Below, one piece after another: positions 1 to 39,615 of a DNA stretch of 39,615 bases. This DNA comes from Verrucomicrobiota bacterium (GTDB lineage: Bacteria; Verrucomicrobiota; Verrucomicrobiia; Limisphaerales; SIBE01): assembly GCA_027623095.1 (NCBI GenBank), contig JAQBVM010000020.1, positions 1 through 39,615 of the forward strand, in the 5' to 3' direction. Both the position numbers and the translations under genes were made by a program. Under the pieces are notes generated by a model, which was not told where the DNA came from, did no database searches, and saw only the letters and a list, made by a program, of their open reading frames with translations. Position 1 is the first letter of the stretch; each line of letters begins with the position of its first letter.

Positions 1-378
1 GGAAAGAAAAGGCCCAACCCGTGGGGGCTTTACGATATGTACGGAAATGTCTGCGAATGGACACTCGACCAATACGATCCGGATTTTTATGCGATTTCCA
101 CAAAATCCTGTCTCGAAGTTCCTTGGAAACGGGCCACTCAACCTTACCCACATTCCGTCCGCGGCGGTTCTTGGGACGATGATGATCCGAAGATTTTCAG
201 AAGCGCCGCCCGCCGATTCTCTGAACGCGCTTGGAAGATGCAAGACCCCCAGCTTCCAAAGAGCGTCTGGTATCACTCAGACGCGCAGTTTGTGGGGTTC
301 CGAATCATTCGGCCGCTGAAGACTCCCACTCCCGAAGAGATGGCCAGATACTGGATCAGCGGTGTCGAGAAGGAGTGA
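1..378 (+). CDS. Formylglycine-generating enzyme/SUMF1-type (FGE-sulfatase) domain protein, C-terminal part, 5' truncated by window edge
   Basis: Frame open from base 1 (GKKRPNPWGLYDMYGNVCEW...VRGGSWDDD...SAARR...VGFRIIRP), typical SUMF1 C-terminal motifs. Confidence 0.9.
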   Translation, partial: GKKRPNPWGLYDMYGNVCEWTLDQYDPDFYAISTKSCLEVPWKRATQPYPHSVRGGSWDDDDPKIFRSAARRFSERAWKMQDPQLPKSVWYHSDAQFVGFRIIRPLKTPTPEEMARYWISGVEKE

Positions 379-719
379 CGAATTCTGATTTCTATTGGTC
401 GATGGCAGGTTATTGAATCACAAGCTCAGTGATAACAACCTTTTTAATCCTCTCAGGATAGAGCAGCCCTGTCTTCCCTTCGTTCGCCTTGATTGGATTT
501 TGACATTTTGAACGACCGGCATTACAACGCCTCCAATGCAGGCTGCGGCCACTCCAAGCGCGGCGGCGATCTCGCTAAACAATAGCGCCAGCACTTTCTC
601 GGCAATTGGAATCTTCGGATTCTCCGCGCATTGACTCGTAATTTCGCATCTGAGTTCAAAACCGCCATATGGTTAACGTGCGAGTTCAGGGTTCCTTAGT
701 AGTTTTTTTCAGATGCGCC

Positions 720-1409
720 CTAAAAACCCAGAGAACTAGGCTGACGTTTGAGAGTTTCCGCGATGTTGTCTCGAGTGACAATCAGGGGATCGCCGGACTG
801 AAAATCCTCCACCACGGCTACCAAGAGCTTTTCCCGTTGAAACGCTTCCACGACTTTTGCGGGCGGACCCAGCAGGCGCAAATCGGGCAGGAGAAGCGCA
901 AAACACCTTGGGTCCTTCTCGTTCCAAATCTTTAGCCGATCCACTCCAACCGGCAGTCCGATCAAACTCACGATGACGCTGCATTCGGGATGCGCGCCGG
1001 CCAATTCGTCCACGGAGGCGGGCCGCACCACGAAGCTCAGGGGTGTCCGGGAATTGGACGGGATGATGACGGATTCGGGATTGGCTAAAAACTCCGGACG
1101 AATCTCCGGAAACACGACCTCCACAGTTGACTGTCCACCCAACCCCTTGCCCAGGCCACGAAGGCCGGCTCGCTCGTATCGGCTCTTTTCATCGAGATAC
1201 CCTGATTCCTTGGTGAACGGATTTGACAGCACGAGGACTTTGCATTCCGGACGCAGCTTGGCAATACGCGCTCCCAGCATCTCCATTGCATGCTGCCTTT
1301 TGGCCAAAGCGGCGCTCTTAGGGCCTGAGGGACGAACTTGAAAAACGAACGCCGCTACGACTACAGCCACCAATCCGAAGGTTGCGACGATGTTCCTCTT
1401 CGCGCTCAC
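720..1409 (-). CDS. Hypothetical protein with N-terminal membrane anchor
   Basis: 229-aa ORF; N-terminal hydrophobic segment ATFGLVAVVVAAFVFQV; no family recognised. Confidence 0.6.
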   Translation of the reverse strand: MSAKRNIVATFGLVAVVVAAFVFQVRPSGPKSAALAKRQHAMEMLGARIAKLRPECKVLVLSNPFTKESGYLDEKSRYERAGLRGLGKGLGGQSTVEVVFPEIRPEFLANPESVIIPSNSRTPLSFVVRPASVDELAGAHPECSVIVSLIGLPVGVDRLKIWNEKDPRCFALLLPDLRLLGPPAKVVEAFQREKLLVAVVEDFQSGDPLIVTRDNIAETLKRQPSSLGF

Positions 1410-1808
1410 TGGAAGTAACTGGGAATCTTGTCCGGGCCGAATAGTGCAGAAATGCCAGACTCTCCCGCCGTCATCGATTCAAGCGGATCAGCCCAAACAC
1501 CGAACGTGCTTATTGACTTTTTCAAGTGTTTGATAACGCCTCCACTTCAACTTCAAAGCGTTGAGTGTTTAGAGTGGTGTGAACCTAAGTCGGCCCAGGA
1601 TTCATGTCAAGTTCAGTGCCTTTTTGCATCGATTTCTGAGGGCCTTGCGGATTTTCGCTAACGCAGGGATGTGACTCTTTTGCCGGGCGACCATCCTTCG
1701 TTTTAACCAATCGGTCTCCGGTACCTTCTGAAAAAAGCGTTCCCTTCAGCCCCACTTTGGGCGAGCCTTGCGGTGCCTGTGCTACTGATTCAAACTGAAA
1801 CTTAGATC

Positions 1809-3215
1809 ATGGTATTTACGACTCAGATATTCGTCTTTTATTTTCTGCCGCTGTTTCTGCTGGTCTATTACAGCCTTCCTTTTCACCGGCGCAATGTCTG
1901 GATCACGCTGGGCAGTTATATCTTTTACGGTTGGTGGGAGCCGTGGTTCGCGTGCCTCATGCTTTTCACGACCGTTTTGGACTTCGTTTGGGGCAAAGTC
2001 ATCACTCGACCCGGCGCGACACGGGTTCAACGAAAATTCGCGGTTCTGGCCTGTGTGGTTACGAATCTGAGCTTCCTTGGATTCTTTAAATACTACATGT
2101 TCGCCGCCGAGACGCTAAACGAAATGCTCGCGGTAGTCGGCGCCCACCAATTCCGCGTGCTGCAAGTGGTTTTGCCCATTGGTATTTCTTTTTACACGTT
2201 TCATTCCCTGACTTACATCATCGATTTGTATCGCGGCCACGCCACACCGGCGAAGTCATTCTCGATGTTCTCTGCATTTGTGGCGTTGTTTCCGGACCTG
2301 GTGGCGGGGCCGATTATCCGCTACAAAACGCTGGCTGCACAGTTGCACGAGCGCGAACACACGGTGTCGCGGTTTGCTTCCGGCGTGGCAATTTTCATCG
2401 TTGGGTTTGCAAAGAAGATTCTGCTCGCCAATCCGTGCGGGTTGGTAGCGGACGCGGTGTTCAACGCTGCCAATCCGTGCGCGCTGGACGCCTGGGTCGG
2501 AGCTCTGGCTTACGCGTTCCAAATCTACTTCGACTTCTGCGGTTACTCGGACATGGCGGTGGGGCTGGGGCGGATGCTGGGATTCGAGTTTCTGAAGAAC
2601 TTTGACGCGCCGTACCGCTCGGAAAGCATCACGGACCTTTGGCGGCGCTGGCATATCTCGTTGTCCAGCGTGTTGCGGGACTATTTGTATATTGCGCTGG
2701 GTGGCAACCGGAAGGGAGAAGGGCGCACCTACTTCAATCTCATCGTGGTGATGCTTCTTGGAGGCTTGTGGCATGGAGCGAAGTGGAATTTTGTGTTGTG
2801 GGGTGCCTTCCACGGGTTGCTCTTGGCCGCCGAGAGATGGCGGGGCAAACGGAGTTTTTATGATGCGCTGCCGCGGCCGGGGCGAATCGCTCTTACTTTT
2901 CTCCTCATGCTGTTCTCCTGGGTTTTGTTCCGGGCCGACAATCTGACGGCGGCGACCGAGTATTTCCGGGCAATGCTCGGCCTCGATGCGGTCGGGAGCG
3001 TCGCACCGTTGCTTGGCGCGATGATTTACACACCGTACCATCTGCTCATTCTTGCTCTGTGCGCCGTGCTTCTATTCCAGCCGCTGCAAGCCCATGACTG
3101 GGCGCAGTCGGGAGTGACGTGGGTGCGGACCGCTTTGGTGGTGCCGCTGTTCGTCCTATCGCTCACTGCAATGTTCTCGCAAGCCTTCAACCCATTCCTC
3201 TATTTTCAGTTCTGA
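1809..3215 (+). CDS. MBOAT family O-acyltransferase (AlgI/DltB-like)
   Basis: 468 aa, polytopic; motifs LPIGISFYTFHSLTYIIDLYRG, DLWRRWHISLSSVLRDYLYIALGGNRKG, GGLWHGAKWNFVLWGAFHG. Confidence 0.93.
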   Translation: MVFTTQIFVFYFLPLFLLVYYSLPFHRRNVWITLGSYIFYGWWEPWFACLMLFTTVLDFVWGKVITRPGATRVQRKFAVLACVVTNLSFLGFFKYYMFAAETLNEMLAVVGAHQFRVLQVVLPIGISFYTFHSLTYIIDLYRGHATPAKSFSMFSAFVALFPDLVAGPIIRYKTLAAQLHEREHTVSRFASGVAIFIVGFAKKILLANPCGLVADAVFNAANPCALDAWVGALAYAFQIYFDFCGYSDMAVGLGRMLGFEFLKNFDAPYRSESITDLWRRWHISLSSVLRDYLYIALGGNRKGEGRTYFNLIVVMLLGGLWHGAKWNFVLWGAFHGLLLAAERWRGKRSFYDALPRPGRIALTFLLMLFSWVLFRADNLTAATEYFRAMLGLDAVGSVAPLLGAMIYTPYHLLILALCAVLLFQPLQAHDWAQSGVTWVRTALVVPLFVLSLTAMFSQAFNPFLYFQF

Positions 3216-3221
3216 GTTGCC

Positions 3222-4382
3222 ATGCACCGCCTCCGCAATCCTCAATGGATCTTGATCCTGATATTTCTTGGGATCATCGCCAGCGTGCCGTTAATCCAAA
3301 TCGTGATCGAATCCCGCCAGGACGACGGAGTGCGGGTGTTCGAAGTGTTCAGTCAAGCGCCCACCGCCGCCAACTTGCGCGCCTACGAGCGAGGCCTGGA
3401 AACAGCCAATTGGGCAGCAGGATTGAGCCGGCCTTGGATTCACTTCGCCCAGTTCGAGTGGCTCGAGGACGGCGGAGAAAAGGCAATGTTTGGACAGGCA
3501 GGATGGTATTTCTACAAACCCGGGCTGAATTATATGCTGGCTCGGCATCAGAGTGCGAAGGCGCCCGGCGACACGAATGATCCGATTGCGGCCATTGTGG
3601 ATTTTCGCGATCAACTCGCGGCGCGCGGCATCCACCTTCTGGTCATGCCCGTGCCGAACAAGGAAAGCATTTATCCGGACCGGTTGACCTTGCGGGCAAC
3701 GCCCCTGAGCGGTGTGATGGCGCCACGTACGCGAGAGGTGCTAGATATGCTTCGTGCCGCCAATGTCGAAGTCATCGACTTGTTCAACGAGTATGGCGAG
3801 GCGAGGCGGCAAACCCGTTCAACTCCCGAAGATTCCCTGTATCTGGCGCAAGACACGCATTGGTCGCCGGCCGGCGTCGATCTAGCGGCCAAGGCTGTGG
3901 CGCGTCGACTCGAGGAATTGGGTTGGGCGCAGCCCGGCCAAGTTGATTACAGCGGACGCTCCGCGCACGTGCAGCGGCTGGGTGACATATTGCGCATGAT
4001 GCAGGTGCCGATGATCGAGCGACGAATGGATCCCGAAACCGTGCCGTGTGTTCAGATGGTTCGAAGCGACAACGGCGAGCTCTACAAGGATGCCCCGACC
4101 GCAGAGATTCTCGTGCTTGGAGACAGCTTCATGCGGATTTATCAGCAGGACGAACCGACGGCTGCGGGTTTTATCGCGCACCTGGCCAAAGAGCTCAAAC
4201 AACCGTTGATCTCGTTGGTCAACGATGGGGGAGGATCCACGCTCGTGCGACAGGAGCTTCGCGCGCGTCCCGCGTTCCTCAAGAACAGGAAGGTGGTTCT
4301 CTGGGAATTTGTGGAAAGAGACATCGGACTCGGCCTCGAAGGCTGGAGGCTCGTGCCGCTGCCTCAAGGTTTCGGTGGCTGA
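3222..4382 (+). CDS. AlgX/AlgJ-like SGNH-type O-acetyltransferase partner protein
   Basis: 386 aa, N-terminal TM; VMPVPNKESIYPDRL, DTHWSPAGVDLAA, ILVLGDSFMRIYQ; directly follows MBOAT gene. Confidence 0.85.
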   Translation: MHRLRNPQWILILIFLGIIASVPLIQIVIESRQDDGVRVFEVFSQAPTAANLRAYERGLETANWAAGLSRPWIHFAQFEWLEDGGEKAMFGQAGWYFYKPGLNYMLARHQSAKAPGDTNDPIAAIVDFRDQLAARGIHLLVMPVPNKESIYPDRLTLRATPLSGVMAPRTREVLDMLRAANVEVIDLFNEYGEARRQTRSTPEDSLYLAQDTHWSPAGVDLAAKAVARRLEELGWAQPGQVDYSGRSAHVQRLGDILRMMQVPMIERRMDPETVPCVQMVRSDNGELYKDAPTAEILVLGDSFMRIYQQDEPTAAGFIAHLAKELKQPLISLVNDGGGSTLVRQELRARPAFLKNRKVVLWEFVERDIGLGLEGWRLVPLPQGFGG

Positions 4383-4383
4383 T

Positions 4384-4881
4384 TTAGATTCCCCGGCGCG
4401 TAGAGTCCAAGGGTGTCCGGGAGAGCGTTCGCAATTCCTCTGCCAGGATCGCCTCGGCTTTCTCGTCCTCGATCTCCCGTCGTTCCTCGCCGTAATGGTT
4501 GGCACCCATTTGTTCCGACAACTGTCCCAGCAACTCCTTCCGGAACTTCTTGTCGCCCCAGCACCACCCACGCCAAATTGATCGGTAAATCTTCTCTTTG
4601 GCGCTATGCCTCCTTTGCTCCATCAACCCTTCGAAATACTCCCTGCCCGCCTTCGTATCTCGGCCAATGCCGCTCTCCCCCAATACGCGATCCACTCGCA
4701 GCCACACCGCCCGCTTCCGCGCCGGCTGCAAATACGCCGCAAAACTGCTCGAGCGATAACTCTTGAGCCCTTGATCCGCTCCGATCAACCTCGCCCGCAC
4801 CGGGTTCAAATGGACGTACTGGCAAGCCGTTCTCAAATACCCTCGCCGTTCCCATCGACCACCAGCGATTTGTAGTGCCGG
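4384..4881 (-). pseudogene. REP-associated tyrosine transposase (RAYT, Y1_Tnp) remnant: frameshifted and truncated at both ends
   Basis: RTACQYVHLNPVRARLIGADQGLKSYRSSSFAAYL is RAYT-like; preceding HYKSLVVDGNGEG is in another frame, with the frameshift near 4837-4842; homology ends at the 192-bp repeat (4881). Confidence 0.85.
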
Positions 4882-5072
4882 AAAGTAGTTGCAAAACTAA
4901 TCCTGTTCGCTATTCATTGCGACTGTCGATCTTTTGGAGGCGCTGGGGGGTGCCTCTTAACGGAGACGACTGGTTCAAAGGGCAGTCCTCGGACAATCCT
5001 GAGATGCCGTCTTGGTCAGTCCGGAGGTTTTTATGGCACGGGCCTTGGAGCAAATTTCTGGCATGGCAGGCG
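4881..5072 (+). repeat. 192-bp direct repeat copy 1 (truncated duplicate of AraC-like gene promoter and 5' end)
   Basis: Matches 5939-6130 with one mismatch (4947 G vs 6005 A), offset 1058. Confidence 0.97.
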
Positions 5073-5077
5073 TGAAG

Positions 5078-5105
5078 GGGGTCAACCCATAGCAAGGTTC
5101 GTTTT
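5078..5105 (-). repeat. REP-like motif copy A (AACGAACCTTGCTATGGGTTGACCC)
   Basis: Reverse complement matches motif at 5275-5298 and 19561-19584. Confidence 0.7.
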
Positions 5106-5109
5106 TCAT

Positions 5110-5215
5110 CATTTAAAAGTTTGCCTTTTGGTGAATCGGATCGCTCTGTCTTCCCCATCGAGGGGCGCAAGCGAGTGGCGATCCCTTTGATCGACAGCGC
5201 CAGGATATTCAACCC
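5110..5215 (-). pseudogene. RAYT C-terminal tail fragment
   Basis: Minus-strand LSIKGIATRL..MGKTERSDSPKGKL resembles LSIKMIAARL...WMGKTDRSQSPKGQF at 19437-19551, with an internal deletion. Confidence 0.6.
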
Positions 5216-5274
5216 GCAACTTCCATGGGATGGGGCGATTTGCACTACCTTCCTGATGTTGTCGTCAACCCCAA

Positions 5275-5322
5275 TAATGAACCATGCTATGGGTTGCCCT
5301 TTTCCTTGGGTTGCCCTTTTCC
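5275..5322 (+). repeat. REP-like motif copy B with tandem GGGTTGCCCTTTTCCT
   Basis: TGAACCATGCTATGGGTTGCCCTTTTCCTTGGGTTGCCCTTTTCCT; shares core with copies A and C. Confidence 0.7.
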
Positions 5323-5479
5323 TGACGACAATTCGAACGTCTTTTCCTGCCCTCCGCTCCTCGTTCCCTGGCGCAGGTTGGTTTGTCGATGATGAGGTCA
5401 AGATTCGAATCAACATGTTCGCAGAGCGGCCCGGTCGTGCGACCGTTTGCGAATCGCAGTGTTGAAGGTAGTGTTCCTC

Positions 5480-5698
5480 ATGATCTTGATCCGTTTTCCA
5501 AACGAAGAGGCCAAGGACCGCGCCTTGGAATTGCTCTTGGGCGACCACCCGCTGAAGTCGTGGCAGAGCGGCGAATTGCTGGTGCCGGAGGAAGCGCTGC
5601 TGCTTTTGGCGCGGGAGAATGTGCCGTTCGTGTTCGAAGGGGTGGAGGCGTATGAGAGAGTATTAGCGGTTCGAGATCCTTCTCCCGCGACGGTTTAA
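5480..5698 (+). CDS. Small conserved-looking hypothetical protein
   Basis: MILIRFPNEEAKDRALELLLGDHPLKSWQSGELLVPEEALLLLARENVPFVFEGVEAYERVL, within ORF 5447..5698. Confidence 0.5.
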   Translation: MILIRFPNEEAKDRALELLLGDHPLKSWQSGELLVPEEALLLLARENVPFVFEGVEAYERVLAVRDPSPATV

Positions 5699-5915
5699 CG
5701 ACGGTCGCCGGGTTCCGCCGGAACGGCTAAGACAGACCCTCCGAGAACTTGAGGCTCGTTTCGGGGCGGTTTCCGCAGAACGTCAAACCATCGTTGGCCT
5801 GAGCACCCCTCGCGACGATGCCGCCCTGGAACATCTTTGTGCCGAACTGACCGAGACCGAAACAAAATATCCGGGAACCGAACTGCGCCTCATCTACCGA
5901 AAAGTGTCCCTTTGA
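5652..5915 (+). pseudogene. Hypothetical protein ORF interrupted by in-frame TAG at codon 5
   Basis: ATG AGA GAG TAT TAG CGG TTC GAG ATC CTT...; then open RFEILLPRRFNDGRRVPPERLRQTLRELEARFG...LRLIYRKVSL to TGA at 5913-5915; no ATG/GTG/TTG just after the stop. Confidence 0.55.
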
Positions 5916-5938
5916 TTTCCGCCGAAGTCTGGTGCTCT

Positions 5939-6130
5939 GAAAGTAGTTGCAAAACTAATCCTGTTCGCTATTCATTGCGACTGTCGATCTTTTGGAGGCG
6001 CTGGAGGGTGCCTCTTAACGGAGACGACTGGTTCAAAGGGCAGTCCTCGGACAATCCTGAGATGCCGTCTTGGTCAGTCCGGAGGTTTTTATGGCACGGG
6101 CCTTGGAGCAAATTTCTGGCATGGCAGGCG
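5939..6130 (+). repeat. 192-bp direct repeat copy 2
   Basis: See 4881-5072. Confidence 0.97.
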
Positions 6131-6480
6131 AGGACGCCTGGATCGCAAGGGCGCAATCTTCCACATATCGGTCGCAGACTCTCGCGCAGATTTGCCAGAT
6201 TTCAACGCGTCATCTCCGTCGCTGCTTTCAACAGCGCTTCGGACGCAGCCCGCAGGATTGGCTGGACGAGAAGCGGATGCTGGCGGCGGGTCCGCTGCTG
6301 AGGAAGGTGCGTTGCGTGAAGCTAGCGGCCTACGAACTCGGCTTCAAGCAAGTCTCACATTTCAGCCGAGTGTTCAAGGAGTTCTACGGCATCAATCCCA
6401 CCGCGTTTCTAATGCTGCCCTTGAAAGTAATTTCCATGTCGGAATGTCCGCCAGAGATAACGAATGTCCGCGCCAGATAA
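6091..6480 (+). CDS. Short AraC-type helix-turn-helix protein
   Basis: LAQICQISTRHLRRCFQQRFGRSPQDWLDEKRM...VKLAAYELGFKQVSHFSRVFKEFYGINPTAF; GGAGG upstream of ATG 6091 (ORF track start 6070). Confidence 0.85.
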   Translation: MARALEQISGMAGEDAWIARAQSSTYRSQTLAQICQISTRHLRRCFQQRFGRSPQDWLDEKRMLAAGPLLRKVRCVKLAAYELGFKQVSHFSRVFKEFYGINPTAFLMLPLKVISMSECPPEITNVRAR

Positions 6481-6558
6481 CACTTCACAATTGAGGGAGA
6501 ACCACGGAGCGCTACTCTGGGTCAGCAAGGTTCAAGGAATTTCAATCGACTGAGCTCA

Positions 6559-7293
6559 ATGGTTGAGAGTTTTGGCATATTTGTTGTCTGCGGCATGCGG
6601 TGCGGATTTTCTGAGTCCACCGATGTTCAGTTCGGTCTCCCCTGGAATGAGAAGAGTGGGCGAAAAAAGCGTTTATTGTCACGGTTCGGGACGACAGCGC
6701 GCGACGTTTTCTTTTGGAGAAACCTCGTCTTGATCATCTCAGCCTGCCTTCTCTCCGGCTGTACCTGGCGAACCCGTCAGGCAGACTACCTTCTCGGCCC
6801 GGTTCGGTATCGCTTTTCCGAACCTTCCACCGAAAAGGCGGCTGTATTTCAATCGGTACATTTCCCCGTGCTCATTGAGGGAGGGAGCCAGTGGGGTGTC
6901 AGCATTGGCGGTATTCAGAGGCTGGCCTTGTCTTCCGCCCGTTTCGATTCTGTCGATCCGGCGGCCGATGTGCATGCAACACCGCGCGGCTGGTTAATTC
7001 ATCCGCAACCTCGCCGCTGGCAATGGTCGTGGATCTATTTGCGCGCCCCGTTGCGCGGGCGGCCGGAATTCATCCGCCGCAGCATGGTGGGAGTGCAGGG
7101 AGGCGCAGGCGGTGAGGAGCGGGCGATTTCGCTAGGATATTCGAGCGTCACCATGATGAGGCCGCGACTAGAGGCGCTCTACCATTTTGATTTCGACAGC
7201 CGCCGACCATTGGATGCCGTGCTCGTTGCGAATCCAGTGGAAAGGACCGAAGAAACCCAGGAGCAACCATTCACCAAGAGAAAAATACCATGA
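6559..7293 (+). CDS. Putative lipoprotein of unknown function; true start may be downstream
   Basis: Hydrophobic segment plus lipobox NLVLIISACLLSGC; stop overlaps next start (ATGA). Confidence 0.75.
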   Translation: MVESFGIFVVCGMRCGFSESTDVQFGLPWNEKSGRKKRLLSRFGTTARDVFFWRNLVLIISACLLSGCTWRTRQADYLLGPVRYRFSEPSTEKAAVFQSVHFPVLIEGGSQWGVSIGGIQRLALSSARFDSVDPAADVHATPRGWLIHPQPRRWQWSWIYLRAPLRGRPEFIRRSMVGVQGGAGGEERAISLGYSSVTMMRPRLEALYHFDFDSRRPLDAVLVANPVERTEETQEQPFTKRKIP

Positions 7294-7721
7294 CGAAGAA
7301 AGTCAGACCCAGGCGCCTCAGCGCCATCAATCTAGTCGTCGGATTCTCGCTGCTCGCGATCAGCAGCGGGTGCAAAAACCACCTGGCTTTTGGCACCGCC
7401 ACCAAGTTTGGTTTGGACATAAGCCAAAAGGCCGATCAGACAATCGACGTGACCATGGGCTACCGCCGCGCGGAAATGGCGAGCATTCCTGTGCCCGGCG
7501 ATGCAGATGCGGATGGCACCCAGGACGTTTATTCAGTGCTGGGCCGTTTCACCGTTAGCTATGGCGATCCTTTCAAGCAGGGGACGAACGATGGTCTGCA
7601 TCTCAGACAATTCTTCGCCACGGGCATGGCGGCGCGGATCGCAGCAACAAATTCTGATATGCGACACGCTTTCGGCGAAGCCGCCAGCAAAGTGAAGGCG
7701 AAGGAAGAAGGAGGAAAATGA
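7290..7721 (+). CDS. Putative lipoprotein, paralogous to the next gene
   Basis: INLVVGFSLLAISSGC lipobox; ATGA overlaps on both sides. Confidence 0.8.
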   Translation: MTKKVRPRRLSAINLVVGFSLLAISSGCKNHLAFGTATKFGLDISQKADQTIDVTMGYRRAEMASIPVPGDADADGTQDVYSVLGRFTVSYGDPFKQGTNDGLHLRQFFATGMAARIAATNSDMRHAFGEAASKVKAKEEGGK

Positions 7722-8554
7722 TGAAAATGTTCACCTCCGCTCTCTTTCTTGCCTTGTTGATCGGAATCGTCGGCGGTTCGGGTTCCGGGTGTGCCCGTCG
7801 CATGACCGTGGCGACAGGAACTATAATCGGACTGCATGCAACGCCGGGCGATGGCCAGAGCCAACTCCCGCAGGTCACTTTCGCTTACAAGCGGGCGGAA
7901 CTCGCACTGGTCCCCACGGCCGGGAAGTCCGCATCGAGTAATCCGAACTCGGATGCCTTTTCCGCGCTGGCCATCATTGATTTCCGCACAAAATGGTTCC
8001 GTGGCACATCAATTGACCAGTTCATCGCCACTGGTCACGCGTCACGAGACATTCAAGAACCAGGTTCGGAGTTCACCAGAGCGCTCGCGAAGGAAGGAGG
8101 CCGCGACTTCGTGGTCGCCACCCATATTTATACGGCCTTAGTTGGTAAAGCGGCGGCCGGTGACGCCGTCGCCGCAGCGCGAGTGCGCGACTTGGACGCG
8201 CTTAGTGAACTCGTGCCCGGCGGATACATTTGGCTGGAACCCATCGCTGTTCCGCCACCTCCGGCATTCGCACATTACCAGCGCAGATCTGGACCCACAA
8301 ATCCAGTTCAGGGCTATAACTTGTTCACCACATACCGCCAGGACGTGATCGGATCGATCAGTGGACTCAAGAGGGGGCCAACCCTGACCGTGACAGAACT
8401 GGACAACACCACCGTTACGACGCTTACAGGCGCCGCCCTACAGCGCGAACTCGGCGGACAGGAAAGCGCTTTTGAAATCCTAAGGCAACGCGCTGCGGAA
8501 ACGGCTGCGACATCCCGGGCGCTTAGTTATTACATAGACACTCTAAAGCAGTAA
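7718..8554 (+). CDS. Putative lipoprotein
   Basis: Signal and lipobox LLIGIVGGSGSGC; central region aligns with 7290-7721 product (FAYKRAELALVP / MGYRRAEMASIPV; QFIATGHASR / QFFATGMAAR). Confidence 0.8.
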   Translation: MMKMFTSALFLALLIGIVGGSGSGCARRMTVATGTIIGLHATPGDGQSQLPQVTFAYKRAELALVPTAGKSASSNPNSDAFSALAIIDFRTKWFRGTSIDQFIATGHASRDIQEPGSEFTRALAKEGGRDFVVATHIYTALVGKAAAGDAVAAARVRDLDALSELVPGGYIWLEPIAVPPPPAFAHYQRRSGPTNPVQGYNLFTTYRQDVIGSISGLKRGPTLTVTELDNTTVTTLTGAALQRELGGQESAFEILRQRAAETAATSRALSYYIDTLKQ

Positions 8555-8592
8555 CAAACTCAAAGGAACCCACGTTAACAGAAAGTTAGATT

Positions 8593-8772
8593 ATGGCTGA
8601 CGATTCCAAACACGATCTTACCACCATTGGAAAGATTGCGGAAACTTCACAGGATCGGCGCGATGCGATGAACATTTGCCTGACGCAGTACTGGTTGAAA
8701 GAAGACATTCAGAAACTAGAACGCCGCGACCAGCCGGCTTGGAATGGATGGGACATGTGGCGAAGAAATTGA
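8593..8772 (+). CDS. Small 59-aa protein (not in supplied ORF track)
   Basis: MADDSKHDLTTIGKIAETSQDRRDAMNICLTQYWLKEDIQKLERRDQPAWNGWDMWRRN*; lies between co-directional genes. Confidence 0.55.
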   Translation: MADDSKHDLTTIGKIAETSQDRRDAMNICLTQYWLKEDIQKLERRDQPAWNGWDMWRRN

Positions 8773-8893
8773 CGGACGCTGTAGTCCCATCGCCCAGAGA
8801 TGCGGTCGGCGTCGCGCCGGCATCGGGGTCTGCGTCGGAGAGAGTTCGAGAATCCTTCGGCGAGTGTCCGACCGACATCTCTCCTTCTGCCGC

Positions 8894-10249
8894 ATGAGGA
8901 CGGAGTTTCAAATGCGTATCTCATACAACTTTTCGGTGATCAGTGCCGCCTTTTTGATGGGGCTGACCCTGGTCAAGGCTGCCGAAACGCCACCTAGATT
9001 CGAGACTGCTCGGATTGCCCCTGGCGTGATTATGCCGGAGAAGCTTGGGAAAAAGTATTTCTCATATTTCTCAAGACATTCAGTCATCGCCGACGAACTG
9101 GAGAGACTGATTCCCACAAAGTTTTCCCTGATTCTGAATGGAATCGAATTGGCCCGAACCGAGGTCCAGTTCACCCAAGATGATCCTCCAACTCCCGAGC
9201 GTGACCAACTCGGACAAGTGTTTGTCAGGCACGAAGGAAAATGGGTCGTAATGTGGCTGCCAGTGGATGGGTATCATGGGCGCGTCGAGGTGCAACTGCG
9301 ACTGGACGACCGGCTGTCCAGACCCTACGAAATCGTCGTTTCTCAGGTTACTCGTTGGGCCATCGCTGGGATCACCCTGGCGGTCACGGCCGTCATTTTC
9401 GGAATCCCTCTTTGGATGATCGGCCGAATCAAAAGCGCTCATACGATCGGCAGCAGTTCCTGTTCATTGTGGACCGTTTTGCTTCTCGACCAGGAGACGG
9501 ACACCTACAGCTTGTCCAAATTCCAGTTTCTCGTTTGGACCTTGGTATCGCTTTTCGGTTATACCTTTCTGACCCTTTCCCGAAGTCTGGTGCACGGCAC
9601 TTTTGAAATGGCGAACCTTCCAGAGAATCTGGCGGGGCTTCTCGCAATTAGCGCCGGCACCGGCATTGTTGCGCCCGCGATTTCCGCGGTGAATGGATCC
9701 AAAGGTGCGGGACAAATCAATCCCAGTTTTGCCGATCTAGTGACCACCGGCGGGGTAGTGGTGGCGGAACGCTTTCAGTTTGCTGTTTGGACCCTCATGG
9801 GCAGTGCAACTTTTCTCTTCTTGGTCGTGGGTATCGACCCCCGATCGCTGAAGGATTTGCCGTCCATCCCAACGGGCTTTATGCAATTGATGGGGATTAG
9901 TTCCCTGGGATATCTCGGAGGAAAGCTCGCCCGAAAGCCCGGCCCAATCATTGATCAAATTGCTCCGGTTGCGCCGATTGGGCCCAAGCTCACGTTGACT
10001 ATCACGGGGCGAAAACTTTCAAAGACCGCTGGGTTCAAGATCGATGGCGCGGAAGTTCAGGCAGCCGTGCATAGTCATGCGGTCACGGGCACAGCTATAC
10101 CGGACGAACAATCCGTGCCGCCGGATTTGTTCAAAAGCCTGACACTCGACGTCCTTCAACCCACTGCGGACTGGCTTAAATCAGGAGATCACACGCTCAC
10201 GATCATCAATGCAGACGGACAAAGCGCTGAGTGGATGTTCAAGATATGA
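8894..10249 (+). CDS. Membrane protein with putative C-terminal IPT/TIG-like domain
   Basis: Signal/TM at N-term, several TMs, LLLDQETDTYSLSKFQFLVWTLVSLFGYTFLTLSRSLV; Ig-like C-term LTLTITGRKLSKTAGFKIDG...HTLTIINADGQSAEWMFKI. Confidence 0.75.
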   Translation: MRTEFQMRISYNFSVISAAFLMGLTLVKAAETPPRFETARIAPGVIMPEKLGKKYFSYFSRHSVIADELERLIPTKFSLILNGIELARTEVQFTQDDPPTPERDQLGQVFVRHEGKWVVMWLPVDGYHGRVEVQLRLDDRLSRPYEIVVSQVTRWAIAGITLAVTAVIFGIPLWMIGRIKSAHTIGSSSCSLWTVLLLDQETDTYSLSKFQFLVWTLVSLFGYTFLTLSRSLVHGTFEMANLPENLAGLLAISAGTGIVAPAISAVNGSKGAGQINPSFADLVTTGGVVVAERFQFAVWTLMGSATFLFLVVGIDPRSLKDLPSIPTGFMQLMGISSLGYLGGKLARKPGPIIDQIAPVAPIGPKLTLTITGRKLSKTAGFKIDGAEVQAAVHSHAVTGTAIPDEQSVPPDLFKSLTLDVLQPTADWLKSGDHTLTIINADGQSAEWMFKI

Positions 10250-10375
10250 GGTGCGGAGGCGGCGTCTCGCCCCGTTTTCCATTGCCCGCTTTGATTGTTG
10301 AGAAGAGATGATTACGCTGCTTCTGGGTGACTCCATTTACGTTCCAAATGAGCTGCAGGAGGCGCTTTCCGAAAC

Positions 10376-11728
10376 CTACCCGTGGATGCCGAATCCATCC
10401 CGGTATTTCTTGCGAATGAGCGTCTCGGCTTCTGGGGCGTTCGGAGCGCGGAGGTTGGCGGAATCCCATTCAACGCGCTTCTGCAGCCGCACCGCGAGAT
10501 TGCCCACCAAAAGGGCCTCGGTGAAAGGGCCCGAGTAGGCGAAGCCCGCTTTTGCATCCTCCGGCCGGTTGTCCTTGCATGCCTGGATCCACTCGGCGCG
10601 ATGGCCAATGGAACGTGCAATGGTTTTTGGGGGAAGTTGGAATTCCTTGCGGCGGCTGGCCGGAAAGAGCTTGGGCGCGCCGGACCATCCGCCGCATAGC
10701 ATTGTTCCTTTGTCGCCGATAAACAAAATGCCGTTATCAGACAGATCGATTTCGTCGGCGAGATCGGCGGGCTGTTTTGGCAGCTTGCCGCCATCGTACC
10801 AGAACATCTTCAACGCCGGATGCGGGCTTGGACGCACAAATTCGAACGTGATAATCTGCCAGGCAGGATACGATTCCGCACCGAGCCCCACGCATTGCGC
10901 CTCGGCTGCAACCGGTGCGTCAAGATCCAGTGCGTAGAAGGCGGGATCGAGATTATGCACAGCCATGTCACCCAGCGCGCCCGTTCCGAAATCAAACCAC
11001 GCGCGCCAGTCGTGCGGGTGATAGGCCCTGTGATACGGACGTCGCGGCGCGCCTCCAAGCCAGAGATCCCAATTCAAATCCGCAGGGATTGGCATCGGAT
11101 TAGCGGGCCGCTCCACAGGTTGCGGCCACCATTTGCCGGGACGATCACTCCAGCCGTGGACCTCGCGCACCCCGCCGATCGCGCCCGCTTGAATCCACTC
11201 GCGCGTCTGGCGCAACCCTTCGCCCGCGTGCCCGTTGTTCCCCATTTGCGTGACAAGGCCGGTTTCTTTGGCAACCTTCGCCATCACGCGTGCTTCCTCG
11301 ATGCTGTGGGCCATTGGTTTCTCCACATAGACATGCTTGCCCGCGCGCAACGCCGCCAGCGTGACGGGCGCGTGCATGTGATCGGGTGTGGCCACCATGA
11401 CCGCCTCGATGTCTTTCCGCTTCTCCAGCATCACGCGATAGTCCTTGAACCGTTCCGCTTTCGGGAAGGCCTTGAAAGTGTGCGCCGCCTTCGTCCAGTC
11501 CACGTCGCAGAGCACGGCGATGTTCTCGCTCTTCATCTCGTTCAGGTCGCCGCCTCCTTGGCCGCCAATACCAACTCCGGCAATATTCAACTTCTCGCTC
11601 GGCGGCGTCTGGCCTTGGCCCAGGACATGGCGCGGCACAATTTGAATTCCAACCGCCACAGTAGCGGCGGTCCGGAGGAAAGTTCTTCGTCTCATCATAG
11701 TCGGATCGCGGTTGATTATGAGCTCCAC
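10376..11728 (-). CDS. Gfo/Idh/MocA family oxidoreductase, Tat-type leader (start probably internal, MMRRRTFLRTAA)
   Basis: RRRTFLRTAATVAVG; GVGIGGQGGGDLNEM; VYVEKPMAHSIEEARVM. Confidence 0.92.
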   Translation of the reverse strand: MELIINRDPTMMRRRTFLRTAATVAVGIQIVPRHVLGQGQTPPSEKLNIAGVGIGGQGGGDLNEMKSENIAVLCDVDWTKAAHTFKAFPKAERFKDYRVMLEKRKDIEAVMVATPDHMHAPVTLAALRAGKHVYVEKPMAHSIEEARVMAKVAKETGLVTQMGNNGHAGEGLRQTREWIQAGAIGGVREVHGWSDRPGKWWPQPVERPANPMPIPADLNWDLWLGGAPRRPYHRAYHPHDWRAWFDFGTGALGDMAVHNLDPAFYALDLDAPVAAEAQCVGLGAESYPAWQIITFEFVRPSPHPALKMFWYDGGKLPKQPADLADEIDLSDNGILFIGDKGTMLCGGWSGAPKLFPASRRKEFQLPPKTIARSIGHRAEWIQACKDNRPEDAKAGFAYSGPFTEALLVGNLAVRLQKRVEWDSANLRAPNAPEAETLIRKKYRDGFGIHG

Positions 11729-11811
11729 TCTATCGGTTCGCCCGGGATTTGGCTCGAACTAAAATCTGCTTTTTTCGCTCTCTAACGTATAAGGCTTTTG
11801 GTATCGGCATC

Positions 11812-11970
11812 GACGAAGCCCCCCGTTTCGGGGTCGCCTCCATGACCTCCGCGACCTCCAGCCCTGCCGAACTCATCGCTGCCGCCAATGCCGCCGTGTA
11901 TCACTCCAAGGTGCAAGGCCGGAATCGCCTGACTCACGCCAGCACTCTGGAAGTGACCGGCAAACACTGA
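11812..11970 (+). pseudogene. Diguanylate cyclase (GGDEF) C-terminal remnant
   Basis: FGVASMTSATSSPAELIAAANAAVYHSKVQGRNRLTHAS matches the end of GGDEF domains; no GGDEF core upstream. Confidence 0.75.
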
Positions 11971-12212
11971 AATCCGCGAGAGCGCGCTCGATCAGTTCAA
12001 TCTTGCCAAAGATCGGGGACGCTACTATGCTCCTTCCCGATTCAAAAGCAGCGGAATCCTTTCAATTTGGATAAGGGCTCATTGCATGCCTGGGTGTCAA
12101 TAGCCAGGCAAGTGGGCGTGAATAAACCTTGGGTGATCAAAACAACATCGAGACACGATTCCCGTTTTCCCGAACAACGGAGTCGCCGTCTCAATCCACA
12201 GGCGTGCTTCAT

Positions 12213-14243
12213 ATGGCTATTCGTAATTCGCCACCGGCCGGAATTACATTCCTGCTGATTCTTATCAGCCTTCAGTTCCACACCGCATCCTCACAGGCGG
12301 ATGACCTCGTCCCAAGGCAGCCAGAAACCTCCCGACTCGCGGATCTAAGCCTTTCCGACCTGCTTCAGTTAACCATCACCTCTGTCTCTAAAAAGGAGGA
12401 AAACGCTTCGGAAGCGCCGGCCTCGGTTTACGTGTTGACGCAGGAGGACATTCATCGCGGTGGGCTATTAAGCGTTCCCGAGGCTTTGCGAATGGTCCCC
12501 GGGATGGATGTCGCGCGGATCAACGCAAATCAATGGGCCATCAGCGCCCGTGGATTCAACAGTCGTTACGCGAACAAGCTGCTGGTCCTGATGGACGGTC
12601 GAAGCGTTTATACGCCCCTTTTTGGCGGCGTTCGATGGGATATTCAAGATCCCTTGCTGGAAGATCTCGACCGGATTGAAATCATTCGCGGGCCTGGCGC
12701 AACGCTATGGGGCGCCGACGCGGTCAACGGAGTGATAAATATCATAAGCAAAAACGCGAGTGACACCCAGGGCGCCTTGATCAGCGGCGGCGGCGGTTCG
12801 GAGGACCGGGGATTCGGGGCCGTCCGCTATGGAGGCAAGATCAATGACCAAACTTACTACCGGGTCTATGGCAAGTATTTCGACACGGACGATACAGTCG
12901 ATGCCGCCGGGCAGGACTCATACGATGCATGGAATCTTTTTCGCACCGGCTTCCGACTGGATTGGAAACCGTCATCGGAAAACAGCGTCACCTTGCTTGG
13001 CGACTATTATTCAGGCACCACCCACGAATCGACGCCGACAAATTTCGTCGCTCTTTCGATGCTGCCGTTTTTTCAGAACGATCTGACTGGCGGGAATATT
13101 CTGGGACGTTGGAAACACAGCTTTTCGGACGCATCCGAACTCACGTACCAGATGTATTACGACCACGCCGAGCGGCGGAGTTCAGCTTTTTCGGAAACTA
13201 TCGATACGTTTGACATTGACGCCCATCATCAATTCGAACTTGGCGAACGCAACGAGGTAACGTGGGGCTTGGGATATCGCTTGATCCACGATGACCTAAT
13301 GGCCGGCTCCTTTTCCACGTATGATCCGGACAGCGCGGATCGGACCGTCTTCAGCGCCTTCGCCCAGGATGAGATCAGTATCGTGCCGGATCGACTGCGG
13401 CTGAGCCTTGGTTCGAAGTTCGAGCACAACCAATACAGCGGTCTCGAAATCCAACCGGCGGCGCGGATCGCGTTCACGCCGCGGCCAAAGCACACTTTTT
13501 GGTCCGCGATCTCCCGTGCCGTAAGAACGCCGTCCAGGTTCGAGAACGACGCGCGACAGACCATCCTCTTTTTTCCCGGCGCCGATGTCTCCACGCGGTT
13601 GGATTTGGTTTACAATCGGGAATTGCGGCCCGAGGAGTTGCTCGCCTACGAAGTCGGATATCGAGTGATGCCGCGGCCTGATGTGTCGCTGGACCTTGCC
13701 CTGTTTTACAATGTTTACAACAATCTGGGCACCTTCGAACCGCTTCCCGCTTCGTCACTCTCGGGATCGCGACCGCCCGTGTTGATCATTCCACTTCAGT
13801 TTGACAATGGGATGAATGGCGAAACCTTCGGAGCCGAGGTGTCGGCAAAATGGCAAATCACCGATCATTGGAGAACCAGCGCTGGCTACACGTGGCTGAA
13901 GATGCAGTTGCACCTCGATCCATCGAGCCTCGACACCACTTCGGAACTGGCCGAGGGCGATTCTCCTCAACATCAATTCCAGGTTCGGTCGCTGCTCGAT
14001 CTTCCGTGGAATCTGCAGTTTGACACGGCGGTTTACTACGTCGATCGGCTGGCGCGACAGGGGGTCGCCGGATACACCCGTCTCGACGCGCGAGTCGGAT
14101 GGCGCCCTGTCAAGAATCTGGATGTGAGCGTCGGAATGCAGAATTTGCTCGACGACCGCCATTCGGAATTCGGCCAACTTCAAGGTGTGGCTTCGACAGA
14201 AATCCAACGCAGTTTTTATGGAAAGGTGACCTGGCGCTATTAG
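12213..14243 (+). CDS. TonB-dependent outer membrane receptor (start assigned at MAIRNS; ORF opens at 12129)
   Basis: Plug: VYVLTQEDIHRGGLLSVPEALRMVPGMDVARI...GPGATLWGADAVNGVINIISKNA; barrel to ...FYGKVTWRY. Confidence 0.95.
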   Translation: MAIRNSPPAGITFLLILISLQFHTASSQADDLVPRQPETSRLADLSLSDLLQLTITSVSKKEENASEAPASVYVLTQEDIHRGGLLSVPEALRMVPGMDVARINANQWAISARGFNSRYANKLLVLMDGRSVYTPLFGGVRWDIQDPLLEDLDRIEIIRGPGATLWGADAVNGVINIISKNASDTQGALISGGGGSEDRGFGAVRYGGKINDQTYYRVYGKYFDTDDTVDAAGQDSYDAWNLFRTGFRLDWKPSSENSVTLLGDYYSGTTHESTPTNFVALSMLPFFQNDLTGGNILGRWKHSFSDASELTYQMYYDHAERRSSAFSETIDTFDIDAHHQFELGERNEVTWGLGYRLIHDDLMAGSFSTYDPDSADRTVFSAFAQDEISIVPDRLRLSLGSKFEHNQYSGLEIQPAARIAFTPRPKHTFWSAISRAVRTPSRFENDARQTILFFPGADVSTRLDLVYNRELRPEELLAYEVGYRVMPRPDVSLDLALFYNVYNNLGTFEPLPASSLSGSRPPVLIIPLQFDNGMNGETFGAEVSAKWQITDHWRTSAGYTWLKMQLHLDPSSLDTTSELAEGDSPQHQFQVRSLLDLPWNLQFDTAVYYVDRLARQGVAGYTRLDARVGWRPVKNLDVSVGMQNLLDDRHSEFGQLQGVASTEIQRSFYGKVTWRY

Positions 14244-14283
14244 GGTCAGAGCCGCGCTAGAATCATTGCCGCCGAATCAAGAC

Positions 14284-14865
14284 ATGAAAGGCCGGAAACC
14301 CATGGAAACCGTTTGGAGCGTTTTTTATTGCGTTTGCCTGTTTTTTTCATGTGCCACGACGCAGGGTGCCGAACGGATCTCCGCGACCGAGTATCAAGCA
14401 AAAGCCGCCTTTCTGTATCAATTGGCGAAGTTCGTCGAGTGGCCAGTGGCGACTTTCTTGGACGCGGACTCGCCAATCACGATTGGCATTTTCGGAACGG
14501 ATCCGTTCGGATCCGATTTGGAGACCGTGATTGGGGAGCGGACCGCCAAACGTCGGCGGTTTCGGATTAAGCGGTTCTCCGAACCGCGGGAGGCGAAAGG
14601 CTGCCAGATTCTCTTTATTCCAGCCGGGGAAGAACGCCGCTGGAACGAAGTTCTCCAGGAAATCGCGGCGCTCAGCGTATTGACGGTCGGGGAAACCTCC
14701 CGCTTTGTCAGCGCCGGCGGGATCATTGGCCTGATTCCCGCGAAGAACCGCCTTAGCATTACGGTGAATCTCCAATCCGCCGAACGCGCTCATCTGATTC
14801 TGAGTTCCCAACTGTTGGGCGTTTCCAAGGTTCGCGAAACCCGGCAAGCCGGGGAGAAAAACTGA
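14284..14865 (+). CDS. YfiR family (DUF4154) protein
   Basis: EYQAKAAFLYQLAKFVEWP...ITIGIFGTDPFG...CQILFIPAGEE...VLTVGETSRFVSAGGIIGLI. Confidence 0.92.
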   Translation: MKGRKPMETVWSVFYCVCLFFSCATTQGAERISATEYQAKAAFLYQLAKFVEWPVATFLDADSPITIGIFGTDPFGSDLETVIGERTAKRRRFRIKRFSEPREAKGCQILFIPAGEERRWNEVLQEIAALSVLTVGETSRFVSAGGIIGLIPAKNRLSITVNLQSAERAHLILSSQLLGVSKVRETRQAGEKN

Positions 14866-14866
14866 A

Positions 14867-16891
14867 ATGCAATTGGGCCGCGCCATTCCGCTCGATCGAA
14901 AGTTGATGTTGGTCATCATGGCGACCACCGGCGCGGCTCTTCTGCTCGCCTGCGCTGGCTTTGTCGGTTACGAGATTCTTGATGCGCGGCGCACATTTCC
15001 CTCGAGGTTGACCGCTTTGGCGGAGATGATTGGAACCAACTCAAAGGGCGCCATCTCTTTCAATGATCGCGCCCAGGCGGAGGAGACGCTGGCAACGCTG
15101 CGGGCACAGGCGCAAATTGTCGCGGCGTGCGTCTATTTGCCAACCGGCGAGGTATTCGCAAAGTATCCCAATGCCGGGCTTGCCTCGGAGTTTTCGCCTC
15201 CGAAAATGGAAGCGGACGGCTATCATTTTCAGGACCATCGATTGGCACTGTTTCATCAAATTCTTTTTGACGGGGAATGGATCGCCACGGTTTATATCGA
15301 GTCAGATTTGGCGTTGATGTATGAGCGCATGCGGCGTTATGGGGCGATCGCATCGATCGTATTGCTGACTTCCCTGCTCTTCGCGCTCATTCTTTCCATC
15401 CGGCTTCGCCGCATTATCTCCGAGCCCATCCTCCGGCTGGCGCTGACCGCTCAAAGCGTTGCCACCGACAAAGACTATTCCGTTCGTGCTACCGGGGAGA
15501 ATGAGGATGAACTCGGCAGGCTGATCAAAGGTTTCAACGAAATGCTGCTTCAAATCCAGGTGCGGGACGACGCCCTTCGACAAGCCCATGACGACTTGGA
15601 AAAGCGCGTCAATGAACGGACAACCGCCCTTTCCCAGGCGAACAAACAACTGGAGAGGGAAGTCGAAGAGCGAAAAATCGCCCAGGAAAAACACCGTCTT
15701 CTTGAGGACCAACTGCGCCAATCTCAAAAAATGGAGGCCGTTGGAACATTGGCGGCGGGGGTGGCGCACGATTTCAACAATCTCTTGACCATCATTCTAG
15801 GATTCAACGATCTGGCCCTCAGGGACAATCGGCTTCATCCGGAAATTGGGAAAGCCCTGAACAAAATATCCGCAGCCGCCGAGCGCGCCACCACATTGAC
15901 GCGGCAACTCCTGACCTTCGGACGCAAGCAAGTCATGCAGTTGAAATTTCTCAATCTGAACGACGTCGTTACCCAGGTCATGCGAATGCTTGTGAGAATG
16001 ATCGAGGAGAACATCTCTGTGGAGTACAACCACGCACTCCGGCTTCCCAGGATCCGGGCGGACGCCGGAATGATGGATCAGTTGATCGCAAATCTTGTGG
16101 TGAATGCCCGGGACGCCATGCCTGGTGGCGGGCGTTTGACCATTAGTACGCAATCTATCGAGATTTCCCAGGATTACGCGGATACAAACCCGGAGGCCGT
16201 CACCGGGAATTTCGTCCGCCTGTCCGTTTCCGATACCGGCTGCGGAATGGAACCTCAAACAATCGAGAGAATCTTCGAACCGTTTTTCACAACCAAGGAA
16301 GTTGGAAAGGGTACCGGCTTGGGCCTGGCGACCGTGTATGGCATTGTCAAGCAACACCATGGCTGGATTGAGGTGTCCAGCCAACCCGAACTTGGATCGA
16401 CATTTCAGATTTACTTTCCCGCGCTTGCGGAAACTTTGAGCGACGTGCCCGACGTCAGCGTCATTGATCCGGAGATTTCTGGCGGAACAGAAACTATTCT
16501 GATTGTCGAAGACGAAACCGCCCTTCGGCAACTCGCTCGGACCATTCTTGAAAACTACGGCTATACGGTCTTGGAGGCGGAAAACGCGGCCGACGCATTG
16601 GCGCTTTGGCGGAAACACCGGCAGAACGTGCACTTGGTTCTCACGGATATCATTATGCCTGGGACAATGAACGGACTCGAATTGGCGTCCCAATTGCGTG
16701 AGGAAAAGGACTCTCTTCACGTAATCTGCACCAGCGGTTACGGTCTGGAAGTCGTGGGTCCCGACATCGGAAGCGTTGACGGTTTGAACTTCCTGTCCAA
16801 ACCCTACACTCCAGCGACATTGGCACGTGCCGTCCGTTGTTCGTTGGATGGGGAGCCATTTGAAATCCTAACTCAAATCTCGAAATCGTGA
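14867..16891 (+). CDS. Hybrid sensor histidine kinase (CHASE8-like sensor, HAMP, HisKA, HATPase, REC)
   Basis: GTLAAGVAHDFNNLLTIILG; NLVVNARDAMPGGGRL; GTGLGLATVYGIVKQHHGWIEVSS; ILIVEDETALRQL...LVLTDIIMPG. Confidence 0.95.
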   Translation: MQLGRAIPLDRKLMLVIMATTGAALLLACAGFVGYEILDARRTFPSRLTALAEMIGTNSKGAISFNDRAQAEETLATLRAQAQIVAACVYLPTGEVFAKYPNAGLASEFSPPKMEADGYHFQDHRLALFHQILFDGEWIATVYIESDLALMYERMRRYGAIASIVLLTSLLFALILSIRLRRIISEPILRLALTAQSVATDKDYSVRATGENEDELGRLIKGFNEMLLQIQVRDDALRQAHDDLEKRVNERTTALSQANKQLEREVEERKIAQEKHRLLEDQLRQSQKMEAVGTLAAGVAHDFNNLLTIILGFNDLALRDNRLHPEIGKALNKISAAAERATTLTRQLLTFGRKQVMQLKFLNLNDVVTQVMRMLVRMIEENISVEYNHALRLPRIRADAGMMDQLIANLVVNARDAMPGGGRLTISTQSIEISQDYADTNPEAVTGNFVRLSVSDTGCGMEPQTIERIFEPFFTTKEVGKGTGLGLATVYGIVKQHHGWIEVSSQPELGSTFQIYFPALAETLSDVPDVSVIDPEISGGTETILIVEDETALRQLARTILENYGYTVLEAENAADALALWRKHRQNVHLVLTDIIMPGTMNGLELASQLREEKDSLHVICTSGYGLEVVGPDIGSVDGLNFLSKPYTPATLARAVRCSLDGEPFEILTQISKS

Positions 16892-16900
16892 CATCACCGA

Positions 16901-17194
16901 TTACAGCCAGTTTTGGTGTCGCCCAGCCGCATCCGCTATCTCCACATCGCCTTGCAGACGGCCCGAATTGTCGCGAGTCGCTTTCAGTTGGATCCAACTG
17001 GATTCTCCGTTTTCGTAATCCCAGGTTCCTCCATCACCATCGTAAAGAGAAAATGCGCCTTCGGGATGACCGGAATGGCGGATTTCCAACAGCAGTATTT
17101 CATCCGGCTTCGGTGTTTGGCGCCGTGCCGGCATTGATGGATTGAGGGAAACATTAGTTGGACCTCTCGAATCTCCATAATCGAATCATTTTGC
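16901..17194 (-). pseudogene. C-terminal fragment resembling GH31 (DUF5110-like) glycosidase
   Basis: Open minus frame FDYGDSRGPTNVSLNPSMPARRQ...EGAFSLYDGDGGTWDYENGESSWIQLKATRDN; no catalytic part. Confidence 0.5.
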
Positions 17195-17216
17195 CTAAAT
17201 GGTTTTGCTACAGATC

Positions 17217-17330
17217 TCAAGCGGTCGGCGCGCGACTGAGCAAAGCTTCTGCGTGATTGAGCGCTTCCTGGGAGACGCCGCCCAGCATTCGGGCGAGTTC
17301 GGCAATGCGATCGGCTCCCTCCAGCAATCG
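17217..17330 (-). pseudogene. Fragment resembling RecN C-terminus
   Basis: ADRIAELARMLGGVSQEALNHAEALLSRA; nothing RecN-like upstream in frame. Confidence 0.45.
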
Positions 17331-17623
17331 TATATCCGCTACATCCTTCGACGGTGCGAGCCCTTCAACGCTATCAGCGTATTCGGCGCTCGCATTATCC
17401 CATGGCCACCCATTTCTTTGTCGGACCTTTCGGAAGGCCCCTTGAGGCCGCGACCGCTGGATTGACGTTTCGGCGCTTGGTGCGAGGGCTTCCAAGCAAT
17501 GGCGCGGGTCGGATCGGGCGTGCTTTCGACGTTGCGGTGTTAATTTGGACGTTTACAGTGCGTGCCAGAGCGCTCAGTCGGCGGTGGTCGCTCACCCGAA
17601 GCGTTCTGCCAGAGGAATGAAAG

Positions 17624-17974
17624 ATGACAGTCGGACGAAATGATCCGTGCCCGTGCGGCAGCGGAAAGAAATTCAAAAAGTGTTGTGCCGCCAAAGGGGA
17701 AACGGCGACGACCGGCCTCACGGCGGCCATCCGGATGAAAGGCGGAGTCTCCTTTGATCCCGCCGCCAACGCGTACCGTGCCATCGTTCATTCCTGGGAC
17801 AATGCCGAATGCATCGGGGAACCACAGGAATGGCAGTCGGCCGAGACGTTCGCGTCTGAAGACGCTGCCATGACTTTTTACAAGGCCAGCATCCGACCAG
17901 GGCTTGAACGCCTCATGTCGGAGGCGTCTCGCAAGGTGAAAGACGGCACCTTCATGCACCGGCGATTGGAATGA
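17624..17974 (+). CDS. SEC-C motif-containing protein
   Basis: [25 protein letters not shown]. Confidence 0.88.
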
Positions 17975-18183
17975 GGTCGGAAAAGGCAATCAGAGGCATT
18001 GCGTCAGGTTGCTGGATATCGTTGCCCATTGCCCCGCGCCGAATCCACAGCCTGATCATTCTGCGAGCGTGTATGTTCTGCCATATGCCGCTAGCCACAC
18101 ATGCGATGATGCCAATATCCTCGAACAGTAACGGATAGTTTGAAACTTTCGGATTACGGTTCGTAAGTCCTTGCGTATGAAAA

Positions 18184-18272
18184 TGGCGGAGAGAGAGGGA
18201 TTCGAACCCTCGGTACTTTTTACATACGCACGCTTTCCAGGCGTGTGCCTTAAACCACTCAGCCATCTCTCC
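18184..18272 (-). tRNA. tRNA-Ser(GGA), CCA encoded
   Basis: Minus strand GGAGAGATGGCTGAGTGGTTTAAGGCACACGCCTGGAAAGCGTGCG...GGTTCGAATCCCTCTCTCTCCGCCA; acceptor GGAGAGA/TCTCTCC, anticodon GGA, long variable arm, G discriminator. Confidence 0.95.
18231..18271. repeat. Candidate att repeat, left copy (inside intact tRNA-Ser)
   Basis: 41 bp identical to 21857-21897. Confidence 0.85.
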
Positions 18273-18288
18273 AACAGTTGGAAATCAG

Positions 18289-18687
18289 ATGCTTACGCTA
18301 ACAACGTCGGTTTGGACTTTACAATCTGATACTGACTGCGTGAAGGACCACTTGTCAGCGTCAGAAAAGCTCTGGCTGAAGACACCAGTTCCAAACTTGG
18401 TTCGCTACGGAACATCCGGGACCTATTTCGCACGGGTTCGCGTCAGGGGCAAGCTCATTCGGCGATCCCTCAAGACCCGTTCCATCACGACCGCCAAGCT
18501 CCGGCTGATTGATTTGGAAAAGGCGGAACGCCAAACCGCCGAGAATGCTATGGACCGCGCCAATGGAAAGATGACTGTTGGGGATGCCCTCGCAATTGTT
18601 CGACAGCGATTCCACGGCGACGCGTCTCTGAAGCCACGCACCAAAGCCCATCGCGAAGAGAGAATTGAGAATGGTCTCGCAATTTGA
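18289..18687 (+). pseudogene. Tyrosine recombinase/phage integrase N-terminal fragment, catalytic domain missing
   Basis: LWLKTPVPNLVRYGTSGTYFARVRVRGKLIRRSLKTRSITTAKLRLIDLEKAERQ...LKPRTKAHREERI then stop; starts 16 bp from tRNA. Confidence 0.75.
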
Positions 18688-19269
18688 TGGCACGTTTTCC
18701 AAGGTATCTGTGGGAATTAGCTGTCTCTTTTTGCATGACCCGTGCCGTGCATTTTTTGAGTAGAAAGGCGCTCTGCTACCGAGCTGGTCAATCCCCTCAA
18801 AAAGCTCTTGAGCAACCAACGTCACGGAATTCGAGAGAATGCTGAGGTGCCATCCATTAACGTTAAAATTCGGACCAAGCAACTTAAGACTCAGTCAGCG
18901 TGCAAAAACCGAGGATTTCCCGTTTCCGTTTCCCTGAGGGTCTAGAGACGGGAAATGGGAAACGATGCGGGCCGGACACTTCAACTGTTGAGCGCTGAGA
19001 AATCTGAGGACAGTTCCCAGGCCCTGGGCGCGCCTGTTCGCGTGGGCGGAGCGAGTCCGTTACGCGTGGCGACCGGCGGCAACGCGAACTGGAGTTCGGA
19101 AGACCGTCGCCGCCGCTCGCCCGCCCACGCGAATCGACGGCGCGACGTGAACCGTTCTTCCCAATGAACACACCTATTGATCGAGTTTTTCGAGGGTGAA
19201 AACCTGTTTCCATCAAATAGCGCGAAAGGAACTGCCCTTTTTTCCCTCGATCTCCGTGTCCAGGCTCAT

Positions 19270-19551
19270 ACCTTTCCTCGACCAATGCTTAGAGATCTGA
19301 GTGCGCGGGTGGAGCGAATTATCGCGGGGGAATTAGGTCGTCTGGGGTGGACCAAGAGCGATTTCGCAAGCCGACGCAAAAGCGATCCTGGGAAGCAGGC
19401 GATCGAAGCACGGCTGCGCAAGGAGACGACGCTCTCGATCAAAATGATCGCCGCACGCCTGCAGTTAGGAACCTCCAAAAGTGCAAACGCCCGGCTGCAC
19501 CAGTGGATGGGGAAGACGGACAGATCGCAATCGCCAAAGGGTCAATTCTAA
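19270..19551 (+). pseudogene. RAYT C-terminal fragment
   Basis: LSARVERIIAGELGRLGWTKSDFASRRKSDPGKQAIEARLRKETTLSIKMIAARLQLGTSKSANARLHQWMGKTDRSQSPKGQF. Confidence 0.65.
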
Positions 19552-19560
19552 AACGACCCA

Positions 19561-19594
19561 AAACGAACCATGCTATGGGTTGACCCTTTTCCTT
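19561..19594 (+). repeat. REP-like motif copy C
   Basis: AAACGAACCATGCTATGGGTTGACCCTTTTCCTT, just downstream of RAYT fragment. Confidence 0.7.
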
Positions 19595-20043
19595 TGGAAA
19601 TTGCGCTTGGGCCCGGCCAGCAAATCCTCGCTGGACGCCTCCGGAAAGCGTCCAAGGCGATTGTTTGCGGTCTTGTAAAGCACCTTGCCCTCCGCCGTCA
19701 CCTCGATCATCCGCGCCTGGCTGAACGGACAGCGCAGGAAATACTCGATGAGTTTTCGAAGGCCGTCGGTATCTCCGGTTTCGATCCGCACGCTCTGATC
19801 CACGCTGAAGCCCGAGTGCCGCCAACCGCGGATGCTGGCCACGATCTCCTCGGTGATGTTGCCTTCGCCCAGGAGCAGATCGAACACCGCCTGTTCCCAC
19901 AGTTTCAGAAACGGTTCGGCGGCCAGCTTCGGCAGCGGAACCAAGGTCCCATCGGGCAGAAAAACTCCTTCGGTGACCAGCGCTCGAAGCGAGAATAGAT
20001 GCGCAGATATGGCCGAGCTTTTTGCAGATTGAAAATTGCACAC
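19590..20043 (-). pseudogene. IS91-like (Y2/HUH) transposase fragment, truncated at both ends
   Basis: GDTDGLRKLIEYFLRCPFSQARMIEVTAEGKVLYKTANNRLGRFPEASSEDLLAGPKRNFQ, then joins REP-like DNA. Confidence 0.55.
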
Positions 20044-20179
20044 ATCATCCGCTTTTCGATTTCCTGGAACGATTTCAATCGCGACGCCGAAAATGAACCA
20101 AGTTTTCGTTCACCGTCCCTTGCAAGTGAAGAAACAGAGCAGATTGACGGAAAGTCGGAACATCTGCCATACTGTTAAC

Positions 20180-20413
20180 ATGTCAGAAACAATCACAGTT
20201 GGGCGTCGCGGTTCCATCACCATCCCGGCAAAGCTTCGCCGAGCCTTTGGAATGGAGGAAAACGACCACTTGATCGCGGAGCAAACTCCGGAAGGTATTC
20301 TCCTGCGCCCATCGGTAAGCGTGCCGATTGAGATATATTCGGAGAAGAGAATCGCGGAATTTGCTTCAGCAGAAAATGGACTGCGACGCAAACTGAGGAA
20401 ATTCAAATCTTGA
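20180..20413 (+). CDS. AbrB/MazE-type (SpoVT-AbrB fold) antitoxin
   Basis: MSETITVGRRGSITIPAKLRRAFGMEENDHLIAEQTPEGILLRP. Confidence 0.85.
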   Translation: MSETITVGRRGSITIPAKLRRAFGMEENDHLIAEQTPEGILLRPSVSVPIEIYSEKRIAEFASAENGLRRKLRKFKS

Positions 20414-20597
20414 GACGAGTTTTTCTCGATGCCAACGTTCTTTTTTCGGGAAGCAATCCTGAAAGCGCCTTCCTTGACCTCGTTCACCTGATCTTCGAGA
20501 AGTCGCATCCAGTCACGAGTGACTTCGCAGTTGAGGAGGCTCGACGAAACATCATGACGAAACGACCGCAATGGAAGAGCACTTTTGATACACTCAT
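20410..20597 (+). pseudogene. PIN-domain toxin, 3' truncated (ORF continues as unrelated sequence to 20748)
   Basis: TTG start overlaps antitoxin TGA; MRRVFLDANVLFSGSNPESAFLDL...VTSDFAVEEARRNI; homology-like sequence ends where the antisense Phd ORF ends. Confidence 0.7.
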
Positions 20598-20830
20598 CGC
20601 CGCCCATCAGCGACAATTTCGCTTCCCGCTTTGCCTGGAAGCGGCTTTCGCCCCCAAATATCGTCGAGCTTCTCGAACGTCCCCGACCAATCGGCGTCTT
20701 CAGGCGTTGCCGGCAGAAGCCGGGCCAAAGTTTTCCGCTTTTCGGTGATCTGAATTTCCTCGCCGTCTGCCACCTGTCGAAGAACTGAATCGAGGCTCGT
20801 TCTAAGTTTGCTCAATGTGACCGTCTTCAT
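20594..20830 (-). CDS. Phd/YefM-type antitoxin, orphan
   Basis: MKTVTLSKLRTSLDSVLRQVADGEEIQITEKRKTLARLLP...GKAGSEIVADGRR*; no toxin follows. Confidence 0.8.
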   Translation of the reverse strand: MKTVTLSKLRTSLDSVLRQVADGEEIQITEKRKTLARLLPATPEDADWSGTFEKLDDIWGRKPLPGKAGSEIVADGRR

Positions 20831-21048
20831 AACGAGCTGAGGTTAGAGCATATCATTCAAAAACAATCAATCGTTCCTCAATTCTCGTTCGTGGGGAGAA
20901 AATAAAAGCCGATTCCTGTCCACTTGTTCCGTAGTGAAAGCGTTTTCTGTCTTCCCGCCGTGAGAAAGACCTTGAACCCGATGCCGGGTCTCGACAAGCT
21001 TTCCTCATGGACAGGGATCAATGTCTCTGGCGATTCCAAACGAGAGCC

Positions 21049-21338
21049 GTGAAAGCGAAAACCGATCCTCACATCACGCAGCACCGAAACAATCTCTCCG
21101 GAATTGCAGTCGTGACGGGCACGCGCACGTCAGTTCGCGCCATCGCCGGTTTTATCAGATGGGCATGAATGTTGACGAGATTCTGCAAAGTCTTCCGCAT
21201 CTGACCCCAGCCGAGGTACACGCGGCGCTGACTTACTATTTTGACCACCCGAAGCAGATCAACCGTGAGATAGCTCGCAGCAACGACATAACTTTTTGGA
21301 AAAGGCAGGCGGAGAAGTTGGCCAAACAACCCGCCTGA
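21049..21338 (+). pseudogene. DUF433 antitoxin-like gene, frameshifted
   Basis: PHITQHRNNLSGIAVVTGTRTSVRAIAGF in one frame, YQMGMNVDEILQSLPHLTPAEVHAALTYYFDHP in another; shift at about 21148-21155. Confidence 0.75.
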
Positions 21339-21683
21339 TGCCAGCAGATATCAAGCTGCTGATCGACGAGGACACTCACTTGGCGCTGGGACGAAGCGCT
21401 CAGACGTCCTGGTTACGACGCGATTCACGTGCGGGAACTGGAGCGCGTTGGAGTCGATGATCTATCGCAGTTGGAATTTGCAGCTCACGATGGCCGCTGT
21501 TTTCTGACCTGCAACGTCGGCGAATTTGTCGTGTTGCACGGCTCCTTTGTTAATCAAGGACGGGAACATTTCGGCATCGTCGTTTCCGCTCAGAAGCCAG
21601 TGAGACGGATGTTGCGCGAGATGTTGACTTTCTTGCAGAGTCACACGGCGAACGAGATTCAATCCCAAGTGTTCTTTCTCTAA
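21338..21683 (+). pseudogene. DUF5615 (PIN-like) toxin gene, frameshifted
   Basis: MPADIKLLIDEDTHLALG then EALRRPGYDAIHVRELERVGVDDLSQLEFAAHDGRCFLTCNVGEFVVLH in a different frame; TGATG overlap with DUF433. Confidence 0.75.
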
Positions 21684-21697
21684 TTCAATCGCCTAAA

Positions 21698-21732
21698 TTT
21701 GATACTGCATTTGATACAGCAATCTGATACTG
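21698..21732. repeat. Three TGATAC[T/A]G repeats (candidate integrase arm sites)
   Basis: TTTGATACTG-CA-TTTGATACAG-CAA-TCTGATACTG; CAATCTGATACTG also at 18322-18334. Confidence 0.5.
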
Positions 21733-21856
21733 TTGGCCGAAAATTGAGACTTCGAGCGACCATAAGAGTCCACGACGGGATCGACTTAACATAATGATTT
21801 GGAACGAGATGTCGCTCCAGGCCAGTTTAGTCCAAATCGGGGAAAAGCCACATTTC

Positions 21857-21897
21857 CGCTTTCCAGGCGTGTGCCTTAAACCACTCAGCCATCTCTC
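21857..21897. repeat. Candidate att repeat, right copy (5' part of tRNA-Ser only)
   Basis: Identical to 18231-18271; lacks tRNA nt 1 and the 3' half. Confidence 0.85.
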
Positions 21898-21941
21898 AGC
21901 TCGGCAGTTCGGGTTAAAGTGGGGTAGTTGATTTCATGCCT

Positions 21942-22039
21942 ATCCGGTTGACACACTAAACCACCACCGGATGTGACTTGGCTGGCCCATCGAGCACCGC
22001 CGGTGGCGGTCGCGACTGGACTTGGTGTGTGAACCGGAT
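21942..22039. repeat. Imperfect inverted repeat / candidate structured element
   Basis: ATCCGGTTGACACACTAA ... TTGGTGTGTGAACCGGAT, 18-nt arms with one G.U and one mismatch, about 62-nt interior. Confidence 0.55.
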
Positions 22040-22276
22040 ATGCATGGTTGATTTGAGTACGCAACATTTTTCCCATTGTCGAATCGAGCTTTGTGGATTG
22101 CCCTAGGAGATCTGATGTCAATGAGTTAGAGTGCCCATGGAAACGAATTAATGGCGAAGCAGGATTATTCAAACGGGAGTGATGGCTGGGTCAATCTGGC
22201 GTGATCTGATTTATTTTCACGTCTGCAAATTTTGTTCTGCAGTACGATTAGGTGTTGCCTTAAACAAATCAAACCG

Positions 22277-24451
22277 ATGAAAAAAACTACTCTCCGATGC
22301 GCACTGTTCACCGCAGTACTGGTGCCTGTCTTTTTGTTCTCGGGATGTGCGACGAGATCGAAGCGAACTAGCTCCGTTCCTCGCGTCGTCGCTCCCACAC
22401 CCGCTCCGATCGCCGTAGTGGAGGAGGCTTCCGTTCAAGCGGCGGATGTCGCAACGAATTTATTTCCGTCCGTTCCGGAGCCCGAGCGTGTCGTGCTTTC
22501 TGTTGGGACGGCGGAAATAGTCAAACTCGCCCAGGCGGGAATGAACGAAAAGGTCATGATGGCGTTTGTCGAAAACTACGACGGTTCCTTCGAGGTGACG
22601 GCGCCGTCGATTGTTTATATGGGCGACCTGGGGATTCCGGAGGCAGTCATTGCCGCGATGATTCGGCATCACAGCGCGGGCGAGCCTTCCGTGCAGAATG
22701 ATCATGATAAAGCCGGAGCGTCTGAAATCGGGAACAGCAGCGTCGAGGTGGCGGCAGTTCCAGAAGCGGGGACTGAACAACCAGCGAATGCGAATCGAGA
22801 AATGGAGCTGGTTCCTGCTGGTGAGGCCCCTTCGGTTTCTGTTACCGCCACTCCTGAGTTTGAAGCGGGTGTCGCCCCGCTACCACAAGTGGAGCTGGAT
22901 TCCCCGACGCCGGTTCAAAGCAACTACTTCTATTCCACTCTGGAGCCGTATGGGAGGTGGGTGGACGTTCCGGGATATGGAGTTTGCTGGCAGCCTACCG
23001 CGGCGGCGGTGAATACTAGTTGGCAGCCCTATTTGGACAACGGACGCTGGGTGTCTTCAAGCGCTGGCTGGTATTGGCATTCGAACTATTCCTGGGGATG
23101 GGCTCCCTTTCACTATGGGCGCTGGCATCGACATTCCGTTCGCGGATGGGTGTGGATTCCGGGATCCGTTTGGGGGCCGGCTTGGGTAACGTGGAGGTAT
23201 TCGGATTCGTATGTGGGTTGGGCGCCGCTTCCGCCAGGGGCTCGCTATTACGACGGATTCGGTCTGGGGTTCCGAGCGGGGAGTGTGGGCATTGGATTCG
23301 ATTTCGGATTATCATACGCCGACTATGGCTTTGTTCCGTTCAATTATTTCTATGGACCGGCGCCTTGGCGCCATCGGTTGCCTCATGCCCGTGGCAGGGA
23401 TATTTATCATCGAACAACGATCATCAATAATTACACGCAGGCACCGGATCATTCGATTGTTCATCACGGGCCATCCCGGACGCCGGGGTCCACGTTCCGG
23501 CAATCCGGAATTCGAACTGTGACTCTTCAGGATCTCCCATTGAATCACCCGAGCGATGCGCGACCCGGACAGATGAGCCGGCACGGTTCAGAGGTTGTCG
23601 TATATCGACCAGAAGCTTCGGCTTGGCGCGCTGGGAGTTCGGTCGTGGGCAGACGCGAATCGTTGCGCGTTTCGTCGCCGGCAGAGACTGTAACGCAGAC
23701 AAGTGATTCCGCCCCTGTTGCCCGTCGAATGGTTGGTCCCCGCGGAGCGTCGGCGTCTAGGAGCCAAGAAGTGACGCCAAGATTGCCTGCTGCGGGTTCT
23801 ACTGCGAGTTATCCAATACGCCGAAGGGAGTCTGCCCGTCCCGAATCAATACCGTCGGCAATCGACGGTGGCGCTTCGGTTGCGCCTCTTCAACGCAGGG
23901 AACGTTTCGGATTGGGTTCGGAGAGTTTAAATCAGGGAGCGTCCGCGAGAACAGCTCCGAATGGGTTCGCTCCCGCATCGGAGACGGCAGAGTCGATTCG
24001 ATTAAGGCGGATTCAGTTGCAGTCTCTCGAAGCAAACCGGGCATCAGAGTTGTCGGGCTTCAATTCGCGTATAGGAGGGCGTGAGCAGATCCAGACCCGG
24101 GGTACGGGTCGAGAATTGACGCAACCGCAGGTGTCCGGGTTCCAAGCGAATCCTGCGGTCTCAGAGGGTGTGCCAACACGGATTTACAGTCCTCCTTCAA
24201 GATTTGATGCGCCGAGGACGCAACCGAATTTCGGTGCGCCAAACATAAACCGAGGTTTTCCCGGTGGGGGCACGATTCAAACTCCTCCCGCAGGAGGACT
24301 GCCGGCTCCCAATATCCGTACGACGCCGATGCCGGAGAGGCCCCCTCCGATTCAGATACAGCCTTCGCAGTTAACTCCTTCGACGCGCCCTCCCGGCGGC
24401 TCTCCTCCAAGCCGGTCCGGCGGATCGTCCCGTGGGCGGCGGAGTGAATGA
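22277..24451 (+). CDS. DUF6600/YXWGXW-repeat lipoprotein-like protein
   Basis: MKKTTLRCALFTAVLVPVFLFSGCATR; YGRWVDVPGYGVCWQP, GRWVSSSAGWYWHSNYSWGWAPFHYGRW, VGWAPLPPGA; disordered Pro/Ser/Arg-rich tail. Confidence 0.85.
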   Translation: MKKTTLRCALFTAVLVPVFLFSGCATRSKRTSSVPRVVAPTPAPIAVVEEASVQAADVATNLFPSVPEPERVVLSVGTAEIVKLAQAGMNEKVMMAFVENYDGSFEVTAPSIVYMGDLGIPEAVIAAMIRHHSAGEPSVQNDHDKAGASEIGNSSVEVAAVPEAGTEQPANANREMELVPAGEAPSVSVTATPEFEAGVAPLPQVELDSPTPVQSNYFYSTLEPYGRWVDVPGYGVCWQPTAAAVNTSWQPYLDNGRWVSSSAGWYWHSNYSWGWAPFHYGRWHRHSVRGWVWIPGSVWGPAWVTWRYSDSYVGWAPLPPGARYYDGFGLGFRAGSVGIGFDFGLSYADYGFVPFNYFYGPAPWRHRLPHARGRDIYHRTTIINNYTQAPDHSIVHHGPSRTPGSTFRQSGIRTVTLQDLPLNHPSDARPGQMSRHGSEVVVYRPEASAWRAGSSVVGRRESLRVSSPAETVTQTSDSAPVARRMVGPRGASASRSQEVTPRLPAAGSTASYPIRRRESARPESIPSAIDGGASVAPLQRRERFGLGSESLNQGASARTAPNGFAPASETAESIRLRRIQLQSLEANRASELSGFNSRIGGREQIQTRGTGRELTQPQVSGFQANPAVSEGVPTRIYSPPSRFDAPRTQPNFGAPNINRGFPGGGTIQTPPAGGLPAPNIRTTPMPERPPPIQIQPSQLTPSTRPPGGSPPSRSGGSSRGRRSE

Positions 24452-24595
24452 GTTCATCCTGTTGAGATCCAATCGCCGGGATCTACATCGTGGCGTTGCC
24501 TCAAACGATTTTCTATCGAATTCCGCCCGCGGATGAATTCTGTGTGGGTCTGAACGGGATGCCGGTCTGGTTTCACCGCAGCCGCAATGGCAGCC

Positions 24596-24880
24596 CTATG
24601 CTTTGCTCTTTTCCCTGGCTTTTTCTTTCTTTTCTTCCAGCTCTGCCTTGAGCGATTTTCGATCGCTGATCAACTGCCGGTTGAGCTGTTCGACGGCTTC
24701 AAGGTCTCCTTTGGCGATCGATGCCGCGATTTCGCCCTTTAGGAAGATCTCCCTTTCAGCAACCTTGGCCGCATACTTGGAGTCGAGCTCCGCGAGTTCG
24801 TTCTTTTGAGATTCTGTCAATTTGATTTGCGGAGCGGATTTGCTTAATCGCTCCATCGCGAGTTCGTAGGCAGATTTCAT
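24596..24880 (-). CDS. Small Glu/Lys-rich coiled-coil hypothetical protein
   Basis: 94 aa; DLEAVEQLNRQLISDRKSLKAELEEKKEKAREKSKA. Confidence 0.7.
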   Translation of the reverse strand: MKSAYELAMERLSKSAPQIKLTESQKNELAELDSKYAAKVAEREIFLKGEIAASIAKGDLEAVEQLNRQLISDRKSLKAELEEKKEKAREKSKA

Positions 24881-24928
24881 GATTCGTCCGAGCTTGTGGG
24901 TTCATTAGGTCGATTGACGGGAGAATCT

Positions 24929-25390
24929 TTACTCCTCGGACGGAGGGCGGTTTACCGGCAAGTTCTTTTTCCACGGCATATCGGGAAATTTCGCTGGCGG
25001 TTTTGGGGCGGCGGCGGGCGGTTTTGCCATATCGAGTTCCGACGCAGTTCCGTCCGCGGGATTGGGAGAATCAGAACTTCTCCATGAGGCGATGCGCGCC
25101 TGTAATCCGTGATGTTCCGCAGTCGTTTTGTCGCCGCTTTTCATATAGAAGAGCGACAAGTTTGTGTGGACAAGCGGCTCTTTCGGGCGCATTCCCTCGG
25201 CTTTGTGTCCCTCCGCAATCGCCAAGGCAAAGTTACCCATCCGGTAATGGACCATTCCGAGCGATAGCTGCGCATCGAAGTAAGAGGGGTCTTCCTTTAG
25301 CACAGATTGCAGGCAAGAGATTGCAGCGGAGTAGTTCCCCGTGCTGAATTCATACATCGCGTCATCGTATTGATCCTGGAGCGTCGGCAT
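24929..25390 (-). CDS. Tetratricopeptide-repeat protein
   Basis: YEFSTGNYSAAISCLQSVLKEDPSYFDAQLSLGMVHYRMGNFALAIAEG. Confidence 0.8.
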   Translation of the reverse strand: MPTLQDQYDDAMYEFSTGNYSAAISCLQSVLKEDPSYFDAQLSLGMVHYRMGNFALAIAEGHKAEGMRPKEPLVHTNLSLFYMKSGDKTTAEHHGLQARIASWRSSDSPNPADGTASELDMAKPPAAAPKPPAKFPDMPWKKNLPVNRPPSEE

Positions 25391-25518
25391 AATGCTTTTG
25401 ACAAAACACGATATCGCACCAATCTAAAAACCGCGCAAGGTTTGACTTCGAATTGCAGGGAAAGCGCGCGGCGAACTCGGTAAAAAATATTAAATGCTAT
25501 TGTGGTCATGGGCGCTGA

Positions 25519-26298
25519 ATGAATCTGAGAATACGTGTATTATCAACAGACTTCGACGGAACGCTTCATTCCGATTTCGAGGATCCTCCTGTTCCTTGCG
25601 CGCTCCAGAAACTCATCGGCGCGTTGCAGAACGCGGGCGCTGTATGGGTGATCAATACCGGACGGGAGTTCCAAAGTTTGATGGAAACGTTGAAAACGTG
25701 CGAATTATCCGTTTCCCCCGACTATTTGGTAACTGTGGAGCGTGAAATACATGTTCGGAACGGTTCGGGATACGTGGGGCTCACATCGTGGAATCGCACA
25801 TGCCAGGATGCGCATGAGGCGTTATTCGACCGCGTCCGGCATGCGCTTCCAGGACTTTTTAGAACTCTGACGAGACGGTTTCCCGTGCGCCTTTACGAGG
25901 ATGCGTTTTCGCCTCTGTGCCTCATCGCCAACAGCAATGCGGACTCGGATGCGATCTGCTCGTATTTGGCCGAGTTCTGGCGCCACGAACCCGAGTTAAC
26001 CGTAGTGCGAAACGATGTTTACGGTCGCCTAAGCCATGCGGATTTTAATAAAGGTTCGGCACTTGCGGAAATTGGACGAATTGTTGGAGTCGGTGCGGAG
26101 GAAACGGTTGCCGCCGGAGATCATATGAATGACTTGCCGATGTTGAACCGTTCCTTTGCGCGGTGGCTTATTGCGCCGGATAATGCGGTCGAGCCGATCA
26201 AGGAGCTTGTGCGGCGGCAGGACGGCTACGTTAGCACGGAAAGGTACGGGAATGGCGTCGCATCGGGATTGCTGCATTGGATGGCGCATCTAGTGTAG
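25519..26298 (+). CDS. HAD-superfamily hydrolase (Cof-like)
   Basis: STDFDGTLHSDF; VINTGRE; NKGSALAEIGRIVGV; VAAGDHMNDLPML. Confidence 0.88.
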   Translation: MNLRIRVLSTDFDGTLHSDFEDPPVPCALQKLIGALQNAGAVWVINTGREFQSLMETLKTCELSVSPDYLVTVEREIHVRNGSGYVGLTSWNRTCQDAHEALFDRVRHALPGLFRTLTRRFPVRLYEDAFSPLCLIANSNADSDAICSYLAEFWRHEPELTVVRNDVYGRLSHADFNKGSALAEIGRIVGVGAEETVAAGDHMNDLPMLNRSFARWLIAPDNAVEPIKELVRRQDGYVSTERYGNGVASGLLHWMAHLV

Positions 26299-26400
26299 TG
26301 TCTTTCAAATAACTATACATACGCCGAGGCACAATGTGGCCTAAAAAGGCCGAAAAGCGAAGATTTCGAATGTATAGACATTTCGGAGACACTACACTAG
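26290..26400. mobile_element. MITE-like element with 31-bp imperfect terminal inverted repeats
   Basis: CTAGTGTAGTGTCTttcAAATaacTATACAT (26290-26320) vs reverse complement of 26370-26400 CTAGTGTAGTGTCTccgAAATgtcTATACAT; TA at both ends; no ORF. Confidence 0.8.
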
Positions 26401-26734
26401 GGAATGGATAGTTCGGGCCGAATGTTAACGACATGAAGCGCCTTTGGGTTTTGCTACCTTAGTCACTCTCCTATAGCAACTTGCGAGATATCGAACTAAG
26501 GCAATTTAAAGAATCGGTTTCGAACGAGTCAAACCTGGAAGATATTTTAATTATCATAAACATATCTACATCAACGAGATATAGGTTGTTTTATCGTTTG
26601 ACACGGGAATTCGGGGTGATAGTGTGAATTCACAATACGTGATACGCGTCGTACATTGCAGCAGAATGGCTTCTTGAAATCCGAATCTTTTTAACTCACT
26701 GCGTGTCGGGACTGACGGGCAAAAATCTCATTAA

Positions 26735-28558
26735 ATGAACGAAGTAGCTGAAGCCGTTCCGACCACGGAGGGCGGTAAGAAAATCTCCAAGTTATCAGAG
26801 GCGGTAATCCGGATAGCGGGCAATTCCCAGGATGGGATTCAGGCCATCGGCGGCTTCCTTGCTAGGCTGGCCGGGCGGAGTGAGCAGGACGTCATGACTT
26901 TCATGACGATTCCTTCGACGATTTCGGGAGGGCCGTCCATCTTCCAAGTTCGGATTGGTTCAGGCGAGGTGTTAAGCTCGGGCGACGAAGCAGACGTGCT
27001 TCTTGCGTTCTACCAGCATTCGTATGAAAACCATATCGCGTCTTTGAAGCCTGGGGGTATTGTTTTGTTCGACAGCGATCACGTCGATCCGAAACCGGAA
27101 TGGGAAAAGCAATACCGCCACGTGGCGGTGCCTATTTCTAGCTTAACGGTGGAGGCGATTGGCGGGACGGCCAGAGACAAGGGAAAGAACATTTTTACGC
27201 TCGGTTTGGTAGCTAAGACGTTCGACTTGGATATTCCCAAGTTGACCAAACTGATCACCGAGCGTTTCCACGGCAAAGATGAGAGTGTTTTGAACAACGC
27301 GCTCACCGCGTTTCATGCCGGGTATGGTTACTCGCTTGGCGACCTGCTGGAGACCTTCCAGTTTGCGGAGAGCAGGAAGCGAGATCGCAGCCAAGTGGTG
27401 ATGAACGGCAACGAGGCGCTGTCTTTGGGATTAATTGCCGCTGGAGTTCGTTTTGGCGCCGGGTATCCGATTACTCCTTGGTCTGATATCATGGAGATCT
27501 TGCGCCGTGAGTTGCCGAAATACGGAGGGTCGTTCATTCAGTGCGAAGATGAAATCGCCTCCGTTTCAATGGCGTTGGGCGCAAGTTACGCGGGACGCGT
27601 GGCAGTGACGGGGTCCAGCGGACCAGGCATCTCGCTGAAAACCGAGGCGATTGGATGGGCTGTAATGGCCGAAATTCCACTGATCGTGTGTGATATTCAG
27701 CGCGGCGGTCCTTCAACGGGCCTTCCCACAAATGTGGAGCAGTCGGACCTCAACATTGCCGTATTTGGCGGGCACGGCGATTCTCCCAGGGTTGTTCTTG
27801 CTCCGACAGACGTCGAGGACTGTTTTTATACGGCGATCGAAGCGGTCAATATCGCACGTCAATACAACGTCCCCGTTTTTATCCTCAGTGATCAGGCGAT
27901 CGCCACACGGATTGAGGCGTTTCCGGAGCCCAATCTCGAGAAGCTGGTTCAAGACATTTCGCCGAATTTATCACAGGTGGCTGAGCATAAACCATACGAC
28001 CTTTCGGTTGCGGATGGCGTTACTCGCCACGTCGTTCCAGGAACGCGCATTGGAAGTGGGAAGTACCCGGTTGTAACCGGCCTGGAACATGATGAAATGG
28101 GCCATCCCACGGGATCACCGAAACTTCATGTTCAGATGGTTGCCAAGCGTAGAAAGAAGCTTCAGACCTTGGGTGCCAGACTACCGGTCCCGACGGTCTA
28201 TGGGACGCCCGAAGGAAACGTGCTGCTTATCGGTTGGGGATCAACCCAGGGGCCTATTCGCGAGGCGGTGGACCAGGCCAGAGCCAGAGGCGACAGTGTG
28301 TCATCTTTTCACATTCGTCATATCAACCCGCTTCCGAACGGTTTGGAAAAGATTTTCAGTGGCTTTAACCACGTTCTCGTTGTCGAGATGAACGACGAAG
28401 GACTCTATGGTTCCGGGCAGTTGGCAAATTTGATCCGCGCTCGGTATTGTGACCCGAAAATTCGCAGCATCACCAAGACTGACGGATTGACCTTCAAGAT
28501 AAAAGAGATCCTTGAGCGGGCGAAACCGTTCATCGACTCCGGCAGCAGTAAACCATAA
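26735..28558 (+). CDS. korA: 2-oxoacid:ferredoxin oxidoreductase alpha subunit with fused N-terminal gamma domain
   Basis: NSQDGIQAIGGFLARLAG; GNEALSLGLIAAGVRFGAGYPITPWSDIMEIL; GPGISLKTEAIGWAVMAEIPLIVCDIQRGGPSTGLPT. Confidence 0.93.
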   Translation: MNEVAEAVPTTEGGKKISKLSEAVIRIAGNSQDGIQAIGGFLARLAGRSEQDVMTFMTIPSTISGGPSIFQVRIGSGEVLSSGDEADVLLAFYQHSYENHIASLKPGGIVLFDSDHVDPKPEWEKQYRHVAVPISSLTVEAIGGTARDKGKNIFTLGLVAKTFDLDIPKLTKLITERFHGKDESVLNNALTAFHAGYGYSLGDLLETFQFAESRKRDRSQVVMNGNEALSLGLIAAGVRFGAGYPITPWSDIMEILRRELPKYGGSFIQCEDEIASVSMALGASYAGRVAVTGSSGPGISLKTEAIGWAVMAEIPLIVCDIQRGGPSTGLPTNVEQSDLNIAVFGGHGDSPRVVLAPTDVEDCFYTAIEAVNIARQYNVPVFILSDQAIATRIEAFPEPNLEKLVQDISPNLSQVAEHKPYDLSVADGVTRHVVPGTRIGSGKYPVVTGLEHDEMGHPTGSPKLHVQMVAKRRKKLQTLGARLPVPTVYGTPEGNVLLIGWGSTQGPIREAVDQARARGDSVSSFHIRHINPLPNGLEKIFSGFNHVLVVEMNDEGLYGSGQLANLIRARYCDPKIRSITKTDGLTFKIKEILERAKPFIDSGSSKP

Positions 28559-28598
28559 TTTTTGCAGCACTTTCGTTACTCGTTCGCTCTATTATTTT

Positions 28599-29540
28599 AT
28601 GAGTGCCTCCTCAATCGAAGCTCCGCGTCAGAAGGTTCCCAAGGTTGAAGCGCCCGGACCGTTATCGGATCGAAAACCTTTGACCAAAAAAGATCTTGTT
28701 GCGGACCATCCGACCTGGTGTCCAGGATGCGGGGATTTTTCAGTCTTAGCTCTATACTTTAAACTGATTGAAAAGCGGCAGCTCGTGCACGAGCGTATCA
28801 CGACGGTTGCCGGCATCGGATGTTCAAGCCGATTTCCATATTTTGTTCAAGGGCATGGCGCCCATTACATCCACGGCCGAGCCCTGCCGTTTGCCAGCGG
28901 CATCTCCCTGTCCCGTCCTGATCTCCACGTTTTCGTCTTTGGCGGTGATGGTGATGCTTTTTCCATCGGTGGGAACCATTTTAATCATACGGCCCGGAAA
29001 AACGTGAAGATGACCTACGTGGTCATGGACAATTGGGTGTACGGATTGACTAAGAAACAGACATCTCCGACGTCGCCGCTAGGATTCAAGAGCAAGACAG
29101 ATATGTGGGGAGCGGTTGACCGTCCGATTAACCCGATGAAACAGGCGATATCCGCCGGCGCGACGTTTGTGGCCCGAACGACGCACACGAATCCCAATCA
29201 TGTCCTTCAGATGATGGAAGCGGCGATGGACCACGACGGGTTTGGTTTTATTGAGTGCCTGAGCGAATGTGTGGAGTTTTACGAGGGAGCCTTTGATGCT
29301 TCGAATCCGAGGAAAGGCGGGGCTTTTAATCTTGTTCCCAGCGATCATGATGTAACCGATGAAATGGCGGCCTATACTCTTGCCGACGCCGGGTTTCCCG
29401 GGTTGTTCGGTATTTTCCGTAAAGTGAATCAGCCGACCAAGAACGCGAATGAGGCCAAGATCGTCGCCAAGAGGAGAGAGAATTTTACCGAATTGAAAGA
29501 CTGGCAAATCCTTCAAAAAAACTTCGATGCATTGAGATAG
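28599..29540 (+). CDS. korB: 2-oxoacid:ferredoxin oxidoreductase beta subunit
   Basis: HPTWCPGCGDFSVL; GIGCSSRFPYF; GRALPFASGISLSRPDLHVFVFGGDGDAFSIGGNHF. Confidence 0.93.
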   Translation: MSASSIEAPRQKVPKVEAPGPLSDRKPLTKKDLVADHPTWCPGCGDFSVLALYFKLIEKRQLVHERITTVAGIGCSSRFPYFVQGHGAHYIHGRALPFASGISLSRPDLHVFVFGGDGDAFSIGGNHFNHTARKNVKMTYVVMDNWVYGLTKKQTSPTSPLGFKSKTDMWGAVDRPINPMKQAISAGATFVARTTHTNPNHVLQMMEAAMDHDGFGFIECLSECVEFYEGAFDASNPRKGGAFNLVPSDHDVTDEMAAYTLADAGFPGLFGIFRKVNQPTKNANEAKIVAKRRENFTELKDWQILQKNFDALR

Positions 29541-29547
29541 TTTCGAT

Positions 29548-30060
29548 ATGCCGATCTACGAATTTTCATGCCCAAAGTGCCGCGTCATTTTTAGCTTTCT
29601 CTCGAAACGAATACAGACAGATCGGTTGCCGACCTGTCCGAAATGCGGCAGCAAGAAGATGACAAAGCTGATGAGTCAGTTCGCGGCGCTGAGCGGATCC
29701 GGCACGGCGGAACCTTCTGGAGATACGGACATGGGAGACAAGGGGCCGATGCCCGATTTTGATGACGCTCGCGTGATGCGCGCCATGGGCGAGATGGAAC
29801 GGGACATGGCCCACCTGGACGAAAACAACCCGAAGCACATGGCGCACATGATGCGCAAAATGAAGGAAATCCTTCCTTCCGGAGTTATGCCGAAGGGGCT
29901 TGATGTCGCCATCAAGCGATTAGAAGCGGGAGAAGATCCGGAAAAGATTGAGGAGGATATGGGCGATGTACTGGGCGATTTCATGGGAGACGCGGAAGGA
30001 GAAGGTGGATGCGGTGGTGGTGGTGGTTACTCGCGTGACTCAGGTCTGTACGATTATTGA
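29548..30060 (+). CDS. FmdB-type zinc ribbon protein
   Basis: MPIYEFSCPKCRVIFSF...CPKCGSKKMTKLMS. Confidence 0.88.
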   Translation: MPIYEFSCPKCRVIFSFLSKRIQTDRLPTCPKCGSKKMTKLMSQFAALSGSGTAEPSGDTDMGDKGPMPDFDDARVMRAMGEMERDMAHLDENNPKHMAHMMRKMKEILPSGVMPKGLDVAIKRLEAGEDPEKIEEDMGDVLGDFMGDAEGEGGCGGGGGYSRDSGLYDY

Positions 30061-30100
30061 ACCTGAATTCCACACGAGGCGGTCACCATCCAGACGGAGC

Positions 30101-30433
30101 TCACGAAGTGACCGTCAGCGGTCCGTCGAATATCGTTAAGCTGACCACTTCGGTTTTCGCCACGTGCGGTCCATGACGCTCATTGCGCGGCGCGAAAAAG
30201 AAAGTTCCTTCCCTATAAACGACGCCCTCTTCTTCCCATTCGCCTGATAGAATATAGACCGACTCGTTTGCCTCTGGATGGATATGCGCGGGAACGGTGG
30301 TTCCCGCTTTAAAACGCCGCAACACAGTTACTCCGCCGGTGGTTTGGTTCTTATGAAGCACCATCAGATCCACGCCCGGATAGGGTCCCAGTTGCCACGA
30401 TTTTTCCTTTGCCAACGCCAAGTATTGAAACAT
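30101..30433 (-). CDS. Cupin-domain protein
   Basis: RRFKAGTTVPAHIHPEANESVYILSGEWEEEGVVYREGTFFFAPRNERHGP. Confidence 0.85.
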   Translation of the reverse strand: MFQYLALAKEKSWQLGPYPGVDLMVLHKNQTTGGVTVLRRFKAGTTVPAHIHPEANESVYILSGEWEEEGVVYREGTFFFAPRNERHGPHVAKTEVVSLTIFDGPLTVTS

Positions 30434-30529
30434 AACCTGATCAAATCCCAAGTCGCGCGGATTGCAAGTCTGGCCGTTCCCGTTGAGTTTTCAACTAGTC
30501 GAATCCGGAGGCGCGACTAAGAGTCGAGC

Positions 30530-31102
30530 ATGCTTCTCTTTCGTGAAAAGATTCCCCCGGACTGGCTGCCCAAAGTGCTGGCAAACCTGCCCTCCGTACT
30601 AGTGGATCACGCGCATTTGGAACGAAAAGCCGCCACTACGGCGCTGAGTCTCGAGAGATACAAGGAGCTTTATTCCCGTGTTGAAGAATTGAATGCCATC
30701 GCGATTGAGGAACTTCAGCATTTCCAAATAGTGTTGAACCTGCTGAAAGAGCGAGGCATTCCGTTCTCACAACCGCAACCGAGCGCTTGGATCTCAGGTT
30801 TGATGCGATCAATGCGTAACGGAAGCCGGCATCAGGTCGTCGATCACCTTATCTGCTGTTCGTTTATCGAAGGACGAAGTTGCGAAAAATTCCAGATTCT
30901 CTCCAAAGAACTAATGGCGATTGACGCTCCATTGGCCTTGTTCTACGGCAGTCTGGTGGAATCGGAAGGGAACCACTACGCCGCCTACATCTTAATGGCT
31001 CGCGCGATTGACGACGCCGAGACGGACCGCCGCCTCGACTATTACCTCGAACTGGATGCCACGCTGATGCGTCAACCAAATACGTTACCGATTCTCCATT
31101 GA
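30530..31102 (+). CDS. miaE: tRNA-(ms2io6A)-hydroxylase-like di-iron protein
   Basis: LVDHAHLERKAATTALSL; EELQHFQIVLNLLKERGI; CSFIEGRSCEKFQIL; YGSLVESEGNHYAAYI. Confidence 0.85.
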   Translation: MLLFREKIPPDWLPKVLANLPSVLVDHAHLERKAATTALSLERYKELYSRVEELNAIAIEELQHFQIVLNLLKERGIPFSQPQPSAWISGLMRSMRNGSRHQVVDHLICCSFIEGRSCEKFQILSKELMAIDAPLALFYGSLVESEGNHYAAYILMARAIDDAETDRRLDYYLELDATLMRQPNTLPILH

Positions 31103-31196
31103 CGCGCTAGATTAGTTTATTTCGACGCGTTCTGTATCCGCAAATGGAGGATTGAGTCTCCGTTCACCCACATCTGCGAGGAGCGTTGCTTCAAGG

Positions 31197-32159
31197 TTAG
31201 CTCAGTTTGCCTGCGATCAGTTTCTCGAGTTTGACCGTGTCAGCAGCAAAAAGGCGGATACCGTCGGATAGTTTTTCGGTCGCCATTTGGTCTTCGTTGT
31301 GCAGCCATCGGAATGCGCTTTCGTTTAGGGAGATTTTGGTTTCGGCGGACTTGGCGGCGGATTCCGGTGTGAGTTTTCTGGGCACTGATCCGGAAGTTTT
31401 CTGAAGTTCATCGAGAAGCACCGGACTGATGGTCAAGAGATCGCTGCCCGCTAACTCGAGGATTTCGCCCACGTTCCGGAAACTTGCCCCCATCACTTCC
31501 GTCTTGTAACCGTGATTCTTGTAGTAGTTGTAGATCCGGGTGACTGAAACGACACCGGGATCTTCCGCCGCCGAATAATCTGAGCGTCCGGTCGATTTCT
31601 TGTGCCAATCGAGAATCCGTCCCACGAACGGGGAGATCAGTTGAACGCCGGCCTCGGCGCACGCGACTGCCTGCGCGAATGAGAACAGCAGAGTCAGATT
31701 GCAGTGGATTCCCTCTTTTGTAAGTTGTTTTGCGGCGCAGATTCCCTCCCATGTGGACGCGACCTTGATTAGTATCCGTTCCCGTGAAATCCCCGCCTTT
31801 TCGTAGTATCCAATGAGCGTCTTTGCTTTGGCGATGGATCCTTCCAAATTGAAACTCAGCCGGGCATCGACCTCGGTTGATACGCGATGGGAAACGATCT
31901 TTAGGATCTCGAGTCCAAAGGCGACCGAGAGTTTGTCGAGCGCCAGTTCCAGAGACTCGCTGGCTTTTGACGCTTCTTTTTTCGTGTCGCTCAAGACACG
32001 GTTAACAAGATCCTGGTACTCCGGCATTTCTGCGGCTTTGAACAGGAGACTCGGGTTGGTCGTCGCGTCCCGCGGTTGGAACTTCTGAATGCTGTCAAAG
32101 TCGCCGGTATCCGCCACGATGATGCTGTGTTTTTTAAGCTGGCTGAGTAGGTTTTGCAT
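31197..32159 (-). CDS. tal: Transaldolase
   Basis: [42 protein letters not shown]...[18 protein letters not shown]...[12 protein letters not shown]. Confidence 0.95.
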
Positions 32160-32346
32160 AAGAAATGATCTCTGAACGTTGTTGGAGTTTGGTATGAGTT
32201 TGTGAAATCGTTGTTGTCGGTGTGCTCGCTGTGTCGCACTGAACCGCCCATGCGACTTAATTGTATAAGCGTTTTCTGCGGTTTGCACAAGAACTCAAAT
32301 TCTGGAACGAGTCAGGCCGCGTTTAACGCGCAGCTCTCAATGAAGC

Positions 32347-32394
32347 GGAGGGCCGAGCATTGTTCGGGATTTGCCGAGCAATGCTCGGCCCTCC
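32347..32394. repeat. Perfect 16-bp inverted repeat (REP-like hairpin)
   Basis: GGAGGGCCGAGCATTG - 16 nt - CAATGCTCGGCCCTCC. Confidence 0.9.
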
Positions 32395-32502
32395 AAGACC
32401 GCAGATTCGATGTCTCTATTCGCGTTTAGTCTTTGGTGGCAATCACTCTTTAAACCTTCGGTTCCGCTCGATGCGATTGACTTGGAGAAGGGATGCGGGT
32501 TG

Positions 32503-34233
32503 TTAGCAATCCGAGTCGGTCACTGCCCCCAAATGCGCCGAGTTAACGAGTTTCGCATATTTCGCCAACACGCCTTTGGAGTATCGCGGTTTGGGAGCGC
32601 GCCACTTGGAAAGTCTCTGACGGATCTCCTGAGGCTTAAGATCGAGAGTTAGCAGCCGTTTTTCTCCGTCGATTGTGACGGGATCCCCGTTCTTCACGAT
32701 TGACAGCAGACCGCCGATATACGCTTCCGGTGTAATATGGCCGACCACGAAACCGTGGCTTCCGCCGGAGAATCGTCCGTCTGTGATGAGCGCCACGTCT
32801 TTTCCAAGACCTTTTCCCATAATTGCCGATGTGGGTGAAAGCATCTCCCGCATGCCGGGTCCTCCCTTCGGCCCTTCATATCGAATCACCACGACATGCC
32901 CTTTTTTAACGCGTCCGTCGAGAATAGCGGCCATCGCCTTTTCTTCGGATTCGAATACGATTGCCCGGCCAGTGAAGCGCAGACCCTCTTTTCCGCTAAT
33001 TTTCGCGACCGCTCCGCTGGACGCCAGGTTTCCGTAAAGCACGACGAGGTGACTGTCTTTCTTGATCGGGTTGTCGAACGAACGCACCACGTCCTGGCCG
33101 GCAGGGTAGGGTGCCGCGCTCCGAAGATTCTCAGCGATGGTCTTTCCAGTAACCGTCACACAATCCCCGTGCAGAAGTCCTTCGTCCAAAAGCATTTTCA
33201 TCAGCGGAATTAATCCGCCAATTTTCACCAGCTCGGCCATCACATATTTGCCGCTCGGTTTGAGATCGGCCAGCACTGGAACGTGGCGTCCGATTCGTGT
33301 GAAATCGTCAATGCTCAGTTTGACTTCCGCCGAATGCGCCATGGCCAGCAGATGAAGTACCGCGTTTGTCGAGCCTCCCAAAGCTATGACGACAGTGATG
33401 GCGTTTTCGAACGCCTTTTTTGTCATGATATCCCGAGGGCGAATGCCTTGTTTCAAAAGATTCATCACCGCGGCTCCAGCCCGAATGCAGTCTTCCTTTT
33501 TCTCGTTTGATACAGCGGCTTGCGCCGAGCTGTTGGGCAAGCTCATCCCAATTGCTTCAATCGCCGAAGCCATCGTGTTCGCGGTGTACATCCCACCACA
33601 CGAACCGGCGCCGGGAATTGCGCAGGCTTCCAATTTCGAAAGGGCGCCGCGTGTCATTCGTCCGTTCGCGTAAGCTCCAACCGCTTCAAATACGGAAACC
33701 ACATCCACATCCTTTTTCTGAAAACACCCCGGCAGAATGGTGCCGCCATAGACGAACACCGAAGGGCGGTTGAGGCGTGCCAGGGCCATTAGGCATCCGG
33801 GCATGTTTTTGTCGCATCCGCCGATGGCAACAAGTCCGTCCATGCCTTCGCAGCCAGCGACCGTCTCAATGGAATCGGCGATGACCTCACGCGAGACGAG
33901 CGAATATTTCATTCCTTCCGTCCCCATCGAGATTCCGTCTGAAATTGTAATGGTGTTGAAAACAATGGCTTTCCCTTGAGCCTGATTGACGCCGTCCGCG
34001 ACGTGATTCGCGAGTTGATCGATGTGCATATTGCACGGCGTGACCATGCTCCACGTCGAAGCAACGCCGATCTGGGATTTCCGGAAATCCGATGACGAAA
34101 AACCGACCGCGTGAAGCATCGCTCTGCTGGCGGCGCGCTCGACGCCGTCCACCACAAGTGCGGAATGGGCTCGTGCGAGAGATTTGCCGGAGGCTGTCGA
34201 TGTTTTAGGGCGTTTTGTTGCAACGGTTTTCAT
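32503..34233 (-). CDS. ilvD: Dihydroxy-acid dehydratase (start uncertain; ORF to 34329)
   Basis: VDGVERAASRAMLHAVGFSSSDFRKSQIGVASTW; IGGCDKNMPGCLMA; GAGSCGGMYTANTMASAIEAIGMSLPNSS; TDGRFSGGSHGFVVGHITPEA. Confidence 0.95.
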   Translation of the reverse strand: MKTVATKRPKTSTASGKSLARAHSALVVDGVERAASRAMLHAVGFSSSDFRKSQIGVASTWSMVTPCNMHIDQLANHVADGVNQAQGKAIVFNTITISDGISMGTEGMKYSLVSREVIADSIETVAGCEGMDGLVAIGGCDKNMPGCLMALARLNRPSVFVYGGTILPGCFQKKDVDVVSVFEAVGAYANGRMTRGALSKLEACAIPGAGSCGGMYTANTMASAIEAIGMSLPNSSAQAAVSNEKKEDCIRAGAAVMNLLKQGIRPRDIMTKKAFENAITVVIALGGSTNAVLHLLAMAHSAEVKLSIDDFTRIGRHVPVLADLKPSGKYVMAELVKIGGLIPLMKMLLDEGLLHGDCVTVTGKTIAENLRSAAPYPAGQDVVRSFDNPIKKDSHLVVLYGNLASSGAVAKISGKEGLRFTGRAIVFESEEKAMAAILDGRVKKGHVVVIRYEGPKGGPGMREMLSPTSAIMGKGLGKDVALITDGRFSGGSHGFVVGHITPEAYIGGLLSIVKNGDPVTIDGEKRLLTLDLKPQEIRQRLSKWRAPKPRYSKGVLAKYAKLVNSAHLGAVTDSDC

Positions 34234-34456
34234 TGGTTCGAAATTCTCACCGAAATTGGATTTCATGGCAAGCGGCAAGGAGCGAGGTAGATTCAGTCGC
34301 TTGCGTATGTTGCGCCTATGAAAGGGCAAAAGGGATCGCCATCAGTTCTTCGCAGGTCGAGAGATCGCTGTTCTCATACAGAGACGCTCGGATTTAAAAG
34401 TGTACATGAAGTACTATTTCATTGCGCCATTTTGCGCTTTGCTTAGAATCGGAGTG

Positions 34457-34888
34457 ATGCGTTTGAGCAGTTACTCCGACTACTCTCTTCGAGTATTGAT
34501 GTTCACAGCTTTGGCTTCTCCGGAAAGAGTCACTATTGACTCCGTTGCAAAGGCCTTTCAAGTGTCGCGCAATCATCTCGTGAAGGTTGTCCAGAACCTG
34601 GCAAAGCTCGGATACCTCGCGACGCGACGCGGAGCGGGAGGAGGTTTTTCTCTCGCGTTCGAGCCGGGCGAAATTCAGATTGGCTCTCTTCTGCGGAAGA
34701 CGGAGTTGTGTCTGGATGTCGTGGAATGTTTTGACGCCACAACCAACCGATGCCGTTTGACACCCGTTTGTGAGTTGAAACGCGCGCTGAAGACGGCGCA
34801 AAAGGCGTTCTTTGATGTGCTGGATGAATATACGCTCGCCGATTTAGTCGAGAAAAGAACAGCGATGAGACAGGTGCTCGAGTTATGA
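34457..34888 (+). CDS. nsrR: Rrf2-family regulator, NsrR-like with three conserved Cys
   Basis: MRLSSYSDYSLRVLMFTAL...VSRNHLVKVVQNLAKLGYLATRRGAGGGFSL...VECFDATTNRCRLTPVCELKRAL. Confidence 0.85.
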   Translation: MRLSSYSDYSLRVLMFTALASPERVTIDSVAKAFQVSRNHLVKVVQNLAKLGYLATRRGAGGGFSLAFEPGEIQIGSLLRKTELCLDVVECFDATTNRCRLTPVCELKRALKTAQKAFFDVLDEYTLADLVEKRTAMRQVLEL

Positions 34889-36267
34889 ACGAATTCTGCG
34901 TCAATCGAAGTTTCGCGCCATCCCGCCGTGGTTGGGTTCCCTTAGGCGGGATGTTGCTTGGAATCGTGTTTCAAGCGGAGCAAACTACAGGGCAGACACT
35001 GCCGGAGTACGAGTATCCGCCGATCGAATACAGCTCCAGCGCGACTTCGAATCGAGTCGATTTCATCCAGGAGGAGTTGAACTCGGAGCGTTTGTCGCTG
35101 CCAAGGGGAAGCAATAAAACGTTTCTCGAAGCGCTTCTGAAATGCATGAGTGTGCCGTTGGATTCACAGGTCTTGGTGTTTTCCAGAACGAGCCTGCAAC
35201 GAGACTTGATTCGTCCGGACCATCCGCGAGCAATGTATTTCTCTGAAGATTGTTACATCGGATGGGTTCCCGGGGGGCTTGCGGAAGTGGCTGTCAGTGA
35301 TCCCAATTTAGGAATTGTTTTTTATCATCTGGACTTCCGTGAAACCGTGGGTGAGTTGACTTTCAAGCGGGACAGGAACTGTTTGTCGTGTCATGGCGGA
35401 TCGATGACGCGTGATTGGCCGGGATTGATAGTTCGGTCGATTTATCCGGATTCGAGCGGCAATCCCATCACATCGGCGGGTGGTTTCGTGACTGGGCACG
35501 AAAGCCGTCTCGAGGATCGCTGGGGAGGTTGGTACGTGACGGGAAAGCACGGAACAGCGCGGCATATGGGAAACCAGATTGCGAGCGGGCAGGGGAACGA
35601 CGTGAGAATAGATCGCGATGCGGGCGCCAATATTCGAGAACTTCGATCTTTCTTCGCCACAGAAGACTATCTTCGGCCGGAAAGTGATATTGTCGCCCTG
35701 ATGGTTTTGGAACATCAGGTTGGAATTCACAACCGCCTTTCGACGGCTTCATTGCGAGTTCGCAAATGGACGCATTATCAACGTCAATTGCAGAAGGAAC
35801 TTGGTGAGCCGGTTATCAGTGAGCCGACGGGAAGCGCCCTCCGCGTGATTCAGAGCGAAGCGCAACGGATTCTCGAGTATCTGTTCTTCAGCGAAGAAAT
35901 CCCGCTTCCTTCCGGAGGAATTCAAGGGAACGAATCCTTTCAGACGGCTTTTCGAAGCAACAGACATGAAGACTCGCAAGGACGCAGTCTGAAGGATTTG
36001 GACTTGAGCGCCCGGTTGTTCAGCTACCGTTGCAGTTATATGGTTTATTCAAAGGCTTTTTGTTCCATGCCGAAGGAGCTTAAGACCGAGCTCTACCGAA
36101 GGATCTGGGAGGTCCTGGATTCGGAGAATCCTCCCGCCGAGTTTTCTCATTTGCGCGATGAGGAACGCGCGTCCATTCGCGAGATCCTTCTGGCAACGCA
36201 CTCTGAGCTTGCCGCCGCTTCAGGTAGGCTCGCGAGTGCATTGAATGCCGAGTCGAGCTCCGAGTAA
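34885..36267 (+). CDS. Secreted protein with one haem-c-type CXXCH motif, function unknown
   Basis: ATGA overlap with NsrR; RDRNCLSCHGGSMTRDWPGLIVRSIYPDSSGNP...RWGGWYVTGKHGTARHMGN. Confidence 0.8.
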   Translation: MNEFCVNRSFAPSRRGWVPLGGMLLGIVFQAEQTTGQTLPEYEYPPIEYSSSATSNRVDFIQEELNSERLSLPRGSNKTFLEALLKCMSVPLDSQVLVFSRTSLQRDLIRPDHPRAMYFSEDCYIGWVPGGLAEVAVSDPNLGIVFYHLDFRETVGELTFKRDRNCLSCHGGSMTRDWPGLIVRSIYPDSSGNPITSAGGFVTGHESRLEDRWGGWYVTGKHGTARHMGNQIASGQGNDVRIDRDAGANIRELRSFFATEDYLRPESDIVALMVLEHQVGIHNRLSTASLRVRKWTHYQRQLQKELGEPVISEPTGSALRVIQSEAQRILEYLFFSEEIPLPSGGIQGNESFQTAFRSNRHEDSQGRSLKDLDLSARLFSYRCSYMVYSKAFCSMPKELKTELYRRIWEVLDSENPPAEFSHLRDEERASIREILLATHSELAAASGRLASALNAESSSE

Positions 36268-36371
36268 CTTTGATCCGTTCTCAATCAAATGTTTTCGGGG
36301 GCCCGGAAGTTACGCTTGTGCCGCTTCGGAGGTTTCCTACTCTGGCTCATGTTTGAAATCGGAGCTGAGAG

Positions 36372-37328
36372 ATGACAATTCGGCCCAATACTCTGGAAGA
36401 GATTCGCGAAGCATTGTCCGCCGCAAACAGTCGAGGGGAGAAAATCGAGCGTGTGGAACTTGGCGCCTTGAACCGGATTCTTGAATATTCTCCCGAAGAC
36501 ATGACCGTTTCCGTCGAGGCCGGAATCATCCTGTCGGAACTGCAACGGCACCTCGCGTTTCGGGGGCAGTGGCTCCCAATCGACCCGCCGCGACGCGAGC
36601 ACTTGACCGTGGACGCCCTTCTTTCCGGAAACCTGAGCGGACCTCGGCGATTTGGATGCGGAACGATCCGTGATTACCTTATCGGACTGAAGATTGTCCT
36701 GTCCGACGGACGGCTAATTAAAACTGGCGGCAAAGTCGTAAAGAATGTCGCCGGATACGATTTGGGTAAACTGTTCGTGGGCAGCCGGGGCACTCTTGGC
36801 GTAATGGTCGAAGCTACTTTCAAGTTGAAGCCGATTCCCGAGGTCGAGACGTTCGTCGAGGCTTCCTTTGATTCGATCGAGATGGCGGACGATTTTTTGA
36901 TCAAGGTATTGGATTCAGAGTTAACTCCGGTCGTTCTTGATCTGCACAATTTGGGGAACAGCCGTTCCAACCCGCTCAAAAAGCACACGGTTGTCCTTGG
37001 ATTTGCAGGCATGCGCGAAGACGTCGCTTACCAAGTTGAGCTGGCAAAGGAGATCGGGGCGGGTGACGAATCGAGTTTGGATCACGAATCCAGGTTCTGG
37101 GATTTCTCGCCTGGAAAACTGCCGGCCCGAGTTTCCGTGCTGCCGTCCCGGTTGGCGCAGGCTGTCGGCGATCTTGGCGAGAGGGAGTATGTGGCTCGCG
37201 CCGGTAACGGACTTGTTTGGCATTGGGGAAAACCTGCCGCGGAACGGGCGGATCTTCCATTTGAACTTTTCGAGCGTGTCAAACTGGCGTTTGATCCGAA
37301 TCGCATTTTTCCGGAGATTTTTTTGTGA
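36372..37328 (+). CDS. glcE: Glycolate oxidase FAD-binding subunit GlcE
   Basis: TVSVEAGIILSELQRHLAFRGQWLPIDPP; LSGNLSGPRRFGCGTIRDYLIGLKIVLSDGRLIKTGGKVVKNVAGYDLGKLFVGSRGTLGVM. Confidence 0.93.
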   Translation: MTIRPNTLEEIREALSAANSRGEKIERVELGALNRILEYSPEDMTVSVEAGIILSELQRHLAFRGQWLPIDPPRREHLTVDALLSGNLSGPRRFGCGTIRDYLIGLKIVLSDGRLIKTGGKVVKNVAGYDLGKLFVGSRGTLGVMVEATFKLKPIPEVETFVEASFDSIEMADDFLIKVLDSELTPVVLDLHNLGNSRSNPLKKHTVVLGFAGMREDVAYQVELAKEIGAGDESSLDHESRFWDFSPGKLPARVSVLPSRLAQAVGDLGEREYVARAGNGLVWHWGKPAAERADLPFELFERVKLAFDPNRIFPEIFL

Positions 37329-38611
37329 ACGCCGCCGCTCCCGCAAAGACCGGATTTCTGGATGAAACAAAAGCGCTCGCGTGCGTTCACTGCGGGCTCT
37401 GCCTCGGATCATGTCCGACTTATCTCGAAACGGGTAACGAGAACGAATCTCCGCGCGGGCGCATCTATATTATGCGCGCGCTCCAAGATGGCCGTTTGTC
37501 GATGACGGATTCTACCGTTCGCCATATCGACCTTTGTCTTGGTTGCCGCGCGTGCGAGACGGCGTGTCCGAGTGGGGTTCAGTATGGGGCGCTGCTCGAA
37601 TCCACGCGGGAATACATTGAGAAACGGCATGAAAGATCTCTCTTTCAGAGGTTGCTTCGCCGGTTTGCGATCGAGCAGATTATTCCGTTCCCAGCGCGCA
37701 TGCGATGGGCGCTCGGGCCGGCAAGGCTCGTGAGGAAGCTGGGGCTTCACCAATTCCTGCCCAAGTTCGCGCGAGATGCCGTTGGGTTGCTACCCGAATC
37801 GGCCAGTTCGGTTCGGGTACCTGAGTTCTCGCCTGCTGCGGGTGAGGAACGCCGCGGGCGCGTCGGGTTTGTGAGCGGTTGCGTGATGTCGATCCTGTTT
37901 GGAGATACCAACGTGGCCACAGTTCGGCTTTTGAACAAACTAGGTTTTGACGTTGTGAATCCGCCGAAGCAAATCTGCTGCGGTGCTTTGGACGCGCACA
38001 GTGGGAACCTGAATCGGGCTCGCGAATTCGCGAAGCGGAACATCGCTGTTTTTGAAGAGTTGAACATCGATGCGATCATCATTAACGCGGCCGGCTGTGG
38101 ATCGACTTTGAAAGAATACGGACACTTGCTTCACGATGATCCGGAATGGGCCGGCCGCGCCCGGTCGTTTAGTGACAAGGTTATGGACTTGACCGAGTGG
38201 ATTGCCCCATTGATCCAGAAGTCCAAGCCAAATGGCGAAGGAGATTCAGATTCGATCACTTATCACGATGCCTGTCATTTGGCGCATCCGCAGCGAATTA
38301 CGGTTCAGCCGCGTGATTTGATTAGAGCGGTCTGCGGAGACCGGTTGCACGAATTGCCCGAGTCGGATGTGTGCTGTGGCAGCGCCGGAAGTTACAACCT
38401 GACGGAGCCCGAAATGGCGGAACGCCTCCAGCGTCGAAAGGTCGAGAACATCCTCAAAACGGGCGCCAAGACCGTCGTAACGACGAATCCCGGATGCATT
38501 CTCCAGATTCGCGCGGGCTTAAGAAAAGTCGGCGCTCTCGATGTTCGTGTGCTCCACATTGCGGATTTTCTTCAAGAATCGGCGGCCCGCGTGAATGCCA
38601 AGGAATCCTGA
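37325..38611 (+). CDS. glcF: Glycolate oxidase iron-sulfur subunit GlcF
   Basis: CVHCGLCLGSCPTYLETGNENESPRGRIYIMRAL; CLGCRACETACPSGVQYG; two CCG-type motifs; GTG start overlaps GlcE TGA. Confidence 0.95.
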   Translation: MNAAAPAKTGFLDETKALACVHCGLCLGSCPTYLETGNENESPRGRIYIMRALQDGRLSMTDSTVRHIDLCLGCRACETACPSGVQYGALLESTREYIEKRHERSLFQRLLRRFAIEQIIPFPARMRWALGPARLVRKLGLHQFLPKFARDAVGLLPESASSVRVPEFSPAAGEERRGRVGFVSGCVMSILFGDTNVATVRLLNKLGFDVVNPPKQICCGALDAHSGNLNRAREFAKRNIAVFEELNIDAIIINAAGCGSTLKEYGHLLHDDPEWAGRARSFSDKVMDLTEWIAPLIQKSKPNGEGDSDSITYHDACHLAHPQRITVQPRDLIRAVCGDRLHELPESDVCCGSAGSYNLTEPEMAERLQRRKVENILKTGAKTVVTTNPGCILQIRAGLRKVGALDVRVLHIADFLQESAARVNAKES

Positions 38612-38705
38612 AGCTGGAATTCCGCGTTTGCGCGGCAGAGCCTCGGACTGCCGTCACGAGCGGAGCAATTCACCGCTTTGGCACGGGTATCCAGAAGACG
38701 TATTC

Positions 38706-39615
38706 CTACTGCTGTCGCAATCGATAGAACTTGCTGCTTTTCAAAATCGGCAACTTGAGGAAGTTGTCGTCCCCTTCGGCAAGCGGGGTCATGATGACCG
38801 AAGTCCATATCCGAAAATCGTCCGATTCTTCGATTACGATCCCTGGAATCGTTTTGGGCCACGCCAAAACGAGATTCAATCCGGAAGTCGCAACCTGAAC
38901 AGGTATCTTTGGCACTTCATGTGGTTTTGACAGGTCGGTAATAGTCAGAACCACATCTCCGGATGTTCCAAAGCGTCCGTCAACAGCCATTTGATACGCG
39001 ACACCGGCAATTGCGTCAAACGTGACGCGACTCGTCAATCCCGGGGCGTCGGGGTCACCATCATTCGACGCTATAGTTGTCAAACTTTCGAGAGACAGCC
39101 CTTCGTATACGGCTAGGAGTGTATCGAAGCTGCTTCCCGCCGTACTCATCGTGACGTTGCCCGAGGAGGAGGCTGTCCAAGACCACCATACGGATTTGGA
39201 CGATGCCTTATTCGCATGATTGGGTTCACCGGGTTCTGTCGTGGCATTCACATTGGAACCGCTCACTGAAATCTGAGGGCTGCTAATCAAAAGTCTGTTG
39301 GCAAAATCATCATTCGAAGGACGCACATCCGAATCCTCGACGGTCAGGGTCGCCACCTTGCTCAAATCGGAACCGGCGCTATTGCTAACCACGACCGAAT
39401 AGCTTCCGGAATCGGCAACCGAAACGGAATTAATCTCCAGCACGCGGTTTGTTTGGTTGCGAATATCGGTTCCGTTGAATTTCCACTGAATCTGAATCGG
39501 TTCGGTGCCCGAAACAGCGATGACAAAAGCGACCGTCGAACCAATTGGGGCGCATCTCCGAATCAGGACACACCTGAACCGCTCCTTCTTCTTCGGATTG
39601 AGGAGAGGAACGCGG
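38706..39615 (-). CDS. Ig-like domain surface/secreted protein, C-terminal part (5' end beyond window)
   Basis: IQIQWKFNGTDIRNQTNRVLEINSVSVADSGSYSVVVSNSAGSD; PSNDDFANR...SVWWSWTASSSG...FDTLLAVYEG; frame open to window edge. Confidence 0.85.
   Translation of the reverse strand, partial: RVPLLNPKKKERFRCVLIRRCAPIGSTVAFVIAVSGTEPIQIQWKFNGTDIRNQTNRVLEINSVSVADSGSYSVVVSNSAGSDLSKVATLTVEDSDVRPSNDDFANRLLISSPQISVSGSNVNATTEPGEPNHANKASSKSVWWSWTASSSGNVTMSTAGSSFDTLLAVYEGLSLESLTTIASNDGDPDAPGLTSRVTFDAIAGVAYQMAVDGRFGTSGDVVLTITDLSKPHEVPKIPVQVATSGLNLVLAWPKTIPGIVIEESDDFRIWTSVIMTPLAEGDDNFLKLPILKSSKFYRLRQQ

Follow-up and report, generated by a model that had tools for sequence, protein, structure and literature searches.

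Five adjacent open reading frames (ORFs), here called G1 to G5, occupy positions 6559-10249 on the forward strand of a 39,615-nucleotide stretch of Verrucomicrobiota DNA (hereafter the window), and they raise the question of whether such a run encodes one envelope assembly or genes of different origin. The initial annotation had suggested that the run might specify a surface-exposed multi-protein assembly. Our analysis divides the run: two lipoprotein families, LpA and LpB, make up a cassette whose conservation extends over two phyla, and the membrane protein attached to it in the window belongs to a family of its own, likewise unnamed.

Pfam, NCBIfam and PHROGs offered no meaningful match for any of the five proteins, the sequence of G5 had no significant match in the PDB, and a literature search returned nothing relevant. 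Nothing was found in plasmids with single sequences (G1, G2, G3 and one LpB homologue), in phages and viral contigs with the single G5 sequence, or in viral contigs with the LpB and G5 profiles.

Organization of the locus

The first three ORFs, G1 (6559-7293), G2 (7290-7721) and G3 (7718-8554), are joined by ATGA overlaps and each holds a lipobox-like cysteine, as had been proposed: LLSGC in G1 (Cys codon 6760), AISSGC in G2 (Cys codon 7371) and SGSGC in G3 (Cys codon 7790), the last being a poor consensus with a glycine at position -3. The lipobox cysteine of G1 is residue 68 of a 244-aa ORF; read from the TTG at 6676, the lipoprotein signal is normal, and G1 is probably shorter than its ORF, with this TTG as the true start. 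The 59-aa ORF G4 (8593-8772) does exist between G3 and G5, but its coding status is uncertain, since the coding evidence is weak (G+C by codon position 0.52/0.42/0.55, no clear SD site) and no homologue of it was found. G5 (8912-10249) most likely starts at the ATG at 8912, after GAGGACGGAG, which would make the product 445 aa long and provide it with a clear Sec signal peptide, MRISYNFSVISAAFLMGLTLVKA; the ORF start at 8744, which overlaps G4 in a different frame, is most likely an artefact. The codon-position G+C of G1, G2, G3 and G5 is like that of coding DNA.

The gene downstream of G5 is a GFO/IDH/MocA ORF on the opposite strand. Upstream of G1, an ORF with an AraC-type HTH (6070-6480, forward strand; Pfam HTH_18, E = 4e-21) is a possible regulator. 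Its 5' part is entered by the second copy of a 192-bp direct repeat, 99% identical, whose copies (4881-5072 and 5939-6130) lie 1058 bp apart.

A two-family lipoprotein cassette

G2 and G3 had been taken for paralogs, and BLASTP agrees (30% over 92 aa, pairwise E = 2e-8). A profile of the two picked up two order-mates, a four-sequence LpB profile placed the family in eight genomes of the order besides that of the window (one partial match left out), and a 15-domain profile found it in 4 of the 198 genomes searched in a second phylum; no LpB was found in the 134 genomes searched in the phylum to which the genome of locus L011 belongs. T33, R59, E61, P66 and G106 (G3 numbering) are invariant across 20 LpB domains, and G2 and G3 both show the family features, namely the lipobox cysteine, T-x-T/S-x-x-G, GYxRxExxxxP and QxFATGxAA; their LpB HMM scores, 148 bits for G2 and 130 bits for G3, are those of sequences that belong to the model itself. 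The family takes the form of one domain, a fused double (L072, L073, L075, L085, L086) or tandem genes, as in L074, L076 and the window, where the single-domain G2 is followed by G3 with its helical C-terminal extension. Lipobox-like signals are evident in most LpB loci.

When each of the 20 aligned LpB members was scanned, Pfam had no match and NCBIfam had two, each to a single member: TraV-like (0.0023) and YgdI/YgdR (0.0035), both above 1e-3. The AlphaFold model of G3, four long strands followed by helices, is poor (mean pLDDT 58, pTM 0.32) and matched no solved fold; neither the LpB profile nor the G5 profile picked up a relative among solved structures. LpB is a real family without a library name. 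A partial LpB match in genome G004 (L078, 7e-5) was taken as chance; near it, at 1921-3830, RebB-like and DUF4157-like proteins were seen by eye. In L056 (8642-9713), a frameshift separates the two domains of the G1232 LpB gene, reflecting decay or an assembly error.

On reading the LpB loci, a second lipoprotein family, LpA, was noticed directly upstream. A five-protein LpA HMM that did not include L073 recognized that locus at 3.6e-38, and a six-protein HMM matched the unseen loci L085 (4e-21), L087 (3e-10), L086 (7e-8) and L088 (2.5e-4). Almost every locus has LpA ahead of LpB, generally as overlapping genes, with the LpA stop running into the LpB start in most of them: by profile, LpA stands directly 5' of LpB in 10 of the 12 other loci, and the two remaining ones carry LpA-like frames upstream, scoring 0.0083 in L074 and recognized by eye in L076, where the slot holds a doubled LpA-like lipoprotein.

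In the window, this slot is occupied by G1. Against the six-sequence LpA HMM it scores 9.6 bits, a value reached by none of 500 shuffles; against a ten-sequence HMM the score is a marginal 5.7 bits (1 of 2000 shuffles; E = 1.4 among frames). Because of this marginal score, G1 is named LpA by its position, which is a strong argument, and not by its sequence, which is a weak one. Like the L076 protein, G1 seems to hold two LpA-like segments. When the mature parts of LpA and LpB were aligned with hhalign, the score was 19.8, against at most 11.1 in 196 of 200 column shuffles, the other four reaching about 130 through a short-alignment artefact; homology between the two families may be taken as a lead.

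On balance, we consider G1-G2-G3 to be probably an instance of a conserved, unnamed two-family cassette, formed by LpA, one or two LpB domains and often a small ORF. Such an ORF lies 3' of LpB in half of the other loci (6 of 12), these ORFs having no evident similarity to one another. As two phyla share the gene order and LpA-LpB is claimed by no known system, the case for an undescribed lipoprotein cassette is supported, and the early impression that no characterized pathway matches still stands. Generic paired outer-membrane lipoprotein operons also have adjacent, overlapping small lipoprotein genes, but we found no sequence relation between LpA-LpB and the lipoprotein families of Pfam or NCBIfam.

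The G5 membrane protein family

G5 is predicted to comprise the Sec signal, an extracytoplasmic N-terminal domain, five TM helices (about 9353-9427, 9512-9595, 9623-9694, 9764-9832 and 9872-9931) and a C-terminal β-sandwich (about 9947-10240), in an AlphaFold model with a mean pLDDT of 67.6 and a pTM of 0.63; the alignment used for the prediction left out the Rhizobium and Polymorphobacter rows. The family signature YSLSKFQFLVWT (9506-9541, forward strand) lies at the beginning of the second TM helix, and S200, L201, Q205 and W209 are invariant in 14-15 members, the invariant columns having been read from the family alignments. G5 has the family features SL...Q...W and R.Q...W before TM helices and G...Y near the last helix.

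The C-terminus had been described as Ig/TIG-like. The predicted β-sandwich is shared with IPT/TIG or Ig-like proteins and its Foldseek matches are weakly Ig-like (E about 1e-2), but no IPT/TIG family of Pfam or NCBIfam matches; the relatives of G5 share an NPDGQxA-like end. A Foldseek match to a Kir channel (rmsd 22) is not meaningful. The C-terminal domain is predicted to be cytosolic and not exposed at the surface: a cleaved signal peptide followed by five helices would put it on that side of the membrane, in agreement with the charges, KLARK following the last helix (positive-inside rule).

A first genome scan of sampled relatives with G5 found nothing, because one sequence was too narrow a probe, and in a phylum sample G5 itself was the sole match above chance, weaker ones (E about 1e-3) being taken as chance. 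The route to the family was a tblastn match on a Rhizobium plasmid, which led to a Polymorphobacter relative and to a small alignment that found seven loci in other groups. The closest relatives (37-40% identity) are in L011, L012 and L013, from two Acidobacteria and one genome deposited as Proteobacteria. Directly 3' of each stands a gene for a GH46 + PG_binding_1 protein (L011 11383-12411, L012 3781-4722 and L013 11289-12218) with no evident signal peptide at its start; membrane protein and hydrolase form an unnamed conserved pair in these three genomes. With the protein just upstream of the enzyme G5 shares a YSLSKFQF...GYLGGKxARKPGP core; unlike these pairs, the window has no GH46 gene downstream of G5, its whole genome gave no GH46 (PF01374) match, and LpA-LpB is present instead. 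Distant members occur in five further genomes of the sample around the L011 genome and in seven further genomes of the sample around a Bradyrhizobium genome. Their neighbours, where read, vary; a Trypsin_2 + PDZ protein comes after the Bradyrhizobium member, and patatin also occurs near G5 relatives.

Possible roles of the cassette

The likeliest reading is a lipoprotein complex at the envelope. LpA and LpB would be co-translated in a near-fixed ratio, lipidated and, the bacteria being diderm, targeted to the outer membrane, where they would bind each other, perhaps through their long β-hairpins (GYxRxExxxxP; QxFATGxAA), with a stoichiometry perhaps set by LpB domain duplication. More weakly, we infer from the gene neighbourhoods that the complex might anchor, chaperone or restrain a variable envelope partner whose gene is adjacent, and perhaps serve exchangeable partners. 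Candidates are a class-3 lipase (Lipase_3) in L056; a papain-like protease (Peptidase_C1) in L073, where, in a gene set spanning 712-6808, it follows LpA-LpB and precedes a large protein with HEAT repeats and a marginal match to AAA; a candidate trypsin-like protease, seen by eye, in L077; and a DUF4337 membrane protein in L072 (profile test) and L075 (similarity). An SGNH-like protein was also noticed by eye in L076, and the L073 gene set, with its protease and HEAT-repeat protein, resembles conflict-type gene sets. In the present genome, the partner slot might be filled by G5, whose relatives elsewhere adjoin the GH46 + peptidoglycan-binding hydrolase. As the neighbours of LpA-LpB vary and no hydrolase was recognized near it in L085-L088, few cases stand behind the partner idea.

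An alternative is that LpA-LpB is a plain structural or stress-related pair of envelope lipoproteins, unconnected to hydrolases, and that G5 is unrelated, two units lying side by side. We regard it as quite possible, if short of probable. G5 relatives were found in none of the eight LpB-bearing genomes of the order, the LpB profile A2 had no convincing match in genomes or records holding G5 relatives (best E 0.13), and LpB neighbours change from locus to locus; on the other side, G3, G4 and G5 are closely spaced on the same strand with no promoter-like site found in the intervals among them, a weak test. Since G5 relatives and LpB were not seen together anywhere else, it may be by chance that the two are neighbours in the window. 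G5 represents a different, patchy five-helix family, and the single five-gene assembly first envisaged is reduced to a two-family core, G1-G2-G3, with local additions, because neighbours vary and G5 does not accompany LpB, while G4 has no homologue. The homologues are scattered in one part of the run only: the LpA-then-LpB order is kept in two phyla, whereas that of LpB and G5 is not.

At the other extreme, LpA-LpB could be a modular adaptor plugged into different envelope-attacking or membrane enzymes in different bacteria, with G5, from a family otherwise paired with cell-wall hydrolases, taking that place here, and constitute a new envelope conflict or enzyme-control module, which seems to us unlikely. 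Similarly doubtful is an effector-immunity or defence-type module, in which the lipoproteins would protect against an envelope-attacking enzyme or hold it inactive. The lipase of L056, the protease and HEAT/AAA protein of L073 and the candidate protease of L077 near LpA-LpB speak for it, as do GH46 + PG_binding_1, patatin and Trypsin_2/PDZ near G5 relatives, but G1, G2, G3 and G5 had no match among the PADLOC anti-phage defence models, the gene run of the window has no enzyme gene, its genome lacks a GH46 match, and there is no mobile-element evidence. Envelope lipoproteins do occur in secretion and assembly machines (T6SS, Tad, T9SS or similar), yet it is highly improbable that LpA-LpB belongs to such a machine, given the lack of a library match and of any recognized core machine gene in the neighbourhood lists inspected.

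Two widely spread lipoprotein families and one membrane family, all unnamed, now have profiles and conserved residues; together with the conserved gene order, these make function directly testable, and annotation pipelines could name genes now called hypothetical.

Elsewhere in the window, a TonB-dependent receptor, a YfiR/HmsC-like protein and what looks by eye like a histidine kinase with a receiver domain follow one another at 12129-16891, and an MBOAT and AlgX-like SGNH pair at 1809-4382 is a probable polysaccharide O-acetylation unit.
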